Origin: Oribacterium sp. oral taxon 078 str. F0262
GTDB taxonomy: Bacteria > Bacillota > Clostridia > Lachnospirales > Lachnospiraceae
Assembly: GCF_000160135.1 (NCBI RefSeq)
Contig: NZ_GG729934.1
Span: 66,499-130,498 of the forward strand
Direction: 5' to 3'
DNA length: 64,000 nucleotides
Below, piece after piece: positions 1 to 64,000 of this stretch. Each line of letters begins with the position of its first letter. Position 1 is the stretch's first letter. The translations under genes and the position numbers were made by a program. The notes beneath the pieces are model-generated. The model was not told the DNA's origin, did no database searches, and worked only from the letters and a program-made list of their open reading frames with translations.

Positions 1-185
1 GAAATGATGAGAGTCGGCCGCTTCAGCCTTTCGATCACATTCGCCATGGTAAAGGTCTTGCCGGAGCCCGTCACTCCCAGTAGGGTCTGGAATTGATTGC
101 CCTCCTGAAAGCCCCGTACCAGCTCCTCAATGGCCTTAGGCTGGTCTCCCGTTGGCGCATAGTCTGCATGCAGTTTAAAATCCAT
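1..185 (-). CDS. uvrB: UvrABC excision nuclease subunit B, N-terminal fragment
   Basis: The reverse strand encodes the first 61 or so residues of UvrB, the DNA-dependent ATPase/helicase of nucleotide excision repair that receives damaged DNA from UvrA and recruits UvrC. It begins [20 protein letters not shown], the typical UvrB N-terminus with its Q motif (GDQPKAI), and has the Walker A loop GVTGSGKT at about residues 37-44 followed by TMANVIE. The rest lies beyond the left edge. The gene is divergent from leuB, with 388 bp between the two starts. Identification is secure because these motifs are almost invariant in the family. Confidence 0.95.
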
Positions 186-400
186 GGATCTCTCCCCCCT
201 ATACTCGGTGCATAAGGCGCAAAAATCTCCATCAGGCGCAGGATATCCCACAGGCGCTTGTCCCGGCATTCATTCCGGCATCCATCCCGTCATTCGAGAG
301 GAGAGCGGGACAGAGCCATGCCCGATCGGGCGGAAAGCGGAGCGCTGTCAGCGCGGCAGTATGACGCTGCTTCTGCGCTGCTGAAAAGAGAAACATGACT

Positions 401-409
401 AGTATAGCA
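401..409 (-). promoter_or_regulatory. Putative extended -10 promoter for uvrB
   Basis: On the minus strand TGCTATACT is an extended -10 element (TGn plus TATACT). No good -35 lies at the usual distance, which is tolerable for extended -10 promoters. It would give uvrB a leader of about 210 nt. For leuB on the plus strand only a weak candidate is visible (TTGCCC at 418, TATGCT at 442). The rest of the 388-bp gap holds a short palindrome (CGCAGCacGCTGCG near 473) and nothing else I recognise. I see no T-box or leader peptide. Confidence 0.4.
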
Positions 410-573
410 AAAATATATTGCCCGGGGAATCGAATCCGCGATATGCTCTTCAAAGAACAAAGTGACGGAAGGGCGCAGCACGCTGCGGCATCCGGAAAGG
501 AAGCGGGGAGAGCCGGAACCTGCTGCCGGGCCATAAAGAGTGCAGCGTCCGATCAATGCTTTCAGGAGGAAAA

Positions 574-1677
574 ATGGAATACAGGATTGCTGTGATAGAG
601 GGAGACGGGATCGGTCCGGAAATCGTCCGGGAGGCAAGAAAGGTACTTCTCAGGATCGCCGCGCTCTACGGACATCATTTTGAGTTCCGGGAGCTCCTCA
701 TGGGCGGCTCTTCGATCGATCGCTTCGGAGAGCCGTTGACGGAGGAGACCCTCGAGAAATGCAGAGCTTCGGACGCGGTGCTGATGGGATCGATCGGAGG
801 AAAGGTCGGCGTCTCGCCCTGGTATCTTCTCCCGCCGGAAAAAAGACCGGAGGCCGGTCTTTTGAAGCTTCGGAAGGGGCTCGGGCTCTTTTGCAATCTC
901 CGGCCGGCGAAGCTCTACCCGGAGCTTCGGAATGCCTGCCCGCTTCGGGAGTCCGTCATCGGGGACGGCTTTGACCTTATGATGGTGCGGGAGCTCACCG
1001 GAGGGCTCTATTTCGGCGAAAGGAGCACAGTGAGGGAGGGGGGAGAGCTCGTCGCGAGGGACGAGCTTTGTTACCGGGAATCCGAGATCCGGAGGGTCGC
1101 GCGGAAGGCCTTTTCGATCGCCGGAGGGCGGAGAGGGAGGCTTTGCTCCGTGGACAAGGCGAATGTTCTGGACAGCTCGAGGCTTTGGCGAAGGATCGTG
1201 GAGGAGGAAGGGAAGGCCTGTCCGGAGGTGGAGCTGAGCCATGCCCTCGTGGATTCCACCGCGATGCTTCTCGTGCGGAAGCCGGGCAGCTTCGATGTGA
1301 TCCTGACAGAAAATATGTTCGGGGATATTCTCTCCGATGAGATGGCGGAGATCGCGGGCTCCCTCGGAATGCTTCCTTCCGCCTCCCTCCGGGAGGACCG
1401 CTTCGGTCTCTACGAGCCAAGCGGAGGCTCTGCGCCGGATATTGCGGGACAAAATATCGCAAACCCCCTGGCTGCGATACTCTCCGCCGCGATGCTCCTC
1501 CGCTATTCCCTGGAGCTTCCAAAGGAGGCAGAGGACGTGGAGACAGCCGTGGAGAAGGTCCTTCGGGACGGCTGCCGGACAAAGGATATCCTGGAGGAAA
1601 AGAAAGGGCTCAAGCTTCTCTCAACGGAAGAAATGGGAGAAGAGGTCGCAGCAAAGCTCCGCGGTCCGCTCCGCTGA
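574..1677 (+). CDS. leuB: 3-isopropylmalate dehydrogenase
   Basis: LeuB oxidatively decarboxylates 3-isopropylmalate to 2-oxoisocaproate with NAD in leucine synthesis in the cytosol. Visible signatures are the N-terminal VIEGDGIGPEIV, the substrate segment ELTGGLYFGE, the VDKANVL motif in mid-protein, ENMFGDILSDE with the metal-binding aspartates, and GSAPDIAGQNIANP near the cofactor site. At 367 residues it has normal length. I chose the ATG at 574 because AGGAGG ends five bases before it; an in-frame ATG at 556 lies upstream of that site. The gene stands alone: leuA, leuC and leuD are not nearby, and the ilv genes are 52 kb away. Confidence 0.95.
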   Translation: MEYRIAVIEGDGIGPEIVREARKVLLRIAALYGHHFEFRELLMGGSSIDRFGEPLTEETLEKCRASDAVLMGSIGGKVGVSPWYLLPPEKRPEAGLLKLRKGLGLFCNLRPAKLYPELRNACPLRESVIGDGFDLMMVRELTGGLYFGERSTVREGGELVARDELCYRESEIRRVARKAFSIAGGRRGRLCSVDKANVLDSSRLWRRIVEEEGKACPEVELSHALVDSTAMLLVRKPGSFDVILTENMFGDILSDEMAEIAGSLGMLPSASLREDRFGLYEPSGGSAPDIAGQNIANPLAAILSAAMLLRYSLELPKEAEDVETAVEKVLRDGCRTKDILEEKKGLKLLSTEEMGEEVAAKLRGPLR

Positions 1678-1802
1678 ACGGCCTCTCCCATGCTCTGCCG
1701 CTCTGCATGCGGAATACTCCCATCTTTTCCGCGGGATAAAAAAACGAAGGGAGCAGCGAAAAAGACAGCGCCTTGATTTATGCCCCTGATTTACTTATAC
1801 TG

Positions 1803-1912
1803 TAAAAGTCCCGTCCAATGCCTCATCGTCCGGCGTGCTAGTACGCGGGGACGCTGAGGCATTGGACGGGCAAAGCAGGTATGAGCAAGGAGAGCGAGAG
1901 CTCGGAATGCGA
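1803..1912 (+). repeat. Long hairpin element, family copy 1
   Basis: A perfect 16-bp stem (1810-1825 with 1855-1870) encloses a second stem (CGTCC/GGACG) and an apical GCGT-GCTAGT-ACGC hairpin. The 3' flank carries GAGCAAGGAGAG followed by GGAATGCGA, both of which recur in the same order at about 8782-8818, so the two sites are related. No uridine run follows. It lies in the 298-bp gap between leuB and ftsH and looks like a dispersed extragenic palindrome. Confidence 0.7.
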
Positions 1913-1931
1913 ATATAAAAATGATAGATTC

Positions 1932-1958
1932 GGCCCGCCTTTTCGGCGGTGCCTTTTT
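1932..1958 (+). terminator. Terminator-like hairpin just upstream of ftsH
   Basis: CGCC-ttttc-GGCG forms a short stem that GGC/GCC can extend, with TTTTT at 1954-1958. It ends only about eight bases before the ftsH ribosome-binding site (AAGGAGAG from 1966). It could end transcription from leuB or act as an attenuator in an ftsH leader. I found no convincing ftsH promoter between it and the start codon. Confidence 0.45.
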
Positions 1959-1975
1959 CGGCATAAGGAGAGAGC

Positions 1976-4045
1976 ATGAATGAAAACGATCTGAGAGACG
2001 GAGGACGTATGCCCGGTCCGGGGCAGTCCTTTCTGATTTTGATCATCGCCGCTGTGCTGACCTTCTTCATCTATTCGATGGTGCAGCATTTCTTTTCGGT
2101 ACCGGATCCGCAGGAGAAGAGCTACAGCGAGTTCCTCACGATGGTGGAAAAGGATCAGATCCAGAAGGTAGAGTGGGGGGACAGCCAGATCGCCGTCTAT
2201 CCGAAGGAGGGCGCGGGGGAGAGCAGTGCGGCCGGGGAGAAGGATAGCGCCGAAGCCTCCCGCGGAAAGGGGAGCGGGACATATTTCGTCGTGCCGATCA
2301 ATGCCGATGCGGGGCAGCTTGTGCAAAGACTCTACCAGCATCAGGTGGAGATCTATCGGAAGAAGCCGGACAATTCTAGCCTCATCATGCAGACCATGAT
2401 CGGTCTTGTGATTCCCCTTATCCTCTTCTTTATCGCGATGAATTTTATGATGCGCAGGATGGGGGGCGGATCCGGCGGGGTCATGGGTGTCGGGAAGTCC
2501 ACGGCGAAGATGTACATGCAGAGAGAGACCGGCGTGAGCTTTAAGGATGTCGCCGGGGAGGATGAGGCGAAGGAGAGCCTCGTGGAGATCGTGGATTTTC
2601 TGCATAATCCCGAAAAGTATGTGGATATCGGGGCGAAGCTTCCCAAGGGGGCGCTTCTCGTGGGGCCGCCGGGAACGGGGAAGACCCTCCTCGCAAAGGC
2701 TGTGGCGGGGGAGGCGCAGGTTCCCTTTTACTCGCTCTCCGGCTCGGATTTTGTGGAGATGTTTGTCGGCGTTGGCGCAAGCCGGGTGCGGGATCTCTTC
2801 CGGCAGGCGGCGCAGAATGCCCCCTGTATCGTCTTCATCGATGAGATCGACGCCATCGGAAAGACGAGGGACAGCCGCTACGGCGGAAATGATGAGAGGG
2901 AGCAGACCTTAAACCAGCTCCTCTCGGAGATGGACGGCTTCGATGCGGGGAAGGGCATCATGGTGATGGGAGCGACGAACCGCCCGGAGATTTTGGATCC
3001 GGCGCTGCTTCGCCCCGGGAGATTCGATCGAAGAGTGATCGTGGAGAAGCCGGATTTAAAGGGGAGAGTCAATATCCTGAAGGTCCATGCGAAGGGCATC
3101 CAGCTCGATTCCACGGTGGACTTCGATGAGATCGCGCTTGCGACGAGCGGTGCGGTCGGGGCGGATCTTGCGAATATGATGAATGAGGCCGCGATCACGG
3201 CTGTGAAGAAGGGAAGGCGGAAGGTCTCCCAGGCGGATCTTTTCGAGTCGGTCGAGGTCGTCCTGGTCGGAAAGGAGAAGAAGGACCGCATCCTCTCAAA
3301 GGAGGAGCGGAGGATTGTGTCCTACCATGAGGTGGGTCACGCTTTGGTTGCGGCGATTCAGAAGCACTCCGAGCCGGTGCAGAAGATCACGATCGTCCCG
3401 AGGACCATGGGGGCGCTCGGCTATGTGATGCAGGTGCCGGAGGAGGAGAAGTATCTCAATACGAAGGCGGAGCTCCACGATATGATGGTCGGTTTTCTCG
3501 CAGGGAGAGCGGCGGAGGAGCTGGTCTTTGAGACTGTGACCACCGGGGCCGCCAATGACATCGAGAATGCGACGAAGATCGCGAGATCAATGGTGACGCA
3601 GTACGGGATGTCGGACAAGTTCGGCCTCATGGGACTTGCGACACAGGAGAGCATGTATCTGAGCGGAAAGAGCGTGATGAACTGCGGGGATTACACCGCG
3701 ACCGAGGTGGACCGGGAGGTCGCCCTCATCTTAAAGCAGTGCTACGGGGAGGCGAGGAGGATTCTGAGCGAGAACCGCTATGCGCTGGACCGGATCGCGG
3801 AATTTCTGATCGAGCAGGAGACTATAACCGGAAAGGAATTCATGAGGATTCTGGAGGAGGTCCGGAGCGAGCAGGGAAATGCGGGATCATCCGGCGCCTC
3901 CGGAGAGAGCGGGGGAAATGCGGGATCGGAGACAGCGAGTACAGAGGAGGGAGAGAAGGGAAGCGAAGGCGCGGAGACGGAGGACCCGGAGCGGAAGCGG
4001 AGCTTCGAGGAGGCGAGAGCCGCCTATACGGACTACGGGAGATAG
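1976..4045 (+). CDS. ftsH: ATP-dependent zinc metalloprotease FtsH
   Basis: FtsH is the hexameric membrane-anchored AAA+ protease that extracts and degrades membrane proteins and unstable cytosolic regulators. Two transmembrane helices (about residues 18-38 and 136-158) flank an extracytoplasmic domain. The AAA module has Walker A GPPGTGKT near 230, Walker [10 protein letters not shown] near 285 and the second-region-of-homology arginines ([10 protein letters not shown]). The zinc site HEVGH is at 451-455, with the third ligand in [10 protein letters not shown]. The start follows AAGGAGAG. After about residue 630 comes a Gly/Ser/Glu-rich tail of some 55 residues. The last 13 bp overlap the convergent HTH gene. 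Confidence 0.97.
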
Positions 4046-4239
4046 CTCACATACTCCATCACATCGGAGACCCCGCAGCCGAAAATCTTACATATCTCAT
4101 GGATGGTCTCCGTGGAGACCGGCAGGTTTTTCCGAAGCCTGTGAAGCTGGCTCGCGGAGATTTTGTGGTGGTGGATCAGATGATACTGCGTGACTTTAGT
4201 GGCGGAGAGCAGCCGCCAGAAGGGGGAGTAGCTGATCAT
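4033..4239 (-). CDS. Small Cro/C1-type helix-turn-helix regulator
   Basis: A 68-residue protein that is almost entirely one XRE-type DNA-binding domain. KISASQLHRLRKN and VSTETIHEICKIFGCGVSD match the two-helix recognition unit and trailing helices of the compact HTH_26 group. AAGGAG precedes the ATG by six bases. It converges on ftsH and overlaps its stop by 13 bp. It is divergent from the metallophosphoesterase gene across an AT-rich segment, which suggests it may regulate itself or that neighbour. Targets cannot be read from the sequence. Confidence 0.8.
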   Translation of the reverse strand: MISYSPFWRLLSATKVTQYHLIHHHKISASQLHRLRKNLPVSTETIHEICKIFGCGVSDVMEYVSYLP

Positions 4240-4274
4240 GATTTCTCCTTTTTTGGGAAAGAGGCTTCGAAGCC

Positions 4275-4312
4275 GGAATTATAAAACGAATCAAAATTAT
4301 AATTATAATAAG
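4275..4312. promoter_or_regulatory. AT-rich divergent promoter segment
   Basis: This is the most AT-rich patch of the first 10 kb, lying between the divergent HTH and metallophosphoesterase genes. On the minus strand TATAAT occurs at 4283-4278 at a fitting distance from the HTH start, and further TATAAT-like hexamers face the other way. No -35 with 17-bp spacing stands out, so exact start points are uncertain. The clustered ATTATA repeats could also be an operator for the small regulator. Confidence 0.4.
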
Positions 4313-4402
4313 AAAAAGGGATGCCTGCATGGTAAGGGATGCCTGCACTGTCTGGGAGAAGGAAGGCTCCCTCCCTTTCATAATAGCAGGAAATGCGGGA
4401 CT

Positions 4403-5386
4403 TTGGCGAAGATCTTCATCGGGGCATTGAACATATTTTCCGTGCTGGCTTTGGTGATCTTTCTGAAAAAATGTTCGGACGGGGAAAGAAATCAGCTTCG
4501 CCTGGAGAGCTATTGCTTTCGCTCCGGAAAGATCAAGAGGGCGCACCGCTTTCTTTTTTTGACGGATGTCCATGAGAAGGAATTCGGGGAGAAGAATGAG
4601 GAGCTGCTCCGAAGGATCCGCGCGCTCCGCCCCGACTTCATCCTGCTCGGCGGAGATCTCGTGGTCTGCCATAAAAGGAGGAGCGAGCGGGACCGGGTGC
4701 GGAAATCGGTTCGCCTCCTCCGCGCTCTGGGGAGAGAGTTTCCGGTTTATCTCGCTCTCGGGAATCACGAGGAGCGCCTCTTTGAGAAGGCCGGCTGGAG
4801 GGGGCGGTATTTTCGCGCAGAGTACCCGAGGAAGGAGCATGCAAAGAGCCGGGAAAAGGCGGCCCTCTTCGAGCGGGGACTCGGGGCTGTCCGTCTTTTG
4901 GATAAGGAGACCGTTCTTCCGGAAGGAGGGCTCTCGGATCTCAGCCTGAGCGGGGTGAGCCTCCCGATGGAATATTACCGGCCGCTGCCCTTTCGGAAAA
5001 AGAAGCCGCTTTCTCCCGCGGAGCTTCGCCGCGCCGCGGGCTTTCCGGAGGATGGGGCGAAGGGGCGCTACCATATCTTTCTCCTTCACACGCCGCTCTA
5101 CGATGAGGAGGCGGTCCGAAGCGGGGCGGATCTCGTACTTTCCGGACATCTGCACGGCGGGACGATCCGGCTTCCCCTGATCGGGGGAGTGATGACACCG
5201 CAGTACCGACTTTTCGTGAAAAAGGTGTCGGGACTCTTTCCCATTCGCGGGGGAAACCTTGTCATAAGCCGGGGAATCGGGACGCATACCGTCAATATCC
5301 GTCTGAACAATCCGCCGGAGCTCAGCCTCATCACGCTGCTGCCGGAGAGGGAGGAAGAGAGAGGGAATGGAGAGACTGCGCTATAA
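4403..5386 (+). CDS. Membrane-anchored metallophosphoesterase (YkuE-like)
   Basis: A calcineurin-like phosphoesterase with an N-terminal membrane helix (IFIGALNIFSVLALVIFL). The metal-binding blocks appear in order: FLTDVHEKEF, LLGGDLV, LALGNHE, FLLHTPL and LSGHLHGG, the D-x-H, GD, GNHE, H and GHxH motifs of the family. Homologues such as YkuE sit on the cell surface and hydrolyse phosphoesters, but the substrate here is unknown. The start is uncertain. I prefer TTG 4403 (preceded by AGCAGGAAA), since the frame upstream to ATG 4238 translates the AT-rich promoter into unlikely peptide and overlaps the divergent gene's start. The 3' end overlaps scpA by 20 bp. Confidence 0.85.
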   Translation: MAKIFIGALNIFSVLALVIFLKKCSDGERNQLRLESYCFRSGKIKRAHRFLFLTDVHEKEFGEKNEELLRRIRALRPDFILLGGDLVVCHKRRSERDRVRKSVRLLRALGREFPVYLALGNHEERLFEKAGWRGRYFRAEYPRKEHAKSREKAALFERGLGAVRLLDKETVLPEGGLSDLSLSGVSLPMEYYRPLPFRKKKPLSPAELRRAAGFPEDGAKGRYHIFLLHTPLYDEEAVRSGADLVLSGHLHGGTIRLPLIGGVMTPQYRLFVKKVSGLFPIRGGNLVISRGIGTHTVNIRLNNPPELSLITLLPEREEERGNGETAL

Positions 5387-6167
5387 GCTGGATGTCTTCG
5401 AGGGTCCGCTGGATCTTCTCCTGCAGCTCATCGAAAAAAATAAGATCGATATCTATGATATTCCGATCGCGGAGATCACGGAGCAATACCTGGATTATGT
5501 AAACCGGCTCGAGGAGGAGGATCTGGACATCGTCTCGGACTTTCTCGTGATGGCCGCGACGCTGCTCGAAATCAAATCCAGAATGCTGCTCCCCCGGGAG
5601 CTCGACGAAGAGGGAGAGGAGATCGATCCCCGGGCGGAGCTTGTGGAACGTCTCCTCGAATACAAGAAGTACAAGTATATCAGCCGGATCCTCCGGGAGA
5701 AGGAGGAGGACGCGGACAGAGTTTTCTACAGGAGCGGGGCGATGCCGGAGGAGGTCCTCCGCTACACACCTCCTCTGGATCTCACGGAGCTTCTCAAGGG
5801 GCTCAGTCTGGAAAAGCTTCGGGAGGCCCTTGAGGATCTCTCCCGGAGGCAAGAGGAGGCGGTGGACCGGGTCCGCTCAAAGTTCGGCGTGATCCGGAGG
5901 GAGAGAGTGAGCCTCTCCGGCAGGATTCGGGATGTCCTGTCCTATGCGAGGCGCCATGGGCGCTTCTCCTTCCGGCACATGATCCGGAAAAAGGAGGACC
6001 GCATGGACATCGTGGTCAGCTTTCTCGCGGTTCTCGAGCTTATGAAGATGGGGAAAATCACATTGATGCAGGATGCGCCCTTCTCCGATATGGATATCCA
6101 GGTAGTGGGCGGAGAGGAGGGAGAGAGGGAGCCCGATCTCACAGAGGTGGAGGAATTTGACGGATGA
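5367..6167 (+). CDS. scpA: Segregation and condensation protein A
   Basis: ScpA is the kleisin of the SMC-ScpAB condensin, bridging SMC heads and ScpB in chromosome organisation. The N-terminal block YKLDVFEGPLDLLLQLIEKN and the following IDIYDIPIAEITEQYLDY are hallmarks. A conserved C-terminal winged helix (FRHMIRKKEDRMDIVVSFLA, then ELMKMGKITL) ends near residue 235, followed by a short acidic tail. At 266 residues the length is usual. The ATG lies inside the end of the phosphoesterase gene, and the stop overlaps scpB by 4 bp (ATGA), so the three genes are probably cotranscribed and translationally coupled. Confidence 0.95.
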   Translation: MERLRYKLDVFEGPLDLLLQLIEKNKIDIYDIPIAEITEQYLDYVNRLEEEDLDIVSDFLVMAATLLEIKSRMLLPRELDEEGEEIDPRAELVERLLEYKKYKYISRILREKEEDADRVFYRSGAMPEEVLRYTPPLDLTELLKGLSLEKLREALEDLSRRQEEAVDRVRSKFGVIRRERVSLSGRIRDVLSYARRHGRFSFRHMIRKKEDRMDIVVSFLAVLELMKMGKITLMQDAPFSDMDIQVVGGEEGEREPDLTEVEEFDG

Positions 6168-7342
6168 GCTTGAATCCGGTACAGGAAAGGCTTGTGGGAG
6201 AAATCGACGAGGAATACAAGGAGGAGCTTCGCGAGGAGGAGAAAATCGTGGAGGCTCTGCTTTTTGCGATGGGCCGGGCCGTCAGCAGGGAGGAGATCGC
6301 GACGGCGCTTGGGACGGGTCCTGAGGCCGCGGAGGAGGCCGCGGAGAGGCTTTATCGGAGCTACCGGGAGCGAAACGGCGGCATCCTGATCCGAAGACTC
6401 GAGGAGAGCTATCAGATGTACACGAATCCCGCGCAGTTTGAGGCGCTGATCCGGGTCGCGAAGCATCCGAAAAAACCGGTAATGACGGATGTCGTCATGG
6501 AGACACTCGCGATCGTCGCCTACCGGCAGCCTGTCACAAAGGCGGAGATCGAGAAGATACGCGGTGTGAAATCGGATCATGCGGTGAATCGTCTCGTCGA
6601 GTACGGACTGATCTATGAGGAGGGAAGGCTCAATGCGCCGGGCCGCCCCGCCCTCTTTGCGACGACGGAGGAGTTCCTCCGCCGCTTTGGTGCAGAGAGC
6701 ATAAAGGATCTCCCGGCGCTCAGCGAGGAGATCGAGGCTTCCATCGAGACCGAGGTCAAGGAAGAGCTTGCGGACGCCCTCGGTCTCAGCGGCGAGGAGG
6801 AAGAGGCGGCCACCGGAGAGGCCCTTTCGCTGTCCTCCTCCGAAGAAGAAAAGGAAGAAGAGATTGCAGCGCCTTCAATCCTTTCCGAAGAAGAAACTTC
6901 GGCGCCCCTGCGCCTTTCCGAAGAAGAGGCTCCGGCAGCTTCGTTCCCTTCCGAAGAGGAAGAGAAGGGGGGAGAAGAAGCCGCCGAGAAAGCCCCTTCG
7001 TCGTCTCCCTCCGAAGAAGAAAAGGAAGAAGAGCTTGCGGCGCCCCTGCATATTTCCGAAGAGGAAGAGAAGGGAGAAGAAGCGGCCGCCGGGGAAGCTC
7101 TTCCGCCGTCCTCCTCTGAATGGGAGGAGGAAATCGTTCTCTCCGCTCTGCAGGAGGAGAATGAAATGGCTGCTTCGACTGCTTTCGAGGAAAAAGAGGA
7201 GGCTCTCCCGCCGCCCTTATTCCAAAAAGAGGAAATTCCTCCGAAGGCTCCTTCCGAGGGAAGGGATGAGGCAAAGGAGGAAGCGAATGCACCGCACCCG
7301 GAAAGCGGGGCAGGAGCCGGAGAAGAGCCCGGGCCGGTGTAA
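6164..7342 (+). CDS. scpB: Segregation and condensation protein B with long acidic tail
   Basis: Residues 1 to about 195 form the twin winged-helix ScpB body (EEEKIVEALLFAMGRAVSRE, then VMETLAIVAYRQPVTKAEIE and PGRPALFATTEEFL), which binds ScpA as a dimer. Usual ScpB proteins end near there. This one continues for about 195 residues of degenerate repeat built on SEEE, PSEEE and KEEE units separated by Ala/Pro/Leu stretches. At DNA level the unit TCCGAAGAAGA recurs, which points to expansion by slippage. The frame is open throughout, so I see no frameshift. The tail is probably disordered and its role is unknown. Confidence 0.92.
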   Translation: MSLNPVQERLVGEIDEEYKEELREEEKIVEALLFAMGRAVSREEIATALGTGPEAAEEAAERLYRSYRERNGGILIRRLEESYQMYTNPAQFEALIRVAKHPKKPVMTDVVMETLAIVAYRQPVTKAEIEKIRGVKSDHAVNRLVEYGLIYEEGRLNAPGRPALFATTEEFLRRFGAESIKDLPALSEEIEASIETEVKEELADALGLSGEEEEAATGEALSLSSSEEEKEEEIAAPSILSEEETSAPLRLSEEEAPAASFPSEEEEKGGEEAAEKAPSSSPSEEEKEEELAAPLHISEEEEKGEEAAAGEALPPSSSEWEEEIVLSALQEENEMAASTAFEEKEEALPPPLFQKEEIPPKAPSEGRDEAKEEANAPHPESGAGAGEEPGPV

Positions 7343-7445
7343 AATGGCGGCGAGGCGAAGGATCCGACTCCTGCCGAAGCATCAGCGGAGGATGGAGGAG
7401 CCCCGGTGGGGCAGCGAAGCGAGGGACGAAGGGAGAACGGAAAAA

Positions 7446-7883
7446 ATGGAAGAAAAGCTCAAGGTCCGCTACCACTCGAAGGAGATCGAGAAGCTGACTT
7501 ACATAGAAGGAAAGGGAGACTGGATTGATCTTCGCTCCGCGGAGGAGCGGAAGATCAAAAAGGGAGAATTCTGCCGGATCAGTCTCGGAATTTCCGTGGA
7601 GCTTCCCCGGGGCTATGAGATGCTGGTCGCGCCCCGGAGCTCCACCTTTCAGAACTTCGGCCTGATTCAGCCCAATTCTCCCGGCGTGGTGGATGAGAGC
7701 TACTGCGGAGACAATGATATCCTGATGATGCCGGTCTATGCGCTCCGTGACACAGAGATTCACATCAATGACAGGATCTGTCAGTTCCGAATCCTGAGGC
7801 ATCAGCCGAGACTCTGCTTTGAGGAGGTGGAAAGTCTGGAAAATGAGGACCGGGGCGGCTTCGGTGCGACAGGCATCCGCTGA
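7446..7883 (+). CDS. dut: dUTP diphosphatase (trimeric type)
   Basis: Hydrolyses dUTP to dUMP and pyrophosphate, keeping uracil out of DNA and feeding thymidylate synthesis. Five motifs of the trimeric family are recognisable, including LVAPRSST (motif 2), NSPGVVDESYCGDN (motif 3, with the catalytic Asp) and a C-terminal RGGFGATGIR (motif 5, which closes over the nucleotide). The 145 residues from ATG 7446 match the family's length. An in-frame ATG at 7344 would add an arginine-rich peptide unlike other members, so I prefer 7446 even though its GGGAG site is weak. Confidence 0.9.
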   Translation: MEEKLKVRYHSKEIEKLTYIEGKGDWIDLRSAEERKIKKGEFCRISLGISVELPRGYEMLVAPRSSTFQNFGLIQPNSPGVVDESYCGDNDILMMPVYALRDTEIHINDRICQFRILRHQPRLCFEEVESLENEDRGGFGATGIR

Positions 7884-7992
7884 TAGGCCGCGCTCTGTCT
7901 TTTGGAAAACGCGGACATGCCCCGCCCATGCTTTGCCGAAGAATTGGCGGCAGGGCATCAGAGGGAAGAATTGCCCTAAAAAGGAGGAACCC

Positions 7993-8643
7993 GTGAAGAA
8001 AAGAAAGGATTTGTCGGGAAGGGGAAAAGCGGCGGCGCTTTTACTTCTGTTTTTCGCCCTGACGCTCTCCTCCTGTGCAAACCGGGAGGCGGAGGAGCTT
8101 CGGCTCTCCGGCATAGAGCTCGTGGAAAAGGGAAAATATGAAGAGGCGGTGAAGAAGCTGGATGAGGCCCTCGATAAAAGCCACGGCAGGGTCTCCAGGC
8201 TTCAGTTCGACATTCTCACCTACCGCGCGGAATCGGAATACATGCTCGGAGATCTCGATGCGGCATCGCACACACTGGAGATCCTGGAAAAGGTGGACAA
8301 GAAACGGGAGGTCTATCAGAAGCTGAAGGAGAGAGTGAACGCGAAGCTCCTCCTTCGGCAGGCATCCCGGAGTCTCGATGAGGGAAAGCTCGAGGAGGCG
8401 CGGAACTTTTTGGATCAGGCGAGAGCCGCGGGACTGTCCGCGGACCGGGACCTCGTCTTTGACGAAGCGGTTTACCTGGAGCGCTCCGCGAGATGGGAGG
8501 AGGCCTACCGTGCCTTCACGGACTACACGAACCGCTGGAATGGGGACAAGGATGCAGAGCGCGAGCTCGCCTTCCTGAAAACCCGCGTCGAAGCGCTCAG
8601 CCAAAACACCCTCCTCACTGACCAGCCACTGCAAAGACAATGA
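7993..8643 (+). CDS. TPR-containing lipoprotein
   Basis: The start is GTG 7993, placed by AAGGAGG at 7981-7987. A basic N-terminus (KKRKDLSGRGKAA), a hydrophobic core and the lipobox LSSC predict lipid attachment to the outer face of the membrane. The remaining residues are helical pairs of tetratricopeptide type (EEAVKKLDEALDKSHG, DLDAASHTLEILEKVD, EEARNFLDQARAAGLS), which normally bind partner proteins. A weak stem (7917-7926 with 7949-7958) lies upstream between dut and this gene. Function cannot be assigned beyond a surface-exposed scaffold. Confidence 0.75.
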   Translation: MKKRKDLSGRGKAAALLLLFFALTLSSCANREAEELRLSGIELVEKGKYEEAVKKLDEALDKSHGRVSRLQFDILTYRAESEYMLGDLDAASHTLEILEKVDKKREVYQKLKERVNAKLLLRQASRSLDEGKLEEARNFLDQARAAGLSADRDLVFDEAVYLERSARWEEAYRAFTDYTNRWNGDKDAERELAFLKTRVEALSQNTLLTDQPLQRQ

Positions 8644-8711
8644 ACAAAAGCACCTCCTGATGCGGATATTCTTGCTTGCAAGACAAAAGAGATCAGTATA
8701 TGATGATTACA

Positions 8712-8828
8712 GTGTCTAAAGTCCGTGGCCGCGCCGTGCGAGCACGGGCGCGGGAGAAGGACTTTAAGACACGCCCGGACAGGAGCAAGGAGAGGGGCGG
8801 AGCCCCACGGGAATGCGACTGTCTGGGC
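8712..8828 (+). repeat. Double hairpin element, family copy 2
   Basis: Arm one pairs GTGTCTaAAGTCC (8712-8724) with GGACTTtaAGACAC (8759-8772) around an inner GCGCC-GTGC-GA-GCAC-GGCGC hairpin. Arm two pairs GCCCGGACAG with CTGTCTGGGC (8773-8782 and 8819-8828) around GGGGC-gga-GCCCC. Its GAGCAAGGAGAG and GGAATGCGA strings match the element upstream of ftsH. It occupies most of the 268-bp gap before the aminotransferase gene. No uridine tract follows, so it is not a plain terminator. Confidence 0.7.
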
Positions 8829-8911
8829 GCATGACGGGAGGCGCGAAGCGCCTTTAAAGATCAGATCAGTGAGGGCGGCAGGAGCAGGATAAGGGAAGCA
8901 GAGGAGGCGGG

Positions 8912-10228
8912 ATGAAAGCTTACGATAAGATGAGCGTGGAAGAGCTTGAGCAGCTGATCCGCGAGCTGAAAAAGGAATACGGAAGATATCAGGCGATGGA
9001 GATGAGCCTCGACATGAGCCGCGGAAAGCCCTGCAAGGAGCAGCTCGACCTCTCCATGGGACTTATGGACGCGCTGAACAGCGATGCGGACATGTTCTGT
9101 GAGGACGGGACGGACTGCAGAAATTACGGAGTACTGAACGGGATCGCAGAGGCCAAGGTCCTGATTTCCGATATGATGGAGAACAATCCGGACAACATCA
9201 TCATCTACGGAAACTCCTCCCTGAATGTGATGTATGACTCCATTTCCCGCTCCATGACGCACGGCGTGATGGGGAATGTCCCCTGGTGCCGGCTGGATAA
9301 GGTGAAGTGGCTCTGCCCGGTCCCGGGCTATGACAGGCACTTCAGCATCACGGAGTACTTCGGAATCGAGATGATTCCGGTCCCGATGATGCCGAGCGGG
9401 CCGGATATGGCTCTTGTCGAGAGACTGGTCAGGGAGGATGAGAGCATCAAGGGGATCTGGTGCGTGCCGAAGTATTCCAACCCCCAGGGCTACAGCTACA
9501 GCGACGAGACGGTCCGGAGATTCGCGAGACTGCAGCCCGCGGCAAAGGATTTCCGGATTTACTGGGACAATGCCTACGGCGTGCATCACCTCTATGACAA
9601 GGAGCAGGACTACCTGATCGAGATCCTCGCGGAGTGCAAGAGGGCGGGGAATCCGGACCTCGTCTATAAGTTCTCCTCCACCTCGAAGATCACTTTCCCG
9701 GGTTCCGGCATCGCCGCGATCGCCGCGAGCTCCAACAATCTGGAGGATATTCAGAGACAGCTCCGCTATCAGACGATCGGCCATGATAAGGTGAATCAGC
9801 TCCGTCACGTGCGCTTCTTCGAGGATATCCATAATATGATCGAGCATATGAGGAAGCACGCGGATATCCTGCGCCCCAAGTTCGAGACTGTGGAGACGAT
9901 ACTGGAGAAAAACCTGGGAGGCCTCGGCATCGGGAGCTGGACCAAGCCGAAGGGGGGCTACTTTATCAGCTTTGATACCATGGACGGCTGCGCGAAGGAG
10001 GTGGCAGCGAAGTGCAAGAAGGCCGGCGTGAAGCTGACTCCTGCCGGTGCGACCTATCCCTACGGGAAGGACCCGCGGGATTCCAATATCCGCATCGCCC
10101 CGACCTATCCTCCGATCGAGGATCTCCGCACGGCGTCGCAGCTCTTCTGTCTCTGCGTGAAGCTTGTGAGCGCACAGCATCTTCTGAAGGAGAAGAGCAA
10201 GGGAAAGAGCGCGGAGTCCGAGGCCTGA
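8912..10228 (+). CDS. PLP-dependent aminotransferase, class I fold (type Ic aspartate aminotransferase-like)
   Basis: A fold-type I aminotransferase of 438 residues. The pyridoxal phosphate lysine lies in SSTSKITFPGSGIA. CVPKYSNPQGYSY and YWDNAYGVHHL supply the Asn and Asp/Tyr that hold the cofactor. The start SLDMSRGKPCKEQLDLS and overall pattern resemble the group called type Ic aspartate aminotransferases (Pfam Asp_aminotransf), distinct from classical AspC. The likely reaction is amino transfer between a dicarboxylic amino acid and 2-oxoglutarate, but the substrate is inferred from family likeness only. GAGGAGG precedes the ATG. The gene is monocistronic behind a large hairpin element. 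Confidence 0.85.
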   Translation: MKAYDKMSVEELEQLIRELKKEYGRYQAMEMSLDMSRGKPCKEQLDLSMGLMDALNSDADMFCEDGTDCRNYGVLNGIAEAKVLISDMMENNPDNIIIYGNSSLNVMYDSISRSMTHGVMGNVPWCRLDKVKWLCPVPGYDRHFSITEYFGIEMIPVPMMPSGPDMALVERLVREDESIKGIWCVPKYSNPQGYSYSDETVRRFARLQPAAKDFRIYWDNAYGVHHLYDKEQDYLIEILAECKRAGNPDLVYKFSSTSKITFPGSGIAAIAASSNNLEDIQRQLRYQTIGHDKVNQLRHVRFFEDIHNMIEHMRKHADILRPKFETVETILEKNLGGLGIGSWTKPKGGYFISFDTMDGCAKEVAAKCKKAGVKLTPAGATYPYGKDPRDSNIRIAPTYPPIEDLRTASQLFCLCVKLVSAQHLLKEKSKGKSAESEA

Positions 10229-10306
10229 TAAGCGGGGGAAGATCACTGCCCTCCGGGCGCAAGGAAGCGGCCGGGGGGATGTTTTTGCAGGGCACGGAGA
10301 CTTGCC

Positions 10307-12982
10307 ATGAAGGATAAGATCAATAAACTGGCCAGGGGCATAGTGGATCTCAGTGCTCCGAGCCTCTATGTCGCGGAGTCTTCTCTGGAGGGAGAGCTGG
10401 AGCCGGGGGAGAATGGGAGGTTTCGCTTGAACATTTCCTCCCGGAACGGGGTCAGCATGAAGGGGCTGGTCTACTCCGATCATATTTTTGTAAAGGTGGA
10501 GAGAGCGGCCTTCGGGGGGATCCGCAGCAGTGTTCCCCTCCTCGTCGAGGGGGGAGATCTCTCCGCCGGGGAGGAGTTAAAGGGGAAGCTCTCCGTGATA
10601 AGCAACGGAGGGGAGCTCCAGATCCCCTATTGCTTCCGCGCGAGGCTTTCTGCGGAGCTTCGGGAGATCCGGAGGCTCCGGCGCACAGAGGATTTCCTCC
10701 GCTTATATGAGGAGGATCCAAAGCTCGCCCTGCAGCTCTTTCGGAGAAAGGATTTCCGGGAGGCTCCTTTTTTGGAGGATTCACGCGCAAGGCTTTATTT
10801 TCGCGCCTTTTCCGGAAATGCCGGAAATGCAGGGAAGCGGGAGCTGCAGGAGTTTTCCGCCGCGCTGAGAAGGCAGAGCCGGGGAGCGGAAACAGAGCGG
10901 AGAGAGAGAGGAGCAGAGACCGGGACAGCTCCCTTCGGAGAGAGAAGCTTTTATCTGAGCGAGGAGGAGCTCAAGGACCCAAGGAGAGTCGAGGAGATGG
11001 CCCGCCGCCTGATCGAAGCGGATATCGCGGACCCGGAGGCCTTCCTCATTTATCAAAGAGCGATAGAGAACGGCTCCCGCCTCACAAGGCTCTACGAGTA
11101 CTGCATCTATGCCCTGCCGGACAGCGGGATTGAGCTTCCGAGGGAGCTCTATCTCTACTTCGCCTATGAGAGCCGCCTCGAGGAGAGGATGAAGCTTCCC
11201 CTTTACAGCAATGTCCTTCGGAACTTCCAGGAGGACTCCGACATTTATCAGAGCTTTGAGCGGGAGATCCAGCGCTTTGCCATCGACAAGCTTCTTGCCG
11301 GGAAGATCGATGAGCGCCTCTCCCTGATCTATGAGCGGATGATCTATCCGGACATGGTGGACCGCAGGATCGCGAGGGTTCTGCCGCAGCTGCTCTACAC
11401 CTGTGAGGTCTTTGTGGAGGATCCCAGGATGAAGAAGCTCATCCTGCTGCAGCCGGAGCTTCGCCGGGAGGAGAGCTTCCCGATCCGGGACGGACGGGTC
11501 TTTTTCCCGCAGTATTTCCCGGAGGCCGTCATCCTCTTTCAGGATGAGGAGGGGAGGCGCTACGGGGGGGTACCCTATGAGAAGCGGCGCCTTCTGCATA
11601 AGCCGGAGCTGGAGAAGCGCTGCATGGAGCTTGTCCCGGAGCAGGTCTTTTTCCGCCTTCTCCGGGCGGAGCAGGTGCTCCGAAACGGGATCCGGAGCAC
11701 AGCGGAGCTCGCCTTCCTGGAAAAGGAATCGGAGAGTCCCTTGATCTCCTCGGACTTTCGCCATGCGATCCTGGTATCCGTTCTCCGCTGCCACAGCAAG
11801 CTCACGGAGCGGGAGGCGGCCTCCCTTACGAAGAGGGATCTGGACTATCTGAAGGGGATCGCAAAGGAGGGGAAGAGCCTCGGGGAGAGGACGCTTCTTT
11901 TTTCTGATCTTCTGAAGCGGGGGGAGTATGAGAGCGCTTCGGAGCTCCTTCTGTCCCACAGAATCGGATGGGACAGGCTTCTCATCTCCGATTTCTTTCA
12001 CGGGAGCATGGAGAGGGAGAGCCATGAGGAGCTCTTTTTGCTGGAGGGGAAGAAGCTCTTTGACAGCGGAGCCGGGGATTTCACTCTCCTTCAGTTCCTG
12101 CTGGAGCATTATAATGGTCTTTCCGACGAGATGGATCGGATCCTCAGAAGGGCGCTGGAGAAGGAGAGAGGAGAGGACGCGAGAGAGACAGGCGGCTTCC
12201 GGGAGGCGGAGCGAAGCATGGCGGAGCGCCTGCTCGCCCAGCTCCTTTTTACGGAGCGCAGGGAGAAGCTGGATGAGGTCTACGACATCTATGCCTCTCT
12301 CGGGGGCGGGGAGCTCCTTAAGAGAGCGTGGCTCAGTCAGAGGGCTGCGGACTATTTTCTGCTCGGAAGCTCTGTCCCCGAGCGCATCTTTCAGCTTCTG
12401 GGAGAGGAGATCGACAGCGAGAGCAGGATTGAAAAGATCCCGCTTCTCTACCTCCTCTCTCTGAGCCTTCATTACTCGGAGAAGAAGTCTCTCACGGAGA
12501 AGGAGAGGGAGATTCTATCCAGGATCCTGAGGGAGCTCAGGAGGAAAAACATCTTTTTCCGCTATATGGAGAAGTTCCGCGATTCGCCGCTGCTCCCGGA
12601 GCTTCCGGCAGGGCGGAACTTTCTGGAGTATCGGGGGGAGAGAGAGGGAAAGCCGAGGCTCTTCGTGCGGATCCTCCCGGGGGAGAAGAACTTCCACGAG
12701 GAGGAATTTCAGCGGGCCTTTCAGAATATCTATACCGCCGCTCTGCCCCTTTTTGCGGGGGAGGAGGCGGAGTATCGGATCTATGAGGGGAACGGAACGG
12801 AGCCGGTAAAGAGCGGAAGCATACGTCCGGAGAGGACGGCCGGCTGGGCGGAAAACGGTCTCTTCGGCCTGCTGGATCGGATGGGGCGCCTCTATGAAGA
12901 GGGAAGAGGAGAGGAGCTCAGGGACACCATGCTTCTCTATCTGGAGAAGGAAGCCATGATCGAGACACTCTTTTCCGACTGA
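10307..12982 (+). CDS. Large DUF5717-like protein of unknown function
   Basis: An 891-residue cytosolic-looking protein with no signal peptide or membrane segment. The N-terminal 130 residues look like a beta-sandwich (GRFRLNISSRNGVSMKGLVY, then LSVISNGGELQIPYCF). The rest is mostly alpha-helical, with repeated short helical pairs reminiscent of TPR/HEAT solenoids, and a beta-rich end (LEYRGEREGKPRLFVRILPG). I recognise it as resembling DUF5717, a family I know from Lachnospiraceae; that assignment is from memory of sequence pattern. It precedes the actin/Hsp70-like and TPR genes, and the three together look like a functional set. A weak site (CGGAG) precedes the ATG. Confidence 0.7.
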   Translation: MKDKINKLARGIVDLSAPSLYVAESSLEGELEPGENGRFRLNISSRNGVSMKGLVYSDHIFVKVERAAFGGIRSSVPLLVEGGDLSAGEELKGKLSVISNGGELQIPYCFRARLSAELREIRRLRRTEDFLRLYEEDPKLALQLFRRKDFREAPFLEDSRARLYFRAFSGNAGNAGKRELQEFSAALRRQSRGAETERRERGAETGTAPFGERSFYLSEEELKDPRRVEEMARRLIEADIADPEAFLIYQRAIENGSRLTRLYEYCIYALPDSGIELPRELYLYFAYESRLEERMKLPLYSNVLRNFQEDSDIYQSFEREIQRFAIDKLLAGKIDERLSLIYERMIYPDMVDRRIARVLPQLLYTCEVFVEDPRMKKLILLQPELRREESFPIRDGRVFFPQYFPEAVILFQDEEGRRYGGVPYEKRRLLHKPELEKRCMELVPEQVFFRLLRAEQVLRNGIRSTAELAFLEKESESPLISSDFRHAILVSVLRCHSKLTEREAASLTKRDLDYLKGIAKEGKSLGERTLLFSDLLKRGEYESASELLLSHRIGWDRLLISDFFHGSMERESHEELFLLEGKKLFDSGAGDFTLLQFLLEHYNGLSDEMDRILRRALEKERGEDARETGGFREAERSMAERLLAQLLFTERREKLDEVYDIYASLGGGELLKRAWLSQRAADYFLLGSSVPERIFQLLGEEIDSESRIEKIPLLYLLSLSLHYSEKKSLTEKEREILSRILRELRRKNIFFRYMEKFRDSPLLPELPAGRNFLEYRGEREGKPRLFVRILPGEKNFHEEEFQRAFQNIYTAALPLFAGEEAEYRIYEGNGTEPVKSGSIRPERTAGWAENGLFGLLDRMGRLYEEGRGEELRDTMLLYLEKEAMIETLFSD

Positions 12983-12988
12983 CGAGGG

Positions 12989-13037
12989 CTGATGGGCATT
13001 CGCGTTTTGGCCCCCCGAGCTATACTTGTCCCATCAG
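12989..13037 (+). repeat. Inverted repeat in the gap before the actin-like gene
   Basis: CTGATGGG (12989-12996) pairs perfectly with CCCATCAG (13030-13037) around a 33-nt loop. It begins seven bases after the DUF5717-like stop codon and precedes the promoter at 13065. No uridine run follows, so a terminator role is doubtful; it could stabilise the upstream mRNA end. Confidence 0.45.
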
Positions 13038-13064
13038 GCGGAGAAGGGCAGGTGCGATTCCTTT

Positions 13065-13093
13065 TTGACAGGGAGAGTTATACTTTATATACG
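13065..13093 (+). promoter_or_regulatory. Promoter for the actin-like/TPR gene pair
   Basis: TTGACA (13065-13070) is a perfect -35, separated by 17 bp from TATACG (13088-13093). The implied start point near 13100 gives a leader of about 60 nt before the actin-like gene. It indicates that the actin-like and TPR genes can be expressed independently of the DUF5717-like gene. Confidence 0.7.
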
Positions 13094-13161
13094 AAAAGAT
13101 ACGAAATGGGAAGACGAAACGGGCGGAAGAGGCGGAGAAGGACAGCGGGAGGATGCGGGAG

Positions 13162-14601
13162 ATGGTAATGGAAGAGACGGAGAGACGGATCGGCCTGTCC
13201 CTTGGGGAGAGGCGCACGGCTCTTTGTACGGATGGGGGGAGGAAGCAGCTTTCCTTCCCCACTGTGCTCTGCCGATCAAAGCGGGGAGAGGAATGGAGGA
13301 TCGGGGAGGCTGCTCTGGAGATGGGCCGGGAGGGCTCCGGTTTCCTGCTGGAGCAGCTTTTTTCCCTTTACCGAAAGGGAGAGAGCGCGTCGCTCGGGGA
13401 TCGGAAATACAGCGCAGAGGAGCTCATGGAGACCTTTCTCCGACTCGTCCTGGAGGAAGCCGGCGGAGGGGAGAAAAGAGACGGGAAAGAAGAGGAGGGG
13501 GAGAGCGGAGAGCAGGAGGAGAGCGGAGAGCAGGAGCAGGGCCCGGAGGCCCTGATCGAGGAGATCGAGGATGCGGCTTTGGAGCCGGAGGATTCTCCCG
13601 TTTCCGAAGAAGCGGAGGCAGAAGCGGAGGAGGAGTCCGGCGGAGAGGCTTTTCCGGATTTTCTGCCCGGGAGATCGATCCTCGTCGTCTCGCTCCGCTT
13701 CATGGACCAGGCGCTCATGGAGCGGCTCCGCGCTCTCCTTTCCGCCATGCTCGGAGAGAGCTTTGAGCTATGCATCCTCACGCACACAGAGAGCTTCATC
13801 CACTATATGCTGAGGCAGGAAAAGCTCCTCTATAACCGAAAGGTCGGGATGTTTGAGCTCGAGGACCGAAGCCTTTCTTACTATGAGCTCCGCGTCACAC
13901 AGGGGGCGAAGAAGTGCGCCTTCGCGTTTTCCGAGCCGCAGGACGAGTCCATCTCGCTGGAGGCCTTGGAGACGGAGTCCGGGCAGAAGACGGGGGACAG
14001 GATCCTGCGAAGACTTGCGGAGAGAAAGCTGCAAAAGGGAAACTACGGTCTTGTGATGCTCTGCGGAAAGGGCTTCGAGAATACGGACTTTGCGAGAAAC
14101 TTCATGTCCTATCTCCTGAAGGGGAGGAAGGTGTGCACGGAGCAGCAGCTCATTGCCCTGGGAGCGCTCTACTACAGCGAGGTGCTTGCCGCGGAGAGGA
14201 CGGAGGACTGCAGACTTCTCTGTGACAGCAGGGTCTGCTGCGATATTTCCCTCCGGGTCAGCGTGCGGGAACGGGACAAGAGCCTGATTCTGGCCTCCGC
14301 CGGGGAGCCCTGGATGGGGCTTTCCACCGAGCACGAGCTGATCCTGGACGGCCAGAACTATATTGATTTTCGCTTAAGTCCCGCGAGCTCGATGGGGAGT
14401 GCCTCACAGCTTCGCATGCATCTGAACGGCTTCCCGGAGAGGAAGGACCGGAGCGTGCGGATCGTCCTTAAGACGAGCTTTCCGGATGGGGAGCATTTCC
14501 GGGTCGAAGTGAGGGACGATGGCTTCGGGGAGATCTATCCCTCCAGCGGGGCGGTTCTGACGGAGGAGCTGGATCTTAGAAAAACGGCGGGAGGAGCGTA
14601 A
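13162..14601 (+). CDS. Divergent actin/Hsp70-like ATPase-fold protein (DUF5716-like)
   Basis: The N-terminus (RIGLSLGERRTALCTDGG, then SFPTVLCR and WRIGEAALE) follows the beta-hairpin and phosphate-1 pattern of Hsp70/actin-like proteins, but the usual DxGT is replaced by SLGE. An acidic linker (about residues 100-155) interrupts the fold. After it, ILVVSLRFMDQALMERLRALL and FELCILTHTESFIHYML resemble the second subdomain, and YGLVMLCGKGFENTDF a phosphate-2 region. The last 110 residues are beta-rich and resemble an Hsp70 substrate-binding domain. Whether it binds ATP is uncertain. I recognise the DUF5716 family by pattern only. ATGs at 13153 and 13168 are alternatives; GGGAGG favours 13162. 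It overlaps the TPR gene by one base. Confidence 0.7.
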   Translation: MVMEETERRIGLSLGERRTALCTDGGRKQLSFPTVLCRSKRGEEWRIGEAALEMGREGSGFLLEQLFSLYRKGESASLGDRKYSAEELMETFLRLVLEEAGGGEKRDGKEEEGESGEQEESGEQEQGPEALIEEIEDAALEPEDSPVSEEAEAEAEEESGGEAFPDFLPGRSILVVSLRFMDQALMERLRALLSAMLGESFELCILTHTESFIHYMLRQEKLLYNRKVGMFELEDRSLSYYELRVTQGAKKCAFAFSEPQDESISLEALETESGQKTGDRILRRLAERKLQKGNYGLVMLCGKGFENTDFARNFMSYLLKGRKVCTEQQLIALGALYYSEVLAAERTEDCRLLCDSRVCCDISLRVSVRERDKSLILASAGEPWMGLSTEHELILDGQNYIDFRLSPASSMGSASQLRMHLNGFPERKDRSVRIVLKTSFPDGEHFRVEVRDDGFGEIYPSSGAVLTEELDLRKTAGGA

Positions 14602-15386
14602 TGGGACTGATCCTTTGCACGAAGAAGGCGGAGCATCCCTTCTACTATGAGACTCTGGATAAAAATCTCTGGAGCATGCAGGAGCTCTGCTATGTGCTTT
14701 TGCATTATCCGGTCCTCCTGCCGGAGAGCATTGTGGATGAAAAGCTCTGCCAATGGCTCCAGGAGGAGCTCGGCTTTTCCTATCTCGCGGAGAAGCTGAA
14801 GAGCTATATCGGACAGGAGGAGAAGTGGAATCTCGCCCTGCTCCGCATCCTGCGGGAGGGAAATTACTGTGCGGAGTGGGAGCTGAGGGAATACGAGCAG
14901 AGGCTCGCCGCGATCCGGGTCCTCTCCCCCGCGGAATTTTCGGAGAAGCAGGGGGATGCGTACCTTTCCCTCAAGCGTTACCGGAAGGCCGCGGAGGCCT
15001 ATCAGAAGGCGGAGTCGGAGGAGCACAGCCCGACGAGGAAGAGAAAGCTGGCGGACAGCTATGTGGCGCTCACCCGCTTCCATCAGGCCGGTGAGATCTA
15101 TGAGGAGCTCTATCAGAGTGAGAAGATGAAGGAGGCTCTGAAGCGGCTCTATTTTCTCGGGCGGCTGGAGCCCTCGGAGAACCGGGGGAGAAGATATGCG
15201 AAGGACTTCCGGGAGGCGGGGAAGGAGGCCTGGGACCGACAATATGCCGCGGCGAGAAAGAATGCGGAAAATACAGAGAAGATCAAACGGCTCCGTGCGC
15301 TCTATGAGAAGGATCCGAAGGATTTCTGCCGCCTGGCGGGGGAGGAGATCGGAAGATGGAAGGCGGAGTACCGGAGCAGAAATTGA
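14601..15386 (+). CDS. TPR-like helical protein paired with the actin-like gene
   Basis: A soluble protein of 261 residues. The N-terminal third (LWSMQELCYVLLHYPVLLPE) is helical and I do not recognise it. The middle and C-terminal parts show TPR spacing (GDAYLSLKRYRKAAEAYQKA, LADSYVALTRFHQAGEIYEE). Its ATG shares one base with the preceding stop (TAATG), so translation is coupled to the actin-like gene, a strong hint that the two products work together. By analogy with Hsp70-TPR partnerships it may be a co-factor, but that is inference. valS follows after 58 bp. Confidence 0.75.
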   Translation: MGLILCTKKAEHPFYYETLDKNLWSMQELCYVLLHYPVLLPESIVDEKLCQWLQEELGFSYLAEKLKSYIGQEEKWNLALLRILREGNYCAEWELREYEQRLAAIRVLSPAEFSEKQGDAYLSLKRYRKAAEAYQKAESEEHSPTRKRKLADSYVALTRFHQAGEIYEELYQSEKMKEALKRLYFLGRLEPSENRGRRYAKDFREAGKEAWDRQYAAARKNAENTEKIKRLRALYEKDPKDFCRLAGEEIGRWKAEYRSRN

Positions 15387-15444
15387 GCGCGCCGCCGGAA
15401 AGCGGCACAGGATTTTCAGCGGATACAGTTGAGGGAGAAGACGA

Positions 15445-18159
15445 ATGAAAGAACTGGCAAAAACCTATTGCCCGGAGGAAGTGGAGGAGCGCATCTATGA
15501 GATGTGGCTTAAGGGGGGATATTTCCACGCGGAGGTCAATCCGAAGAAGAAGCCCTATACGATTATGATGCCGCCGCCCAATATCACCGGGCAGCTCCAC
15601 ATGGGGCATGCCTTGGACAACACGCTCCAGGACAGTCTGATCCGCTGGAAGAGGATGGAGGGCTATGAAGCCCTCTGGCAGCCCGGCTGCGATCACGCCG
15701 CGATCGCGACGGAGGTCAGAGTCACGAATGAGCTGAAGGCGCGGGGAATCGACAAGCATGCACTCGGCAGAGAGGGCTTTTTAAAGGAGGCCTGGAGCTG
15801 GAAGGAGGAGTACGAGAAGCGGATCGTGAATCAGCTTCACAAGATCGGATCCTCCGCGGACTGGGACAGACTTCGCTTTACGATGGATGAGGGCTGCTCC
15901 CGGGCCGTGCAGACGGCCTTTCTCTCCCTCTACAGAAAGGGCTATATCTACCGCGGCTCCCGCATCGTGAATTACTGTCCGCACTGCAGGACCTCCCTCT
16001 CCGACGCCGAGGTGGTCCATGAGGAGCAGGACGGCTTCTTTTGGCATATCAACTATCCCATCGTCGGAGAAGAGGGGAGATTCGTGGAGATCGCGACGAC
16101 CCGCCCGGAGACCCTGCTCGGGGACAGCGCGGTCGCGGTCAATCCGGAGGATGAGAGATATCGGGACCTTGTGGGCAAGGAGCTGATCCTTCCGATCACG
16201 GGGCGGAGGATCCCGGTGATCGCGGACAGCTATGTGGATCGGGATTTCGGGACCGGCTGTGTGAAGATCACCCCGGCCCACGACCCGAATGATTTCGAGG
16301 TCGGAAAGCGCCACGGGCTCCCGGAGATCAATATCTTAAATGACGATGCCTCGATTCATCTTCCCGGCTCGAAGTACGACGGCATGGATCGCTACGAGGC
16401 CAGGAAGCAGATCGTGGAGGATCTGAAGGCGGAGGGACTTTTGGTAAAGGTCGTGCCGCATCGGCACAATGTGGGGACTCACGACCGCTGCGGGACCACG
16501 GTGGAGCCCATGGTAAAGCCCCAGTGGTTTGTCCGGATGGAGGAGCTCGCGAAGCCTGCGATCGAGGCGCTTAAGAGCGGAGAGCTCCGCTTTATCCCGG
16601 AAAATTACGGAAAGACCTATCTCCACTGGCTGGAAAATATTCGCGACTGGTGCATTTCGAGGCAGCTTTGGTGGGGACACAGGATCCCGGCCTATTACTG
16701 CGATGACTGCGGGGAGCTGATCGTCTCCGAGGAAGCGCCGAAGTGCTGCGAAAAATGCGGCTCTACTCATTTTCATCAGGACGAGGACACGCTGGACACC
16801 TGGTTTTCCAGCGCGCTCTGGCCCTTTGAGACGCTCGGCTGGCCGGAAAAGACGGCGGAGCTCTCCTATTTCTACCCGACGGATGTCCTTGTCACGGCCT
16901 ATGACATCATCTTCTTCTGGGTTGTCCGCATGGTCTTCTCCGGGATCGAGCAGACCGGAAAGCTCCCCTTCCGCCATGTCCTGATCCACGGCCTGGTCCG
17001 GGACGATCAGGGTCGGAAGATGAGTAAATCCCTCGGAAACGGCATCGACCCCCTGGAGGTCATCAGAAAATACGGGGCGGATGCGCTTCGCATGACGCTT
17101 CTCAGCGGAAACGCGCCGGGAAATGACATGCGCTTCTACTGGTCGAAGGCCGAGGCGGGCAGAAACTTCATGAACAAGGTCTGGAATGCCTCCCGCTTTA
17201 TCATGATGAATCTGGACGAGGAGAGCCTCTCTGTCCTCCGGGGAGAGGGGGGCGGAGAGCTGGATGCCATCCTGGAGAGAAGCCGCCCGAAGGAGCTCTA
17301 TGCGGCGGACCGCTGGATTCTCTCCCGCATGAATCATACTGCGCAGGAGATCGAGAGAAACCTCTCCTCCTATGATCTCGGCATCGCCCTGGATAAGATC
17401 CAGAGCTTCCTCTGGGAGGAGTTTTGCGACTGGTTCATCGAGATGGTGAAGCCGCGCCTTCACGGGGAGGACAGGGAGAGCCGGATCGCCGCGCTCTGGA
17501 CGCTCTGTGAGGTGCTCATGTGCTCTCTGAAGCTTCTGCACCCCTTCTGCCCCTTCATCACGGAGGAAATTTACGACACGCTCTCTGAGCTCTTCCTCGC
17601 GGAGGGGAAGGTCCCGCTTATGAGGAGCAGATGGGTTTTCTACCGGGAGGATTTCAACTTCCCGGAGGACGAGGAGGAGATCGAGGCCGTGAAGGAGGCC
17701 GTCCGCGCGATCCGCGCCGTCCGAAACGAGATGAACGCCGCGCCCTCCCGGAAGACCAGAGTTTATCTTGTGAGCGGGGACAGCCGTGTAAGAAAAATGT
17801 TTCGGCATAGTAAGGTATTCTTCGCTACCCTTGCCTTCGCCTCCGATGTTATAATTCAGGACGACAGGAATGGAATCGCAGAGGGCTCTGTCTCCGTTGT
17901 GATCCCGAAGGCGAATATCTACATCCCGCTCGAAGAACTTGTGGATATTAAAAAGGAGCTGGAACGACTCGGGAAGGAAGAGAAGCGTCTTCTCGGAGAG
18001 ATCAGCCGCTCGGAGGGGATGCTCTCCAATGAGCGCTTTGTCCAGAAGGCGCCGGAGGAAAAGGTCAAAGAGGAGAGGAGCAAGCTGCAAAAATATCAAG
18101 AGATGCTCACGGCTCTCCGGGAGAGGCTTTCACAGCTTCGGGGGAGTGCTGCGCTCTGA
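15445..18159 (+). CDS. valS: Valyl-tRNA synthetase
   Basis: Charges tRNA-Val with valine. It is a class I synthetase with the HIGH-type motif HMGH at residues 52-55 inside PPPNITGQLHMGHALDNT, and the KMSKS loop at about 525-529 (GRKMSKSLGNG). The CP1 editing domain is marked by TTRPETLLGDSAVAVNPED, and an Ile/Val-type segment SRQLWWGHRIPAYYC contains zinc-ligand cysteines that continue in EEAPKCCEKCGSTHF. The C-terminal coiled coil (LVDIKKELERLGKEEKRLLG) is typical of ValS. With 904 residues it is complete. No T-box fits in the 58-bp upstream gap. Confidence 0.97.
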   Translation: MKELAKTYCPEEVEERIYEMWLKGGYFHAEVNPKKKPYTIMMPPPNITGQLHMGHALDNTLQDSLIRWKRMEGYEALWQPGCDHAAIATEVRVTNELKARGIDKHALGREGFLKEAWSWKEEYEKRIVNQLHKIGSSADWDRLRFTMDEGCSRAVQTAFLSLYRKGYIYRGSRIVNYCPHCRTSLSDAEVVHEEQDGFFWHINYPIVGEEGRFVEIATTRPETLLGDSAVAVNPEDERYRDLVGKELILPITGRRIPVIADSYVDRDFGTGCVKITPAHDPNDFEVGKRHGLPEINILNDDASIHLPGSKYDGMDRYEARKQIVEDLKAEGLLVKVVPHRHNVGTHDRCGTTVEPMVKPQWFVRMEELAKPAIEALKSGELRFIPENYGKTYLHWLENIRDWCISRQLWWGHRIPAYYCDDCGELIVSEEAPKCCEKCGSTHFHQDEDTLDTWFSSALWPFETLGWPEKTAELSYFYPTDVLVTAYDIIFFWVVRMVFSGIEQTGKLPFRHVLIHGLVRDDQGRKMSKSLGNGIDPLEVIRKYGADALRMTLLSGNAPGNDMRFYWSKAEAGRNFMNKVWNASRFIMMNLDEESLSVLRGEGGGELDAILERSRPKELYAADRWILSRMNHTAQEIERNLSSYDLGIALDKIQSFLWEEFCDWFIEMVKPRLHGEDRESRIAALWTLCEVLMCSLKLLHPFCPFITEEIYDTLSELFLAEGKVPLMRSRWVFYREDFNFPEDEEEIEAVKEAVRAIRAVRNEMNAAPSRKTRVYLVSGDSRVRKMFRHSKVFFATLAFASDVIIQDDRNGIAEGSVSVVIPKANIYIPLEELVDIKKELERLGKEEKRLLGEISRSEGMLSNERFVQKAPEEKVKEERSKLQKYQEMLTALRERLSQLRGSAAL

Positions 18160-18162
18160 ATG

Positions 18163-18200
18163 CCGGCGGAGGACGCTTTTTCATAGTTTCCCTCTGCCGG
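18163..18200 (+). repeat. Hairpin between valS and the wall-binding protein gene
   Basis: CCGGCGGAGG (18163-18172) pairs over ten positions, one of them G.U, with CCTCTGCCGG (18191-18200). TTTTT lies in the loop, not after the stem. It starts four bases after the valS stop. It probably protects or separates the two messages; a terminator role is not supported by the position of the T run. Confidence 0.4.
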
Positions 18201-18217
18201 AAGGTATGGAGGGTAAA

Positions 18218-18811
18218 ATGAAGTTCAAGATAAAAAATTTCGGATTTCTCATCGTGCTGCTTTTTCTGTCGCTCTCGGCTCCGCTCCTTTCCCGCGCGGA
18301 GGAGAGAAGCGCGGGGAAGGAGGAGCTGAAGGCGGTGAAGGCAGGGAAACAGGCCGCCTTTCAGTGGGAGAACAACGGAAGCTACTGGAAGCTTCTCTAT
18401 CTCGATACGAAGAATGCCGCCTGGAAGTATGCGAGGAGACAGTGGGTGCAGATCGGGGATCGCTACTACTACTTCCTCGACGATGGGAAGCTCGCGGAGG
18501 GCTGGTTTCAGGATCCCGCAAAGAAGGAGAGCTGGTATTTCGCGGAGTGCGACAGCGCAAAGCACGACAACCCGAATGCGGGGAGAGTCCTGACCGGCTG
18601 GGCGATGATCCCGGACAGTACGGGCGTGACGCAGCACTTCTACTTCGGCGCATCGGCGAAGGGGCGCCCCAGCGGCATGTACCAGGGAGAGGGGGAGTAC
18701 TACAAGAGCTACGAGATCGACGGCAAGAAATACAGCTTCGATGCCGCCGGACACTGCTCCTCGAAGGACTATCCCTCGGGCATCGAAAGCTTCGCTCTGA
18801 AGAGAGTCTGA
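18218..18811 (+). CDS. Secreted protein with cell-wall-binding-type repeats
   Basis: A signal peptide is evident: MKFKIKNFG, then a hydrophobic stretch and LLSRAEE as a probable cleavage region. The mature part of about 170 residues is rich in aromatic and Gly residues. WVQIGDRYYYFLDDGKLAEG and WFQDPAKKESWYFAE are like choline/glucan-binding repeats, with a further unit at TGWAMIPDSTGVTQHFYFG. No catalytic domain is present, so it may be a wall-bound adhesin or scaffold. GGAGGG precedes the ATG at 18218. It sits between valS and rlmH, an odd location for an accessory surface protein. Confidence 0.75.
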   Translation: MKFKIKNFGFLIVLLFLSLSAPLLSRAEERSAGKEELKAVKAGKQAAFQWENNGSYWKLLYLDTKNAAWKYARRQWVQIGDRYYYFLDDGKLAEGWFQDPAKKESWYFAECDSAKHDNPNAGRVLTGWAMIPDSTGVTQHFYFGASAKGRPSGMYQGEGEYYKSYEIDGKKYSFDAAGHCSSKDYPSGIESFALKRV

Positions 18812-18833
18812 TGCGCTTTGAAGGGGATTTGAT

Positions 18834-19313
18834 ATGAAGCTTCGGCTTATCGCTGCCGGAAAAATAAAGGAGAGGTCTCTGAGGGACGCTGCCGCGGAAT
18901 ACGTGAAGCGTCTCTCTTCCTTTTGTACGCTGGAAATCGCAGAGGTCCCGGATGAAAAAACTCCGGAGCACGCTCCGGAGGCCATAGAAAGAAAAATCAA
19001 GGAGATCGAGGGGAAGAGGCTTCTCGCGAAGGTGCCGGGAAAGTCCTTTCTCATTGTGCTTGCGATCGAGGGAAGAGAGCTCTCCTCAGAGGAGCTCGCC
19101 GGGAAGCTCTCGGAGCTTATGCTCCGAGGTCAGTCCGACATCAGCATCCTGATCGGAGGATCCCTCGGGGTATCAGAGGAGGTCCTGCAGAGAGCGGATT
19201 TCCTTTTGAGCTTTTCCCGGATGACCTTCCCGCACCAGCTGATGCGCCTCATCGCGCTGGAGCAGCTCTATCGCTCCTTCAAGATCAACGCGGGGGAACC
19301 CTATCACAAATAG
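18834..19313 (+). CDS. rlmH: 23S rRNA (pseudouridine1915-N3)-methyltransferase
   Basis: RlmH methylates N3 of pseudouridine 1915 in helix 69 of assembled 70S ribosomes using S-adenosylmethionine. It is a 159-residue SPOUT protein. KLRLIAAGKIKE opens the chain; FLIVLAIEGRELSSEELAGKL, ISILIGGSLGVSEEV and the C-terminal MTFPHQLMRLIALEQLYRSF with INAGEPYHK are family signatures, including the knotted SAM site and the final YHK. The stop lies three bases from that of the convergent carD-like gene. Confidence 0.96.
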   Translation: MKLRLIAAGKIKERSLRDAAAEYVKRLSSFCTLEIAEVPDEKTPEHAPEAIERKIKEIEGKRLLAKVPGKSFLIVLAIEGRELSSEELAGKLSELMLRGQSDISILIGGSLGVSEEVLQRADFLLSFSRMTFPHQLMRLIALEQLYRSFKINAGEPYHK

Positions 19314-19316
19314 GAT

Positions 19317-19844
19317 TTACTGCCTGCATTCCCTCACTTCCTCCTCCTCGGAGACGAAGCGGCGGATCTTATCCTCGATGAGGCTCCGGTCCAGAGAGAG
19401 GGAGAGGGAGAGCTCCTCATAGAGCGTGCTCTCCGCCTGCTCCATATAGTGGAGGTCGCAGAGCGTGAGCTTCTTCCCCTGCCTTGCCCGTTCCGTCTTC
19501 CGGTGCTGCAGCGTCTTAATGACGCGGAGGAGCTCATCGGGTTCGCAGCTTCTGATGCATTCCCGACAGGCCTCCTCTCTTGCTCTTGGATTCCGAATGG
19601 ACAGGGGAAGGATGAGCCCCATGCTCTGAAGGAAATGCTCCGCCTCCTCCCGACTCATGACCGGCCTCATCCGGATCCGCATCTCCTCGACAGGGGCGTA
19701 GATCGCTGCCTGCGCTTTTTTGAGCGGCTCCAGAATATAGTAATTTTTGTCCTTTGGGATGCCCTCCAGATTCAACGTAGTGATGCCCGTAATTTTATGC
19801 ACTCCTTTGCATCCGTAAACGACGTAGGTTCCGGACTGAAACAT
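19317..19844 (-). CDS. CarD/CdnL-family RNA polymerase-binding regulator
   Basis: A 175-residue protein whose first 60 residues form the CarD/TRCF RNA-polymerase interaction domain (MFQSGTYVVYGCKGVHKITG, then KNYYILEPLKK and IYAPVEE). The remainder is helical, as in CdnL proteins that contact promoter DNA and stabilise open complexes. AAAGGAGGG precedes the ATG. It converges on rlmH and is divergent from the consensus promoter at 19878. It is short compared with Mfd, so not a repair-coupling factor. A global role at rRNA and other promoters is known for the family but not shown here. Confidence 0.88.
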   Translation of the reverse strand: MFQSGTYVVYGCKGVHKITGITTLNLEGIPKDKNYYILEPLKKAQAAIYAPVEEMRIRMRPVMSREEAEHFLQSMGLILPLSIRNPRAREEACRECIRSCEPDELLRVIKTLQHRKTERARQGKKLTLCDLHYMEQAESTLYEELSLSLSLDRSLIEDKIRRFVSEEEEVRECRQ

Positions 19845-19877
19845 TCTGCCCTCCTTTCTTTAATTTATAGAGTCCTC

Positions 19878-19906
19878 TTGACAGAAAAAGACAGAACCCA
19901 TATAAT
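19878..19906 (+). promoter_or_regulatory. Perfect consensus sigma-A promoter
   Basis: TTGACA (19878-19883), exactly 17 bp, then TATAAT (19901-19906): both hexamers match the vegetative consensus fully. The predicted start is near 19913. It faces away from carD and toward gtrA, but 340 bp of apparently non-coding, highly foldable sequence with two terminators lies between, so it may drive a small RNA or a regulated leader. Confidence 0.85.
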
Positions 19907-19912
19907 AAAAAT

Positions 19913-20110
19913 TTTATCAGAGCGGAGACAGCATTTCCAGTCTTTTCCGAGATTTCGGAAAAGATTAGCGTTATACCCAAATACTGACAATTTTCTGAAG
20001 AAAATCAGGGCATAAAAGGAAGAATTTTAAATTGCACGGGATTTTATACAAAAAGTGCATGAGTCCGCCTTCCTGCACCGCCTGATCTCTGTGCATACGG
20101 CGGAGTTTTT
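19913..20110 (+). ncRNA. Candidate structured leader or small RNA upstream of gtrA
   Basis: Downstream of the perfect promoter about 200 nt can fold extensively. TCTTTTCCGA pairs with TCGGAAAAGA near 19940-19965, and ATTTTC with GAAAAT near 19990-20005. Four copies of a five-base word alternate in orientation: TGCAC 20033, GTGCA 20055, TGCAC 20074, GTGCA 20091. Pairing 1:2 with 3:4 and pairing 2:3 are mutually exclusive. The 3:4 form sits inside a terminator (TCCGCC/GGCGGA at 20064-20105, then GTTTTT). This is the logic of a riboswitch or attenuator. I recognise no known class, and no convincing short ORF is inside. Confidence 0.5.
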
Positions 20111-20144
20111 CCGACGGGCAGCATCGCTTTTTCCGCTTCCTTCC

Positions 20145-20175
20145 GCCCCGGCACTGACTTTTCGCCGGGGCTTTT
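20145..20175 (+). terminator. Intrinsic terminator upstream of gtrA
   Basis: GCCCCGGC (20145-20152) pairs perfectly with GCCGGGGC (20164-20171), followed by TTTT. It is the second terminator between the consensus promoter and gtrA, 35 bp after the first. Full-length gtrA-yfhO messages from that promoter must read through both, or start from an unseen promoter closer in. Confidence 0.7.
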
Positions 20176-20247
20176 ACAGCGCCGGAGGATATGCTAAAAT
20201 ATCAGGCGGCTTCGTTTTCGGGAAAGATCGGCAGAAAGGGTTTTCTC

Positions 20248-20685
20248 ATGCGTTTTTCGGGGAAGAAGGAGGGCAGGGAGGCACTGCTCTATATCGTCAC
20301 GGGAGTCTTCACGACTCTTGTGAATTTTTTCGTCTTCAGCCTCCTGGATTTTGGACTTGCCCGACTCGGAGTAGCGGGGAGGCTGGCCTATAAGTTTGCC
20401 TATGCCCCCGCCTTTCTCGCTGCGGTACTCTTTGCCTATTGGAGCAATAAGCTCTATGTCTTTCAGAATAAAGACATGTCCCTTCCGCGGCTTTTGCGGG
20501 AATTTTCCGCCTTTCTCGCAGCGCGGCTTTTCTCGGGGGCGGTATGCTTCCTCCTCATGATCCTCCTTGTGGACATCATGGAGCTCGGGCACAGTCTCGC
20601 CTGGGCGCTGAGCTCCGTCTTCAATCTGGGCTTTAATTATCTCGCGAGCAAATTCTGGATCTTCAGGGAGAAAATGCATGAATAA
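20248..20685 (+). CDS. GtrA-family four-helix membrane protein
   Basis: A 145-residue protein with about four membrane helices (ALLYIVTGVFTTLVNFFVFS, FAYAPAFLAAVLFAYWSNKL, a third around FSGAVCFLLMILLVDIM and a final FNLGFNYLASKFWIF). The pattern YxxxG with N in helix 1 and N-K-L-Y-V-F after helix 2 is typical of GtrA, associated with flipping or supplying lipid-linked sugars for cell-surface glycans. The start at 20248 follows AAAGGG; ATG 20191 would add a short polar extension. It overlaps the YfhO gene by eight bases, implying coupled production of two envelope-glycosylation proteins. Confidence 0.82.
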   Translation: MRFSGKKEGREALLYIVTGVFTTLVNFFVFSLLDFGLARLGVAGRLAYKFAYAPAFLAAVLFAYWSNKLYVFQNKDMSLPRLLREFSAFLAARLFSGAVCFLLMILLVDIMELGHSLAWALSSVFNLGFNYLASKFWIFREKMHE

Positions 20686-23600
20686 AAAGATCGTCCGCTC
20701 ATCTGACGCCTACCTTCTGTCCTTCCTCATACCGGTGCTCAGCATGATCGTCATATTCTTCGCGCGGGGCATCTTTCCCTTCGGGAGGGAGAGCTTTCTC
20801 AGGACGGATATGTATCATCAGTACGCCCCCTTCTTCTCGGAATTTCAATATAAGCTCCGCCACGGCGGGAGTCTTCTCTACAGCTGGAATGTGGGCCTCG
20901 GCGTGAATTTCTCCGCGCTCTATTCCTATTATCTCGCGAGCCCGGTGAACTTTCTGATCCTTCTCGTGCCAAAGAACCTCGTCATTGAGTTCATGACCTA
21001 TCTTATCGTTTTAAAGATCGGCCTCTCGGGACTTTCTGCGGCATTTTACTTTCGGAAGCATTATCACAGGACAAACTTCGGCTGCTGCTTTTTCGGCATC
21101 CTCTATGCCATGAGCGGCTACGTTGCGGCGTATTCCTGGAATATCATGTGGCTGGACTGCATTCTCCTCTTTCCGCTCATTCTCCTCGGGATGGAGCGCA
21201 TGCTCTCCGGCGGAAGTCCCGTGCTCTACACACTGACATTGGGGCTTTCCATCCTCTCGAACTATTATATCTCCATCATGATCTGCCTCTTTCTGTTTCT
21301 CTCCTTCCTCTCCTATCTTATCCTGGACGGGAGGGAGGGGATGCCGTTCCTCTTACGGAGGGCAGGGCGCTTCTTTCTCTATTCCCTGATCGCGGGGGGA
21401 CTCGCCGCCGTGACGCTCCTTCCGGAGATCTATGCCTTAAAGGGCACCGCATCCGGGGATATCAACTTCCCGGAGACCGCAAAGCAATACTTCGGGATCA
21501 TCGATATGTTTGCCCGCCATATGCCGCTTGTGGAGACGGAGCAGGGCCTGGATCACTGGCCGAACCTCTACTCCGGAACTGTCACCTTCCTGCTTCTTCC
21601 GATGTATTTTCTGAACGGGAAAATCTCTCTTCGGAAGAAGCTTGCGAGCGGACTGCTCCTCCTCTTTTTTTATCTGAGCTTTTCCATCAATATCCTGAAC
21701 TTCATCTGGCACGGTCTTCATTACCCGAACAGTCTGCCGTGCAGACAGAGCTTCCTCTATATCTTCATGCTGCTCTGCCTTTGCTATGAGGCCTACCTGA
21801 AAAGAAAGGCCACGGGGCTCAGAGAGCTCGGGATTTCCCTCGCCTCAGCCCTCTCCTTTATCATCCTCTGCCAGAAGGTGGTGACTGACGACGCCTTTCA
21901 CTGGGCTGTCTTCTATACGGCGATCCTCTTCGTACTGCTCTACTACCTTCTCTTTTACCTGGAGAAGAAGGGAGGGCTGAATTATAATGCGCTCCTTCTC
22001 TCTGCCCTCGTACTCCTCGGCATGGAGTGCGCAATCAATATGGCCGCGACCTCGGTCACGACCACATCGAGGACCTCCTATACGGCGGACAATGCGGATA
22101 CGATACGGCTCGTCCGGGCCGCCCGGGCGGAGGACAAGAGCTTCTGCCGCTTTGAGAAGATGACGAGAAAGACGAAGGATGACGGGGCCTTTCTGAATTT
22201 CCCGAGTGTATCCATCTTCTCCTCGACTGCCTATAAGGAGTGCTCTGACTTCTTCCGAAAGATAGGCTGCGAGGCCTCTACGAATGCCTATTCCATCACC
22301 GGCTCTACTCCGCTTGTCAACATGCTTTTTTCCGTGAAGTATGATATCTACTCCGAGGAGCCGGCGGCGGCGGAAAAGAGGGGCCTGTCCTATCGGGACG
22401 GCTCCGGAGAGATGCTCCTTTATCAAAATGAGTATTCCCTTCCCCCGGGACTCTTCCTGAGAGAGGAGGAGCTCACGAACTGGCATACAGATATGGGGAC
22501 GCCCGCTCTGGTGCAGAATTCCTTCTGCGACGCGATGCAGAGCTCCCCGGTGCTGATCCCGGTGATCGGGAATTTCCAGGAGAAGGATTACAGCTTCACG
22601 GCGGATACGGCGGGGGAATACTATGTCTATGTGACGAATCCGAAGCTAAAGCAGGTGAAGGCGAAGCTCGCCTCCGGGGAAAAGAGCTTTGAAAATGTGG
22701 ACCGGGGCTATTTTCTGGAGCTTGGCTATCTGAGCGAAGGGGAGGAGGTGCGCCTCTCAGCGGATACCGCGGGGCAGAGCATGGACTGCGAGGCCTATCG
22801 CTTCGACTTTACGGCGCTGAAGGAGCTCTATCGAAAGCTCTCCGGAAGAAGCTGGGAGCCAAAGCTTCACACAGACACAAAGCTCTCCGGCTCGGCGACG
22901 CCCTCGGAGGATTCCACACTTCTCCTCTTTGTGCCCTATGATGAGGGCTGGAGTGCCAGAGTGGACGGGAGGAAGGTAAAGCCGGTGAAGGCGCTGAACT
23001 GCTTTCTCGGGATCCCGCTGGATGCGGGAGTGCATGAGATCACGCTCAGCTACTTTCCAAAGGGGCTTTTCCTCGGAATCCTCTCTTCGATTCTCTCCCT
23101 TTGCCTCTTCCTCCTCCTCTTTTTCCTCTCCCGGAAAAGCTGGAGGGAAGGGAAATGGAAGAGAAGGGAGAAGAGATACCGGGGAGGTCCGGATTTTATC
23201 GCTCTGACCTCCGAGAGGGCGGATATTTCCGAAGAAGATGAGCTTCCCGAAGAGGACGAGTTTTCCGAAGGGGATGAGCTTCTCGAAGAGAATGAACTTC
23301 CCGAAGAGGGTGAGCTGCCCGCGGGGGGAGGGGAAGTGATGGAGGAAAAGGAGGATTCTCCGTCTTTTTCGGAGGAGAGAGAGCCGGAAGAAAGAGGAGT
23401 CTTTTCGGACTTTGAAGATCTGGAGGACTGCGAGGAACTGGAGGAGTACGAGGATCCCGAGGATTGCGAAGATCTGCCGGGCGAAAAAGAGCCGGAGGAG
23501 GAAGAAGCCGAGGCCGAAGAGCCGGAGGATTTCCCCCTCCCGACGATGGAGGAGGAGAGAGCGGCAAAGGGCAGAGCGGCTGCGCCGGAATCCAGGCAAA

Positions 23601-23797
23601 GCCCGGAAGGAGGCGGCTCGGAGCCGGGGGAGAAAACGAGCCGGAATCCGCGGGAAGGCAGAGCAGAGAAGAAGAGAGGCCGGAATCCGCGGAGAAATGA
23701 GGCAGAGGCGGAGGAGATGGAGCTGGAGGATCTTTTCACTGAGGATCTGAGTGAGCTTCCGGAAAGCGCAAAGAGCGAAGGAGAGGAGAAAGAATGA
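20678..23797 (+). CDS. YfhO-family multi-spanning membrane protein with acidic tail
   Basis: Residues 1-830 match the YfhO family of GT-C-like polytopic proteins. A dozen or so hydrophobic helices are broken by LRTDMYHQYAPFFSEFQY and YSWNVGLGVNFSALYSYYLA in the first extracytoplasmic loop, which carries the acidic catalytic-type residue of GT-C enzymes. LLLFVPYDEGWSARVDG precedes the last helix. YfhO glycosylates lipoteichoic acid in Bacillus, and pairing with GtrA fits lipid-linked sugar transfer. After the last helix (near 23150) come about 210 residues dominated by Glu/Asp, including a six-residue repeat. The family usually ends near residue 850-900. The stop overlaps argH by 4 bp. Confidence 0.85.
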   Translation: MNKKIVRSSDAYLLSFLIPVLSMIVIFFARGIFPFGRESFLRTDMYHQYAPFFSEFQYKLRHGGSLLYSWNVGLGVNFSALYSYYLASPVNFLILLVPKNLVIEFMTYLIVLKIGLSGLSAAFYFRKHYHRTNFGCCFFGILYAMSGYVAAYSWNIMWLDCILLFPLILLGMERMLSGGSPVLYTLTLGLSILSNYYISIMICLFLFLSFLSYLILDGREGMPFLLRRAGRFFLYSLIAGGLAAVTLLPEIYALKGTASGDINFPETAKQYFGIIDMFARHMPLVETEQGLDHWPNLYSGTVTFLLLPMYFLNGKISLRKKLASGLLLLFFYLSFSINILNFIWHGLHYPNSLPCRQSFLYIFMLLCLCYEAYLKRKATGLRELGISLASALSFIILCQKVVTDDAFHWAVFYTAILFVLLYYLLFYLEKKGGLNYNALLLSALVLLGMECAINMAATSVTTTSRTSYTADNADTIRLVRAARAEDKSFCRFEKMTRKTKDDGAFLNFPSVSIFSSTAYKECSDFFRKIGCEASTNAYSITGSTPLVNMLFSVKYDIYSEEPAAAEKRGLSYRDGSGEMLLYQNEYSLPPGLFLREEELTNWHTDMGTPALVQNSFCDAMQSSPVLIPVIGNFQEKDYSFTADTAGEYYVYVTNPKLKQVKAKLASGEKSFENVDRGYFLELGYLSEGEEVRLSADTAGQSMDCEAYRFDFTALKELYRKLSGRSWEPKLHTDTKLSGSATPSEDSTLLLFVPYDEGWSARVDGRKVKPVKALNCFLGIPLDAGVHEITLSYFPKGLFLGILSSILSLCLFLLLFFLSRKSWREGKWKRREKRYRGGPDFIALTSERADISEEDELPEEDEFSEGDELLEENELPEEGELPAGGGEVMEEKEDSPSFSEEREPEERGVFSDFEDLEDCEELEEYEDPEDCEDLPGEKEPEEEEAEAEEPEDFPLPTMEEERAAKGRAAAPESRQSPEGGGSEPGEKTSRNPREGRAEKKRGRNPRRNEAEAEEMELEDLFTEDLSELPESAKSEGEEKE
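23234..23323 (+). repeat. Five tandem 18-bp units in the YfhO tail
   Basis: The coding sequence repeats an 18-bp unit, beginning GAAGATGAGCTTCCCGAA, five times with drift, giving hexads EDELPE, EDEFSE, GDELLE, ENELPE and EGELPA. The in-frame period fits replication slippage. The segment lies in the cytoplasmic tail after the last membrane helix and is likely to vary in copy number between strains. Confidence 0.7.
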
Positions 23798-25122
23798 AGC
23801 TTTGGGGAGGGAGATTCAGAGGAAAGACAGACGAACTGGTGGAGAGATTTAATGCCTCTCTCCCCTTCGACAGGAGGCTTTACCGGGAGGACATCGAGGG
23901 CTCCGTCGCTCATGCCAGGATGCTCGGAAAGCAGGGGATTCTATCGGAAAAGGACGCGGAGAGCATCATCAGAGGACTCTACGGCATCCTGTCGGACATC
24001 GAGGGCGGAAGGCTTGTGATCGAAGGGGACTCGGAGGATATCCACAGCTTTATCGAAGCGGAGCTCACGAAGCGGATCGGAGAGGCGGGGAAGCGCCTTC
24101 ACACCGGGAGATCCCGAAACGATCAGGTGGCACTCGACATGAAGCTCTGCACGAGGGAGGAGCTGGACCGGATGAAGGAGGAGCTCGCGGAGCTGATCGG
24201 GGTCCTCACAGAACTCATGGAAAGGCACAGGGAGAGCTATATGCCGGGCTTTACCCACCTGCAAAAGGCGCAGCCCACGACTCTCGCGCATCATCTCGGC
24301 GCTTACCGGGAGATGTTTCGGCGGGACCGCTCAAGGCTTTCGGACTGTAGGAATAGACTCAACGAATCGCCGCTTGGCGCGGGCGCCTTCGCCGGGACGA
24401 GCTATCCTCTGGACCGGGAGATGACGGCTTCGGAGCTTGGCTTTGACCGGGCGAGCGAGAATTCCATGGATTCTGTCTCCGACCGGGATTATCTCCTGGA
24501 ATATCTCTTCGATCTCTCTCTCATCGCCATGCATCTGTCCCGCCTCAGCGAGGAGCTCATCCTGTGGAATTCCAACGAATACCGTTTTCTCCGGCTTTCC
24601 GACGCCTACTCCACAGGCTCCAGCATCATGCCGCAGAAGAAGAATCCGGATATCGCGGAGCTCATCCGCGGGAAGTGCGGGAGGGTATACGGGGATCTCT
24701 TCGCGCTCCTCACGGTCATGAAGGGGCTTCCTCTTGCCTATAATAAGGACATGCAGGAGGATAAAGAGGCCGCCTTCGACGCCATGGATACCGTGCGGGA
24801 TTCCGTGCGGCTGATGAGCGGAATGCTGAAGACGATCGAGTGGGACACGGAGCGGATGAGGGAGAGCGCAAAACGCGGCTTCAGCAACGCCACGGATGTC
24901 GCAGACTACCTGGTCGGAAAGGGGATTCCCTTCCGCACCGCGCACGGCATCGTCGGGGAGCTCGTTCTCTACTGCGAGGGGAAGGGATGCTCCCTGGACG
25001 AGCTGAGCCTTCCGGAATTCAAAGCGATTTGTCCGGAGATCGAGGACGATATCTACGGGGAGATTTCTCTGGAGAGCTGTGTGAAAAAGCGGAGAACGAA
25101 GGGAGCCCCGGGGGCGCTCTGA
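23794..25122 (+). CDS. argH: Argininosuccinate lyase
   Basis: Splits argininosuccinate into arginine and fumarate, the last step of arginine synthesis. The fumarase/aspartase superfamily signature GSSIMPQKKNPD lies at about residues 275-286. The N-terminal LWGGRFRGKTDELVERFNAS, HTGRSRNDQVALDMKL and FTHLQKAQPTTLAHH are also present. At 442 residues it is slightly short of the usual 455-470, within range. Its ATG overlaps the YfhO stop (ATGA), so an amino acid enzyme is translationally coupled to an envelope gene, which is unexpected. argG follows in the same direction under its own promoter. Confidence 0.97.
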   Translation: MKLWGGRFRGKTDELVERFNASLPFDRRLYREDIEGSVAHARMLGKQGILSEKDAESIIRGLYGILSDIEGGRLVIEGDSEDIHSFIEAELTKRIGEAGKRLHTGRSRNDQVALDMKLCTREELDRMKEELAELIGVLTELMERHRESYMPGFTHLQKAQPTTLAHHLGAYREMFRRDRSRLSDCRNRLNESPLGAGAFAGTSYPLDREMTASELGFDRASENSMDSVSDRDYLLEYLFDLSLIAMHLSRLSEELILWNSNEYRFLRLSDAYSTGSSIMPQKKNPDIAELIRGKCGRVYGDLFALLTVMKGLPLAYNKDMQEDKEAAFDAMDTVRDSVRLMSGMLKTIEWDTERMRESAKRGFSNATDVADYLVGKGIPFRTAHGIVGELVLYCEGKGCSLDELSLPEFKAICPEIEDDIYGEISLESCVKKRRTKGAPGAL

Positions 25123-25142
25123 GAGGGAACACGGCATTTCGA

Positions 25143-25177
25143 TGAATAAATTTTATAAAAAATAGAATAAAAATCCA
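25143..25177 (+). promoter_or_regulatory. Tandem ARG boxes (ArgR/AhrC operator)
   Basis: TGAATAAATTTTAT (25143-25156) and AGAATAAAAATCCA (25164-25177) match the ARG-box consensus TGAATWWWWATTCA at 11 and 12 of 14 positions. Their starts are 21 bp apart, two helical turns, as expected for an ArgR hexamer touching paired boxes. They lie just upstream of the argG -35. Repression of argG by arginine is the natural inference; no argR gene is in the window. Confidence 0.7.
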
Positions 25178-25185
25178 AATTCTGC

Positions 25186-25214
25186 TTGCCTTTTCCGTCC
25201 TCCGGTAGTAAGAT
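25186..25214 (+). promoter_or_regulatory. argG promoter
   Basis: TTGCCT (25186-25191), 17 bp, TAAGAT (25209-25214). Position relative to the ARG boxes and to argG (start 25295) is appropriate, and the second ARG box ends nine bases before the -35. Confidence 0.7.
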
Positions 25215-25294
25215 ACAGCTTGATTTCGGAACGGGCGGACTGCCCGCGGGATGAATTTCAGGGCGGGGAAAGATCCGCCGGAAAGGCAGGATAT

Positions 25295-26548
25295 ATGGGA
25301 AAGCTGATGCCGAAAAACAAGACGCAGGGGGAAAAGGTTGTGCTGGCGTATTCCGGAGGACTGGACACGACGGCGATTATCCCCTGGCTGAAGGAGAACT
25401 TCGGCTATGAGGTCATCTGTGTCTGTGTCGATGTGGGACAGGGGGAGGAGCTGGACGGCCTCTCGGAGAGAGCGAAGCTGTCCGGAGCGGCAAAGCTCTA
25501 CATCGAGGACATCAGCGATGATTTCTGTGAGAATTATGTGCTTCCCTGCATCCGGGCCAATGCCTGCTATGAGAATAAGTATCTGCTCGGAACTGCGATG
25601 GCCCGTCCGGCTATCGCAAAGCGCCTTGTGGAGATCGCGCGGAAGGAAGGCGCGAAGGCGATCTGCCACGGCGCAACGGGAAAGGGAAATGATCAGATCC
25701 GCTTTGAGCTTGCCATAAAGGCCCTGGCCCCCGACCTCGATATCCTTGCACCGTGGCGGATGAGCGATGTCTGGACCTTCCGTTCCAGAGAGGATGAAAT
25801 CGCCTACTGCAAGGAGAAGGGGATCGATCTCGCCTTCGGCTCCCATGAGAATTCTTACAGCCGGGACCGAAATCTCTGGCATATCTCCCACGAGGGGCTG
25901 GAGCTGGAAAATCCGGAGAACGCGCCGGATTATGAGCACATGCTCGTGCTCTCCGTGACTCCGGAGAAAGCTCCGGACCAGAGAACGGAGCTCAGCATCG
26001 ACTGGGAGAAGGGGAAGCCCGTCGCCCTGAACGGAAGGAAGATGAGCCTGCGGGAGATCCTCACGGAGCTCAACCGGGTCGGCGGAGCGAACGGCATCGG
26101 CATCACGGATATCGTCGAAAACCGTGTGGTCGGCATGAAGAGCCGGGGCGTCTATGAGACACCCGGCGGAACGATCCTGATAGAAGCCCATAAGCAGCTG
26201 GAGGAGCTGATTCTGGACCGGCAGACCATGGAATTCAAGGAGCTTGCTGACGTGAAGTTCGCGCAGACCGTCTACGAGGGAAAGTGGTTTGCCCCGCTCC
26301 GGGAAGCGCTGGAGGCCTTCGTCTCCTCCACACAGAAATACGTGAGCGGGAGGACGAAGCTCGCGCTCTATAAGGGAAATATCATAAGGGCCGGCGTGAG
26401 CTCCCCCTATTCCCTCTACAACGAATCTCTCGCAAGCTTTGCGACCGGTGATCTCTACGACCACCACGATGCCTCCGGCTTCATCACCCTCTTCGGTCTT
26501 CCGGAAAAGGTGCGCGCCGTGAAGCTGCAGGAGACAGAAAAAGCGTAA
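25295..26548 (+). CDS. argG: Argininosuccinate synthase
   Basis: Condenses citrulline and aspartate with ATP hydrolysis to AMP. The pyrophosphatase-type loop [18 protein letters not shown] is near residue 20. [40 protein letters not shown] and [12 protein letters not shown] are family blocks. The start at 25295 is preceded by AAAGGCAGG; an in-frame ATG at 25307 is also possible, and the frame open upstream to 25220 lies largely in the promoter region. A strong hairpin follows the stop. argH lies directly upstream with a separate promoter between them. Confidence 0.97.
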
Positions 26549-26575
26549 TAGAGCAGGAAAGACCCGTTTATGGCA

Positions 26576-26616
26576 AGCAAAACAGCCGCTCGTGGAAGCA
26601 CGGCGGCTGTTTTGCT
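26576..26616 (+). terminator. Strong hairpin after argG
   Basis: AGCAAAACAGCCG (26576-26588) pairs perfectly with CGGCTGTTTTGCT (26604-26616), with an inner CGTG-gaag-CACG stem. The T run is within the 3' arm rather than after it, so it may act as an unusual terminator or an RNA-stabilising end. The apical CGTGnnAGCACG resembles that of the dispersed hairpin family. Confidence 0.6.
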
Positions 26617-26622
26617 GCGCCC

Positions 26623-26692
26623 AAAGTCCACAAGATGCCAGGCTACCCGCTCCTGCGAGCATGGCGGGTAGCCTGTAGCCTGACAAGGACTT
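26623..26692 (+). repeat. Hairpin element, family copy 3
   Basis: AAAGTCC (26623-26629) faces GGACTT (26687-26692). Inside, AGGCTACCCGC (26640-26650) pairs perfectly with GCGGGTAGCCT (26664-26674) around a 13-nt loop containing TGCGAGCA. The outer heptamer and the loop octamer recur in elements at 8712 and 43401. It sits six bases after the argG hairpin. Confidence 0.65.
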
Positions 26693-26781
26693 ATATCGTC
26701 ATAATGCAGGGCATATAGCATGATATCACCGTGATTTACAGAGAAATATGCGAAAAATTCTGAAAAGCATCCCAACTAAGC

Positions 26782-26810
26782 TATGCAAAAAGCATAATTT
26801 TGTATATAAT
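26782..26810 (+). promoter_or_regulatory. fchA promoter
   Basis: A perfect -10 TATAAT (26805-26810) with a weak -35 TATGCA 17 bp upstream. The start near 26817 would produce a 210-nt 5' leader. Confidence 0.6.
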
Positions 26811-26816
26811 GATTCC

Positions 26817-27021
26817 AGTGCCGGGCGTTTTCGCCCGTGATATCTGCATAAAAAGGGATACCGGAGCCTGGGACACGTCTCTCTATAAGAGAGAGGGGGC
26901 CTGACAATGAGTCCTTATAGTTATAATTTGCCTGTCTGATGGTTATGGATCTGTCTTCGCAGGAGCGGCATCCGCATCGATCTTCATCGGATGGGACTTT
27001 TACAGCATCATATAAAGGAGG
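26817..27021 (+). promoter_or_regulatory. Structured 5' leader of fchA, candidate regulatory RNA
   Basis: The leader begins with CGGGCG-TTTT-CGCCCG, continues through an unpaired purine-rich stretch, then TCTCTC-tataa-GAGAGA with GGGGGCCTGACAATGAGTCC after it, and ends with GCATCCG paired to CGGATG at about 26968-26992. A good Shine-Dalgarno (AAAGGAGG) follows. The architecture suggests metabolite-responsive control of one-carbon genes. I compared it mentally with THF, ZTP, TPP and purine riboswitch consensus sequences and found no match. Confidence 0.4.
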
Positions 27022-27028
27022 AAAGCAA

Positions 27029-27691
27029 ATGGCAGAGGAAAAAAAGGAATCCGGGACAAAGAGACTGGGAGATCAGGAGCTCGGTGATTTCCTGACGAGG
27101 CTCGCTTCCGCATCTCCGATCCCCGGCGGAGGAGGAGCGTCCGCTCTTTCCGGAGCCTGCGGCGTATGCCTCGGAATGATGGTCGGGAATCTGACGACGG
27201 GAAAGAAGCGCTATGCGGACTTTGAGGAGAGGCTCGGGGAAATCATGAAGGAGCTCTCCGTTTTGAAGGAGGATTTCATGCGCCTTGCGGAGAGGGATGA
27301 GGAGGTCTTTCTGCCGCTCTCAAAGGCCTACGGACTCCCGAAGGAGACGGAGGAGCAGCGCCTGGAAAAGGACAGGATCATGGAGAAATGCCTTCATGAG
27401 GCGAGCCTTGTGCCGCTGGAGATCATGGAGACCGCGGTAAAGGCGCTTCTGCTCGTCGAGGAGCTGGCGGAGAGAGGGTCCCGGATTGCGGTTTCCGATG
27501 CCGGAGTCAGCGCGGAATTTCTGAATACCGCGGTCCTCGGGGGCGCGATGAATGTCATCATCAATGTAAAGGCCATGAAGGATCGCGACTTTGCGGAGAA
27601 GACAAAGGAGAAGCTTCTCAGCCTGAAAAAGGAGGGGGCTGAGCGCGCGGAGAAGATCTACTGCATGGTGGAAAAGAGCCTGGAATCATAG
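27029..27691 (+). CDS. fchA: Methenyltetrahydrofolate cyclohydrolase / formimino-THF cyclodeaminase family
   Basis: A 220-residue FTCD_C-type protein: ELGDFLTRLASASPIPGGGGASALSG contains the glycine-rich folate-binding turn (SPIPGGGGASA), and GMMVGNLTTGKKRY and SDAGVSAEFLNTAVLGGAMN are conserved blocks. Such proteins hydrolyse 5,10-methenyl-THF to 10-formyl-THF (FchA) or deaminate formimino-THF. Because folD follows after 99 bp and no histidine-degradation genes are present, the cyclohydrolase role is favoured. AAAGGAGG precedes the ATG closely. Confidence 0.85.
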   Translation: MAEEKKESGTKRLGDQELGDFLTRLASASPIPGGGGASALSGACGVCLGMMVGNLTTGKKRYADFEERLGEIMKELSVLKEDFMRLAERDEEVFLPLSKAYGLPKETEEQRLEKDRIMEKCLHEASLVPLEIMETAVKALLLVEELAERGSRIAVSDAGVSAEFLNTAVLGGAMNVIINVKAMKDRDFAEKTKEKLLSLKKEGAERAEKIYCMVEKSLES

Positions 27692-27790
27692 ACGGGATGT
27701 CCACGCCGGGATCGCCGGTGTGATGATAGGAAAGGTCCCTTCGAAAGACGGCATCGGCCGTCTTTCGGAGGGGGCGGAAAGAGGTGAAAA

Positions 27791-28636
27791 ATGCAGGAAT
27801 TACGGGGAAAACTGGTTGTGGAGAAGCTGAAGGAGGAGTGCCTTAAGCGCTGCGAGAGTCATCACGGGAAGGTTCCTACGCTTGCGATCATCCGGGTCGG
27901 GGCGAAGGAAGCGGACATCTCCTATCAGAGGGGGGTGCGGAAGCGCTTTCTTGATTTCGGCCTGGAGGTAAAGGACTATGAGCTCCCGGAGGACGCGAGC
28001 GATGAGGAGTTCCAGAAGGCCTTCGATTTCATCAACGATGACCCGGAGATCAACGGAATTCTTATCATGAGACCGCTGCCTCCCAAGATCAATGAGAAGG
28101 AGATTCTCCGAAAGCTCCGCCCGGAGAAGGACCTGGACTGCATTACGAAGGAAAATATCGCGGGGGTCATGCTGGGAGAGCCCTCGGCCTTCGCCCCCTG
28201 TACCGCGCAGGCCGTCATTGAAATGCTGAAGGGCTATGAGATCCCGATCGCGGGGAAGAGAGTGGTCATTCTGGGGCGCTCCATGGTCGTGGGGAAGCCC
28301 CTCTCGATGCTTTTCCTGAAGGAGAACGCGACCGTCACAGTCTGTCATTCGAAGTCCGAGAATCTGAAGGAGATCACAAAGGAGGCGGATATCCTGGTCG
28401 TCGCGATCGGGAAGGCGAAGTTCGTCGGATCGAGCTATATCCGGGAGGGCGCGATCGTGGTCGATGTCGGCATCAATATGGACGAGGAGGGCAAGCTCTG
28501 CGGAGACTGCGATTACAATACCATGACGGAAAAGGCCTCCATGCTGAGTCCGGTGCCGGGAGGACTCGGCTCCGTCACGACGGCAGTGCTCGCAAAGCAT
28601 CTGATCCGGGCGGCAGAGCTCCAGTGGGGAGAGTAA
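27791..28636 (+). CDS. folD: Methylenetetrahydrofolate dehydrogenase, FolD family
   Basis: FolD interconverts 5,10-methylene- and 5,10-methenyl-THF with NAD(P), and in bifunctional forms also hydrolyses the latter. GRSMVVGKPLSMLF (cofactor loop), CHSKSENLKE and PVPGGLGSVTT identify it. The usual catalytic Tyr-x3-Lys is Tyr45-QRG-Val49 here, so the lysine needed by bifunctional enzymes for the cyclohydrolase step is missing. That fits a mainly dehydrogenase enzyme working with the FchA next door. The length of 281 residues is normal. AGAGGTG precedes the ATG. Confidence 0.93.
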   Translation: MQELRGKLVVEKLKEECLKRCESHHGKVPTLAIIRVGAKEADISYQRGVRKRFLDFGLEVKDYELPEDASDEEFQKAFDFINDDPEINGILIMRPLPPKINEKEILRKLRPEKDLDCITKENIAGVMLGEPSAFAPCTAQAVIEMLKGYEIPIAGKRVVILGRSMVVGKPLSMLFLKENATVTVCHSKSENLKEITKEADILVVAIGKAKFVGSSYIREGAIVVDVGINMDEEGKLCGDCDYNTMTEKASMLSPVPGGLGSVTTAVLAKHLIRAAELQWGE

Positions 28637-28695
28637 GGAGCAGCCGGGAAGAGCTGATCCCCGGAGAGGGCAGAGAGATTCCGGAAAAGAGAGCG

Positions 28696-29316
28696 ATGAA
28701 AAATATCAAAAGCTATAAAAATATCGTCTTCGACATGGGAAAAGTCCTGATTGATTACGATGAGGATCGTGTGAGCCGGAAATTCAGCGGGAACGAAGCG
28801 CTGATCCGGGAGGTCCACAATACGGTTTTCTGCTCTTCGGAGTGGCTGAAGCTGGACGCCGGTCTGATTTCAGAGGAGGAGGCGGAGAGGCGCTGGCTTC
28901 CCCGCCTCTCCTCGGAAGAGGCGAAGGAGCTTGCGAGAAAGGCCTTTTCCCAGTGGCATCTCTATAATATGAGGGAAAAGCCCGGGACTGCGGAAATTAT
29001 CCGCGGCCTCCACGAGAGGGGGCAGCGGATCTTTATCCTTTCCAACGCGAGCCTTCGGCTTCCGGGCTGCTATCGGAGAGTGATGCCGCTTCCGGAGCTC
29101 TATGACGGCGTTTTCTTTTCCGCGGAGCACCGCTGCATTAAGCCGCAGGATATCATCTACGAGCGCTTCTTCCGGCTCTTTTCCCTGCGGCCCTCGGAAT
29201 GCTTCTTCATCGATGATCTGCCGGAGAACATAGAGGCCGCGTCTATAGCGGGGATGGATGGTTTCGTGTTTTCGGATGGAAGGGCAGAGACGCTGAAGGA
29301 GCTCTTTGAACTGTAA
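28696..29316 (+). CDS. HAD-superfamily hydrolase, YihX-like
   Basis: Motif I is NIVFDMGKVLIDYD: the nucleophile Asp is present, but the general-acid Asp two positions on is Gly, as in the YihX-like sugar-phosphate phosphatases (FDLGNV). Motif II is IFILSNAS, motif III RCIKPQDIIYERF, and motif IV FFIDDLPENIEAA. The cap is helical (subclass IA). The likely role is dephosphorylation of a small phosphometabolite; the substrate is unknown. I chose ATG 28696 since the protein then begins just before motif I; an upstream ATG at 28624 overlaps folD. It may be cotranscribed with fchA-folD. Confidence 0.82.
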   Translation: MKNIKSYKNIVFDMGKVLIDYDEDRVSRKFSGNEALIREVHNTVFCSSEWLKLDAGLISEEEAERRWLPRLSSEEAKELARKAFSQWHLYNMREKPGTAEIIRGLHERGQRIFILSNASLRLPGCYRRVMPLPELYDGVFFSAEHRCIKPQDIIYERFFRLFSLRPSECFFIDDLPENIEAASIAGMDGFVFSDGRAETLKELFEL

Positions 29317-29338
29317 CCGCTTACAGACAGGATAGCCC

Positions 29339-29367
29339 TTTACTGAAAAAATATCCTGGTTTATAAT
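29339..29367 (+). promoter_or_regulatory. ppdK promoter
   Basis: TTTACT (29339-29344), 17 bp, perfect TATAAT (29362-29367). Transcription would begin near 29374 and produce a 175-nt leader before ppdK. Confidence 0.65.
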
Positions 29368-29420
29368 GAAATTTGGATATCAAAGGTGATCCCGCAAAAC
29401 CTTGTTTCGTCTGCACGGAA

Positions 29421-29458
29421 GAGGGGCATGTCTTAATGCTCTTCCTCTGCGCCTTTTT
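29421..29458 (+). terminator. Terminator-like hairpin within the ppdK leader
   Basis: GAGGGGCA (29421-29428) pairs over eight positions, two of them G.U, with TGCTCTTC (29437-29444), and TTTTT follows at 29454-29458. A smaller AAGGT/ACCTT stem precedes it. It lies between the promoter and the gene, so it may be an attenuator, or it may end a short RNA of about 85 nt. Confidence 0.4.
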
Positions 29459-29548
29459 CAGTGCGGTGCGAAGCGGGGTCTTAGACAGCGGAATCACAGT
29501 ATCTCCGGATCCAGGATAGGCGACAAGATGACTTTAGGAGGCTAAGCG

Positions 29549-32179
29549 ATGGCTAGAAAATGGGTTTACCTGTTCACGGAAGGAAACGCCGACATGAGAG
29601 AGCTCCTCGGGGGCAAGGGGGCAAACCTCGCGGAGATGACCAATATCGGGCTCCCCGTCCCGCAGGGCTTTACGATCACGACGGAGGCCTGCACGCAGTA
29701 CTATGAAGACGGGCGGGAGATCAATCCGGAGATCATGGCGCAGATCGAAGAGTATGTAAAGAAGATGGAGGGAATCACCGGGAAGAAGTTCGGGGATCAT
29801 GAGAATCCGCTCCTGGTCTCGGTCCGCTCCGGTGCGAGAGCCTCCATGCCCGGCATGATGGACACCATCCTGAACCTGGGACTCAACGAGGAGGTTGTGA
29901 AGGTCATCGCCGAGAAATCAAAGAATCCGAGATGGGCCTGGGACTGCTACCGGCGCTTCATCCAGATGTATTCCGATGTCGTGATGGAGGTCGGAAAGAA
30001 GTATTTCGAAGAGCTGATCGACAAGATGAAGGCCCAGAGAGGCGTGAAGCAGGATGTAGAGCTCACGGCGGATGATCTTAGCGAGCTGGCGGAGCAGTTC
30101 AAGGCCGCATACAAAGAGAAGATCGGCTCCGATTTCCCGGATGATCCCAAGGCTCAGCTCTACGGCGCGATCAAGGCGGTCTTCCGCTCCTGGGATAATC
30201 CCCGCGCCAATGTCTACCGCCGTGACAACGATATCCCCTATTCCTGGGGGACGGCGGTCAATGTGCAGTCCATGGCCTTTGGAAATATGGGAGATGACTG
30301 CGGCACCGGCGTGGCCTTTACCAGGGATCCGGCGACCGGGGAGAAGGGACTTTTCGGCGAATTCCTGACCAATGCACAGGGAGAGGATGTCGTGGCCGGT
30401 GTCCGCACCCCGATGCACATCAAGGAGATGGAGCAGAAGTTCCCGGAGGCCTTCCAGCAGTTTGTCTCAGTCTGCAAGACCCTGGAGGAGCACTATAGGG
30501 ATATGCAGGATATGGAGTTTACCGTTGAGCACGGAAAGCTCTATATGCTGCAGACCAGAAACGGAAAGAGGACGGCGCAGGCTGCGCTGAAGATTGCCTG
30601 TGATCTGGTGGACGAGGGCATGAGGACGGAGAAGGAGGCGGTCGCGATGATCGATCCCCGGAATCTGGATACCCTCCTGCACCCGCAGTTTGACCAGAAG
30701 GCCCTGAAGGCTGCGACGCCGCTGGGCAGAGGACTGGGCGCATCTCCGGGAGCCGCCTGCGGAAAGGTCGTGTTCACGGCGGATGACGCGGTGGACTGGG
30801 CGAAGAGAGGAGAGAAGGTCGTCCTCGTCCGTCTGGAGACCTCTCCGGAGGATATCACCGGCATGAAGTCCGCCCAGGGCATCCTGACTGTCCGCGGCGG
30901 TATGACGAGCCACGCGGCTGTCGTTGCGAGAGGCATGGGAACCTGCTGCGTCTCCGGCTGCGGCGATATCGTCATGGACGAGGCGAACCGGAAGTTCACG
31001 CTCGCCGGCAAGACCTTCCATGAGGGAGACTTCATCAGCATCGATGGAACCAGCGGAAATATCTATGAGGGACTGATCCCGACGGTGGACGCGGTGATCG
31101 CCGGGGAGTTCGGCCGCATCATGGGCTGGGCGGATAAATTCCGGAAGCTCGCCGTGCGGACGAATGCGGACACGCCGAGAGATGCGAAGAAGGCGAGAGA
31201 GCTCGGGGCGGAGGGCATCGGCCTTTGCCGGACGGAGCATATGTTCTTTGATCCGGAGAGGATCGAGGCCTTCCGGGAGATGATCTGCTCCGACACCGTG
31301 GAGGAGAGAGAGGAGGCCCTGGCGAAGATCCTGCCCTATCAGCAGGGTGACTTCGAGGCCATCTATGAGGCCCTGGAGGGGAATCCTGTGACGATCCGCT
31401 TCCTGGATCCGCCTCTGCACGAGTTCGTCCCGACCGAGGAGGCCGAGATCGAGAAGCTCGCTAAGGCGAAGAAGAAGACGGTCCAGGAGATCCGGGATAT
31501 CATCAGCTCCCTTCATGAGTTCAACCCGATGATGGGACACAGAGGCTGCCGCCTTACTGTGACTTATCCGGAGATCGCCGCGATGCAGACAAGAGCCGTT
31601 ATCCGCGCTGCGATCAATGTGCAGAAGAAGCATCCGGACTGGAAGCTCGAGCCGGAGATCATGATCCCGCTGACCTGCGAGGACAAGGAGCTTCGCTATG
31701 TGAAGAAAACGGTTGTCGAGACCGCGGATCAGGAGATCAAGGCGGCGGGCAGCAGCTTAAGCTACCAGGTGGGAACCATGATCGAGATTCCGAGAGCCTG
31801 CCTCACCGCGGATCTGATCGCGAAGGATGCGGACTTCTTCTGCTTCGGGACGAATGATCTCACGCAGATGTGCTTCGGCTTCTCGAGAGACGACGCCGGT
31901 AAGTTCTTAAACGCCTACTATGACGCGAAGATCTTCGAGTCGGATCCCTTCGCAAAGCTCGATCAGGAGGGCGTAGGGAAGCTTATGAAGATGGCGGTCG
32001 ATCTCGGAAGACCCGCGAATCCGAAGCTCCATGTCGGAATCTGCGGAGAGCACGGCGGAGATCCTTCCTCCGTGGAGTTCTGCCATGACATCGGACTGGA
32101 CTATGTCTCCTGCTCCCCCTTCCGTGTGCCGGTGGCGAGGCTTGCAGCCGCACAGGCGGAGATCAGGAACCCCAGGTAG
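29549..32179 (+). CDS. ppdK: Pyruvate, phosphate dikinase
   Basis: Interconverts pyruvate, ATP and phosphate with PEP, AMP and pyrophosphate; in anaerobes it serves glycolysis or gluconeogenesis with pyrophosphate economy. The phosphocarrier histidine is at residue 455 in GGMTSHAAVVARGMG, the same number as in the Clostridium symbiosum enzyme. The PEP/pyruvate domain has GLCRTEHMFF and the catalytic cysteine near 832 (ICGEHGGDPSSVEF). The N-terminal ATP-grasp domain opens with LLGGKGANLAEMTNIGLPVP. At 876 residues it is full length. TAGGAGG precedes the ATG, and a strong terminator follows. Confidence 0.98.
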   Translation: MARKWVYLFTEGNADMRELLGGKGANLAEMTNIGLPVPQGFTITTEACTQYYEDGREINPEIMAQIEEYVKKMEGITGKKFGDHENPLLVSVRSGARASMPGMMDTILNLGLNEEVVKVIAEKSKNPRWAWDCYRRFIQMYSDVVMEVGKKYFEELIDKMKAQRGVKQDVELTADDLSELAEQFKAAYKEKIGSDFPDDPKAQLYGAIKAVFRSWDNPRANVYRRDNDIPYSWGTAVNVQSMAFGNMGDDCGTGVAFTRDPATGEKGLFGEFLTNAQGEDVVAGVRTPMHIKEMEQKFPEAFQQFVSVCKTLEEHYRDMQDMEFTVEHGKLYMLQTRNGKRTAQAALKIACDLVDEGMRTEKEAVAMIDPRNLDTLLHPQFDQKALKAATPLGRGLGASPGAACGKVVFTADDAVDWAKRGEKVVLVRLETSPEDITGMKSAQGILTVRGGMTSHAAVVARGMGTCCVSGCGDIVMDEANRKFTLAGKTFHEGDFISIDGTSGNIYEGLIPTVDAVIAGEFGRIMGWADKFRKLAVRTNADTPRDAKKARELGAEGIGLCRTEHMFFDPERIEAFREMICSDTVEEREEALAKILPYQQGDFEAIYEALEGNPVTIRFLDPPLHEFVPTEEAEIEKLAKAKKKTVQEIRDIISSLHEFNPMMGHRGCRLTVTYPEIAAMQTRAVIRAAINVQKKHPDWKLEPEIMIPLTCEDKELRYVKKTVVETADQEIKAAGSSLSYQVGTMIEIPRACLTADLIAKDADFFCFGTNDLTQMCFGFSRDDAGKFLNAYYDAKIFESDPFAKLDQEGVGKLMKMAVDLGRPANPKLHVGICGEHGGDPSSVEFCHDIGLDYVSCSPFRVPVARLAAAQAEIRNPR

Positions 32180-32222
32180 ATCCTGAGGGCATCGGTCTTT
32201 GAGCTGCCGTATTTCATGAGAG

Positions 32223-32256
32223 AGGAGCTGCCGAAGAGATTCGGCAGCTCCTTTTA
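32223..32256 (+). terminator. Intrinsic terminator of ppdK
   Basis: AGGAGCTGCCGAA, loop GAGA, TTCGGCAGCTCCT, then TTTT: a perfect 13-bp stem about 45 bp after the ppdK stop. Confidence 0.92.
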
Positions 32257-32392
32257 TGCTTTCAGTGCTTTATCTATGCTTTCGGTACTTTATTTCCGTA
32301 TAGCTTATAAAAGCCGGAAAGAGGGCCGGGAGGAATCACAGAAAACGCGAAAAGCGGAATAGGATCCGGGATGGAATGGAAACAATGCTGTG

Positions 32393-33061
32393 TCAGCCTT
32401 TGCTGTCGTCCAGCTGGATTCCCGCGAGCAGGGAGCCAAGGCCGAAGCGCATGGGCTCACTGTCCAGCTTCTCCTTTCCGTCATAGTGTATGAGCTGAAA
32501 ATCAGGGTCCTTTTCCAGCTTTTCGATGATATATCCGGTATTGATGGAGTCATCCAGGCCGTTATGGGCCTTTCCATCCGGCGTGATCCCGCAGAGAGAG
32601 AGCGCCTCCTCCAGGCTTACCTTCCGCCCGAGGCGGTAGCGCTCCCCGAAAATTTTCTGGTAATCCACCCAGCGCTCCTGCTCCATGAAGCGTTCGATCG
32701 CCTCCTCCGAAATCTCCTTCAGATCCAGCTCCCGACGAAGCTGAGAGTAGTCACTCCCGCTCCAGGTATAAATCTTATATTCCCCCTTCTCCGAGACTCT
32801 CTGCTCAAGCTCCAAAAGCGCCTCCCGGAGCTTTTTGCTCTCCTTCACCTGTCTCCTTTGGATACCGGTGAGATTTGCGATGAAGCGGTCGATCACGCCG
32901 TGCTCCGGGTGCACGTAGAGACTGATCTCCTCCATATTCCGGAAGCTCTCGTCCAGGAGCACCGCGCCGATCTGAATGATCTCCATGGGGCAAAGGTAGC
33001 CCCTGCTCTGATATTCCCTGGGGACCTTGCACATCTCAAGATCCAGGACCAAATAATTCAA
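32393..33061 (-). CDS. DEDDh 3'-5' exonuclease (DnaQ/RNase T-like)
   Basis: Exo I is YLVLDLEM, Exo II lies around RFIANLTGIQ and Exo III is AHNGLDDSINTGYI (H-x4-D), so the four acidic metal ligands and the histidine of the DEDDh group are present. This free-standing type of about 220 residues trims DNA or RNA 3' ends; the true substrate is unknown. I favour the TTG at 33061, seven bases after AGAGGAAA, because homologues start right before the NYLVLDLE block; an in-frame ATG at 33097 would add 12 residues. It converges on ppdK beyond that gene's terminator and is divergent from the glycan-use genes. Confidence 0.82.
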   Translation of the reverse strand: MNYLVLDLEMCKVPREYQSRGYLCPMEIIQIGAVLLDESFRNMEEISLYVHPEHGVIDRFIANLTGIQRRQVKESKKLREALLELEQRVSEKGEYKIYTWSGSDYSQLRRELDLKEISEEAIERFMEQERWVDYQKIFGERYRLGRKVSLEEALSLCGITPDGKAHNGLDDSINTGYIIEKLEKDPDFQLIHYDGKEKLDSEPMRFGLGSLLAGIQLDDSKG

Positions 33062-33199
33062 GGCGTTTCCTCTTTTCTTTCCGATCACGCGGCACATTTC
33101 TCCGCAGGGAGATCATAGCATTCGAAAACAGGATCCGCAAGGCTCTGCCCCCTCTTTTCCGCTTTCGGGGAAGCCGCAGTCCCTTTTATCCTTTCGTTA

Positions 33200-33208
33200 T
33201 GGTAGAAT
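33200..33208 (+). promoter_or_regulatory. Extended -10 promoter of the glycan-use locus
   Basis: TGGTAGAAT is a TGn-TAGAAT extended -10, 58 bp upstream of the discoidin-like gene. No -35 stands out. No clear cre-type operator was seen in the 205-bp gap. Confidence 0.45.
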
Positions 33209-33266
33209 GATTCCTGTGGATGAGCTGAGGAGCTCTGCGTAAGAAGAGGAAAGGAAGAGATTGGAT

Positions 33267-34064
33267 ATGATGCGGGGAAGGATTGAAATCTGGGATCGGG
33301 AGAAAAGACAGTGCAAGGCAGTTTCCGAGGGGAGTGAGCCCGGGCTCTTCTATCAGGATTGCTATGAGGAGGGAGACTTTATCCTGCTCAGCGGGCTCGT
33401 GCCGGGAAAGGCATACCGGGTCCGGCTGGACGCCTGTCTCGACGAGGTGCTGCTCTATGCCAAAAAGGACAGCTTCCGCTATGAGATTCCCTTCGGGGAG
33501 GCGGCATCCACATATCCGCCCATGGCCTTCACGAAGGGCTCAGGCCTTTTGTATCTCCGGGAGGCTTCCCCGGAGGAGGATGGCGCCTACAGAAACCTCG
33601 CCCTGAATCCTTATGATCAGCATGGGGAGACGGGCATCTTCCCCCATGCCCATGCCAATGTGGAGACCCGGGGAGAAGCGGTATTTGCCGCTAAAAATGC
33701 GATAGACGGTGTGAAGCTCTGCCAAGGACACGGAAGGTGGCCGTATCAGTCCTGGGGCATCAACCGAAGAGCAGACGCCGAGTGGCATCTTGAATTTGGG
33801 AGGCCGGTGGATCTTCGGGAGCTGGTGCTCTATACCCGTGCGGATTTTCCGCACGACAACTGGTGGGTGAAGGCGGAGCTGAGCTTTTCGGACGGCAGCA
33901 GTCTTTCCCTGGATCTGGAGAAGAGAAACGGAGAGGGGCAGCATTTTCCGGTGGACAAAAAGGGAATTCGCTCTCTTTGTCTCCGGGAGCTGATCCCGGC
34001 GGATGATCCCAGTCCCTTTCCGGCACTGACGGAGCTGGAGGCGTATGGATATCCCTCCCGCTGA
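33267..34064 (+). CDS. Discoidin (F5/8 type C)-like carbohydrate-binding protein
   Basis: Two parts are visible. Residues 1 to about 100 look like a small beta-domain (FILLSGLVPGKAYRVRLDAC). The C-terminal 160 residues resemble a galactose-binding/discoidin jelly roll (NAIDGVKLCQGHGRWPYQSW, then WHLEFGRPVDLRELVLYTRA). There is no signal peptide, so it appears cytosolic, which is unusual for a binding module and hints at an enzyme accessory or a sensor of imported sugar. ATG 33267 follows GGAAGAG by seven bases. It heads a block with GH154, a sugar transporter and GH2. Confidence 0.65.
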   Translation: MMRGRIEIWDREKRQCKAVSEGSEPGLFYQDCYEEGDFILLSGLVPGKAYRVRLDACLDEVLLYAKKDSFRYEIPFGEAASTYPPMAFTKGSGLLYLREASPEEDGAYRNLALNPYDQHGETGIFPHAHANVETRGEAVFAAKNAIDGVKLCQGHGRWPYQSWGINRRADAEWHLEFGRPVDLRELVLYTRADFPHDNWWVKAELSFSDGSSLSLDLEKRNGEGQHFPVDKKGIRSLCLRELIPADDPSPFPALTELEAYGYPSR

Positions 34065-34249
34065 GCGTCCAAACCGGAGCATATTACGGAATAAAGCCCG
34101 ATCAGGAGAGAGAACAGACGCTGTGCTTCCGTGAGCGGATGAGACGGAACAGGCGCCGTACTTCTATAAGCAGCTATGAGGATAGGAGAGTCTTTCGCTT
34201 CCTGTGAAGGGAAAAACTTTTGAAGAGGGAGATGGATAAGGAGAGCACA

Positions 34250-36376
34250 ATGAAACAATCCTCTGAAGTCAGGAGCTGCAGGTCTGCTGCCGGGCCCCGG
34301 GGAAATTGTACCGAAAAATGCGAGGCGGAGCAGGCTTCCTTTTCCGTGCGGGATCCGGACTGGGAGCTAAGTCCCTATACCGGATTAAACAGAGAGGGCT
34401 GGATTTCAGCAGGGAAGTTTCTCTTAAACGGAATTTTCCGGAATGTTCAGGACCCGAGGGCTCCTCTTCTCATGCCGAGATACGAATATGCAATCAGCTA
34501 TCCCAATCGAAATACTCCGCCTCACAAGGTGCAGGCGGAGTATTTCGAGGGACTGGCCCGCTCCTTTTTCATTGCGGCCCCGCTTTTAAAGGAGGAGCCG
34601 GAGCTTAAGATCGCAGGAATATCGCTTTCGGAGTATTACCGCGCTCAGCTTCTTCGGGCCTGCGATCCGGAGGATCCCGCCTATGTCCTGGATTATGCGG
34701 CGATGGAGGCCATGGGGGAGCAGCAAAATCCCTTTCGGGTCTACCAGCAGACGGTGGAGGTCTGTGCCCTCGTGATCTGCCTCTGGGCCTGCCGGGAGCT
34801 AATCTGGCAAAGCTACAGCCGCCCGGAAAAGGACCGGATCGCGGCTTTTATCCGGGGCTATGCCGAGGGAAATACCGTCCCCCAGAACTGGCGGCTTTTC
34901 AATATGCTTGCCCTCGCATTTCTCGAGCGGGAGGGCTATCCCATCGAGGAAGGCCTCATGCGGGATCATGCACAGGCCGTCTTAAACTATTACGCCGGAG
35001 ACGGATGGTACCGGGACGGACAGTGCTTTGACTACTATTCGGTCTGGGCCTTCAATGTCTACGCTCCGCTTTGGAATCTCTGGTACGGCTATCGAAAGGA
35101 AGCGAAGCTTTCCGCTTATTTCGAAAAGCATGCCAATCAGATGATGGAGAGCCTGCCCGCCTTTTTCGATCGGGACGGATATACCAATATGTGGGGGAGA
35201 AGCAATATCTATCGAAATGCCGCGACCAGCGCCTTTGCCGCGAATTTCTTTCTCCGAAATCCTTCGGCGGATCCGGGCCTTTCCCGCCGGATTTCCTCCG
35301 GCTCTCTCCTCCAGTTTTTGAGCAGAGAGGATGTGTTTTATCAGGGGATCCCATGCCTTGGCTTCTATCGTTCCTTTCCTCCCCTGATTCAGCCTTATTC
35401 CTGCGCCGCATCCCCTTTCTGGCTGGGAAAGGCCTTCCTCTGCCTCTGCCTTCCGAAGGAGCATCCCTTCTGGACGGAGAGGGAAACGAATGGAGGCTGG
35501 GAGAAGCTGAAAAGGGGAGAGAACCGGGAGTACTGCCTTTATGGTCCCGGACTTTGCTGTGTGAATCACGGCAGCAACGGCATGACGGAGCTTCGGACGG
35601 GGAAGGTCCTGAAGAAGGCAGGGGACCGGAGCGGGATCTGGAACTACGGGAAGCTCTCCTATAATACGAAGTATCCCTGGGAGGCCGGAAGCGATCCGAG
35701 GATCGAGAGCCAGCAGTACACACTGGAGGATCTCAGCTTTTCTTCGGTTTCCACGGCCAACGCCTGCTTTTTTGCGGGGCAGAAGGATGGCGTACTGTAC
35801 CGGAGGCAGTTCTTTGATTTCTCATCGGAAAAGGAATATCACTGGCTTCAGGGGATCAATCTCGCGGATTTTCCGGTGGCAGAGGGGCTCTTTCGCGCGG
35901 ATAAGCTCCGGCTTTTCCAAAGGCCGCTTCGGATCCGCCTGGGGGCCTATGGCTTTCCGGATAACGGAAGCGAAATCCTGCGAAAGAAAGAGGGGGACTG
36001 GCAGGCCCTTATTCTTAAGGGAAGGGACAGCCGGGGAAGAGCGAAGCAGCTTGCCATGAGCATCTTTTTCGGATTTTCCCGACTGGATTATCTTCGGCAG
36101 AGGGATTGCAATCCGGATTCCGAGAACTCGATCCTCGTCTATGCGGAAGCGGACTGCCTGAAGCAGTACAGCTATGAGGACTACTTTTGTATTTCCCAGG
36201 TACTATGCCGGGACGCTCCGGAGGACTTCAGCCCGGAGGAGCTTTTCCCGCTGGAGAGCATCCGCTTCTTTGATCCGGAGAAAAAGGGAGGCTATGGGCC
36301 GCTGCTTTTGTCCTTTAAGGACGGGAGGAAAAAGGAAATTGACTTTCTCGGAATAGAGGGACGGATGATGCTCTGA
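34250..36376 (+). CDS. DUF2264 glycoside hydrolase (GH154-like)
   Basis: The block SPYTGLNREGWISAGKFLLNG and the following NRNTPPHKVQAEYFEGLARS, QTVEVCALVICLW and NWRLFNMLALAFLEREGYP mark the (alpha/alpha)-barrel DUF2264 domain, filling about the first 400 residues. DGWYRDGQCFDYYSVWAFNV is the likely active-site segment. DUF2264 corresponds to CAZy GH154, for which beta-glucuronidase activity is known. The last 270 residues are beta-rich. No signal peptide is present, so imported oligosaccharides are the probable substrate. I favour ATG 34250 with AAGGAGAG; ATG 34220 is in frame upstream. Confidence 0.78.
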   Translation: MKQSSEVRSCRSAAGPRGNCTEKCEAEQASFSVRDPDWELSPYTGLNREGWISAGKFLLNGIFRNVQDPRAPLLMPRYEYAISYPNRNTPPHKVQAEYFEGLARSFFIAAPLLKEEPELKIAGISLSEYYRAQLLRACDPEDPAYVLDYAAMEAMGEQQNPFRVYQQTVEVCALVICLWACRELIWQSYSRPEKDRIAAFIRGYAEGNTVPQNWRLFNMLALAFLEREGYPIEEGLMRDHAQAVLNYYAGDGWYRDGQCFDYYSVWAFNVYAPLWNLWYGYRKEAKLSAYFEKHANQMMESLPAFFDRDGYTNMWGRSNIYRNAATSAFAANFFLRNPSADPGLSRRISSGSLLQFLSREDVFYQGIPCLGFYRSFPPLIQPYSCAASPFWLGKAFLCLCLPKEHPFWTERETNGGWEKLKRGENREYCLYGPGLCCVNHGSNGMTELRTGKVLKKAGDRSGIWNYGKLSYNTKYPWEAGSDPRIESQQYTLEDLSFSSVSTANACFFAGQKDGVLYRRQFFDFSSEKEYHWLQGINLADFPVAEGLFRADKLRLFQRPLRIRLGAYGFPDNGSEILRKKEGDWQALILKGRDSRGRAKQLAMSIFFGFSRLDYLRQRDCNPDSENSILVYAEADCLKQYSYEDYFCISQVLCRDAPEDFSPEELFPLESIRFFDPEKKGGYGPLLLSFKDGRKKEIDFLGIEGRMML

Positions 36377-36542
36377 GACCTTATCCCTCCCCTTTTCCCG
36401 GAAAATGTTGTATGATAGGCGCGTTGGACCGCTCCGCTTTTCTCCGGGAGAAAGCGCCCGGGGGAGGGGAGCGGAAGGAAAAGGAAGCGCGGAGGACCGG
36501 CGTATTGATCTGCGGGGCCTTCGCCGGAAAGGCGAATGAGAG

Positions 36543-36647
36543 ATGAAGAAGATGGAAAGTCACAAATTCTGGGCCATCGCGGCCACGTTTTGTATGCTGA
36601 TGGCCATGCTGAGCGGCTATCGGCTGATCGGCGGCGGAAAGAAGTAA
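36543..36647 (+). CDS. Small single-helix membrane protein
   Basis: A 34-codon frame encodes MKKMESHKFWAIAATFCMLM, continuing AMLSGYRLIGGGKK. A positively charged start, one hydrophobic helix and a basic tail are what a small membrane protein looks like. It lies 42 bp before the binding-protein gene and after a GC-rich hairpin region (CCGCTCC/GGAGCGG near 36430-36475). The ribosome-binding site is poor, so it might not be translated. No function can be assigned; association with the sugar transporter is by position only. Confidence 0.4.
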   Translation: MKKMESHKFWAIAATFCMLMAMLSGYRLIGGGKK

Positions 36648-36689
36648 AGCGGCATCATGGAACGGAAGCGGAGAAGAACGGAGGATAGG

Positions 36690-38015
36690 ATGAAGACAAT
36701 ACGAAGGGCGGCTCTTTGCCTCTGTCTCGCCTCTTCGCTGCTTTATGCCTGCGGAGGAAAGACGCAGGAGGGAAGCGCGAAGGATGCGGAGCAGAAGAAG
36801 GGGAGCAGCGCGGCAGCGGAGGAAAAGGCGGAGTCTGAGAGCGAAAAGCAGGGAAAGGCCGCTTCCGAGATCTCCTTTATGATCCCGGACTGGGGAGTCC
36901 CGACGGAGGAGATGCTGAAGGACTTTGAGGAGCAGTCCGGCGTAAAGGTCAATGTGCTCACGACCGGCTGGGACGATATCCGAAACAAGATCTCCACCGC
37001 CGCGGCCGGGAAGACAGCGGCGGCGGATGTCTTCGAGGTGGACTGGTCCTGGGTCGGGGAGTTTCAGAAGGCGGGATGGATCGCCCCGATTTCCCTCTCT
37101 CAGGAGGATATGGACGATATGCTGAGCGCGAAGACCTTTTCCGTGGACGGGACGCTCTATGCCGTTCCCTATTCCAATGACTACCGGATCGCCTATTATA
37201 ATAAAAGCATGTTCGACCAGGCAGGGATCAGCGAGCCCCCGAAGACCTGGAAGGAGGTCATCTCCGATGCGAAGCTTTTAAAGGAGAAGGGGATCTGTGA
37301 ATACCCGGTCTCGAATCCCATGAGCGCGGATGAGAAGTCGACGACGACCTTCCTCTGGCTGGCCTATACCCTGGACGGGAAGGTCTTCAATGAGGACAAT
37401 ACCCTAAACCGCGAGGCGGCGCTGGATGCCCTTAGCATTCTGGATGAGATCAACCGGGAGGGACTGTCCGACCCGGCAAACCGCGCGGTGTCGGAGGCCT
37501 TCCCGCGGCTTCGGAACGGAGAGGCGGCATTTATGGTGGGCCCCTCCTCGAATGTGATGGCGGTCAATGATCCCAGAAAATCCAAGGTGGTGGGACAGGT
37601 GATCCCCATCCTTCTCCCCGGAAAGGAGGCCCAGGCGGAAGTCACGACGCCCTTTGCGGAGGCTGTGGGAATCTCCCCCTACAGCAAGAATCCGGAGGGG
37701 GCCAAAAAGTTCGTGGAATGGTACAGCTCACCGGAGGTGCAGTATCAGCTCTATGAGGAGATCTCCAATCTGCCCACCAGAACCTCTGTCCTGGAGAAGC
37801 TCTTAAAGGATGGAAAGATTCAGAATCCGGGGGCAATGCTGGAGCTCGCGAAGAGGATAGAGAGCCCCTTCCCGAATGGCGTCCCGATCTACTATACGAG
37901 GATGAGCACGGAGATCTTCAATACCATAAATCAGATGGCAAACGGAAAGCTGAGCGCGGAGGAAGCTGCGGATCAGCTGGTGGAAAAGGTCAATAAAATT
38001 GTAAAAGAAGGATGA
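36690..38015 (+). CDS. Sugar ABC transporter substrate-binding lipoprotein
   Basis: MKTIRRAALCLCLASSLLYAC is a lipoprotein signal, with Cys in the lipobox LLYAC. After an Ala/Glu/Lys linker, the mature protein matches family 1 extracellular binding proteins (ISFMIPDWGVPTEEMLKDFE, VFEVDWSWVGEFQKAGWIAP, YAVPYSNDYRIAYYNKSMFD, then PFAEAVGISPYSKNPEGAKK). It captures an oligosaccharide for the two permeases that follow. ATG 36690 is preceded by GGAGG; 36657 is an alternative. It overlaps the first permease by 4 bp. Confidence 0.92.
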   Translation: MKTIRRAALCLCLASSLLYACGGKTQEGSAKDAEQKKGSSAAAEEKAESESEKQGKAASEISFMIPDWGVPTEEMLKDFEEQSGVKVNVLTTGWDDIRNKISTAAAGKTAAADVFEVDWSWVGEFQKAGWIAPISLSQEDMDDMLSAKTFSVDGTLYAVPYSNDYRIAYYNKSMFDQAGISEPPKTWKEVISDAKLLKEKGICEYPVSNPMSADEKSTTTFLWLAYTLDGKVFNEDNTLNREAALDALSILDEINREGLSDPANRAVSEAFPRLRNGEAAFMVGPSSNVMAVNDPRKSKVVGQVIPILLPGKEAQAEVTTPFAEAVGISPYSKNPEGAKKFVEWYSSPEVQYQLYEEISNLPTRTSVLEKLLKDGKIQNPGAMLELAKRIESPFPNGVPIYYTRMSTEIFNTINQMANGKLSAEEAADQLVEKVNKIVKEG

Positions 38016-38881
38016 AAAAAGAGAATCTGACGCCCTGGCTTCTGCTTTCCCCCTGCCTCCTCATCATGGGAAGCACCGTATTCTACCCGGCGATCCGCAC
38101 CTTTCTCTTCAGTATGCAGAGGTACCGGCTGACGGAAAGCTATGACATTCGCTTCATCGGACTCGATAATTACCGGAGCATCCTGAGCTCCCCGGAGTTC
38201 TGGACCGCGCTTTCAAACAGCGTGTTCGTGCTTTTCTTCGTGCTCCTGATCGCCTTCCCCGTCAGCATGCTGACGGGGCTTCTCCTGAACCGGAAATCTC
38301 CCCTGAATTCCGTCCTGACGGCAGCGGCAATCATCCCGTGGGCTCTGCCGCCGCTCGTGAACGGAATTCTTTGGAGATTCATCTTTTACCCCGGCTATGG
38401 TCTTGCGAACCGGATCCTCCTCGGACTCGGACTGATCTCAGCCCCGTTTCCATGGACGGAGAATCGTTTCTCGGCGCTCCTTCTCGCGGCCCTGGTCGTG
38501 GTCTGGCGGGTGATTCCCTTTGGCAGTATCCTGGTTCTTTCTTCTCTTCAGGCGATTCCGACAGAGCTCTATGAGGCGGCCAGGGTGGACGGCAGCAGCC
38601 GCTTTCAGGAGTACTGGGCGATCAGCTTTCCCCTGCTCCTCCCGATCTTCCCCATCCTTTTTCTTCAGACCAGCATGGCGGGCATCAATGTCTTCGATGA
38701 GCTCCTGGCGCTCTCCGGAGACCGCTATGAGCTCTCGACCCTTCTGGTCTACCATTACCGGACGAGCTTTCGTTTTCTGGATCTGGGGCTTGGCTCCGCC
38801 ATCAGCTATCTCATCCTGCTTTCCTCCGGGCTTCTCGGCTATTTCTATATCAAAAGGATCGGAAAGGAGCGAAGCCGATGA
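38012..38881 (+). CDS. Sugar ABC transporter permease, MalF/UgpA type
   Basis: Six membrane helices with the first near PWLLLSPCLLIMGSTVFYPA. The EAA loop that docks the ATPase reads ELYEAARVDGSSRFQEYWAI. LNSVLTAAAIIPWALPPLVN is a conserved helix of this permease class. It forms the channel with the next gene product, and ATGA overlaps on both sides indicate an operon. The substrate is probably an uronic-acid- or galactose-containing oligosaccharide given the flanking GH154 and GH2, which is inference. Confidence 0.92.
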   Translation: MKKENLTPWLLLSPCLLIMGSTVFYPAIRTFLFSMQRYRLTESYDIRFIGLDNYRSILSSPEFWTALSNSVFVLFFVLLIAFPVSMLTGLLLNRKSPLNSVLTAAAIIPWALPPLVNGILWRFIFYPGYGLANRILLGLGLISAPFPWTENRFSALLLAALVVVWRVIPFGSILVLSSLQAIPTELYEAARVDGSSRFQEYWAISFPLLLPIFPILFLQTSMAGINVFDELLALSGDRYELSTLLVYHYRTSFRFLDLGLGSAISYLILLSSGLLGYFYIKRIGKERSR

Positions 38882-39723
38882 AGGAGAAATGGAGTGAGCG
38901 GCTCTTCTATTATGTCTTTTCCCTTCTCTTCCTCCTCTTTTCGCTGGGGCCCATTCTCTGGTGCTTCCTTTTAAGCCTGACAGAGGAGTATGAGCTTTTT
39001 CACAGGGGAGGCGGACTGCTTCCGCCCTCCCTCTATCTCGGAAACTACCGGGAGCTTCTGGACCATTCTCAAAGGGTGGGACAAATCCTCCTTCAGGGCA
39101 TCGGAAATTCGGTTTTTTTGTCCCTTCTTTGCATTTTTATCGGGATTTTCGCGGCTCTTCCCGCCTCCTATGCCTTCTCCCGCTATGAGTTTCGGGGCAG
39201 GATCTTCATCCTGAGGCTTCTCGTGCTCACGACCGTCATCCCGGCCTTCGCCACATTGATCCCGCTCTATGCTGTCTTTTCCAAGCTGGGGCTTTTGGAT
39301 AAAAGGATCTGGGCGGCCATCGTCTATGTCTCCTCCTTCCTGCCTTTGATCACCTGGATCATGATGAACTACTTCAGCGCGATACCGGATGAGCTCTACG
39401 ACGCGGCGAGGGTGGACGGCTGTACGGAGAGGCAGCTCTTTTTCCGCGTGATTCTGCCTCTTTCCGGACCGATCCTTCTTACGGTGTCCCTCATGCTCTT
39501 TCTCATGAGCTGGGGCCAGTTTCAGATCCCCCTGATTCTCATATCCTCTCCGGAGAAGCGGGTGCTGACGCTTGTGCTGTCGGATTTCATGGGGAGGAAT
39601 GATGTGAGCTACGGCCTGATCTGCGCCTCCGGAATCCTCTCTCTTCTGATCCCCGCGCTGCTCGCCGTTCTCTTTCGGAATTTCCTGCTCTCCGGTCTCA
39701 TGCAGGGCTCGGTGAAAGGCTGA
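38878..39723 (+). CDS. Sugar ABC transporter permease, MalG/UgpE type
   Basis: The second permease has six helices (RLFYYVFSLLFLLFSLGPIL first) and an EAA loop ELYDAARVDGCTERQLFFRV. FAALPASYAFSRYEFRG and the start of the next helix are typical of the MalG class. No ATP-binding subunit gene is in the locus, so energy must come from a shared ATPase of MsmX/UgpC type encoded elsewhere, as is common in Firmicutes. Confidence 0.92.
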   Translation: MKEKWSERLFYYVFSLLFLLFSLGPILWCFLLSLTEEYELFHRGGGLLPPSLYLGNYRELLDHSQRVGQILLQGIGNSVFLSLLCIFIGIFAALPASYAFSRYEFRGRIFILRLLVLTTVIPAFATLIPLYAVFSKLGLLDKRIWAAIVYVSSFLPLITWIMMNYFSAIPDELYDAARVDGCTERQLFFRVILPLSGPILLTVSLMLFLMSWGQFQIPLILISSPEKRVLTLVLSDFMGRNDVSYGLICASGILSLLIPALLAVLFRNFLLSGLMQGSVKG

Positions 39724-39758
39724 GTGAGAGGGAGAGGGCAGAAAGGAGTGCACTTCCT

Positions 39759-42700
39759 ATGAATGAGTTTGACTATTCCATCGTTCGGGACCCGGAGATC
39801 TTTGCAAAAAATCGCCTGCCGGCACATTCGGATCACCTCTGTTTTTCTAATGCCGCGGAGAGGGAGAGCGGCGTCACTTCCTTTCGGGAGTCCCTGAACG
39901 GAATCTGGTATTTTCACTATGCGAGAAATTACGGGGAGACAGTGCCCGGCTTCTTTCGGATGGATTATGACGCAAGGCGCTGGGGGGAGATCCGGGTCCC
40001 GGGGCATATCCAGCTGGAGGGCTATGGCAGGCCCGGCTATGTGAATACGCAGTACCCCTGGGACGGGAGGGAGGAGATCGATCCGGGGATGATCCCGGAG
40101 GACTTTAATCCGGTGGGAAGCTATGTGAAATACTTTTCGGTCCCGGAGAGGATGCGGGGGAAGCGCCTCTATCTCTCCTTTCAGGGCGTGGAATCCGCCT
40201 TCTCGCTCTGGCTGAACGGGAGCTTTGTCGGCTATTCCGAGGACAGCTTCACGCCCTCCGAGTTTGAGCTCACGCCCTTCCTCCTTCCGGATCGGGAGAA
40301 CAAGCTCTCCGTGCAGGTCTTTCAGTGGAGTGCGGGGAGCTGGCTGGAGGATCAGGACTTCTTCCGCTTCTCCGGGATCTTTAGGGACGTCTATCTCTTC
40401 ATAGAGCCAAAGCTCCATGTCCGGGATCTTTCGATCACGGCGGAGCCGGAGGAAGACTTAGAGAGCGCTTCCGTAAAGGTCCGCCTTCTTCTGAACGAAA
40501 AGAAAGGGAGAATTCGCTGGGGGCTCCGCTTCTTGGGGGAGGAAATCCTCGGAGGAGAGCTTTGCCTCCCATTGGATTCCTCGGAGGAGAGCTTTGGAGA
40601 CGGGAGCTCCTTTCCGCTTTCCTTTTCCGGGAGGATCGAGGAGCCGCATTTATGGAGCGCGGAGAAGCCGAATCTCTATGAGCTTCAGCTGGAGCTCTTT
40701 GATGAGGAGGGAGAGCTCTCCGAGCTGATTTCCGAGCATGTGGGGGTGAGGAGATTCGAGCTAAAGGATGGACTAATGTGTCTTAACGGGAGGCGCATCG
40801 TCTTTTTCGGAGTAAACCGGCACGAGTTCTCCTCGGACAGGGGAAGGGCCGTGCGGGAGGAGGATGTGAGGAGGGATCTCCTTCTCATGAAGCGAAACAA
40901 TATCAATGCGGTCCGGACCAGTCATTATCCGAATGCCTCTCTTCTCTACCGGCTCTGCGATGAGCTCGGACTCTATCTCATCGCGGAAAACAATATGGAG
41001 AGCCACGGGGTCTGGCTCATGGTGCAAAAGGGGCAGAAGAGGGCGGAGGATGCCATACCGGGGGACCGGATGGAGTACCTTCCGATGATGCTGGACCGGG
41101 TGAATTCCTGCTATCAGCGGGACAAGAATCATAGCTCCATCCTGATCTGGTCGATCGGAAACGAATCCTACGGAGGAGAGATCCCGAAGAGGATGACGGA
41201 TTTTTTTCATGAAAAGGACAGGACTCGCCTCGTGCATTACGAGGGTGTTGCGCACGACCGGCGCTATCCGGATACGACGGACATGGAGTCGCAGATGTAT
41301 ATCCCGGTCTCAAGGATCGAGGACTTTCTGAAAGAGCACAGGGAGAAGCCGTTTCTGCTCTGTGAATATACGCATTCCATGGGAAATTCCAACGGGGGGA
41401 TGCAGAAGTACACGGAGCTTTCGGACCGGGAGATGCGCTTTCAGGGGGGCTTTATCTGGGATTTCATCGACCAGTCTCTCCGCTCGAAAAACCGCTACGG
41501 GGAGGAGTACCAGGCCTACGGCGGGGACTTCCTGGAGCGCCCCACGGACTTTGACTTCAGCGGAAACGGAATTCTCGACGGAAACCGAAGGCCCTACGAA
41601 AAGATGCAGGAGGTGAAATTCTGCTATCAGGGCCTCTCGATCCGGATATTCCAAAGGGAGCGGAGCGTTTGGATCAAAAACCGCTTCCTCTTTACGGATG
41701 CCTCGGAATTTGACTGCCTTCTTATTCTGGAGCGGGAGGGGAGGAGAATCCGGGAGGAGAGTCTTTCTCTTTCTCTCCCCCCGCTCTCTGAGCGGAAGTA
41801 TGCGCTCCCGGATCTCCCCGAGCTTCCGGCGGGAGAATATGCGATCACGCTCTCCTTTCGCCTCCGGGAGGACAGGCCCTATGCGAAAAGAGGATATGAG
41901 ATTGCCTTCGGACAGACGGCCTTCCGGATAGAAAAAGACAGCGCTCTTCCCCCGGCGGGAGGAGCGGGAGGGAGAGAAAAAAGCGGCGGGGAAGCATTCG
42001 ATGCGGCAGCTGACCTTTCCTCCGGCTTCGGCCTTCGGTCCCGGCGGCTTTTTACGGGAGACGGGGAGGAAAGCCCGGGAGAAGCGGACTTTTGCGGGAG
42101 CTTTTCCTTTCCGGACAACTACAGCGCGGCAAAGAGCGGAGGACTCGGAAGGAGAGGGCTTCGGCTGATCCGGGGCTCCTGCAATATCGGGATCCGGGGG
42201 GAGCACTTCGACCTCCTTTTCTCCCTCCTCAAGGGAGGACTTGTATCCTACCGCTATGCGGGGAGGGAGCTTCTGGAGCGCCTTCCCAGACCGAATTTCT
42301 GGAGAGCCCCGATCAGCAACGATCTCGGTAATCAGATGCCGCTTCGCTGCGGGATCTGGAAGCTCGCAAGCCTCTACCAGACGGCAAGACCCCTGGAGAC
42401 GGATCCTCATTCCCCGGGATCAGAGGACTTTCTCCGCTACCCGATCCTCTTAGAGACCGAGGACTGTATCGAGCTGAAATGGAAGCATTACCTGCCCGGG
42501 ACGCTGGGGACGCCGCTCTATCTTTCCTACCGGGTCTTTCCGGACGGGAGAGTCCGCGTCATCCTGGATTATCCGGGAAACGCGCTGCTCCCGCCCATGC
42601 CGGAGTTCGGCTACCTCCTTATCCTGAATGCGGACTTTAAGCGGCTCCGCTATTATGGGATGGGCCCCGGGGAAAACTACTGCGACAGGAGGAGCGGAGC

Positions 42701-43103
42701 GCGGCTTGGCATCTATGAGAGGGAAATCGCGCAGCTCAGGGAGCCCTACCTCGTTCCGCAGGAGAGCGGGAACCGATGCGCGGTCCGCTGGGCGGAGATC
42801 ACGGATGAGAGAGGAAGAGGGCTCCGGCTCTCCGGGGCGGATTTCCGTCCCTGCGTGCCGGAGGATCCCTATATGGCGGAGCCGGGCAGCATGGAGCTCT
42901 CCGCATCGAACTATACGCCGGAGCAGCTGGAGGAGGCTCTTCACGCGCACGAGCTCCCGCGTCCTCAGTTCACGGTTCTCCGCGCGAATCTAAAGCAAAT
43001 GGGAGTGGGAGGAGATGACAGCTGGGGGGCCCGCACCCACGAGGAGTATCTCCTTCCAAACGACCGGGCGCTTCAGTTCGCCTTTGTCTTTAAGGGGATT
43101 TAA
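39759..43103 (+). CDS. lacZ: Beta-galactosidase, glycoside hydrolase family 2 (LacZ type)
   Basis: A full-length LacZ-like enzyme of 1114 residues. It has a jelly roll (LNGIWYFHYARNYGETVPGF, then GYVNTQYPWDG), immunoglobulin-like domains, a TIM barrel with the acid/base Glu469 in WSIGNESYGGE and the nucleophile Glu536 in LLCEYTHSMGNSNGG, and a C-terminal beta-galactosidase small-chain domain (YGMGPGENYCDRRSGARLG). It cleaves terminal beta-galactosides or related sugars. No signal peptide is present, so it acts on imported glycans. Its 3' 1.5 kb was duplicated to 45833-46881. Confidence 0.95.
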   Translation: MNEFDYSIVRDPEIFAKNRLPAHSDHLCFSNAAERESGVTSFRESLNGIWYFHYARNYGETVPGFFRMDYDARRWGEIRVPGHIQLEGYGRPGYVNTQYPWDGREEIDPGMIPEDFNPVGSYVKYFSVPERMRGKRLYLSFQGVESAFSLWLNGSFVGYSEDSFTPSEFELTPFLLPDRENKLSVQVFQWSAGSWLEDQDFFRFSGIFRDVYLFIEPKLHVRDLSITAEPEEDLESASVKVRLLLNEKKGRIRWGLRFLGEEILGGELCLPLDSSEESFGDGSSFPLSFSGRIEEPHLWSAEKPNLYELQLELFDEEGELSELISEHVGVRRFELKDGLMCLNGRRIVFFGVNRHEFSSDRGRAVREEDVRRDLLLMKRNNINAVRTSHYPNASLLYRLCDELGLYLIAENNMESHGVWLMVQKGQKRAEDAIPGDRMEYLPMMLDRVNSCYQRDKNHSSILIWSIGNESYGGEIPKRMTDFFHEKDRTRLVHYEGVAHDRRYPDTTDMESQMYIPVSRIEDFLKEHREKPFLLCEYTHSMGNSNGGMQKYTELSDREMRFQGGFIWDFIDQSLRSKNRYGEEYQAYGGDFLERPTDFDFSGNGILDGNRRPYEKMQEVKFCYQGLSIRIFQRERSVWIKNRFLFTDASEFDCLLILEREGRRIREESLSLSLPPLSERKYALPDLPELPAGEYAITLSFRLREDRPYAKRGYEIAFGQTAFRIEKDSALPPAGGAGGREKSGGEAFDAAADLSSGFGLRSRRLFTGDGEESPGEADFCGSFSFPDNYSAAKSGGLGRRGLRLIRGSCNIGIRGEHFDLLFSLLKGGLVSYRYAGRELLERLPRPNFWRAPISNDLGNQMPLRCGIWKLASLYQTARPLETDPHSPGSEDFLRYPILLETEDCIELKWKHYLPGTLGTPLYLSYRVFPDGRVRVILDYPGNALLPPMPEFGYLLILNADFKRLRYYGMGPGENYCDRRSGARLGIYEREIAQLREPYLVPQESGNRCAVRWAEITDERGRGLRLSGADFRPCVPEDPYMAEPGSMELSASNYTPEQLEEALHAHELPRPQFTVLRANLKQMGVGGDDSWGARTHEEYLLPNDRALQFAFVFKGI

Positions 43104-43451
43104 GCTTTCTTCCTCTTGGGGAAAGACGGATGGATTCATGACGCCTGTGCCATAGGCGTGTGCCTTAAAAGACACTCTCGTTCGGGGCTCCACGCAGCGG
43201 TACTAAATTCACACTTCGTTACACTCGTGTTCATTAAGTACCGGCGTTCCGCACGCTTTTGCGGCATCACGCCCGTTGGCACGGAATTGTCCCGATGGAA
43301 TCCGCGTTTCCTTAGTTCACAGCACGCTGCTCCCTGTCGCCCTATATTCGCATTCACACAGGACAGAGTCCCGTTATACGCTTATAAAGGGGCGTGCCAT
43401 AAAGTCCTGTCTCCACTCTTGTGCAAGCATGTCGTGGAGACAGGACTTTTT
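43104..43451 (+). repeat. Structured intergenic repeat R1, copy 1, ending in a terminator
   Basis: About 350 bp directly after the lacZ stop recur at 46882-47228 with some half dozen differences. It can fold into several hairpins: ACGCCT-gtgccat-AGGCGT near 43140, and GGTACT...AGTACC with inner ACAC/GTGT around 43199-43240. It ends in a strong terminator, AAAGTCCTGTCTCCA (43401-43415) with TGGAGACAGGACTTT (43435-43449) and TTTTT, whose loop holds TGCAAGCA. Open frames crossing it look like chance translation. It is either a mobile repeat or a non-coding RNA. Confidence 0.7.
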
Positions 43452-43497
43452 GGCACTGGAGTCATAAAATATTAAAAAAAAATTAAGACAAAAATAC

Positions 43498-43526
43498 TTG
43501 AACAAGAAACCATTCTCAGGCAATAT
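43498..43526 (+). promoter_or_regulatory. Promoter of the amidase gene
   Basis: TTGAAC (43498-43503), 17 bp, CAATAT (43521-43526). The equivalent site in the duplicate (TTGTAT 47272, 17 bp, CAATAT 47295) keeps spacing and -10 while the surrounding sequence has diverged, which supports it. Confidence 0.5.
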
Positions 43527-43582
43527 CAAAATGTATTTTATCGTGATTGTAAGATATTTAAACCAAAGAAAGGAGGTAAGAA

Positions 43583-45049
43583 ATGACGGGGAAGAGGAGT
43601 ATTATAGCGCTTGTTTTGCTCTCTGTACTGGCGGGAATGCTGACACCGGGTTCATCTTCTGCGCTCAGCGATTCCGATGAACTCATGGAGTGGGATAAGG
43701 ACTACAGGAAGGAAGAGGAGACGGAAGAAACAGAATCCCCTATTCATGTTGTTGTTTCGGAGGAAGCCGCTGCCTCAGAGCGAAAGGACGGGGAAGATGC
43801 GGATAAAGTCGAGCTGGAAACCCGTTACTCCTGGGAAAAACCGCTGAAGAACGAGAACGTGGAGAAGCTGTTTTTGAAAAACAGCAGGAAGATCGGAGAT
43901 GAACTGAATGACTCGAGCGAGCGGACCGTGACGATCCCGGAGGGGGAAAATCAGCTGATCGATCAGTTCACAAGGACGTACTTGGACAGTTATCTGAGCA
44001 GAGAAATGCCGGATCTGGGAGTATACTACGACCTCTCCAATGAAGTCCGGAAAGAGAATCGACTTTTGATCGAAGCCTATATTTATGAACATGCGGTCTC
44101 GGGAGCTCATACGGTGGATAGCTACGATCGAGAATTTTTTATTACAAAAGTCACGCCGCTTTCCAGAGGGGTTGACGAAGTTATTTTTTATCTGGTGGAT
44201 GTTCTTCACACAGATAACGGAGACGAGGACAGCGGAACATGGTTTGTGGCGGATATAGGGCTGACAGAGGAGGGCTATAAATTCCTGAATCTGTGGATTG
44301 AATCACCGGAATTTGAAATAACACAAAACCGATGGAAGGACGACTATCTAAAGAATGGAATCTCTCCGGAAAAGGAGCAAGTCCAGAGGGATATTTGGAA
44401 TCGAGCGGAAGAGGTTCGAAATTCCGGATATGAAATTCCGCTTATGAATGATCCATACGAGTCTCCGGATAAGGCGGCCAATGATGTTTCTCTTATGAGG
44501 AGGAGAACCACAATAGCTTATGACAGGGAAACTGTAGCGAAAAAGGCAAAAAAGTACGCATATAAATACAACGATTTATTCGTCCCCCAAAATGGTTCCG
44601 GAGGAGACTGCACAAATTATGTATCCCAGTGTATGTGGCAGAGCCCCGGCTGGCCGTTCGACAGACAGGGGAAAGATAACAGCGTCAAATGGTCCTGCAA
44701 AAGGAATCATGAAGGAAAATATACTTATGAAACGGTCTCCTGGGTGGGAGTCAATGAGCTCTGGACGTATTTCCAGAAAAATGATAATCCGAAGCAGGCG
44801 GGAGATGTCTATGGAATCAGCGCTACGACGACGGGATATGATAAGTCAAATGCTCAGGTCGGGGATGTCATTCAGTTCTATAACGGGAGCTTCTGGAGGC
44901 ACTCTGTAATTATTTCTGAAATCCGAAATGGGGAGATATACTGTGCAGCGCATACTGATAATCATGCAGCATATCCCTTATCCAAGTATATGGAATATTA
45001 TCATTCCTATAGAGTCGCACATATCAATAATTATATCACATCGTACTGA
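43583..45049 (+). CDS. Secreted protein with C-terminal putative amidase domain (Amidase_6)
   Basis: A signal peptide (MTGKRSIIALVLLSVLAGML, cleavage near SSALS) leads to a 300-residue region I do not recognise. The C-terminal 170 residues match Amidase_6: TIAYDRETVAKKAKKYAYKY, the catalytic-type GSGGDCTNYVSQCMW, and a later His in SFWRHSVIISEI, giving a Cys-His pair as in NlpC/CHAP-like folds. Peptidoglycan or peptide amide hydrolysis outside the cell is the likely role. AAAGGAGG precedes the ATG. The gene is poorer in GC than the flanking backbone. Its first two thirds recur at 47525-48441. Confidence 0.8.
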   Translation: MTGKRSIIALVLLSVLAGMLTPGSSSALSDSDELMEWDKDYRKEEETEETESPIHVVVSEEAAASERKDGEDADKVELETRYSWEKPLKNENVEKLFLKNSRKIGDELNDSSERTVTIPEGENQLIDQFTRTYLDSYLSREMPDLGVYYDLSNEVRKENRLLIEAYIYEHAVSGAHTVDSYDREFFITKVTPLSRGVDEVIFYLVDVLHTDNGDEDSGTWFVADIGLTEEGYKFLNLWIESPEFEITQNRWKDDYLKNGISPEKEQVQRDIWNRAEEVRNSGYEIPLMNDPYESPDKAANDVSLMRRRTTIAYDRETVAKKAKKYAYKYNDLFVPQNGSGGDCTNYVSQCMWQSPGWPFDRQGKDNSVKWSCKRNHEGKYTYETVSWVGVNELWTYFQKNDNPKQAGDVYGISATTTGYDKSNAQVGDVIQFYNGSFWRHSVIISEIRNGEIYCAAHTDNHAAYPLSKYMEYYHSYRVAHINNYITSY

Positions 45050-45085
45050 TTGATTTCGGAGAGGGATCTCCGGGGAATTTTTTCG

Positions 45086-45136
45086 AAATCAAAGTCCGGC
45101 CCTTTTTATGAGAAAAGTGCCGGACTTTGATTTTTT
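45086..45136 (+). terminator. Intrinsic terminator after the amidase gene
   Basis: AAATCAAAGTCCGGC (45086-45100) pairs perfectly with GCCGGACTTTGATTT (45119-45133), followed by a run of six T. The stem includes AAAGTCC/GGACTTT, shared with the dispersed hairpins. The 265 bp from here to the MATE fragment are AT-rich and contain no gene I can support. Confidence 0.9.
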
Positions 45137-45401
45137 CAAAAATCCGCTTTGCCTTTTAAGCGTTTAAGCAATAAAGCCATTGTGTCTATTTTTATCTTAA
45201 TCCTGCTCATTTTCATATATTATTAAGGAGGTACAGGGACAAAGTGTCCCAAAACAAAAACACTGCTTGTCGGAAGGAGGGACTTCTACGGCGGCCACCT
45301 ATATTCGCCTTTATAAAACAGCGACGGAAAAAAGTTCTTTACTCTATATCTGTTGTAGACTTTATGATAGAGGCAGTTCAGCAAAGAAAGGCCAAAGACA
45401 C

Positions 45402-45832
45402 ATGGAAAAAAATCTCACAAGCGGCAGTGTGTTTAAGAATGTCATTCTGTTCTCGCTGCCGTACTTACTATCGTATTTCTTGCAGACGCTCTACGGGATG
45501 GCTGACCTCTATATTATCGGCCGGTTTGAGGGCGTTGCCAGCACGACTGCCGTTTCCATCGGTTCACAGGTCATGCACATGCTCACGGTTATGATTGTCG
45601 GGCTTGCGATGGGAACAACTGTCAGCATTGGACAAGCCATCGGTGCGGGTGATCGCAGACAGGCGGCAAAGGATGTCGGCAATACCGCGACATTGTTTAT
45701 GGCGGTGTCTGTCACTCTGATGGCGGTTTTTCTTGTGCTGGTGAATCCAATCGTTTCGGCAATGTCCACTCCGGCGGAGGCGGCAGACGGCACGACGGCA
45801 TACCTGACCATCTGCTTTATCGGCATCCCCTT
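45402..45832 (+). pseudogene. MATE-family efflux transporter, N-terminal fragment
   Basis: MEKNLTSGSVFKNVILFSLP, then YLLSYFLQTLYGMADLYIIG and AVSIGSQVMHMLTVMIVGLA, match the first helices of MATE multidrug/sodium antiporters. After about 144 residues (CFIGIPL) the sequence switches abruptly to lacZ-derived DNA in another frame and stops at 45872. Roughly 300 residues of a normal MATE protein are missing, and no 3' remainder occurs in the window. Codon use differs from the backbone, so the gene was probably acquired before truncation. A drug export function is lost. Confidence 0.85.
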
Positions 45833-46881
45833 GACGGAAACCGAAGGCCCTACGAAAAGATGCAGGAGGTGAAATTCTGCTATCAGGGCCTCTCGATCCG
45901 GATATGCCAAAGGGAGCGGAGCGTTTGGATCAAAAACCGCTTCCTCTTTACGGATGCCTCGGAATTTGACGGCGTTCTTATTCTGGAGCGGGAGGGGAGG
46001 AGAATCCGGGAGGAGAGTCTTTCTCTTTCTCTCCCCCCGCTCTCTGAGCGGAAGTATGCGATCCCGGATCTCCCCGAGCTTCCGGCGGGAGAATATGCGC
46101 TCACACTCTCCTTTCGCCTCTGGGAGGACAGGCCCTATGCGAAAAGAGGATATGAAATTGCCTTCGGACAGACGGTCTTCCGGATAGAAGAAGCTGATGC
46201 TTTTTCCCCGGCGGGAGGAGCGGGAGGGAGAGAAAAAAGCGGCGGGGAGGCCTTCGATGCGGCAGCTGATTCTGCCTCCGGCCTAGGCCTTCGGTCCCGG
46301 CGGCTTTTTACGGGGGACGGGGAGGAAAGCCCGGGAGAAGCGGGCTTTTGCGGGAGCTTTTCCTTTCCGGATAACTACAGCGCGGCAAAGAGCGGAGGAC
46401 TTCCTCCGCTACCCGATCCTCTCAGAGACCGAGGATTTTATCGAGCTGAAATGGAAGCATTTCCTGCCCGGGACGCTGGGGACGCCGCTCTATCTTTCCT
46501 ACCGGATCTTTCCGGACGGGAGGGTCCGCGTCATCCTGGACTATCCGGGAAACGCGCTGCTCCCGCCCATGCCGGAGTTCGGTTATCTCCTTATCCTGGA
46601 TGCGGACTTTAAGCGGCTCCTCTATTATGGGCTGGGCCCCGGAGAAAACTACTGCGACAGGAGGAGCGGAGCGCGGCTTGGCATCTACGAGAGAGAAATC
46701 GCGCACCTCAGGGAGCCCTACCTTGTTCCGCAGGAGAGCGGGAACCGATGCGCGGTCCGCTGGGCGGAGATCACGGATGAGAGAGGGAGGGGATGACAGC
46801 TGGGGAGCCCGTACCCACGAGGAATATCTTCTCCCAAACGACCGGGCACTCCAGTTTGCCTTTGTCTTTAAGGGGATTTAA
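45833..46881 (+). pseudogene. Duplicated lacZ 3' remnant with two internal deletions
   Basis: 45833-46402 matches lacZ 41577-42146 at constant offset 4256. The match then jumps to lacZ from about 42428, and again near 46790 to lacZ from about 43009, ending at the same stop codon. Junctions carry short shared words (GAGGACT; GGGAGG/GAGG), typical of deletion between microhomologies. Deletion sizes (about 280 and 190 bp) and many substitutions show it is a decaying copy. It contains no start, no catalytic barrel and no signal, and must be non-functional. Confidence 0.9.
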
Positions 46882-47228
46882 GCTTTCTTCCTCTTGGGGA
46901 AAGACGGATGGATTCATGACGCCTGTGCCATAGGCGTGTGCCTTAAAAGACACTCTCGTTCGGGGCTCCACGCAGCGGTACTAAATTCACACTTCGTTAC
47001 ACTCGTGTTCATTAAGTACCGGCGTTCCGCACGCTTTTTCGGCATCACGCCCGTTGGCACGGAATTGTCTCGATGGAATCCGTGTTTCCTTAGTTCACAG
47101 CATGCTGCTCCCTGCTGCCCTATATTCGCATTCACACAGGACAGAGTCCCGTTATACGCTTATAAAGGGGCGTGCCATAAAGTCCTGTCTCCACTCTTGT
47201 GCAAGCATGTCGTGGAGACAGGACTTTT
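46882..47228 (+). repeat. Structured intergenic repeat R1, copy 2
   Basis: The second copy follows the lacZ remnant exactly as copy 1 follows lacZ (offset 3778). Differences are few: one G to T, C to T changes, and TGTCGCC versus TGCTGCC. The terminator stem (from 47179) and its TGCAAGCA loop are identical; only the T run is shorter. Low divergence shows recent duplication. Confidence 0.75.
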
Positions 47229-47524
47229 GGCACTGAAATCATAAAATATAAAAAAGTTAGGGTCAAAATGCTTGTATAAGAAGCTATTCCAAGACAATAT
47301 TAAAGTCATCTCCTGTATATTAAGGGGACGACACACGGGAGCCCCTGCTTCTGCCGACGGAAGCTGTAATCAAATAAAATTACTTGATCCGGGGGCGGGA
47401 AAAGGATAAAGTGACAGTAGATTTCATCGGGGCTGTAAATGAAAGAGCAGAGCAGTCGAAAATTGTCTGCTGTAAGACGGATTTAGACAGGAATACAGCA
47501 GACCTTCCGGAAGGAGAAAAGCAA

Positions 47525-48478
47525 ATGAGGGGGAGAAAAAGTATCCTGTCCGTTGTCTTGCTCTCTGCACTGGCGGCACTTTTACTTCCGATTTTTTCCA
47601 TTTCGATTAACGACGCGGATGAACTCGACTTTTTATTATCGGAATGGGATAAGGCCTGTATGGGAGAGGAAGATGCTGAGGATTGGAATTCCCATATCCA
47701 TGTTGTTGTTTCGGAGGAAGCCGCTGCCTCAGAGCGAAAGGACGGGGAAGATGCGGATAAAGTCGAGCTGGAAACCCGTTACTCTTGGGAAAAACCGCTG
47801 AAGAACGAGAACGTGGAGAAGCTGTTTTTGAAAAACAGCAGGAAGATCGGAGATGAACTGAATGACTCGAGCGAGCGGACCGTGACGATCCCGGAGGGGG
47901 AAAATCAGCTGATCGATCAGTTCACAAGGACGTACTTGGACAGTTATCTGAGCAGAGAAATGCCGGATCTGGGAGTATACTACGACCTCTCCAATGAAGT
48001 CCGGAAAGAGAATCGACTTTTGATCGAAGCATTTGTCTATGATTATGCTCTGACCAGATCACATGCTGTAAGCTCATATGATCGAGAGATTTTTATTACA
48101 AAGGTTACGCCGCTTTCCAGAGGAGTCAATGAAATTATCTTCTACCTGGAAAATGTTCTTCATACAGATAACGGAGATGAGGGAAGTGGGATATGGTTTG
48201 TGGCAGATATAGGGCTGACAGAGGAGGGCTATAAATTCCTGAATCTGTGGATTGAATCTCCGGAATTTGAGATGATGCAAAACCGATGGAAGGAAGACTA
48301 TCTAAAGAACGGAATCTCTCCGGAAAGAGAGCAGGTACAGAGAGACATTTATGACTGGGCAGCCGAGCGTATGGATTCCGGATATGAAATTCCGCTTATG
48401 AATGATCCATATGGGTCTCCGGATAAGGCGGCCAATGATGTTTCTTCTGGGAGGAGAGAGGAAGCAGAAGTATTGTGA
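47525..48478 (+). CDS. Truncated paralogue of the secreted amidase protein, catalytic domain absent
   Basis: MRGRKSILSVVLLSALAALL is a signal peptide, preceded by AAGGAG. The next 280 residues parallel the N-terminal region of the amidase protein at 43583, but the chain ends NDVSSGRREEAEVL just where the amidase domain should begin. Residues encoded by 47699-48030 are identical in DNA to 43745-44076 except for one base, while both flanks have diverged, so the copy was patched by gene conversion. It may be secreted as a non-catalytic protein, a decoy or inhibitor, or be a dying gene. Confidence 0.65.
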   Translation: MRGRKSILSVVLLSALAALLLPIFSISINDADELDFLLSEWDKACMGEEDAEDWNSHIHVVVSEEAAASERKDGEDADKVELETRYSWEKPLKNENVEKLFLKNSRKIGDELNDSSERTVTIPEGENQLIDQFTRTYLDSYLSREMPDLGVYYDLSNEVRKENRLLIEAFVYDYALTRSHAVSSYDREIFITKVTPLSRGVNEIIFYLENVLHTDNGDEGSGIWFVADIGLTEEGYKFLNLWIESPEFEMMQNRWKEDYLKNGISPEREQVQRDIYDWAAERMDSGYEIPLMNDPYGSPDKAANDVSSGRREEAEVL

Positions 48479-48547
48479 GGCGGAAGAAGCCAAAAAGGAG
48501 GTTCTTCCCCAAAAAACGGTATTCTTGGCGTAATGGAGGGGTTGTCG

Positions 48548-49552
48548 ATGAATGAAATATATCAGCCGCCATTTCATATGACGGAGGAGATCACGAATCT
48601 GATTGTTGAAATCGGGCAGTATGTTGGTTCCATCGTGACATATGAGGCTCTTCATCAGAATCCTGTATTGCGCAGAGAAAACAGGATTAAATCTATTTAT
48701 TCTTCTTTGGCAATTGAACAGAATGCGCTGTCTTTGAATCAAGTCAGTGATGTGATTGATGGGAAACGCGTACTTGGACCACCGCAGGATATTCAGGAAG
48801 TGAAGAATGCTTATGCGGCTTACGAGCGAGTTTCTGAGCTTGATCCGTACAGCGTAAAAAACCTGCTTTATGCACACAAGCTGATGATGACGGGGCTTGT
48901 AAAGGAGGCCGGAAGATTCCGCAGCGGCAATGTGGGTGTTTATGCCGGGGATCAGCTGATCCATACCGGGACGCCGGCGCGATATGTTCCCGATTTGATA
49001 TCGCAGTTGATGACCTGGCTGAAAGAATCCAAATATCATCCGCTGGTAAAAAGCTGTATCTTTCATTATGAGTTTGAGTTTATCCACCCTTTTGCGGATG
49101 GGAACGGACGCACTGGAAGACTCTGGCAGTCCTTGATCCTTCTGAAGTGGAATGAGCTATTCGCATGGCTCCCGGTAGAGACATTGGTGCATGAAAATCA
49201 GGAAGAATACTACCGTGTGCTGCAAAAAGCAAACAATGCCGGAGATTCCACGGAATTTGTGGCATTTATGCTTGGTATGATCCGCGACGCCTTGAAGGAG
49301 TTGCATGAAAACCAGAATAAGACTGACGGCTTAAATGTCGCATTAAATGTCGCAACAAATGTCGTAACAAATGAGGATAAACTGCTGTCCATGCTCCGCC
49401 AGGATGGAAGACTTACATCCAGGGTGTTGGCATCTTCACTTGGGCTGACACAGCGGCAGGTACAGCGGATACTGGCGAATCTGAAAGAAGAAAAGAGGAT
49501 CATTCGTCACGGAGCCAACAAAAACGGATACTGGGAAGTGACGGACTGTTAA
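48548..49552 (+). CDS. Fic-domain protein with C-terminal winged helix
   Basis: The Fic signature HPFADGNGRTGR lies at residues 180-191, with the catalytic His. Fic enzymes transfer AMP or other nucleotide parts to hydroxyl groups of proteins. A likely inhibitory helix occurs upstream (YSSLAIEQNALS), so this is a class II-type self-inhibited Fic. Residues 262-275 form a short repeat (LNVALNVATNVVTNED), and a winged helix-turn-helix ends the protein (RVLASSLGLTQRQVQRILAN). GGAGGGG favours ATG 48548; 48533 is in frame. Its base composition is more AT-rich than the backbone, which suggests transfer. No antitoxin gene lies next to it. Confidence 0.88.
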   Translation: MNEIYQPPFHMTEEITNLIVEIGQYVGSIVTYEALHQNPVLRRENRIKSIYSSLAIEQNALSLNQVSDVIDGKRVLGPPQDIQEVKNAYAAYERVSELDPYSVKNLLYAHKLMMTGLVKEAGRFRSGNVGVYAGDQLIHTGTPARYVPDLISQLMTWLKESKYHPLVKSCIFHYEFEFIHPFADGNGRTGRLWQSLILLKWNELFAWLPVETLVHENQEEYYRVLQKANNAGDSTEFVAFMLGMIRDALKELHENQNKTDGLNVALNVATNVVTNEDKLLSMLRQDGRLTSRVLASSLGLTQRQVQRILANLKEEKRIIRHGANKNGYWEVTDC

Positions 49553-49663
49553 AAGCTGCAGCTAGGAACGGAGTATACGATCAATTCCTGTACAAGCATC
49601 AGGGCATAGTTCCAAATAATTTCTCCATGCCCCTGTCGGACGATAGGCAGTACGCAAAAGATA

Positions 49664-49696
49664 AAAAAGTCCCTGCCGGGCCGCAGCTGGCGCAGG
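49664..49696 (-). terminator. Terminator of the small minus-strand gene
   Basis: On the minus strand CCTGC (49696-49692) pairs with GCAGG (49676-49672), followed by GAC and TTTTTT. It lies 19 bp after the small membrane-protein stop codon, which supports that gene. The rest of the gap after fic shows nothing I recognise. Confidence 0.6.
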
Positions 49697-49714
49697 ATAA
49701 AAATCAGAAAAAGC

Positions 49715-49900
49715 TCAGTCCTCGCGGGAGGAGGCGTTTCTTCTCTGCCGCTCTCTTCGATAGCCCTGGACCGCTCTTGGCATGGTGTCCATCAGTGTCA
49801 GGGCGGTGGCGTAGAGCATGATCAATGTGGCCAGAAGGCCCTTCTTCGAAAAAAGATAACAAAATAAAATCACAAAGAAAAAACTGTCGTCGTCTCTCAC
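49715..49900 (-). CDS. Small membrane protein
   Basis: A 61-codon gene starting with GTG 49900, nine bases after GGAGG. It encodes MRDDDSFFFVILFCYLFSKK followed by a second hydrophobic stretch (GLLATLIMLYATALTLM) and a basic tail (YRRERQRRNASSRED). Two short membrane helices with a cytoplasmic positive tail are likely. An intrinsic terminator follows, so both ends are marked by signals. It is divergent from the SOS polymerase gene. I do not recognise a family. The alternative frame from ATG 49916 gives a less plausible protein. Confidence 0.5.
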   Translation of the reverse strand: MRDDDSFFFVILFCYLFSKKGLLATLIMLYATALTLMDTMPRAVQGYRRERQRRNASSRED

Positions 49901-50034
49901 TTGAGCTGTCCTCCATTCTAATCTGAGCCGGAGCTTGTCATCGCTTTCTCAGGCGTTTCTCCATGGGCTTTAATGTCGTAATCATAGCATTATTCCTTTT
50001 TTCTGTCAAAAATCAAGAAATAACAGAAAATATG

Positions 50035-50063
50035 TTTACAGAATACATGTTCTGTGATACAGT
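50035..50063 (+). promoter_or_regulatory. LexA-controlled promoter of the polymerase gene
   Basis: TTTACA (50035-50040), 17 bp, TACAGT (50058-50063). The spacer contains GAATACATGTTC (50041-50052), one mismatch from the Gram-positive SOS box GAAC-N4-GTTC. LexA bound here would block RNA polymerase. A damage-inducible polymerase directly downstream makes this the expected arrangement. Confidence 0.7.
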
Positions 50064-50120
50064 GATTTCAGGAAGGAAAGGCGGAAAACATCCGGCGGTG
50101 GAGCCTGGGAGGTCAGGAGT

Positions 50121-52343
50121 ATGGGGGAATCCTTTTGCCCGTGGGAGCGCTGCTATCTCGCGATCGATCTGAAATCTTTTTTTGCGTCGGTGGAGTGCGT
50201 GAGCCGGGGACTGGACCCGCTCAGGACCAATCTCGTCGTCGCGGATCGTTCCCGGACGGAGAAGACGATCTGCCTTGCGGTGACACCGGCCCTTAAACGG
50301 CTGGGAATCCCAGGAAGGCCCCGTCTTTTCGAGGTGGCCGCCCGCGTGAAGGAGAAGAATTATGAGAGAAGGCGGAGGGCGCCGGGGGCAAAGCTTTGCG
50401 GCTCCTCCTGCTTTTTGGAGGAGCTTTCCGCGGACCCCGCGCTCTCTATCGATTACATCGTCGCAAGGCCCCGGATGTCTCTCTACATGAAGTACAGCAC
50501 GGAGATCTACAAAATTTATCTTCGCTTTGTCTCGGAAAAGGATATCCATGTCTACTCGATCGATGAGGTTTTCATTGATATCACGGATTATCTTCCGACC
50601 TATCGGGTCGGAGCGCATGCGCTTGCGATCCGGATGATCCGGGAGGTGCTCAGAGAGAGCGGAATCACGGCGACCTGCGGCATCGGGCCGAATCTGTATC
50701 TTGCGAAGATTGCGATGGATATCGTCGCAAAGCATGCGGCAGCGGATCAGGACGGTGTGCGGATCGCGGAGCTGGACCTTCGCTCCTATCGGGAAAAGCT
50801 CTGGAATCACCGCCCGCTCACGGATTTTTGGAGGCTTGGGAGGGGGATGCAGAGGCAGCTGGAAAAGCAGAACCTCCTCACGATGGGGGACATCGCCCGC
50901 TGCGCTCTCAGAGAGAGGGGCTGCCAGAGCGCGGAGCTTCTCTACCGCCTTTTCGGGGTCAATGCGGAGCTTCTCATCGATCATGCCTTCGGGGAGGAGA
51001 GCTGTACGATTTCAGAGATTCAGTCCTATCGTCCGGAAAAAAACAGTCTCGGAAACGGCCAGGTGCTGCATACACCCTATCCCTTTGGGAAGGCGAGGCT
51101 TATCGTGCGGGAGATGACGGACCTTCTGGCTCTGGAGCTCCTGGAAAAGAGGCTGGTCACGGACCTGATCTCTCTGAATATCGGCTTTGACATCGAAAAC
51201 CTCCCAAGGGGGGTATCCGGAGGGAGCTACTGCGGGAGCGTCGAGCGGGATCACTATGGGAGAGCGGTCCCGAAGCCTGTGCACGGGAGCAGAAGGCTCC
51301 CCTTCCGGACCTCCTCGGCACGGCTGATCACGGAGGCCATGATGGAGCTCTACGACAGCATCGCGGATCCCCGTCTTCTTGTGCGGAGGATCTATCTCTG
51401 CGCTGAAGAGGCGGTGCCGGAGCAGGAGGCGGGAGGAGAGTGTGAGAGCTACGGGCAGCTCGACCTTTTCACGGACTATGAAAAGCTGGAGAAGGAGAAA
51501 AGAGAGCGGGAGGAAAGGCTCGGGAAGGAGAGAAAAGCGCAGGAGGCCATCCTTTCTCTGAAAAGGCGCTTTGGGAAGAACGCGGTTCTCCGCGGTATGA
51601 ATCTCGAGGAGGGCGGAACCGCCATAGAGAGAAATGCTGAAATCGGCGGACACAGGAGCGGAGAGGAGGAGATGAAGCAGTGCCCGGAGCTCGGCACTCT
51701 CGTGGGGAAAGACAGCATGCAAAGTGCGGCAGAGGGGAGGAGCATTTCTTCTCTCCGAAGAGGAGGGAAGGGGATTTTTCCGGACTTTCCTTTAGACAGG
51801 GGGGAAGAGAGAGAGGAGGATAAAGAGAATAGAAGGAATAGGGGAAATTCGGGGAATGCAGAGAATACAGAAGGAGCAGAGAATACAGAAGGAAAAGAGA
51901 GAAAAGCGGAAGGAGAGAGAAGAGAATGTATCGAAAAATACGGAGAAATCCTGGATGCAGATCGTCCTCTTCTTCCGGCTTATCCCAGGATGAGCCTCCA
52001 TAAGCGCGCCTCTCAGTTCTCTCCCTTCGCTGCCCTCACGGGCTATGCCGCCGCGGTCTCGGAGAGCGCGAGGCGGACCGAGCAAAGGCCGGAGCTCTCC
52101 GAGGATCAGAAGGAGGAGCTCGATCGGGAATTTAGAAAGCTTTCGGCGGAGCTGGACAGGGGAGAAAGTCCCCGGATCGCGCTCCGCTTCTTCCTGCCGG
52201 ATGAGCGGAAGGACGGGGGCAGCACGCAGTTTTACCGGGGGAGCCTTTCTAAGATCGACCGGCAGAAGCGGCTTCTCCGCTTTTCGGACGGAACGGAGAT
52301 TTCGATCCCGGAGATCACGGCACTCGGACTGGAGCAAGCTTGA
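50121..52343 (+). CDS. Y-family DNA polymerase (UmuC-like) fused to a YolD-like domain
   Basis: Residues 1 to about 440 are a translesion polymerase: YLAIDLKSFFASVECV with metal ligand Asp16, the SIDEVFID motif (146-153) with Asp148 and Glu149, TCGIGPNLYLAKIAMDIVAK, and helix-hairpin-helix and little-finger regions. A beta-clamp motif, QLDLF, follows at 446-450. After a charged, Asn/Glu-rich linker of about 160 residues, the last 125 residues match clostridial YolD-like proteins (YPRMSLHKRASQFSPFAALTG). The two are normally separate adjacent genes. A LexA-type promoter precedes it. It probably copies past damaged bases during SOS. Confidence 0.9.
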   Translation: MGESFCPWERCYLAIDLKSFFASVECVSRGLDPLRTNLVVADRSRTEKTICLAVTPALKRLGIPGRPRLFEVAARVKEKNYERRRRAPGAKLCGSSCFLEELSADPALSIDYIVARPRMSLYMKYSTEIYKIYLRFVSEKDIHVYSIDEVFIDITDYLPTYRVGAHALAIRMIREVLRESGITATCGIGPNLYLAKIAMDIVAKHAAADQDGVRIAELDLRSYREKLWNHRPLTDFWRLGRGMQRQLEKQNLLTMGDIARCALRERGCQSAELLYRLFGVNAELLIDHAFGEESCTISEIQSYRPEKNSLGNGQVLHTPYPFGKARLIVREMTDLLALELLEKRLVTDLISLNIGFDIENLPRGVSGGSYCGSVERDHYGRAVPKPVHGSRRLPFRTSSARLITEAMMELYDSIADPRLLVRRIYLCAEEAVPEQEAGGECESYGQLDLFTDYEKLEKEKREREERLGKERKAQEAILSLKRRFGKNAVLRGMNLEEGGTAIERNAEIGGHRSGEEEMKQCPELGTLVGKDSMQSAAEGRSISSLRRGGKGIFPDFPLDRGEEREEDKENRRNRGNSGNAENTEGAENTEGKERKAEGERRECIEKYGEILDADRPLLPAYPRMSLHKRASQFSPFAALTGYAAAVSESARRTEQRPELSEDQKEELDREFRKLSAELDRGESPRIALRFFLPDERKDGGSTQFYRGSLSKIDRQKRLLRFSDGTEISIPEITALGLEQA

Positions 52344-52364
52344 ATCGCCCCGTTGGAGTTAAAC

Positions 52365-53699
52365 TCAGCCCAGAGAATGGATGAACTGTCTCGCTGTCCT
52401 CCCCGTGCGCCCGCCCCTTTGCACCGACCAGGCCCTCGCCTTTTGGAGAAGCTCCTCTCTTTCCATCTTAAGCCCCTCCCTCCCCGCGAGAAGGAGCACA
52501 ATCCTCTGATAGTCTTCGAAGCTCGGTTCCTGAAAGAGGATATTCAGGCCGAAGCGGTCAGAGAGGGAGAGCTTTTCCTCCATGGTATCGGAGTGGTGCA
52601 GCTCCTCCTGATCCACCATATCCTTCCGGTCCGAGAGAAACTCCCGCACGAGATGTCTCCTGTTGGAGGTCGCATAGATCAGGATATTGTCGGGTCTCGC
52701 CTCGATTCCGCCCTCGATCAAAGACTTCAGGTACTTATATTCTGTCTCTGACTCCTCGAAGGAGAGATCATCCAGAAAGAGAAGGAAGCGGTAATTCCGA
52801 TTCCGCAGGATTTCGTTCAGCCAGAGGAGCTCCCGGAGCTGCTGCTTATAGATCTCAATCAGCCGAAGCCCCTTTTCCTGAAAATGATGGAGCAACGCCC
52901 GGATCATGGTGGATTTCCCGGTTCCGGCATCCCCGTAGAGGAGGACATTGTTGCAGGGCCTTCCCTGAAGGAAGGCCTCCGTGTTCTCACAGAGCAGCTT
53001 CTTCTGCGCCTCATAGCCCAGGAGTGAATCGAAATCCACCGGGTCCAGCGCCTTGATCGGGACGAGCTCCCTCTCCTTTTCCGTGCCCTCGATGCGGAAA
53101 GCTCGGTGGAGCGCGAAGCTCCCGCTTCCAAAGCGGCGGTAGAATTCCGAGATCGCACGCTGTATGCCCAGGGGATTTCCCGCTCTCATCAGGGAGCGCT
53201 CGAGCGCCGAGATCGTGAGGGATGCCTCTCGGAGGCTGTGGACAGTCCTTTTTCCCGCTGCCTGATAGTTTCGGAGGAGGGAGAAGGAGGTAGAGCCCAG
53301 AAACTGATCCAGCGGGGAGAGATCGTAATGCAGAAGCTCATAGAGCGCGGAGCAGTCCTGGAGCGAGAGAAGGGAGGCGGAGCCCTCCGGAATCCCGAGA
53401 CCTTCACTGAGGAGTGAGAGGGGATTTTCATCCGCCGCGATCAAATAGGCGATATAGGAGGCGTAAAGATCCCCCTCAAAGCCGTAGTCCGCCGAAAGAC
53501 GGAGGATTTCGTGGAGAGTGACGTGAAGATCCTGCCGGATATCATCGTGGTCATAGCGGTCCACCGTTCCGTCCTCATTTTCCATCTCATAATCATAGCC
53601 CGGCTCCGAGAGCGCTTCTAAGGCTGCGGAAAGTCCCATGAGCACCGGATCGACGGAAAGTCTGCTGAAAAAGATCAGTCTGGATAAAAGAGCCTTCAT
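52365..53699 (-). CDS. AAA+ ATPase of the DUF815 family
   Basis: The C-terminal half is an AAA+ module: LLGYEAQKKLLCENTEAFLQ, Walker A LLYGDAGTGKSTMIRALLHH near residue 253, Walker B FLLFLDDLSFEESETEYKYL, and sensor IYATSNRRHLVREF. This matches DUF815, predicted ATPases of unknown role related to chaperone-like AAA proteins. The N-terminal 200 residues are helical and poorly conserved. The gene converges on the polymerase with 21 bp between stops, and its upstream region abuts the ilv control region. Confidence 0.87.
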   Translation of the reverse strand: MKALLSRLIFFSRLSVDPVLMGLSAALEALSEPGYDYEMENEDGTVDRYDHDDIRQDLHVTLHEILRLSADYGFEGDLYASYIAYLIAADENPLSLLSEGLGIPEGSASLLSLQDCSALYELLHYDLSPLDQFLGSTSFSLLRNYQAAGKRTVHSLREASLTISALERSLMRAGNPLGIQRAISEFYRRFGSGSFALHRAFRIEGTEKERELVPIKALDPVDFDSLLGYEAQKKLLCENTEAFLQGRPCNNVLLYGDAGTGKSTMIRALLHHFQEKGLRLIEIYKQQLRELLWLNEILRNRNYRFLLFLDDLSFEESETEYKYLKSLIEGGIEARPDNILIYATSNRRHLVREFLSDRKDMVDQEELHHSDTMEEKLSLSDRFGLNILFQEPSFEDYQRIVLLLAGREGLKMEREELLQKARAWSVQRGGRTGRTARQFIHSLG

Positions 53700-53784
53700 A
53701 GTAATATAGTAATTCAGGGCGAAGCCCTGTCCTTTCTTTTTTGTCCTTTCTTTTTATTGAATTTTAGCGTGGGAGAGGCGGCTG

Positions 53785-53855
53785 TGTCAAAGGCTTCCAT
53801 TTATAAAGCGGCTATGGCTTCCATAGCGGGAAGATATGGGAGAGCCGCCTTGACA
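53785..53855. repeat. Nested inverted repeat overlapping the ilv -35 element
   Basis: TGTCAA-a-GGC (53785-53794) pairs with GCCTTGACA (53847-53855). Inside, CTTCC pairs with GGAAG, and GCTATGG-ctt-CCATAGC forms the tip. The right arm includes the TTGACA -35 hexamer, so besides forming hairpins it could be an operator for a repressor of the ilv promoter. Confidence 0.5.
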
Positions 53856-53878
53856 AGGGCTTTTTGCTGTGGGATAAT
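53850..53878 (+). promoter_or_regulatory. Strong promoter of the ilv operon
   Basis: TTGACA (53850-53855), exactly 17 bp, GATAAT (53873-53878). The predicted start lies near 53885, only 15 or so bases before the leader-peptide start codon. Confidence 0.85.
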
Positions 53879-53900
53879 GCAGAAATCACGGAGGGAGAGT

Positions 53901-54011
53901 ATGCGGGATATGAGGGATTCGACATATTTTTGGAGCGTCACGATGATTCTTTCCGGCATTATTGTAGCTTGCAATGATGCTGTTTCGCGTGACGCTATCC
54001 GGGGGAATTAA
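53901..54011 (+). CDS. ilv leader peptide (attenuator peptide)
   Basis: A 36-codon frame preceded by GGAGGGAG. It encodes MRDMRDSTYFWSVTMILSGI, continuing IVACNDAVSRDAIRGN. Codons 16, 17 and 20-22 are Ile, Leu, Ile, Ile, Val, with Val28 and Ile33 later. Its stop lies 15 bp before a strong terminator, and ilvB follows. The 3' codons (53993-54004) can pair with the terminator's 5' arm. A ribosome slowed at the Ile/Val codons would leave that pairing free; one reaching the stop would cover it. It could alternatively be a tiny membrane protein, since the centre is hydrophobic. Confidence 0.65.
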   Translation: MRDMRDSTYFWSVTMILSGIIVACNDAVSRDAIRGN

Positions 54012-54058
54012 GATAGAGGGATCTTCGGCCCCGCAGCGAAACGCTGCGGGGCCGTTTT
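53993..54058 (+). promoter_or_regulatory. Antiterminator/terminator switch of the ilv attenuator
   Basis: Terminator: CGGCCCCGCAGCG (54026-54038), loop AAA, CGCTGCGGGGCCG (54042-54054), then TTTT. Antiterminator: CGCT (53993-53996) with AGCG (54035-54038), and CGGGG (54000-54004) with CCCCG (54029-54033), nine pairs around a 3x1 internal loop that would consume the terminator's 5' arm. The two structures are mutually exclusive. The region from here to ilvB contains another hairpin (GCAAAGCG 54100-54107 with CGCTTTGC 54118-54125). Confidence 0.7.
54026..54058 (+). terminator. Intrinsic terminator between leader peptide and ilvB
   Basis: A perfect 13-bp GC-rich stem with a 3-nt loop followed by TTTT. 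It stands alone as one of the strongest terminators in the window, and its position 127 bp before ilvB only makes sense if it is conditional or if ilvB has a further promoter, which I do not see. Confidence 0.92.
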
Positions 54059-54184
54059 AGTGTTCAGACTGCTGGGACCTGCAAAGCAAGGGAAGTATTG
54101 CAAAGCGAAAAACCGCCCGCTTTGCGGGGAATGCAAATTGAAATTTTCAGAGTGTTCAGGGAGAAGTTTTCGGGAGAGGATAAG

Positions 54185-55897
54185 ATGAGATTGAGCGGAG
54201 CCGGGATTTTGATTGAGGAGCTGATTTCACAGGGGGTCGATACGATTTTCGGATATCCGGGAGGCGCGGTCCTGACTATTTACGATGAGCTGTATCGCTC
54301 CAGGGACCGGATCCGCCATGTCATCACCGCCCACGAGCAGGGTGCCTGCCACGCGGCGGACGGCTATGCGAGAGCCAGCGGGAAGACGGGGGTTGTGCTC
54401 GCAACAAGCGGGCCGGGGGCGACGAATCTCGTGACAGGGATCGCAAATGCCTATCTGGATTCGGTTCCCCTTCTGGCGATCACGGGAAATGTCTCTGTGG
54501 ATGCGCTCGGGCGGGACAGCTTCCAGGAGGTCGATATCGTGGGCATCACACAGCCGGTCGTGAAGCACAGCTTCATGGTGAGGGATGTGACGGAGCTGGA
54601 GCAGACGATCAAGGAAGCCTTTCTGATCGCGAATTCGGGGAGGAAGGGCCCGGTTCTGATCGACATCCCGAAGGATGTTCAGACGGGAAGCTGCGAGTAT
54701 GGCATCGCGGTCGTCCCCAGAATGCCCGAAAAGCCGAAGCTTCCCTATGATAAAGAGGCGGTCCTCGCGGCGCTCTCCGGGGCGGAGAGGCCCTTCCTCT
54801 ACTGCGGAGGCGGCGTGATCTCCTCCGGGGCGGAGGAGGAGATCCTCTCCCTCTCGAAGCGGATCGATGCTCCGATCGGCTTAAGCATGATGGGGCGAAG
54901 CGCGGTGCCGGACTCCTACAGCTATAATCTCGGTATGTGCGGCATGCACGGAAATTTCGCGGCCTCCAGGGCGCAGTCCGAGTGCGATCTCCTGCTCGCG
55001 GCCGGTGTCCGCTTCTCCGATCGGGCCACCGGAGATATCTCGGAATATACGAAGAACCGAACGATCATCCACATTGACATCGACAAGGCGGAGATCGGGA
55101 AGAATGTGCGCCCCGGTCTCTCCCTCCAGGGAGATGTGAAGGAGATCCTTCAGGACCTTCTCCGGGAGCTCCCGGAGAAAAAGCATCCGGATTGGAGGAG
55201 GAGGGTCGAAGGCTTTCGGGAGTGGCATCCGCGGGAGAGGAAGGGGGAGTTCTGCCCGGAAAATATCATCCGGGCGCTCCGGAGGCACACAGAGGATGAG
55301 ACCATCATCGCGACCGATGTGGGACAGCATCAGATCTGGACGATGCAGTACTATGCCTTCGAAAGGCCGAGGACACTGCTCAGTTCCGGGGGACTCGGGA
55401 CGATGGGCTATGGACTCGGCGCGGCGGTCGGAGGCTGCATCGCCTCCGGGGGAAGGAGGACCGTTCTCATCACCTCGGAGGGGTCCTTTGGCATGAATCT
55501 GAACGAGCTGTGCACCGTCGTCTCCCAGAAGCTTCCGATCACGGTCCTCATCTTGGACAATCAGGTGCTCGGCATGGTGCGGCAGTGGCAGGGGATGTTC
55601 TACGGGAAGCGCTATTCCGAGACCACGCTGGATCAGAGGCGGACGGATTTTGCGGCTCTGGCCCGGGCCTTCGGCGCGAAGGGATACTCCGTATCCGATC
55701 TGGAGGGTCTGGAGGAGGCGCTTAAGGAGATGGACGGAAATGAGGAGGATGCGATCCTGATCGACTGCCATATCGACAGGGACGAGCAGGTCCTTCCCAT
55801 GATTCCGCCGGGAAAGTCGATCCGGGATATCATCCTGCCTCTGCCCGCCGGGGAGGAGGCGCCCTTGGAAGAAGCTCTTTCGGAGGAGGAAAAATGA
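54185..55897 (+). CDS. ilvB: Acetolactate synthase large subunit, copy 1
   Basis: A ThDP- and FAD-dependent enzyme condensing pyruvate with pyruvate or 2-oxobutyrate. The catalytic Glu lies in TAHEQGACHAADGYARASG, and ATSGPGATNLVTGIANAYLD and GLGTMGYGLGAAVGGCIASG are conserved. Trp468 in GMVRQWQ is the residue linked to 2-oxobutyrate preference. The ThDP/Mg motif, normally GDGS, reads Ser431-Glu432-Gly433-Ser434, with the partner Asn459 in place, so the metal-binding Asp is Glu. The start at 54185 follows GGGAGAGG. It overlaps ilvN by 4 bp. Confidence 0.95.
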   Translation: MRLSGAGILIEELISQGVDTIFGYPGGAVLTIYDELYRSRDRIRHVITAHEQGACHAADGYARASGKTGVVLATSGPGATNLVTGIANAYLDSVPLLAITGNVSVDALGRDSFQEVDIVGITQPVVKHSFMVRDVTELEQTIKEAFLIANSGRKGPVLIDIPKDVQTGSCEYGIAVVPRMPEKPKLPYDKEAVLAALSGAERPFLYCGGGVISSGAEEEILSLSKRIDAPIGLSMMGRSAVPDSYSYNLGMCGMHGNFAASRAQSECDLLLAAGVRFSDRATGDISEYTKNRTIIHIDIDKAEIGKNVRPGLSLQGDVKEILQDLLRELPEKKHPDWRRRVEGFREWHPRERKGEFCPENIIRALRRHTEDETIIATDVGQHQIWTMQYYAFERPRTLLSSGGLGTMGYGLGAAVGGCIASGGRRTVLITSEGSFGMNLNELCTVVSQKLPITVLILDNQVLGMVRQWQGMFYGKRYSETTLDQRRTDFAALARAFGAKGYSVSDLEGLEEALKEMDGNEEDAILIDCHIDRDEQVLPMIPPGKSIRDIILPLPAGEEAPLEEALSEEEK

Positions 55898-56145
55898 ACC
55901 GTTTCACCATCGATCTCTGGGTCAACAACCGCTTTGGCGTCCTGAACCGGATCACCGGGCTCTATGCAAAGCGCGGCTACAATATCGAATCGATCCACGC
56001 GGGCCCCACCGAGGTGAGTGGAGTTACGAAGATCGAGATCGTATCCACGGGGGACGATTATATGAGGACGCAGGTCCTCTCTCAGCTGGAAAAGCTCTAT
56101 GATGTCAGAAAGGTGGAGCTTTCCTCCGAGGAAGCGATCCGGTAA
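55894..56145 (+). CDS. ilvN: Acetolactate synthase small subunit, ACT-domain only
   Basis: MNRFTIDLWVNNRFGVLNRI and the next block TGLYAKRGYNIESIHAGPTE form one ACT domain, the regulatory fold that binds valine and activates the large subunit. At 83 residues it lacks the C-terminal domain found in the second small subunit at 60393, and resembles the short IlvN/IlvM type. The ATG is inside the ilvB stop (ATGA), so subunits are made together. Confidence 0.9.
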   Translation: MNRFTIDLWVNNRFGVLNRITGLYAKRGYNIESIHAGPTEVSGVTKIEIVSTGDDYMRTQVLSQLEKLYDVRKVELSSEEAIR

Positions 56146-56170
56146 GGTCCTGCCGCCGCGTTAGCCCTGC

Positions 56171-57494
<1,324 letters not shown>

Positions 57495-57539
57495 GACAGG
57501 AGAGAGGGCAGAATGGAGACAGGAGCCGGAGGAGAGAGG

Positions 57540-58739
57540 ATGGAGCTGACACTGGACAGAGTATATCAGGCGGCGCATGTGCTGAAGCCGCTCGTAAAGA
57601 GGACAGAGCTGGTACGGGCGGCCGGGATCGAAACAGACTGCGAGCTCTATCTGAAGACGGAGAATCTGCAAAACACCGGCTCCTTTAAGATCCGCGGCGC
57701 CTGCTACCGGATCTCGACTCTGACGGAGGAGGAGAGAAGGAGGGGCGTCGTAGCCTGCTCGGCCGGAAATCACGCGCAGGGCGTCGCCCTCGCCGCTTCC
57801 CGCTCCGGCACGAAGTCGACCATCTTCCTCCCGGCGGTCGCGCCAATATCCAAGGTGGAGGCGACGAGAGCCTACGGGGCGGAGGTGAGGATGATCGACG
57901 GCGTCTACGATGACGCCTATGAGGCGGCGCTCCGCTATCAGAAGGAGAGCGGAGCCGTCTTTATTCACCCCTTCAACGATATCGATGTAATCGCGGGGCA
58001 GGGGACGATCGGGATGGAGATCTGCGAGCAGCTCATGGATGCGGAGGCCGTCGTCGTCCCGGTCGGAGGAGGCGGCCTCATCTCCGGTGTCTCCTTCGTC
58101 GTAAAGAAGCTGAATCCCGGCTGCAAAGTCTATGGAGTACAGGCCTCCGGTGCGGCCTCCATGCTGAAATCCCGGAGGGATCACGCGCTGGAGAGCCTCA
58201 GCGAGGTCCACACCTTTGCGGATGGGATCGCAGTGAAGAAGCCGGGCTCCGTGACCTTCGACATGGTGGAAGAATACGTGGATGAGCTGGTCACTGTGAC
58301 GGATGATGAGACAGCGGCGGCGATCCTCACGCTCATGGAGCGGCAGAAGGTGGTCTCCGAGGGCGCGGGCGCGGTCTCCGTCGCGGCGGTGCTCTTTCAT
58401 AAGGTCCCGGTGAAGGGGAAGAAGACGGTCTGCATCATCTCCGGAGGAAATATCGATGTGAATATCCTCTCCCGCGTCATCACAAGGGGACTGATGAAGA
58501 CCGGGCGGAAGGCGAGCCTCACGCTGGAGCTTCTGGATAAGCCGGGGCAGCTCGAGGAGGTTTCCCGCATCATCGCGGAGAAGGGCGCCAATGTGACGAG
58601 GGTGGACCACAACAGCACGGCGGAGGACAGCGATATCAACGGCTGCTATCTGACTATGCAGATGGAGACGAGGGATTTCCGCCATGTGGAGGAGATCCGG
58701 AGAGAATTTTCGGAGAGGGGCTTTCGCCTCGTGCAGTAG
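57540..58739 (+). CDS. ilvA: Threonine ammonia-lyase with ACT domain
   Basis: Deaminates threonine to 2-oxobutyrate, the precursor for isoleucine. The PLP lysine is Lys50 in NTGSFKIRGACYR, SAGNHAQGVALAA binds substrate, and VPVGGGGLISGVSF holds the cofactor phosphate. From about residue 325 a single ACT domain follows (LTLELLDKPGQLEEVSRIIA), as in the roughly 400-residue TdcB/IlvA group of Firmicutes. GGAGGAG favours ATG 57540; 57513 is in frame. Its place between ilvC and the second ilvB indicates an isoleucine role. Confidence 0.95.
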   Translation: MELTLDRVYQAAHVLKPLVKRTELVRAAGIETDCELYLKTENLQNTGSFKIRGACYRISTLTEEERRRGVVACSAGNHAQGVALAASRSGTKSTIFLPAVAPISKVEATRAYGAEVRMIDGVYDDAYEAALRYQKESGAVFIHPFNDIDVIAGQGTIGMEICEQLMDAEAVVVPVGGGGLISGVSFVVKKLNPGCKVYGVQASGAASMLKSRRDHALESLSEVHTFADGIAVKKPGSVTFDMVEEYVDELVTVTDDETAAAILTLMERQKVVSEGAGAVSVAAVLFHKVPVKGKKTVCIISGGNIDVNILSRVITRGLMKTGRKASLTLELLDKPGQLEEVSRIIAEKGANVTRVDHNSTAEDSDINGCYLTMQMETRDFRHVEEIRREFSERGFRLVQ

Positions 58740-58758
58740 GCAGCGGAGAGGAGAGTTT

Positions 58759-60396
58759 ATGACGGGCGCTGATGCGATGGTGAAATGCCTGGAGCTCGAA
58801 AGAGTGGAATATGTCTTCGGCTATCCGGGAGTGGCGATCTGTCCCTTCTACGACAGTATCCTGAAGACGGGGATCCGGACGGTGCTGGTTCGAACGGAGC
58901 AGAGCGCGGCGCATGCGGCGAACGGCTATGCCAGAATCAGCGGGAGGGCCGGGGTCGCGGCGGTGACGAGCGGTCCGGGCGCGACCAATGTCATAACGGG
59001 GATCGCCACGGCATTTGCGGACAGCATCCCGATCGTTGTGATCACGGGACAGGTGGACAGCCAGCTCCTGGGCTCCGATGTCTTTCAGGAGGCCGACATC
59101 TCCGGGGCCTGCGAGTCCTTTGTGAAGTACAGCTATATCGTCCGGAATGCGGAGGAGATTCCGAGGATCATGAGGGAGGCCTTCTACCTCGCAAATTCCG
59201 GGCGGAAGGGGCCGGTCCTCATCGATGTCCCGGTCGATGTCCAGAAGGCGGAGCTAAAGAGCTTCTCCTATCCGAGAGAGCATAGGATGCGGACCTATCG
59301 CCCGACCGTCGAGGGAAACATGGTCCAGATCAAAAAGGTCTTCCATCGCCTGAGGGAGGCGAAGCGCCCGATCCTCTGTGTCGGCGGCGGGATCTTCCTC
59401 GCCGGGGCAGCTCAGAAGCTCCGGGCCTTTGCGAAGAAGCAGGGCTTGCCGGTAGTCTCCACGATGATGGGGATCGGCGCGATGGAGAGCTCGGATCCGC
59501 TCTATTTCGGCATGGTCGGGAACAACGGAAAAAGCTGCGGGAACCGCGCCATGAACGAGGCGGATATGATCATCATGGCAGGAGCCAGGGCGGCGGACCG
59601 CTCGATCAGCCAGCCGGGCCTCATCACGGAGAATAAAACCTTCGTCCACATCGACGTGGATCCCGCGGAGATCGGGAAAAATGCCGGGCCGGAGATCCCT
59701 CTCGTCGGGGATCTCTCCAGTGTCTTCGATAAATTCCTGGAGCAGGAGGGAGGGGAGGGCTATGGAGACTGGCTCAGCCTGCTCTCGGATTACCGGAGGG
59801 AGGAAGAGGAGAGGGAGGAGGAGCGCCTTCAGAAAAGGCTCCGCCTCTCCGATCTCCCCTCTCCGGAGCTTCTTCTCCGGGAGCTCTCTCTGAAAATGCA
59901 GGAGGACGGGATCTATATCGCAGATGTCGGGCAGAACCAGCTTTGGTCCTGCGGAAGCTATAGGATGAGAGGGGGGAGATTCCTGACCTCCGGCGGCATG
60001 GGGACGATGGGCTATTCCATCCCGGCCTCCATCGGCGCAAAGCTCGCAGCCCCGAAAAGACAGGTCGTCTCGGTGATCGGAGACGGGGGCTTTCAGATGT
60101 GCATGATGGAGCTTGCGACACTTCGGCAGTACGGCATCGCGGTGAAGATTTTGGTCTTGAAGAATCAGACACTCGGACTTGTGCGGCAGTACCAGCATTT
60201 CGTCCTGGGGGACCGCTATTCCATGACGGAGCTCGGATCGGATCCGGAGCTTTCGAAGCTCTCGGAGGCCTATCATCTCCGCTACCTTTCTATTCGAAAA
60301 AACGAAGAGATTTCCGAGAAGCTCTCGGACTTTCTCAGGGGAGAGGACTCCGCTCTCCTGGAATGTGTGATTGATCCGGATGAGGTGGCCCGATGA
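58759..60396 (+). CDS. ilvB2: Acetolactate synthase large subunit, copy 2 (divergent)
   Basis: A ThDP enzyme like the copy at 54185 but clearly divergent. VRTEQSAAHAANGYARISG has the catalytic Glu, TSGPGATNVITGIATAFADS is kept, and the metal motif is canonical (GDGGF at 441-445, Asn469). The position equivalent to the substrate-selecting Trp is Tyr478 (GLVRQYQ), which in better-known enzymes lowers preference for 2-oxobutyrate. It may mainly make acetolactate for valine and leucine, or serve another 2-oxo acid. GGAGAGGAGAG precedes ATG 58759. It overlaps its small subunit by 4 bp. Confidence 0.88.
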   Translation: MTGADAMVKCLELERVEYVFGYPGVAICPFYDSILKTGIRTVLVRTEQSAAHAANGYARISGRAGVAAVTSGPGATNVITGIATAFADSIPIVVITGQVDSQLLGSDVFQEADISGACESFVKYSYIVRNAEEIPRIMREAFYLANSGRKGPVLIDVPVDVQKAELKSFSYPREHRMRTYRPTVEGNMVQIKKVFHRLREAKRPILCVGGGIFLAGAAQKLRAFAKKQGLPVVSTMMGIGAMESSDPLYFGMVGNNGKSCGNRAMNEADMIIMAGARAADRSISQPGLITENKTFVHIDVDPAEIGKNAGPEIPLVGDLSSVFDKFLEQEGGEGYGDWLSLLSDYRREEEEREEERLQKRLRLSDLPSPELLLRELSLKMQEDGIYIADVGQNQLWSCGSYRMRGGRFLTSGGMGTMGYSIPASIGAKLAAPKRQVVSVIGDGGFQMCMMELATLRQYGIAVKILVLKNQTLGLVRQYQHFVLGDRYSMTELGSDPELSKLSEAYHLRYLSIRKNEEISEKLSDFLRGEDSALLECVIDPDEVAR

Positions 60397-60881
60397 AAAG
60401 GATATATTCTGTACTGGTGGAGAACCGCGCCGGAGTGCTCTCCAGAGTCGCGGGGCTTTTCTGGAGACGCTGCTTTAACATTGATTCCCTCGCAGTCGGA
60501 GAGACGGAGGACCGCACGGTCTCCAATATGGTCATCGTCTCGAGCGGGGAGGAGCGGACGCTCGAGCAGATCGAGAAGCAGCTGAACAAAAAGATCGATA
60601 TCATCAAGGTCCGGACCTTCTCGGAGAGCGAGGGGATCTGCCGGGAGCTTCTCCTGGTAAAGATCCGCTACAACCGGGAAAACCGGAAGGATATCATGGA
60701 AAACTGCGAGATCATGGGAGCCCGGATCGTGGATCTCGGGAAGCAGGCGATGACGATCCAGATCTGCGACACACCGGAGCGGATAGAGATGTTTCTCGAC
60801 ACCTTAAAGACCGTGAGCATCGTGGAGATCGCCCGCACCGGGACACTGGCCATGCTGAAGATCCGGGAGCAGCGCCGCTAA
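60393..60881 (+). CDS. ilvN2: Acetolactate synthase small subunit, full-length type
   Basis: A 162-residue regulatory subunit: an N-terminal ACT domain (YSVLVENRAGVLSRVAGLFW, then NIDSLAVGETEDRTVSNMVI) and the C-terminal ALS_ss domain (ELLLVKIRYNRENRKDIMEN, ending TVSIVEIARTGTLAMLKIRE). This is the IlvH-like architecture and differs from the 83-residue subunit at 55894. So the locus holds two large/small pairs of different type. It ends the ilv run; a new promoter follows for ridA. Confidence 0.93.
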   Translation: MKRIYSVLVENRAGVLSRVAGLFWRRCFNIDSLAVGETEDRTVSNMVIVSSGEERTLEQIEKQLNKKIDIIKVRTFSESEGICRELLLVKIRYNRENRKDIMENCEIMGARIVDLGKQAMTIQICDTPERIEMFLDTLKTVSIVEIARTGTLAMLKIREQRR

Positions 60882-60930
60882 GGAGGATGCATCCGGCCTC
60901 CCTTACTCTGCTTCGGCTTTTATGGGGGTC

Positions 60931-60959
60931 TTGCTTTCTCGCGGAATAGCTGTCATAAT
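60931..60959 (+). promoter_or_regulatory. ridA promoter
   Basis: TTGCTT (60931-60936), 17 bp, CATAAT (60954-60959), 42 bp upstream of ridA. It allows ridA and perhaps the next two genes to be expressed apart from the ilv operon. Confidence 0.65.
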
Positions 60960-61001
60960 GGAGAGCGTCTCAGCAATATTTTTAAAATAAAGGAGAACAA
61001 G

Positions 61002-61373
61002 ATGAAGCAAGTATCGACAGAGAAGGCGCCGGCGGCGATCGGCCCCTATTCCCAGGGCTTTGTGAGCGGAAATCTGGTTTTTTGTTCCGGACAGATTCCG
61101 GTCGTCCCGGAGAGCGGGGAAGTGGCGGGCCCCGACATCGCTTCCCAAGCGGAGCAGAGCTGCAAGAATGTGAAGGCTGTCATCGAGGCCGCGGGCTCCG
61201 ATATCGGAAAGGTTTTAAAGACCACCTGCTTCCTCGCGGACATGAACGACTTCGCCGTCTTCAACGGAGTCTATGAGAAGTACTTCAGCTCGAAGCCTGC
61301 CCGTTCCTGCGTGGCGGTAAAGGCCCTCCCGAAGGGAGTGCTCTGCGAGATCGAGGCCATTGCCGAGCTGTAG
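61002..61373 (+). CDS. ridA: RidA family reactive enamine/imine deaminase
   Basis: RidA hydrolyses 2-aminocrotonate and 2-aminoacrylate, reactive intermediates released by PLP dehydratases such as IlvA. The 123-residue trimeric fold is clear: APAAIGPYSQGFVSGNLVFC, SGQIPVVPESG, VLKTTCFLADMNDFAVFN, and the catalytic arginine in KPARSCVAVKALPKG with the terminal CEIEAIAEL. AAGGAG precedes the ATG. Its place behind ilvA is biochemically sensible. Confidence 0.96.
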   Translation: MKQVSTEKAPAAIGPYSQGFVSGNLVFCSGQIPVVPESGEVAGPDIASQAEQSCKNVKAVIEAAGSDIGKVLKTTCFLADMNDFAVFNGVYEKYFSSKPARSCVAVKALPKGVLCEIEAIAEL

Positions 61374-61402
61374 GCCCGATTTGGCAGGTATGAAAGGGAT
61401 AA

Positions 61403-61846
61403 ATGAAGTTTTATTCTTATGAGTACCTCACCGGCAGGATCGCTGTCACCAACCGGCTGCAACTTATCCTTGCGGCAGCGGCAGCGGTCCTTTTGGTGTT
61501 CGCTCTATTTAAATACTATCGGGAGAGACGGGATACAAAGTATCGGGAGCTCTCCCTCATTGCCCTCTTCGGCGTGCTCGCTCTGATCTGTGCAAGGATC
61601 AGCAGCGAGCAGAGCCACCATCTGATCGACGATCAATACTCCTCTGCGGCGCACGCTGTGGAGACGGTCGCGGAGGAGCTGAAGCTGGACAAGGCAAAAA
61701 TCTATATCAACACCCGAGCGGCGAGAGACGGCGCTGTCGTGAAGGCCGGGGGCGATTTCTACCGCATTATCGCGGTGGACGACAGCTATCTTCTCGAGAA
61801 GATGGAAGTCATTGACCCGGAGATTCAGCTGGTGGATGCCGACTAG
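61403..61846 (+). CDS. DUF3290-family membrane protein
   Basis: A 147-residue protein with two N-terminal membrane helices (LQLILAAAAAVLLVFALFKY and LSLIALFGVLALICARI) and a soluble alpha/beta tail (AKIYINTRAARDGAVVKAGG). The organisation and the following DUF421 gene fit the DUF3290-DUF421 pair seen in Firmicutes. No biochemical role is established. AAAGGGA precedes the ATG, and the DUF421 gene starts 12 bp later, so they form a unit. Confidence 0.78.
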   Translation: MKFYSYEYLTGRIAVTNRLQLILAAAAAVLLVFALFKYYRERRDTKYRELSLIALFGVLALICARISSEQSHHLIDDQYSSAAHAVETVAEELKLDKAKIYINTRAARDGAVVKAGGDFYRIIAVDDSYLLEKMEVIDPEIQLVDAD

Positions 61847-61858
61847 GATGAGGAAAGT

Positions 61859-62491
61859 ATGCAGCTGTCTTATTTAAATGTCTCGATTAAACTCGCAATC
61901 GGTCTTCTCTCCCTCGTCATGGTGATCAATCTGACGGGAAAGGGAAACCTGGCCCCTTCTTCCGCCGTGGATCAGATACAGAACTTTGTCCTCGGAGGAA
62001 TCATCGGAGGCATGATCTACAACGAATCGATCAGCATCCTGCAGTACATCACCATTCTGATGATCTGGTTCTGCCTGGTGCTTTCCCTCCGCTGGCTGAA
62101 GACGAATTTGCACTTTTTCAAAAAATATGTGGACGGGGAGCCGGTGACGATCATCCGGAGAGGAGAGATCGATGTCGAGGCCTGCCGGAAGGCGGGGCTC
62201 ACGGCACACGACATCATGTTCAAGCTTCGGAACAACAATATCTTCAGCATACGGGAGGTGAAGCAGGCGGTGCTCGAACAAAACGGGCAGCTTCTCGTCG
62301 TGCAGTCCGGAGAGGAAAATCCGCGCTATCCGCTCATCACGGACGGGATGGTGCAGGAGAATACGCTGGAGGCGATCGGGAAAACGCAGGATTGGCTGGA
62401 AGAGCGTCTTAGGAAAATGGGCTTCGGGGAGATCTCGGATATATTCCTTGCGGAGTATGTGAGCGGTGAGATCCATGTCGTGAGCTATTGA
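61859..62491 (+). CDS. DUF421 (YetF-like) membrane protein
   Basis: Three N-terminal membrane helices (INLTGKGNLAPSSAVDQIQN lies between the first two) precede the two-domain cytoplasmic part: VDGEPVTIIRRGEIDVEACR, then DIMFKLRNNNIFSIREVKQA and VLEQNGQLLVVQSGEENPRY, all typical of YetF/YrbG-like DUF421 proteins. Such proteins have been linked to the envelope and to spore properties in bacilli, but function is unclear. At 210 residues it is full length. Confidence 0.85.
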   Translation: MQLSYLNVSIKLAIGLLSLVMVINLTGKGNLAPSSAVDQIQNFVLGGIIGGMIYNESISILQYITILMIWFCLVLSLRWLKTNLHFFKKYVDGEPVTIIRRGEIDVEACRKAGLTAHDIMFKLRNNNIFSIREVKQAVLEQNGQLLVVQSGEENPRYPLITDGMVQENTLEAIGKTQDWLEERLRKMGFGEISDIFLAEYVSGEIHVVSY

Positions 62492-62652
62492 GAGAGCTGT
62501 GAGCGCTTTAAAAGCCCGAATCAAAAGAGAAGTGACTTCCAAAGAGAGCTCGGGGAAGGCCGCCCGGGCGAAGCGGGGAATAAGAAAGAGGAAGCGGAGC
62601 GGCGCGGGGAGACGGCGCGGAGCTTTGGCGGGAAAGGAGGATCTGAGAGACG

Positions 62653-64000
62653 ATGAAGTGTAAGAGCTGCGGAACGGAAATCCCGGAGAATACCAGATTC
62701 TGTCCTAACTGCGGGCTTCTCGTGAGCGCGCAGATTTCCTTTGAGGGGATCCGAAAGGCGCTGAAGCCGGTGGAGTACAGGATGCCGGAGAAAAGGAAGG
62801 GGGAGGATGCTCCCCCTGCTTTTGCTCCGGGCAAGGAAGAGGAAGAAAGGACCGTGTCCTCCGCCTCCGCGGAGGAGAGAGCCGAGGAGGATCAGAAATT
62901 CTCCGAGGAGATGGACCAGCTGCACTTTGACTTCTCACTGGACCGTTCCCGGCTTGGATCGGTCCGGGAGGGAGAAGAGAGAGAATGGGAGCCGCCGGAG
63001 CTCTTTACCCGCCTTTCGGAGGATGAGGAGCCGGAGGAGAGCACCTTCTCTTATGAAGAGCCCCGTGCGGAGGACTCCTTAGAAAGCGTGGAAAACACGC
63101 CGGATACGGCTTTTTCAAATGAGAGGAAGGCTTCCGAAGGATCAGGAGAGAACGCTTCGGATACGGATAGGTATGCGGCTTCCCCGGACAACGAGGGGGA
63201 GGCGCTTTCTTCCCGCGGAGAGACAGAACGAGAAGAAGCGGAAGCGGAAATGGAACAGGCAGAAGCGGAAGCGGAGCGGGAAAGGATCCGAAGAGCGGAG
63301 GCGGAGCGCTCCGAGGAGGAAGCGCGGCTTCAGAGGATGGAGGCAGAGAGAGAAAAGATCCGAAGAGCGGAAGCCGAGCGAAGGGCGGAGGAGGCGGAGA
63401 GACATCGCCTCGCAGAGGAAGCCAGGAGAGAAGAGGAGGAGAGAATCCGCCGCGCGGAGGCGGAGAGGAAGGCCTTAGAGGAAGAGAGAGCCAGGGCCTC
63501 CGAAAATGCGAAGACCGAGGAGCAGGAGAGGATCACCGCGGAGCTCAAGGCCTTTCTCGGGACGGAGGAAGAGTCCGATGCCGAGCCGGAGACGAAGAAT
63601 TCCGAGGAGATCTCGGCCTCTTCCTCTGAAGAGAAAGAAGCGGAGAGAGAATCCTCCGCTTCCTTTGAGGCGGAGCCCCGGAGCCTGATGGAGACAGACT
63701 CCCATCCCTTAGCGGAGGAGACCTCCGCTTCCAGGGAGGAAGAGGAGCCGGATGGGAGAGAGAGCGGGGAGGAACAGAGTCCGGACGCCGAGATCCGCGA
63801 GAGCTCCTGGTGGGAGGAAGAGGAGAAGCGGGAAAATGGAAGCGCAGATACCTCCTCTTCTCTTCCCCCGCTTTCGGAGGAGGAGAAGGCCAGGATGGCC
63901 TCGGAGATGCTCGGAACGGGAAGGAAAAACGAGGACGCCCCGTCCCTTTCGGAGGAGAGAGAGGACCCGACTCCCAAAGAGCATTCTTCAAAGAGCGTGG
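62653..64000 (+). CDS. Zinc-ribbon protein with long charged helix (3' end outside the window)
   Basis: The frame opens at ATG 62653 (AAAGGAGG lies about 13 bases upstream) and runs off the right edge without a stop, at least 449 residues. MKCKSCGTEIPENTRFCPNC is a four-cysteine zinc ribbon. An acidic stretch then leads to about 110 residues of alternating E/R/A blocks (AEAEAERERIRRAEAERSEE and similar), which predict a single alpha-helix or coiled coil. The rest is disordered and Glu/Ser-rich. Related zinc-ribbon proteins often carry a membrane helix or further domain downstream, not visible here. Confidence 0.75.
   Translation, partial: MKCKSCGTEIPENTRFCPNCGLLVSAQISFEGIRKALKPVEYRMPEKRKGEDAPPAFAPGKEEEERTVSSASAEERAEEDQKFSEEMDQLHFDFSLDRSRLGSVREGEEREWEPPELFTRLSEDEEPEESTFSYEEPRAEDSLESVENTPDTAFSNERKASEGSGENASDTDRYAASPDNEGEALSSRGETEREEAEAEMEQAEAEAERERIRRAEAERSEEEARLQRMEAEREKIRRAEAERRAEEAERHRLAEEARREEEERIRRAEAERKALEEERARASENAKTEEQERITAELKAFLGTEEESDAEPETKNSEEISASSSEEKEAERESSASFEAEPRSLMETDSHPLAEETSASREEEEPDGRESGEEQSPDAEIRESSWWEEEEKRENGSADTSSSLPPLSEEEKARMASEMLGTGRKNEDAPSLSEEREDPTPKEHSSKSV

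Follow-up and report, generated by a model that had tools for sequence, protein, structure and literature searches.

The window analysed here, a stretch of 64,000 nucleotides of contig NZ_GG729934.1 from Oribacterium sp. oral taxon 078 str. F0262, carries on its forward strand an ilv operon whose first gene is ilvB (54185-55897, acetolactate synthase large subunit, TIGR00118). It continues with a short ilvN-like gene for the small subunit (55894-56145, 83 aa, TIGR00119), ilvC (56481-57494, ketol-acid reductoisomerase, TIGR00465), ilvA (57513-58739, threonine ammonia-lyase, TIGR01127) and a second acetolactate synthase pair, large subunit (58756-60396, TIGR00118) and small subunit (60393-60881, TIGR00119), after which comes a Rid-family gene. 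The leuA family TIGR00973 has no match at E 1e-80 in the 17 genomes of the genus. Ahead of the operon stands a forward-strand promoter (53850-53878) made of TTGACA (53850-53855), a 17 nt spacer and GATAAT (53873-53878), which in a consensus scan matches at 11 of 12 positions and has TG before its -10 element; the arrangement TTGAC...TGGGAT[AG]AT is likewise found upstream of the leaders in four other loci (L042, L043, L006, L209). A second ilvB promoter past the terminator, which the sequence-only reading had named as an observation that would count against attenuation, did not show up when 54054-54184 was scanned with a simple consensus.

Between promoter and ilvB the forward strand encodes a 36-codon leader peptide, MRDMRDSTYFWSVTMILSGIIVACNDAVSRDAIRGN (53901-54011; ATG at 53901, TAA at 54009-54011), with homologous peptides in relatives and a Shine-Dalgarno sequence, GGAGGGAG, at 53890-53897. 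The same reading frame stays open upstream as far as a TTG at 53757, and we prefer ATG 53901 as the start because it lies downstream of the promoter and has the Shine-Dalgarno sequence. Five putative control codons (53946-53966) are packed into codons 16-22, namely Ile16 and Leu17 (53946-53951) and Ile20, Ile21 and Val22 (53958-53966). Relatives hold up to nine Ile, Leu or Val codons in ten, and the window peptide is, judged by eye, about six control-stretch codons shorter than theirs. Promoter, 36-codon frame, Shine-Dalgarno sequence and Ile/Leu/Ile/Ile/Val codons, together with the perfect terminator described below, all lie where the sequence-only reading had placed them. All three control Ile codons are ATT, yet this triplet supplies only 16 of the 146 Ile codons across the six operon genes; Val22 is GTA, used for 13 of their 163 Val codons. 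This bias is no evidence for rare-codon sensing, and the choice of codons may reflect selection on the hairpin that contains them or ancestry from A+T-richer kin. Elsewhere in the window, an Ile-rich frame at 44943 was considered as a second leader and rejected, being out of frame inside a gene.

The leader RNA can take two alternative folds. A perfect protector stem of 9 bp joins strand 1, AGCGTCACG (53934-53942, codons 12-14), to CGTGACGCT (53988-53996), and nested within it is an 11-bp inner hairpin (53956-53980) formed by GCATTATTGTA (53956-53966) and TGCAATGATGC (53970-53980), the 5' arm of which holds the codons for Ile20, Ile21 and Val22. Neither the protector stem nor this nested hairpin appears in the sequence-only reading. 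Strand 2 (53987-54004) serves both as the protector's 3' arm and as the 5' strand of an antiterminator of 13 pairs, GCGU-GA-CGCU-AUC-CGGGG (53987-54004) with CCCCG-C-AGCG-AA-ACGC (54029-54044). The antiterminator pairs proposed earlier, 53993-53996 and 54000-54004 with 54029-54038, are exact and were incomplete: GCGU at 53987-53990 also pairs with ACGC at 54041-54044. Strand 3 (54029-54044) comprises terminator 5' arm, loop and the start of the 3' arm, and the intrinsic terminator itself (54026-54058) has a 13-bp stem (54026-54054, 13/13 pairs perfect, -29.4 kcal/mol) that begins 14 nt past the leader stop, an AAA loop and a following TTTT. The leader from 53882 to 54062 folds at a minimum free energy of -74.8 kcal/mol, against a mean of -53.5 for shuffled sequences (z = -6.1; 0 of 200 shuffles that low). 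Protector, antiterminator and terminator make up a complete 1:2, 2:3, 3:4 attenuator.

We consider it highly probable, at roughly 0.88, that the leader is a classical ribosome-mediated transcription attenuator by which the ilvB operon responds to the charging of Ile and Val (and perhaps Leu) tRNA. Computation shows the elements with the pairings open to them, their conservation through compensatory change and their position ahead of ilvB; translation of the peptide, stalling, the identity of the sensed amino acids and read-through are what we infer. RNA polymerase would start a few bases past 53878, with a ribosome translating the 36-codon leader behind it. Were Ile-, Val- or possibly Leu-tRNA uncharged, this ribosome would stall at codons 16-22 and cover strand 1, the inner hairpin or both, leaving strand 2 (53987-54004) free for strand 3 (54029-54044), so that no terminator would form and ilvB would be transcribed. 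With charged tRNA plentiful, the ribosome would reach the stop at 54009 and cover strand 2, the 3:4 terminator would form and transcription would end. If the leader were not translated at all, strands 1 and 2 would pair and the terminator would form too.

Folding calculations are consistent with this scheme. When strand 1 is removed and the transcript ends at 54046, the minimum-energy fold is the 13-pair antiterminator, whose loop carries a hairpin, at -23.9 kcal/mol. A ribosome was represented by masking its footprint as unpaired over 29-33 nt, a width of our choosing, in folds that permit pairing across the ribosome: placed on codons 16-17 or on codons 20-22 of a transcript running to 54046, the mask gives the antiterminator, and placed at the stop codon it gives the terminator. 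In the stall at codons 20-22, strand 1 partly pairs with 53976-53981 and strand 2 remains free. On the full transcript with strand 1 masked, the terminator is more stable than the antiterminator, and the switch must therefore be kinetic, decided during transcription. Known attenuators likewise make a kinetic choice as they are transcribed.

A homologous leader precedes ilvB in 13 of the 17 Oribacterium genomes. These leaders first came to light when the sequence ahead of ilvB was read, and the same 13, window included, form with three others the alignment of 16 rows (15 distinct) from which covariance model R1 was built; R1 matches 13 of 17 genus genomes at E <= 7.2e-15 by construction. A second model, R2, built from 15 leaders with the window left out, has a single match in the window, at 53894-54065 (68.1 bits, E 6.7e-11), in a search that listed matches up to E 10 and whose E-values come from a rough calibration. 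The relatives' peptides, among them MNNYSVILAVIIILVNIIVISNNAYLCKAFQEK, MNALVALTVIIILVNIIVLDSSDCLCNASLGR, MNITMILSVIMILVNIIVVDSNGCLRHAFQGR (with a GTG start) and MMTSLVLLAVVIRIIVSIIVVCENAYLRYAEPEVI, are similar to ...TMILSGIIVACNDAVSRDAIRGN of the window. In one group (L037/L206) the Shine-Dalgarno-like GAAAGG lies far from the ATG, 13-14 nt ahead of it; one leader (L117) is cut by a contig end, and its missing portion is at the end of another contig (L260). In one relative, G003, ilvB and ilvD are each preceded by a homologous peptide leader. Conservation of peptide and stems, by which the sequence-only reading proposed that the attenuator be judged, is found among the homologous leaders, and the interpretation given in that reading is supported.

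That reading had also held that relatives lacking the peptide or the pairing would speak against it: the leader is present in 13 of 17 genus genomes, and it is absent from G007, L039 and L041. Of the four Oribacterium genomes without it, three hold no ilvB of the window's type at E 1e-100: IlvB finds no match in G001 or G002 at that threshold, and in G006 only one of 38% identity. The fourth, G007, has a divergent IlvB (51%) without the leader. Two loci close in IlvB, L039 (C. vitabionis) and L041 (C. aminophilum), likewise have no leader, and a third, L040, has a terminator and no Ile/Val cluster. In a family-wide sample R1 matches 10 of 397 genomes and 8 of 334 genera (E 0.001, stricter filters): the window, one other genus member, three already used for the model and five not met before (L251-L254, L256), each of them located ahead of ilvB. 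The leader is found in seven of the sampled Lachnospiraceae genera besides Oribacterium. At a match of R1 above E 0.1 (G010:C8) we saw no leader peptide. Among 29 further loci that were read (L116-L144), L116-L118 belong to the leader group and the remaining 26 have no leader frame followed by a terminator; the same is true of the 59 readable loci in L145-L204, one of the 60 being too short. An IlvD motif occurs upstream on the same strand in 80 of 85 leaderless Lachnospiraceae loci. In these, ilvB is probably part of an ilvD-ilvB unit, and most sampled Lachnospiraceae lack the leader, probably because their ilvB follows ilvD.

This distribution bears on the reading that the leader is a product of chance, the terminator of an upstream unit beside an accidental small frame. 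In its favour, a mechanical search of the window, covering 265 frames, picks out two more small frames that are rich in Ile, Leu and Val and have a terminator (34726 and 44943). The presence of the leader in 13 of the genus's 17 genomes is hard to reconcile with accident, as is a mechanical filter that passes 21 of 80 ilvB upstream regions and 0 of their 80 reverse complements. Conservation refutes the chance reading in the main, and we regard it as barely credible.

The attenuator reading is also supported by the way in which the helices have changed. In the 16-row alignment, 95.3% of 300 cells of inner hairpin and terminator are paired, compared with 89.4% after shuffling and 33-54% in slid controls, and the covariation score of 0.348 (0.222 shuffled) is reached by 0 of 500 shuffles. 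Changes on both sides are seen in eight of the 20 pairs, six of them belonging to the terminator and two to the inner hairpin; 2 of 500 shuffles attain as many. Across the 15 distinct leaders, 100% of cells in the terminator's ten outer pairs are paired. The inner hairpin of G003 is out of register and was counted against, and G003 folds a hairpin of its own. For the antiterminator, a fixed register of ten pairs is satisfied in 87 of 100 cells (10 distinct strand-2/strand-3 rows of 16), the window itself having mismatches at two of the ten core positions; reassigning strands between rows does as well in 12 of 20000 trials, and in 8 of 720 for six representatives. Examples are GUAAAGCU/AGCUUUAC, GCGUAACGC/GCGUUACGC and CGUUGCAC/GUGCAAUG, as well as GCGUUAUGC with GCACAACGC, which has one mismatch. 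By duplex energy, the cognate strands of 12 representatives sum to -197.8, against a reassigned mean of -152.6 with 0 of 20000 as good, and among the 720 possible assignments of six representatives the true one ranks first. Taken singly, just 2 of 12 rows have their cognate strand 3 as the strictly best partner, because some strands, G005's above all, suit several partners and closely related rows can stand in for one another. Of seven additional loci, six were scored with the register left free, and both helices are present in each of these. Because the aligned rows are related, these covariation and pairing counts overstate independence. The antiterminator is exclusive with the terminator and is kept by compensatory change, and in the aligned leaders peptide, hairpin, antiterminator and terminator persist while their sequences change together.

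These changes weigh on a rival account, in which the leader is translated and the terminator works, and no stalling at Ile or Val codons takes place: translation would merely be coupled to ilvB, or the terminator would be constitutive, and a repressor such as CodY would regulate the operon. There is precedent for it, since codon changes in a Streptomyces coelicolor ilvB leader were reportedly without effect (PMC1262725), and CodY also acts on the ilv operons of Staphylococcus aureus and Listeria (PMC5794164, PMC5864092). However, strands 2 and 3 remain paired through their changes, something for which a constitutive terminator has no use, and the homologous leaders that were read ahead of ilvB retain a stretch rich in Ile, Leu and Val. 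We judge this account unlikely.

The outer protector arm behaves differently from the other elements. We folded 13 leaders (the window and twelve relatives) up to strand 2, taking single minimum-energy folds. In about 10 of the 12 relatives, by our reading, the outer 5' arm lies at the Shine-Dalgarno-like sequence, just downstream of it or at the start codon, as in GACGCAAA with UUUGCGU, unlike the window, where it sits in codons 12-14. Since the outer arm is located elsewhere in relatives, conservation of the protector is established for the inner hairpin only, and the difference in placement, seen in predicted folds, is a lead and not a result. It allows a tentative proposal, which we hold to be possible and on balance doubtful: a lineage-specific RNA family outside Rfam, in which the strand-2 protector incorporates the translation start of the leader itself, would respond to the loading of ribosomes and not solely to their stalling, beside a probable Ile T-box for a PanS-like gene and ilvD.

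Firmicutes usually control their branched-chain genes by T-boxes. The sequence-only reading had set the leader apart on this ground, and the T-box covariance model (RF00230) has no match in the window. The host, for its part, does use T-boxes, one of them probably for Ile and before a PanS-like gene and ilvD. Its genome has three at E 0.001, all outside the window (C10:380363, C11:586821 and C12:676204). One T-box (L001) precedes a PanS/BASS-type transporter and ilvD, another (L002) a TrpX-like substrate-binding protein, and L003, below the cut-off, trpB. The specifier region of L001 is GAA-A-AUC-A, with AUC as specifier, and if the rule for reading specifiers quoted in PMC5794164 is applied, this T-box is probably isoleucine-specific. 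In G005 a T-box (L214) before a similar transporter has AUC followed by C.

T-boxes and peptide leaders can be compared across 80 ilvB loci, the best matches to the window's IlvB and an uneven sample. The filter for leader peptides (an ATG frame with Shine-Dalgarno sequence, at least six Ile, Leu or Val in ten codons, and a terminator within 90 nt) accepts seven Oribacterium loci among its 21. Accepted leaders in L051, L076/L079/L115 and L102-L114 look unrelated in sequence to the window's, and some are weak candidates; L044 carries the leader yet fails the filter. By hand count, 17 of 80 loci have an Rfam T-box in the roughly 500 nt ahead of ilvB and on its strand; two further T-boxes are on the other strand (L092) or far off (L088). 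The two sets do not overlap, and in these 80 IlvB-similar loci peptide leaders with a terminator (21) are about as frequent as T-boxes (17). The T-boxes before ilvB at 17 of 80 loci give some footing to another rival account, that the leader is a riboswitch of some unknown class, binding a metabolite or a tRNA, and its open frame incidental. Against it, a search of the window with Rfam gives no match in the leader that reaches the gathering score, and the conserved parts are a coding stretch and alternative helices. This account is very improbable.

Attenuators of the kind we favour for the window leader are known. Enterobacterial ilvGMEDA and ilvBN leaders encode an Ile/Val/Leu-containing peptide and fold as 1:2 protector, 2:3 antiterminator or 3:4 terminator. 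The window leader shares this peptide type and layout before an ilv operon; it differs in that its Ile-Ile-Val codons form their own hairpin inside the protector and its strand 3 crosses the terminator loop. Escherichia coli and Salmonella typhimurium are named for ilv leader attenuation in PMC5794164. Within Firmicutes, Rli60 of Listeria monocytogenes is likewise a ribosome-mediated branched-chain attenuator and was tested with start-codon, ribosome-binding-site and hairpin mutants, whereas it encodes a 13-aa peptide, belongs to Bacilli and precedes ilvD (PMC5864092). The S. aureus ilv-leu attenuator, for which PMC5794164 gives selected mutants and reporter assays as evidence, also combines a branched-chain-rich peptide with a terminator and has no T-box, but is weighted towards Leu and precedes ilvD. 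Actinobacterial ilvB leaders share an Ile/Val/Leu-rich peptide and terminator before ilvB; unlike the window's, their candidate frames overlap the terminator hairpins (PMC1262725). The his attenuators of Eubacteriales and Erysipelotrichales are comparative leader-peptide predictions in non-Bacilli Firmicutes, as here, and concern his genes and other families (PMC9413887). An ilvB motif has been described in Leptospira (PMC8632094). A search of open-access papers listed none whose title and abstract report leader-peptide attenuation of Lachnospiraceae ilv genes; subscription papers were outside the scope of this search, and we claim no priority. The ilv leaders of enterobacteria, S. aureus and Listeria and the predictions made in Actinobacteria are already on record, and the window leader adds a further case.

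Through comparison, the leaders described here support the view that ilv genes in one lineage of Lachnospiraceae are under leader-peptide attenuation. Oribacterium offers a case in which to ask why a T-box serves ilvD but a peptide leader ilvB, and how such sensors replace each other. If the tentative proposal of a protector built on the leader's translation start, acting beside an Ile T-box, were true, the same cell would, within a single pathway, monitor one amino acid with two RNA devices of different kinds.

The operon downstream of the leader (54185-60881 in the window) comprises two acetolactate synthase large/small subunit pairs together with ilvC and ilvA, and is followed by a Rid-family gene at 61002; the first of its small subunits is only 83 aa long. 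Divergent from ilvB, on the reverse strand, lies an ATPase-like gene (52365-53699) with no NCBIfam match at 1e-10. At two ilvB loci of relatives, L040 and L054, the upstream frame that ends before ilvB is instead codirectional, with a C-terminus similar to that of the window gene, a difference in orientation that perhaps reflects local inversion. Between terminator and ilvB, the window stretch 54080-54121 is an 88% match to another site in the same genome (C11:185848-185889), and in relatives the terminator-ilvB distance ranges from ~25 nt (L042, L043) up to ~480 nt (L209).

Homologous leaders also occur away from ilvB. A second one in genome G003 (contig C38, L258), with a frame reading ...SVIIILINVIAVVCNNVSFALPDSRS, is located ~0.6 kb upstream of ilvD. 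An orphan copy in G001 (C37:56915-57107, L259) retains peptide, hairpin, antiterminator and terminator; no ilv gene was seen within 3.4 kb downstream of it, and G001 yielded no IlvB match at E 1e-100. Among the 80 ilvB loci chosen as best matches to the window IlvB, several are preceded by Ile- or Leu/Val-rich candidate leader frames with terminators (L076, L079, L115; L051; L102, L105-L107, L109, L112), the frames being seemingly unrelated in sequence.

Other RNAs in the 64-kb window include four Clostridiales-1 RNAs (RF01699) above the gathering score, at 1804-1943 and 8704-8863 on the forward strand and at 43305-43464 and 47083-47241 on the reverse strand. Elsewhere in the same genome (L001, C10:378863-382101), a T-box with an apparent AUC (Ile) specifier precedes a PanS/BASS-type transporter gene and ilvD. 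Within one genome, a single pathway therefore seems to be served by a T-box as well as by a peptide leader.
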